Source of the DNA: an uncultured Granulicatella sp.
GTDB taxonomy: Bacteria; Bacillota; Bacilli; Lactobacillales; Aerococcaceae
Reading direction: 5' to 3'
Length of the DNA stretch: 7,249 nt
Assembly: GCA_937891475.1 (NCBI GenBank)
Contig: CALATC010000022.1
Span: forward strand, 1 to 7,249
Of this stretch, positions 1-7,249 are shown piece after piece; position 1 is the stretch's first letter; each line of letters starts with the position of its first letter. A program made the translations under genes and the position numbers. The notes below the pieces were generated by a model that saw only the letters and a list, made by a program, of their open reading frames with translations, was not told the origin of the DNA and ran no database searches.

Positions 1-270
<270 letters not shown>

Positions 271-282
271 TTACGTAAATTG

Positions 283-359
283 GACTTTGTCTAGCTGTAG
301 CAAGGGACGCTAGTAACCTCGCCTTGCGAGTCTCATTGTTAAGGCTACAGCAAAAAGTC
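283..359 (+). repeat. Short copy (E1) of a structured intergenic repeat
   Basis: This is a 77-base fold-back element between guaB and dps. The ends pair as GACTTT (283-288) with AAAGTC (354-359) and GCTGTAGC (294-301) with GCTACAGC (344-351). The interior contains hairpin CTCGC-CTT-GCGAG (318-330) followed by TCTCAT. The interior block from CGC at 308 to TTAA at 342 aligns with the block starting CGCCAGCAGCCTCG in the long element at 4269-4432 and with the reverse complement of the one at 4503-4667. It looks like the same family with the two other internal hairpins missing. It could also act as a weak terminator for guaB, although the bases after it (TCTATTTATTTC) are not a clean T-run. Confidence 0.7.
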
Positions 360-409
360 TATTTATTTCTTTATTATTTAAAAAAATATAAAAATTATGA
401 GCATTCTAG

Positions 410-438
410 TTTAGAATTATTCTATTCTGTGATATACT
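410..438 (+). promoter_or_regulatory. Promoter of dps
   Basis: A -35-like TTTAGA (410-415) lies 17 bases before TATACT (433-438). The -10 is preceded by TG (430-431), giving an extended -10. Transcription should begin near 445, just before the ribosome binding site AAAGGAGG (447-454). The stretch at 361-397 is almost pure A/T and could act as an UP element. The -10 is strong and the -35 moderate. Confidence 0.7.
411..425 (+). promoter_or_regulatory. Candidate PerR operator in the dps promoter
   Basis: The 15-mer TTAGAATTATTCTAT contains the perfect inverted repeat TAGAAT-T-ATTCTA (412-424). It agrees at 12 of 15 positions with the PerR box consensus TTATAATTATTATAA. It fills the space between -35 and -10, where a repressor would block RNA polymerase. 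A further ATTCTA half-site lies at 403-408, facing TAGAAT. PerR control of dps/mrgA genes is established in Bacillus and streptococci; binding here is inferred. Confidence 0.6.
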
Positions 439-462
439 TTATTCATAAAGGAGGAATGACAA

Positions 463-924
463 ATGTCAAAAGAAAAAACAAAATTAGTATTAAATCAATT
501 AGTAGCTGACTTAAGCCAACAAGCAGCAATTATTCACCAAGTACACTGGTATATGCGTGGACGTGGATTTATAACATTACACCCAGCAATGGATAAATTA
601 ATGGATGAAATTAACGCTCAATTAGACGAAGTATCAGAACGCTTAATCATTATTGGGGGAGCACCATATTCAACATTACGTGAATTTGCAGATAACACTA
701 AGATTCAAGATATTCCTGCATCTTACGAACGTTCAATTGATGAATGGGTAAGACATTTATTAGTAGGATATGAATACTTAATAGGTTTATACCAAGAAGG
801 TATAGAAACAGCTGGAGAAGAAGGCGATGATGTATCACAAGATATCTGCATCGGTTTCAAAGGCGATATTGAAAAAATCATTTGGATGTTACGTGCACAC
901 CTAAACGAAGCACCTGGAATCTAA
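463..924 (+). CDS. dps: Dps/Dpr family ferritin-like iron-storage and peroxide-resistance protein
   Basis: This encodes a 153-residue protein of the Dps-like ferritin family, the usual size. Such proteins form 12-subunit shells that oxidise Fe(II) with peroxide and store it, limiting Fenton damage, and some bind DNA. The ferroxidase signature is intact: HQVHWYMRG supplies His28 and Trp29, followed by His40, Asp44, Asp55 and Glu59 with the spacing of Listeria Dps (His31, His43, Asp47, Asp58, Glu62). The tail LRAHLNEAPGI resembles streptococcal Dpr. The N-terminus is short, without a lysine-rich DNA-binding extension, so iron handling is more likely than DNA coating. The ATG at 463 is fixed by AAAGGAGG (447-454) eight bases upstream. 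The gene is monocistronic, with its own promoter, a PerR-like operator and a strong terminator, which fits peroxide induction. Confidence 0.93.
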   Translation: MSKEKTKLVLNQLVADLSQQAAIIHQVHWYMRGRGFITLHPAMDKLMDEINAQLDEVSERLIIIGGAPYSTLREFADNTKIQDIPASYERSIDEWVRHLLVGYEYLIGLYQEGIETAGEEGDDVSQDICIGFKGDIEKIIWMLRAHLNEAPGI

Positions 925-930
925 TCAATT

Positions 931-971
931 CAAACAAAAAAAGGATGAGTCACTCATCCTTTTTTTGTTTG
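931..971 (+). terminator. Palindromic intrinsic terminator after dps
   Basis: Two perfectly complementary 20-base arms (931-950 and 952-971) surround a single central C at 951. The G+C core GGATGAGT/ACTCATCC is flanked by an A-run on the left and TTTTTTT on the right. The symmetry means it could stop transcripts from either side. It separates dps from the efflux gene promoter that begins 16 bases later. Confidence 0.9.
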
Positions 972-986
972 GAGTTATACAATCAT

Positions 987-1015
987 TTGAAAGAAATTCA
1001 TCAAAAGTATAGAAT
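987..1015 (+). promoter_or_regulatory. Promoter of the MATE gene
   Basis: TTGAAA (987-992) and TAGAAT (1010-1015) are separated by exactly 17 bases, each one mismatch from the sigma-A consensus. It lies just after the dps terminator, so the efflux gene is expressed independently. No clear operator palindrome is seen beside it. Confidence 0.75.
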
Positions 1016-1069
1016 AGTTTAAGAGAAAATGATTTAGAAGAAATAGATACATGATAAAAGGAGGATGAG

Positions 1070-2416
1070 ATGAATTCAAAGGCGTTTTATCAACAAATGT
1101 TTGCGATTGCGATTCCGGTTGCGTTGCAAAGTTTATTAACTTCATTTTTGAACACATTAGATACGATGATGATTTCCTCTCTTGGAGATGCGAGTATTGC
1201 GGGTGTGGGCTTAGCGAATCAGGTATTTTTCTTATTTACATTGATTTGTTTTGGGATTAACACAGGTTCTTCAGTTTTATTCGCTCAATATTGGGGTGTG
1301 AGGGATGTTCCTCAAGTTCGAAAAATTAATCAGGCAAGTTTAATGTTGTCTACAGCGATTTCTGTGGCATTTATGCTTGTTGCCATGTTATTCCCTTATG
1401 GGATTTTAGAATTATTTACGAAGGACGCAGCAGTTGTTCAAGCAGGTGGTGACTATTTACGTGTAGCTGCTTTAACATATGTTATAACGGCATGGAGTTT
1501 TTCTTTAGGTAGTGCTTTAAGAAGTACCGGAAATCCAAAAGTTCCATTAGTGGCAACGATGAGTAGTTTTGTCGCCAATGCTTTCTTCAATTATATTTTT
1601 ATTTTTGGGAAATTAGGATTGCCAGCAATGGGAGTTGTAGGGGCAGCATTAGGAACGGTTGTAGCGAGATTGATTGAAATTGGCGTGTTAGTGTTTGTTA
1701 TCAAACGATATCAAGGTCCACTTCAAATTCCGATTCGACATTTGCAAAAGATTCCGAAAGAATTTTGGACGGTCTATTGGAAGACAACTTTACCAGTGAT
1801 TGTCAATGAAACATTCTGGGCGTTAGGGCAAGTATTTTATAATGCAGCTTATGCGATGGTAGGAACGCAAGCAACTGCAGCGGTGCAAATTGCGGTTGCG
1901 ATTCAAGGCTTAGCCTTTGTTATCGTCCGTGGACTAGGAAGTAGTTGTAGTATTATGCTTGGGCAAAGTATTGGGAAAAATAAAATTGATCAAGCAAAAA
2001 AAGATGCGAATCGATTTATTATTTTATCCATTATAACGGGTGTAATCATTGGTGCTATTGAAAGTCTAACTCCACAATGGACATTATTATTATTTGGGCA
2101 TATTAGTCCAGAAGTGTATAGCCTCGGTCAACAATTATTACAAGTGATGGGTATTATTTTTGTTTTAAAAACAATTAATTCCATTATTGTTGTAGGAGTA
2201 TTAAGAGGTGGTGGCGATACTCATTATGGAATGAAATTAGAAATGAGTTGTGTTTGGTTAGTCGGCGTCCCATTATCTCTTTTAGCAGCAGGAGTGTGGC
2301 ATTTACCAGTTACTCTAGTTGTCATTTGTGCAGGAATGGAAGAAGCGACAAAAGTAGTCGTCGGACTTTATCGTGTTTATTCACAAAAATGGATACATCG
2401 CTTAGTTCAAGACTAG
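1070..2416 (+). CDS. MATE-family multidrug/Na+ (or H+) antiporter
   Basis: This encodes a 448-residue membrane protein with about 12 hydrophobic segments, the standard length for the multidrug and toxic compound extrusion family. These carriers expel cationic compounds across the cytoplasmic membrane using a sodium or proton gradient. The two-fold pseudo-repeat of the fold is visible. The first half opens with IPVALQSLLTSFLNTLDTMM (residues 15-34) and has LRSTGNPKVPLV (150-161). The second half opens with LPVIVNETFWALGQVFYNAA (241-260) and has the equivalent LRGGGDTHYGMKL (378-390). The segment GLGSSCSIMLGQSIGKNKID (288-307) is also typical. ATG 1070 follows AAAGGAGG (1057-1064) by five bases. 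The substrate cannot be read from sequence. No intrinsic terminator of its own is seen; its stop codon overlaps the -35 of the que promoter, and read-through would meet the riboswitch terminator. Confidence 0.9.
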   Translation: MNSKAFYQQMFAIAIPVALQSLLTSFLNTLDTMMISSLGDASIAGVGLANQVFFLFTLICFGINTGSSVLFAQYWGVRDVPQVRKINQASLMLSTAISVAFMLVAMLFPYGILELFTKDAAVVQAGGDYLRVAALTYVITAWSFSLGSALRSTGNPKVPLVATMSSFVANAFFNYIFIFGKLGLPAMGVVGAALGTVVARLIEIGVLVFVIKRYQGPLQIPIRHLQKIPKEFWTVYWKTTLPVIVNETFWALGQVFYNAAYAMVGTQATAAVQIAVAIQGLAFVIVRGLGSSCSIMLGQSIGKNKIDQAKKDANRFIILSIITGVIIGAIESLTPQWTLLLFGHISPEVYSLGQQLLQVMGIIFVLKTINSIIVVGVLRGGGDTHYGMKLEMSCVWLVGVPLSLLAAGVWHLPVTLVVICAGMEEATKVVVGLYRVYSQKWIHRLVQD

Positions 2417-2442
2417 TCAATCCGTTTCATTTATGGTAGAAT
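2414..2442 (+). promoter_or_regulatory. Promoter of the queuosine operon
   Basis: A weak -35, TAGTCA (2414-2419), overlaps the MATE stop codon. The -10 TAGAAT (2437-2442) lies 17 bases later and is extended by TG at 2434-2435. The predicted start near 2449 falls exactly where the riboswitch aptamer begins, which supports the assignment. Confidence 0.65.
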
Positions 2443-2449
2443 ATTTGTC

Positions 2450-2489
2450 AGACAGTTCGTAACCATCCTGTCTATAAACAAAACTAGGG
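2450..2489 (+). promoter_or_regulatory. preQ1-I riboswitch aptamer
   Basis: Stem P1 is AGACAG (2450-2455) with CTGTCT (2468-2473), closing the 12-base loop TTCGTAACCATC. The A-rich tail ATAAACAAAACTAGGG (2474-2489) follows. This is the compact class I preQ1 layout: a small hairpin whose A-rich 3' tail folds back into the groove and forms a pseudoknot. Loop and tail strongly resemble the Thermoanaerobacter tengcongensis aptamer (loop ...GTAACC..., tail ...AACAAAACAAGGG). The position before queF-queC-queT fits the ligand, 7-aminomethyl-7-deazaguanine. I do not assign exact pseudoknot pairs. A class II aptamer, usual in streptococci, is not seen. Confidence 0.88.
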
Positions 2490-2516
2490 CTTATTTGAAC
2501 ATGAAATGATCAATAG

Positions 2517-2554
2517 ATTCCTGGAAAACGATGGTGTTTTTCAGGAATTTTTTT
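2517..2554 (+). terminator. Riboswitch-controlled terminator, with a competing antiterminator
   Basis: The terminator stem pairs 2517-2529 with 2536-2548 (13 pairs, one G·T) around loop GATGGT, and runs into seven T (2548-2554). A competing fold is visible: CTAGG of the aptamer tail (2484-2488) pairs with CCTGG (2520-2524) of the terminator's left arm. The inner pairs CTTATTTG (2490-2497) with CAATAG (2511-2516), with bulges, extend it. Bound preQ1 should hold the tail in the pseudoknot, free the terminator and turn the operon off. Confidence 0.88.
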
Positions 2555-2586
2555 ATGTCTAAATAGTCCGGAAAGAAGGAATAACA

Positions 2587-3075
2587 ATGAGAAAAAACGA
2601 AGAAATGGGAGAAATTACACACTTAGGAAGTAAAACAGTTTATCGTGATGATTATGCACCAGAAGTGCTAGAATCATTCCCAAATAAACATCCAGAAAAC
2701 GATTATTTTGTAAAATTTAATTGTCCAGAATTTACTTCCTTATGTCCAATTACAGGTCAACCTGACTTTGCGACAATTTATATTAGTTATGTTCCAGGAG
2801 AACGCATGGTAGAAAGCAAGTCTTTAAAATTATACTTATTTAGCTTTAGAAATCGTGGAGATTTCCATGAAGACTGCATGAATATCATTATGAAAGATTT
2901 AGTAAAATTAATGGATCCAAAATATATTGAAGTTTGGGGTAAATTTACACCACGTGGAGGAATCTCTATTGATCCATATTGCAACTATGGAAAACCAGGA
3001 ACTAAATGGGAACAAGTTGCAGACCACCGTATGATGAATCATGATTTATATCCTGAAAAAGTGGACAACCGTTAA
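2587..3075 (+). CDS. queF: NADPH-dependent 7-cyano-7-deazaguanine (preQ0) reductase
   Basis: This encodes a 162-residue QueF of the short, single-domain (Bacillus-type) class. It reduces the nitrile of preQ0 to the amine of preQ1 using two NADPH, the step before insertion into tRNA by Tgt. Key residues are present: the nucleophilic Cys53 in [11 protein letters not shown], which forms the thioimide with substrate, Asp60 nearby as proton donor, and the QueF signature ESKSLKLY at 76-83 for NADPH binding. FHED at 93-96 also matches the family. ATG 2587 follows AAGGA (2576-2580) by six bases. It is the first gene of the operon, directly under the preQ1 riboswitch, and its stop codon (3073-3075) overlaps the ribosome binding site of queC, suggesting translational coupling. 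Confidence 0.96.
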
Positions 3076-3086
3076 GGAGAATCGTG

Positions 3087-3731
3087 ATGAAATTAGTATT
3101 ATTAAGTGGTGGAGTCGATAGTTCGACTGCATTAGCGCTTGCTTTAAGTCAAGATCCTCAAGTTGAAGCTATTTCATTTTCATATAATCAAAAGCATAAG
3201 GAATTGGAATTAGAAGCTGCACGAAAAATTGCAGCGTATTACAAAGTTCCGCATCAAATTTTGGATGTTACTTCTGTGTTTTCTGGAAGTAAATCTTCTT
3301 TAAATGCTGGAAATGATATGGAAGTAAGTACAGGAGATTATGCGACTCAAACAGAAGCGAATACCGAAGTGGAGTTTCGTAATGGAATTTTTATTTCGAT
3401 CTTAGCAGGAATTGCGATGCAAAAAGGCGCTTCTGAAATTTATTTTGGGGCACACTTGGATGATTCAGGAGTCATTTATCCAGATTGTTCACCTGAATTT
3501 ATTGAAGCGATGAATCAGGCTGTTCAATTAGGAAGTGGTGGCAAAGTTCGATTGACAGCTCCATTTGGACAAGTGAAAAAGAAAGATATTGTCGCAAAAG
3601 GAGTCGAATTAGGTGTTCCTTATGAATTGACGTATAGTTGCTACAATGGCGTGTATCCTCCATGTGGGAAATGTGGAACTTGTATTGATCGAAACAAAGC
3701 CTTTTTAGCAAATGGATTGGAGATTTTATAG
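3087..3731 (+). CDS. queC: 7-cyano-7-deazaguanine (preQ0) synthase
   Basis: This encodes a 214-residue QueC, the ATP-dependent enzyme that converts 7-carboxy-7-deazaguanine plus ammonia to preQ0. The N-terminal PP-loop SGGVDSSTA, which binds ATP pyrophosphate, follows directly after MKLVLL. The C-terminus carries the zinc-binding cysteines Cys185, Cys193, Cys196 and Cys199 in SCYNGVYPPCGKCGTC. I chose ATG 3087 over the in-frame GTG at 3084. It gives the usual MKLVLLSGG start and better spacing (seven bases) from GGAG (3076-3079). The gene starts 11 bases after queF stops, and its TAG shares its last base with the GTG of queT, so the three genes form one tight operon. The enzymes making its substrate (GTP cyclohydrolase I, QueD, QueE) are not in this window. 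Confidence 0.96.
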   Translation: MKLVLLSGGVDSSTALALALSQDPQVEAISFSYNQKHKELELEAARKIAAYYKVPHQILDVTSVFSGSKSSLNAGNDMEVSTGDYATQTEANTEVEFRNGIFISILAGIAMQKGASEIYFGAHLDDSGVIYPDCSPEFIEAMNQAVQLGSGGKVRLTAPFGQVKKKDIVAKGVELGVPYELTYSCYNGVYPPCGKCGTCIDRNKAFLANGLEIL

Positions 3732-4204
3732 TGAATAAAAAACAAATTAGATTATTAACACAAAATACTTTAATAGGGGCATTATATGTTGTTTTAACAT
3801 TAATTAATCCTATTTCTTACGGGATGTTTCAATTCCGTTTATCAACTTTATTAATGGGTGTGCCATTTTATAAACCGCAATTGTCATTAGGGATTTTAAT
3901 CGGTGTAATGATTAGTAATATTCCAAGCCCTCTTGGACCGATTGATATTTTATCTGGATTTTTAATTCAGTCAGTGAGTTTATATGTTTTTAACCGTATT
4001 TTCAAAAATTCTTATGTGAAGAGTGCTGCATATGGAATTTGGTGTGGTTTTGTAGTAGCCGCAGCATTGTATTACTCATTACAAGTGCCATTCTGGCCTA
4101 GCGTATTTGGCGTAGCTGTGTCTAATATTTTATTTGCCTTCTTAGGTACTTTTATTGTTGAAAAATTCTTAAAAGGATTTTTAGATAAAACAGTAGTTGA
4201 ATAG
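3731..4204 (+). CDS. queT: QueT family queuosine-precursor transporter (predicted ECF S component)
   Basis: This encodes a 157-residue, very hydrophobic protein with roughly five to six membrane segments starting near residue 12. It matches the QueT family (COG4708), whose genes are repeatedly found under preQ1 riboswitches and which is predicted to be the substrate-binding subunit of an energy-coupling-factor importer for queuosine precursors. The shared EcfA/EcfT module would be encoded elsewhere. Family-like segments are ISYGMFQFRLSTLLMGVPFY (28-47) and SNIPSPLGPIDILSG (62-76). The start is GTG 3731, overlapping the last base of the queC stop (TAGTG), with GGAG (3719-3722) eight bases upstream; no other early start exists. 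Transcription ends at the terminator 15 bases after the stop. The exact substrate (preQ1, preQ0 or queuine) is not readable from the sequence. Confidence 0.9.
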   Translation: MNKKQIRLLTQNTLIGALYVVLTLINPISYGMFQFRLSTLLMGVPFYKPQLSLGILIGVMISNIPSPLGPIDILSGFLIQSVSLYVFNRIFKNSYVKSAAYGIWCGFVVAAALYYSLQVPFWPSVFGVAVSNILFAFLGTFIVEKFLKGFLDKTVVE

Positions 4205-4218
4205 AAAACGATGAATAT

Positions 4219-4254
4219 ACTTCGAAACGTAATAGTGTTTCGAAGTCTTTTTTT
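4219..4254 (+). terminator. Intrinsic terminator of the que operon
   Basis: A perfect 10-bp stem, ACTTCGAAAC (4219-4228) with GTTTCGAAGT (4237-4246), closes an 8-base loop. It is followed by C and seven T (4248-4254). It stands 15 bases after the queT stop and is separate from the large structured element that follows. Confidence 0.9.
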
Positions 4255-4268
4255 GTTTGAACGTATGA

Positions 4269-4432
4269 GCTAAATGATGAAAGAAAAATTTTGTGTTAGC
4301 GAGGTCGCCAGCAGCCTCGTAAGCGAGTCTCATGGCTAAAATTTGAGCCTTGGTCTCAAATTTTACCTGTCATGGAAGCCAGGTGTGACTTCCATGACTT
4401 TCGCAACAAAAATTTTTCTTTCATCGTTTAGC
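4269..4432 (+). repeat. Long structured repeat, forward copy (E2)
   Basis: This 164-base element has four stems. P1, the closing stem, is 24 continuous pairs (4269-4292 with 4409-4432, one G·T). P2 pairs GCCA (4307-4310) with TGGC (4333-4336) around CTCG-TAAG-CGAG. P3 is an 11-bp stem (4337-4347/4355-4365) with loop CCTTGGT. P4 is 10 bp (GTCATGGAAG 4369-4378 with CTTCCATGAC 4389-4398). The junction blocks GAGGTCGCCAG, TTTACCTG and CTTTCGC are shared with the element at 4503-4667 read on the other strand. No open reading frame of note lies inside. I do not recognise a named family. Possible readings are a structured RNA, a BOX/RUP-like dispersed repeat or a non-autonomous mobile element. Confidence 0.8.
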
Positions 4433-4502
4433 TAAATTTTAAAACGTAGTGTAATTATTTTTTAGGAACTAATACATTTCAGTGAAAAAACGCAAAAATA
4501 AT

Positions 4503-4667
4503 ATAAAAGAAAGCAGAAAAATCTTTTTGTAGCGAAAGCAATAGAAACCAAGGGTTGGTTTCTATTGCAGGTAAAAATCGAGACCAAGGCTCGATTTTTA
4601 GCCAAGAGACCCATAGGGGCTACTGGCGACCTCTCAAACAAAAAAGCATTTTTCTGCTTTCTTTTAT
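4503..4667 (-). repeat. Long structured repeat, reverse copy (E3)
   Basis: This 165-base element is the same family as the one at 4269-4432, in the opposite orientation and 70 bases away. P1 pairs 4503-4522 with 4648-4667 (20 perfect pairs), then six more after a one-base bulge. The P4 equivalent is a perfect 14-bp stem (4538-4551/4555-4568, loop GGG). The P3 equivalent is 11 bp (4572-4582/4590-4600, loop ACCAAGG, i.e. CCTTGGT on the minus strand). The P2 equivalent pairs GCCA (4601-4604) with TGGC (4624-4627) around CCC-ATA-GGG. It ends 17 bases before the -35 of the histidine triad gene. Confidence 0.8.
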
Positions 4668-4684
4668 TACGTGTTCGAAAAATA

Positions 4685-4713
4685 TTGACAGAAAGATAAA
4701 AGGAGAGTAAAGT
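4685..4713 (+). promoter_or_regulatory. Promoter of the histidine triad gene
   Basis: A perfect -35 TTGACA (4685-4690) lies 17 bases before TAAAGT (4708-4713), a 4/6 match to the -10. The start would fall near 4720, inside the palindrome at 4714-4740. An alternative TATAAA (4714-4719) would need a 23-base spacer and is less likely. Confidence 0.7.
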
Positions 4714-4740
4714 TATAAAACGTAAAGATTACGTTTTATA
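4714..4740 (+). promoter_or_regulatory. Candidate Zur operator overlapping the transcription start
   Basis: A perfect inverted repeat has 12-base arms (4714-4725 and 4729-4740) with spacer AGA. Its core CGTAAAGATTACG (4721-4733) matches the Bacillus/Staphylococcus Zur core CGTAATNATTACG with one mismatch. Over the full 21-base consensus, 17 of 20 specified positions agree. The site would cover the start of transcription, consistent with zinc-dependent repression of a zinc-binding lipoprotein gene. It could instead act as a 5' leader hairpin. Confidence 0.6.
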
Positions 4741-4755
4741 GAAGAGGGAGATAGA

Positions 4756-7249
4756 ATGAAAATTCATAAAAAATCATTACTAATTGGGAGTGCAAGCCTT
4801 GTTTTATTGGGAGGTTGTTCACTGTTTAATACTCAAAATACAAGTCAGCAAACAGAATCAGAAACGACAACAACAGAAATTTCAAAAGCTGATTTAGCAA
4901 AATTTGAAAAAATTGCTGAAGAAGTAAAAGAAAACAAACCAAAAACAATTGTGGGAGAAGTATTCGAAAATGGATACTTAAAAAAACATGGAGATCACTA
5001 TCATTTTGTATACGGAGCTCCACCAGCAGATGCTATCTATGAACAAAAAACTTCTACTACGAAAGCCATTAGTTCTGCAGATGACGGATATGTGTTTAAT
5101 CCAAATGACATTGTAGAAGAAAATGAAATGGGATATGTCGTTCGTCACGGAGATCATTACCATTTTATTTATAAAAATAATGCCCAACAAACACTTGCTA
5201 CAACACTTGCTACAAATCCGGTAGCACATGAACATCATGAAGAAGTTGAAGATGGCTATGTTTTTGATAAAAAAGATGTTGTTAGCGAAACTGAAACAGG
5301 GTATATCGTTCGTCATGGAGACCATTTCCATTATATTTATAAAGATAAACAAGGAAATCCTGTAGTAACTGCTGAACATCACGACCATGAAAGTGAACAC
5401 CATGATCATGAGGGTGAGAAACATGAGCACGAAGGTGAACACGATGATCATGACCATGATGGGTATGTATTTGACAAGAAAGATATTGTAAGTGAAACAG
5501 CAGAAGGTTATGTAGTTCGACATGGAGACCACTTCCATTTTATTTATAAAAATCAAGTGAATCCTGAAAGCACACAGCCTGATACTGTTACATCAACGAT
5601 TGGAAAAGTTGAAAGGGTAGAAAAGGAACTACATGGTTTAACAGGAGGAAGTGCAACAAAACCTACGACTCCTGAAACAAAACCAAACACTGAAGCTCCA
5701 ACTACACAGCCAAAAGAAAAACAATTTGCCGGAATTCATTATAGAACAAGTGACGGATTTTTATTTGATGGAAATCATATTATTGGAACATCAGGAGAAA
5801 ATTTATTAGTAGCTCATAATGGGAATATGAAAGATATTCATGTGATTCCATTTGAACAATTAGTCCATACAAAATGGGAAAATTTAATTCCTAAAGAACA
5901 TTTAGAAGCAGCTAAAGTACGCTATGATGGGACTGCAACGGCACCTAAAGAGGAACATCACCATGATGATGCAACGAAACCTGCAGAAATGAGTGAGTTA
6001 GATAAAAAAATCGAAGAAAAAATTGCAGGTATTATGAAACAATACGGTGTAAAACGTGAAAGTATTGTAGTCAATAAAGAAAAAAATGCCATTATTTATC
6101 CACACGGAGATCACCATCACGCTGATCCAATTGATGAACATAAACCAGTTGGAATTGGACACTCTCATAGCAATTATGAACTCTTCAAACCAGAAGAAGG
6201 AGTGGCTAAAAAAGAAGGGAATAAAGTTTATACAGGTGAAGAATTAGCAAGTGTTATAAAATTATTGAAAAATAATACATTTAACAACCAAAACTTTACA
6301 TTAGCAAATGGACATAAACGTGTGTCCTTCAGTTTCCCTCCAGAATTAGAGAAAAAATTAGGAACAAATATGATGGTGAAACTAACGACTCCAGATGGAA
6401 AAACGATTGAAAAATTATCAGGAAAAGTATTTGGTGAAGGTGTCGGTAATATTGCTAATTTTGAATTAGATAAACCATATTTACCTGGAGAAACATTTAA
6501 ATACACGATTACTTCAAAAGACTATCCAGAAGTAAATTATGAAGGAACATTTACAGTTCCGTCTTCATTAGCTTACAATATGGCAAGTCGTACGATTTTC
6601 TATCCATTCCATGCGGGGGATACTTATTTAAGAGTGAAACCTCAATATGCAGTACCAAAAGGGACTGATGCTTTAGTCAGAGTATTTGATGAATTTCATG
6701 GAAATGCGTACTTAGAAAATAACTACAAAGTGGGTGAAATTAAACTCCCTATTCCAAAATTAAATCAAGGAACTACGATGACAGCAGGAAATAAAATTCC
6801 GGTAACTTTCATGGCAAATGCTTATTTAGAAAATCAATCATCTTATATTGTAGAAGTGCCGATTTTAGAGAAAAATAATCAAACAGAAAAACCTGGAGTT
6901 TTATCACAATTCAAAGGACATGAAACAGAAGAAACTTCTAAGCCTGTCGAAAAAGGTGAAGAATCGCCAAAAGAAACTGGAAAACCTGTAGAGAAAGTTG
7001 AAGGAAGTTCAACACCAACAGGCGAAGGATTAAAACCTGAGTCAGAAAAACCAAATGAGAATTCTATTTCTGAGCCAGGATTAGAAGAAGCACCAGCAGT
7101 AGATCCAGTACAAGAAAAAATTGCGAAATTTGCTGCTAGCTACGGATTAGGATTAGATAGTGTCATTTTCAATATGGATGGAACGATTGAATTACGTTTA
7201 CCAAGTGGAAAAGTCGTTAAAAAGAATATGGCAGATTTTACAGGAGAAG
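4756..7249 (+). CDS. pht: Pht-like histidine triad zinc-binding lipoprotein (3' end outside window)
   Basis: 831 residues are visible and the frame is still open at the window end. A lipoprotein signal is clear: Lys at 2, 5 and 6, a hydrophobic stretch, then LLGGC with Cys21 for lipidation, so the protein should be anchored on the outer face of the membrane. Five histidine triads HGDHxH start at residues 78, 131, 187, 256 and 450. A degenerate sixth is HNGNMKDIH (354-362). Three 31-residue repeats carry triads two to four. A linker at 208-234 has 11 His among Asp/Glu. From about residue 416 the protein closely resembles, from memory, pneumococcal PhtE (YELFKPEEGVAKKEG, FELDKPYLPGETFKYTI). A Pro/Glu/Lys linker (712-784) precedes a last module from 785. 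Pht proteins capture zinc for Adc-type importers and can act as adhesins. ATG 4756 follows GAGGGAG (4744-4750). Confidence 0.92.
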   Translation, partial: MKIHKKSLLIGSASLVLLGGCSLFNTQNTSQQTESETTTTEISKADLAKFEKIAEEVKENKPKTIVGEVFENGYLKKHGDHYHFVYGAPPADAIYEQKTSTTKAISSADDGYVFNPNDIVEENEMGYVVRHGDHYHFIYKNNAQQTLATTLATNPVAHEHHEEVEDGYVFDKKDVVSETETGYIVRHGDHFHYIYKDKQGNPVVTAEHHDHESEHHDHEGEKHEHEGEHDDHDHDGYVFDKKDIVSETAEGYVVRHGDHFHFIYKNQVNPESTQPDTVTSTIGKVERVEKELHGLTGGSATKPTTPETKPNTEAPTTQPKEKQFAGIHYRTSDGFLFDGNHIIGTSGENLLVAHNGNMKDIHVIPFEQLVHTKWENLIPKEHLEAAKVRYDGTATAPKEEHHHDDATKPAEMSELDKKIEEKIAGIMKQYGVKRESIVVNKEKNAIIYPHGDHHHADPIDEHKPVGIGHSHSNYELFKPEEGVAKKEGNKVYTGEELASVIKLLKNNTFNNQNFTLANGHKRVSFSFPPELEKKLGTNMMVKLTTPDGKTIEKLSGKVFGEGVGNIANFELDKPYLPGETFKYTITSKDYPEVNYEGTFTVPSSLAYNMASRTIFYPFHAGDTYLRVKPQYAVPKGTDALVRVFDEFHGNAYLENNYKVGEIKLPIPKLNQGTTMTAGNKIPVTFMANAYLENQSSYIVEVPILEKNNQTEKPGVLSQFKGHETEETSKPVEKGEESPKETGKPVEKVEGSSTPTGEGLKPESEKPNENSISEPGLEEAPAVDPVQEKIAKFAASYGLGLDSVIFNMDGTIELRLPSGKVVKKNMADFTGE
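5083..5550 (+). repeat. Three diverged 31-codon histidine-triad repeats
   Basis: Units at 5083-5175, 5251-5343 and 5458-5550 encode residues 110-140, 166-196 and 235-265. Each has the plan DGYVF..(N)DIV..E..GY(V/I)VRHGDH(Y/F)H(F/Y)IYK. Units two and three are the most alike (DGYVFDKKD-V/I-VSET). The spacers differ: the first contains a 12-bp duplication, the second is the His/Asp/Glu-rich linker. Duplication within the gene is the simplest origin. Confidence 0.9.
5191..5214 (+). repeat. Perfect 12-bp tandem duplication inside the histidine triad gene
   Basis: ACACTTGCTACA occurs twice in direct succession (5191-5202 and 5203-5214), encoding TLATTLAT at residues 146-153. It keeps the frame and lies in a spacer between triad repeats, where length change should be tolerated. 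It looks like a recent slippage event. Confidence 0.9.

Follow-up and report, generated by a model that had tools for sequence, protein, structure and literature searches.

Structured elements in the window

The window, meaning the whole stretch of 7,249 nucleotides of Granulicatella DNA that was analysed, holds two full-form structured elements and a shorter relative. Element 1 (4268..4433, forward strand) is closed by arms at 4268-4292 and 4409-4433 that are 25 nt long and 96% complementary, and element 2 (4503..4667, reverse strand) by arms at 4503-4528 and 4642-4667 (26 nt, 92% complementary). The minimum free energy of element 1 is -78.0 kcal/mol against a shuffled mean of -36.8 (z -10.8) and that of element 2 is -72.8 kcal/mol against -33.5 (z -10.0), with none of 200 shuffles as low in either case. 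The covariance model R1, discussed below, matches element 1 at 103.3 bits (4287-4412) and element 2 at 99.1 bits (4524-4648); assignment of element 1 also draws on pair counts. The inverted repeats and fold scores bear out the original prediction that two structured elements lie here, and the paired differences it had read between them (two in P3, four of ten in P4, and a swapped P2) can be followed in the first two rows of our alignment A1.

Sub-coordinates in element 1, read by hand on the forward strand, place helix P1 at 4268-4301 with 4402-4433, hairpin P2 at 4307-4336, hairpin P3, which has a bulged T, at 4339-4363, and hairpin P4 at 4369-4398. The helix inventory given earlier was incomplete, having missed the 3-bp helix P1b (nGG/CCn; 4302-4304 with 4366-4368, alignment columns 24-26 with 92-94), which has P2 and P3 within it but not P4. 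A third copy had also been proposed; one is present at about 281..362 on the forward strand, but only in a short form (P1 and P2, without P3 or P4), and its fold is weaker (z -2.75; 2 of 200 shuffles match or beat its energy). A consensus scan found a terminator-like hairpin (4219..4246, forward strand) after the gene ending at 4204 and 21 bases upstream of element 1; by eye, it has no duplicate on the far side of the element.

Several other features of the window deserve mention in their own right. A weak match to the PreQ1 riboswitch (2447-2493, forward strand, 23.4 bits, gathering score 39) is followed by genes that we take to resemble queF, queC and queT. Just outside element 2 is a promoter-like TTGACA/TAAAGT (10/12) at 4685-4713 on the forward strand. 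Two paralogous copies in Granulicatella elegans ATCC 700633, at 1711317 and 1715913, have a like flank, so the flank of the repeat may supply a -35 box. Further on, a lipoprotein-like open reading frame (4756-7248, forward strand) with repeated HGDHxH motifs and three 121-nt repeats presumably resembles the histidine-triad proteins.

Covariation and spread of the family

A pattern scan of genome contigs picked out 14 stretches. Two belong to G. elegans ATCC 700633, and the 12 from elsewhere were taken as chance. Iterated nhmmer searching of ATCC 700633 gave 130 hits at a cut-off of E 1e-3, of which 119 reach 1e-9. Alignment A1 comprises 47 copies, two from the window and 45 of 80 near-full genome copies. 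Both sides change in 34 of its 48 pairs. In all, 93.6% of its cells are paired against 79.7% after shuffling, and the covariation score is 0.380 against 0.136, with none of 500 shuffles as high on either measure. When the partners were slid by one to three columns at most 46.9% pair, a comparison that favours the structure as drawn because it was drawn by hand from the A1 sequences. Left unaided, RNAalifold predicted 33 pairs on A1, 22 of them with two-sided change. The closing stem, followed over 96 copies, stands out from random places in part: it has a median of 34 pairs against 8, but its score exceeds the best random place in 41 of the 96.

Model R1 has matches in three of seven Granulicatella genomes (143 in G. 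elegans ATCC 700633, 93 in a second and one weak match in the third) and in at least 69 of 395 Lactobacillales genomes at E 1e-3, a lower bound because the filters were strict and only 8 candidates were scored per genome. In a further set, picked mostly for having matches, 25 of 26 genomes match R1 with 1 to 83 copies each. Three queries found no match for carriage of the family by phages or plasmids. The family is thus real, large and constrained in its fold: the expectation of further copies in Granulicatella and other Lactobacillales, with a fold kept by compensatory change, holds.

Modules and orthologous sites in Granulicatella elegans

The window is collinear with the ATCC 700633 genome: the longest stretch, of 3,355 bp, is 94.5% identical, and the next is 90.9% identical. 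Where the window has element 1, ATCC 700633 has a short form; where the window has copy 3, it has a full copy and, after that, a short one; and the counterpart of element 2 is an orthologous full copy with a different P2 hairpin. Since the forms differ between corresponding sites, full and short forms interchange at one site. The module made of P1 and P2 occurs 160 times in ATCC 700633, 102 times with the full core and 58 times without it, and not once in the reversed genome; family members without P3 or P4 occur. There are 31 pairs of same-strand neighbours at most 400 bp apart in this genome (16 full followed by short, 11 full by full and 4 short by short), and in 20 of the 31 the spacing is 171-192 bp.

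By a simple call of 1,562 open reading frames, 107 of 119 copies in ATCC 700633 are intergenic, and the remaining 12 overlap frames of 70-102 amino acids that we took to be spurious. The intergenic copies lie 68 between tandem genes, 37 between convergent genes and 2 between divergent genes, where the gaps of 100 bp or more available to them amount to 133,631, 24,628 and 31,187 bp, respectively. The strand of the copy is that of the genes in 50 of the 68 tandem cases. On 100-kb bins 79 of the 119 copies lie on the leading strand, a share that is inseparable here from gene direction. This placement, downstream of genes, hardly ever between divergent ones and in most cases in the orientation of the upstream gene, fits the targeting of terminators described below. 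Flanking direct repeats were seen around near-full ATCC 700633 copies in 9 cases, most of them due to neighbouring copies and none a duplicated terminator; the case at 523151 might be a 36-bp duplication.

Insertion into terminator hairpins

Relatives in another genus, which for the genomes G298, G010, G087, G255 and G467 we took to be Streptococcus on the strength of its number of genomes and of the Rfam match given below, carry the core within short units of 241-291 bp that have no transposase gene (291 bp in G298, and 241 and 245 bp at two sites, A and B). Seventeen near-identical copies were fetched from G298 and 16 examined, L297 being left out for its variant left end; a wider search gave two further copies with both ends, outside the 16. 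All 16 have a common left and right end 291 bp apart. Fifteen are flanked on both sides by an identical 13-32 bp, which in 14 of the 15 folds as a hairpin, while copy L291 has no flanking duplication. In 14 of the 16 the right-hand hairpin is followed by at least three T, so the orientation of the unit relative to the terminator is fixed. A separate repeat of about 57 bp lies to the right of one unit (L288:839-895) and is scattered, partly in tandem, over G298.

Empty sites complete the picture. At site B, 245 bp of G010 are absent from G087 and the 26-bp overlap is a terminator hairpin; G467 has the same coordinate pattern as G087. At site A seven genomes have about 241 bp that G010, G255 and G467 lack; the overlap is only 8 bp, and the terminator hairpin has its loop inverted in one of the two states, occupied and empty, relative to the other (L187 against L310). 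Taken together, G010 and G087 are each empty where the other is occupied. At another site, L189, the flanks are too diverged for a clean empty site. We considered the possibility that the outer arms of the closing stem are the arms of the target hairpin, and rejected it, as at sites A and B the unit itself contains the outer stem. The searches in Granulicatella yielded neither duplicated hairpins nor a matching mobiliser; mobility is a direct observation in the other genus, and we infer it for Granulicatella.

A candidate mobiliser

Transposases of the IS1182 family have matches in 16 of 29 genomes, above the cut-off in 8. The IS1182-family insertion sequence of G298 is 1,534 bp long, and its ends are identical to those of the unit at 14 of 16 and 13 of 16 positions. 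Random 16-mers were as good in 6 and 8 of 20,000 draws, which overstates chance since the pool contained some unit sequence. Three of five further IS1182 loci scanned (L400, L402 and L403) have the same right end, each time followed by a hairpin and a run of T, and two (L401 and L405) are without it; the G298 insertion sequence has a different hairpin on each of its two sides. G. elegans ATCC 700633 gave no IS1182 transposase match. The Granulicatella genome G004 has 12 IS1182-family copies over the cut-off, and the three compared end in GAGGCTGGGCAAAAAGTCTC, by eye unlike the ends of the unit. The similarity of ends in G298 supports the suggestion that an IS1182-family transposase moves the unit.

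Other mobilisers were considered. An IS1202-group enzyme came to mind with the 26-bp duplication, but NF033594 was found in only 2 of 18 genomes (G001, weakly, and G004) and not in G298 or G010, and the candidate was dropped. A candidate of the IS200/RAYT type is represented in ATCC 700633 by one intact and one broken PF01797 gene.

RNA or DNA, and the source of the paired changes

A fold made by RNA from one strand should tolerate G-U pairs and not A-C, so the balance of the two bears on the level at which the structure is used. Over 113 aligned rows, two of them from the window and three repeating copies in overlaps between pieces, the 3,810 cells of P2-P4 comprise 3,651 Watson-Crick, 39 G-T, 42 A-C and 78 other. 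The 15 rows from G004 have 5 G-T and 4 A-C, and the 30 rows from the other genus 3 and 10. The control, the tRNA stems of ATCC 700633, has 50 G-T in 706 cells, of which only the G-T share is used since the A-C count of 0 may reflect program notation. By helix the ratio of G-T to A-C is 15:5 in P2, 4:16 in P3, 20:21 in P4 and 80:33 in P1, which aligns poorly; as these balances differ the test rests on the P2-P4 sum, and P1 points the opposite way. Given no overall preference for wobble, the fold looks to be kept at the DNA level or on both strands.

Constraint could be gauged on a single orthologous copy. This copy lies between two genes that we take to be infB and rbfA, and 31 comparisons were made with the copy at L191, from 30 genomes (L253 and L272 being the same genome). 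Mean identity is 0.952 in the element, against 0.896 for what remains of the intergenic stretch and 0.793 for third codon positions. Identity in the element exceeds that at third positions in 31 of 31 comparisons and that of the remaining stretch in 30 of 31, although these are not independent, having a common reference and a tree in common. Constraint of this kind on one orthologous copy is not predicted by pure parasitism. Of 20 regions compared for the infB-rbfA spot, 13 (L254-L265 and L267) have another hairpin element there, about 107 nt long, one has a short form (L266), four a full copy and one neither, while one comes from another site. On these results some copies look domesticated.

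Should the copies, then, be seen as terminators or 3'-end protectors useful to the host, spread and kept for that use in the manner of REP/BIME units? Their position downstream of genes and the conserved infB-rbfA copy would suit such a role. The inserted units adjoin terminators that are still intact, however, and the different hairpin element of the 13 regions occupies the very spot of the conserved copy, and we regard this explanation as very unlikely.

The conserved copy would also suit a structured RNA family, an sRNA or an element of mRNA 3' ends, that is active when transcribed, with selection on the RNA fold and spread as a secondary matter. Strong compensatory change and the shared strand of copy and genes in 50 of the 68 tandem cases agree with this, and a relative, SSRC8, is an sRNA of S. 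pyogenes detected by Northern blot and RACE (PMC3675131); Table 4 of that paper has the 3' part of SSRC8 partially matched in many streptococci. The corresponding Rfam family, SSRC8_2 (RF02616), matches the window at 30.5 bits in antisense, against a gathering score of 72, and matches eight of eight chosen loci in the other genus, again in antisense, at 31.8-56.9 bits, all below that gathering score; two of the eight span the whole 281-nt model. A comparison of 20 loci with Rfam at the gathering score gave nothing. SSRC8 thus reads the opposite strand, insertion into terminators explains both placement and strand, and P2-P4 have 39 G-T and 42 A-C in 3,810 cells where the tRNA stems have 50 G-T in 706. 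We therefore consider a structured RNA family unlikely. The original prediction of an undescribed RNA family is not supported as worded: in the other genus the relatives are DNA that moves, with empty sites and duplicated targets, the pairs have no overall G-U preference, and Rfam already contains part of the family, as SSRC8_2, in antisense and with scores under the gathering threshold. Its hedge, RNA or cruciform DNA, was right to admit DNA.

Instead of selection on the fold, mutation itself could have produced the paired changes, through template switching or conversion, either between the arms of inverted repeats or between copies. Such a process would suit P2-P4 in A1, where two-sided changes are common and one-sided standard pairs rare, and it would suit the whole-hairpin swap of P2 between orthologs and the inverted terminator loop of site A. 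It sits poorly with junction and loop letters that are invariant over the 47 diverged copies, with the near-identical G298 copies, whose differences are by eye mostly at single positions, and with the constraint on one ortholog. We think it quite unlikely. The earlier statement that the elements are not just a copied repeat is half right, in that they are copies of a mobile repeat and their fold is nonetheless constrained.

A probable terminator-seeking mobile family

We conclude, with a probability of roughly 0.7, that the elements are copies of a family of small non-autonomous mobile elements (MITEs) that seek terminators, with a modular structured core and IS1182-like ends. The core consists of the closing stem P1, the inner helix P1b and the hairpins P2, P3 and P4, with P3, P4 or both optional. 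In the other genus the units of 241-291 bp insert into hairpins like those of intrinsic terminators, usually leaving a copy of the hairpin on each side, and would be moved by the IS1182-family transposase to which their ends point. The target may be chosen by hairpin shape, and the core fold is probably kept for its use as DNA, as hairpins or a cruciform in transposition, or on both strands, in which case one arm would be free to vary as long as its partner kept pace. We take the Granulicatella copies of the window as older members of the family.

A more speculative extension, possible but in our judgement clearly the less probable course, is that the core is a multi-hairpin fold selected as DNA and handled by a palindrome-seeking transposase, shape being recognised at donor and target alike. 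The length of the duplication would then be that of the hairpin hit, and the whole would be a "DNA family" supported by covariation, with one member entered in the catalogues as an sRNA and some members fixed in host operons.

If the terminator-seeking family is as we describe it, it illustrates how covariation alone can be read as RNA function, many pairs being compensated and yet the wobble counts and empty sites leading to mobile DNA. It links terminator hairpins, IS1182 transposases and a repeat found across many Lactobacillales, and suggests that one of the sRNA families on record is a mobile-element copy. Whether transposases recognise the shape of DNA at donor as well as target is a question that could be put to this natural system.

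Comparison with known systems

A literature search, with subscription journals mostly outside its coverage, found no description of the family as a repeat. The nearest streptococcal repeats, BOX, RUP, SPRITE and the BOX types of S. suis, are described in PMC3049150. BOX of S. pneumoniae and RepSU1 of S. suis are likewise modular, tightly folded and MITE-like, with an excess between convergent genes (PMC3049150); RepSU1 goes unmentioned in the available part of the main text of PMC2705793. A match to BOX had been named in advance as a result that would overturn the proposal. The best match to the BOXA1R primer is 14 of 22, the same as in shuffles, and the primer site is absent from 428 loci; identity with BOX was rejected on this primer signature alone. 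RUP and SPRITE of S. pneumoniae are likewise small, interspersed, MITE-like repeats of streptococci, set apart from our family by their descriptions, RUP being described as a repeat of simple build, 107 bp long, and SPRITE as a duplex of 18 bp with a T-rich tract (PMC3049150). SSRC8_2 differs in kind, having been published, in the part of PMC3675131 available, as an sRNA and not as a mobile repeat, and its sRNA strand is antisense to the elements.

A further parallel is the IS1182 family itself, in which IS1272/TnSha1 likewise insert into palindromes such as terminator hairpins (PMC4923244). IS1272 is reported to enter hairpins, including those of terminators, with partial deletion and without duplication (PMC4923244). 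Targeting of this type is seen in 14 of the 16 G298 copies, from the fold of the duplicated stretch, and at sites A and B. The unit differs from the IS1182 family in having no transposase of its own, and where IS1272 reportedly deletes part of the hairpin, insertion of the unit duplicates it.
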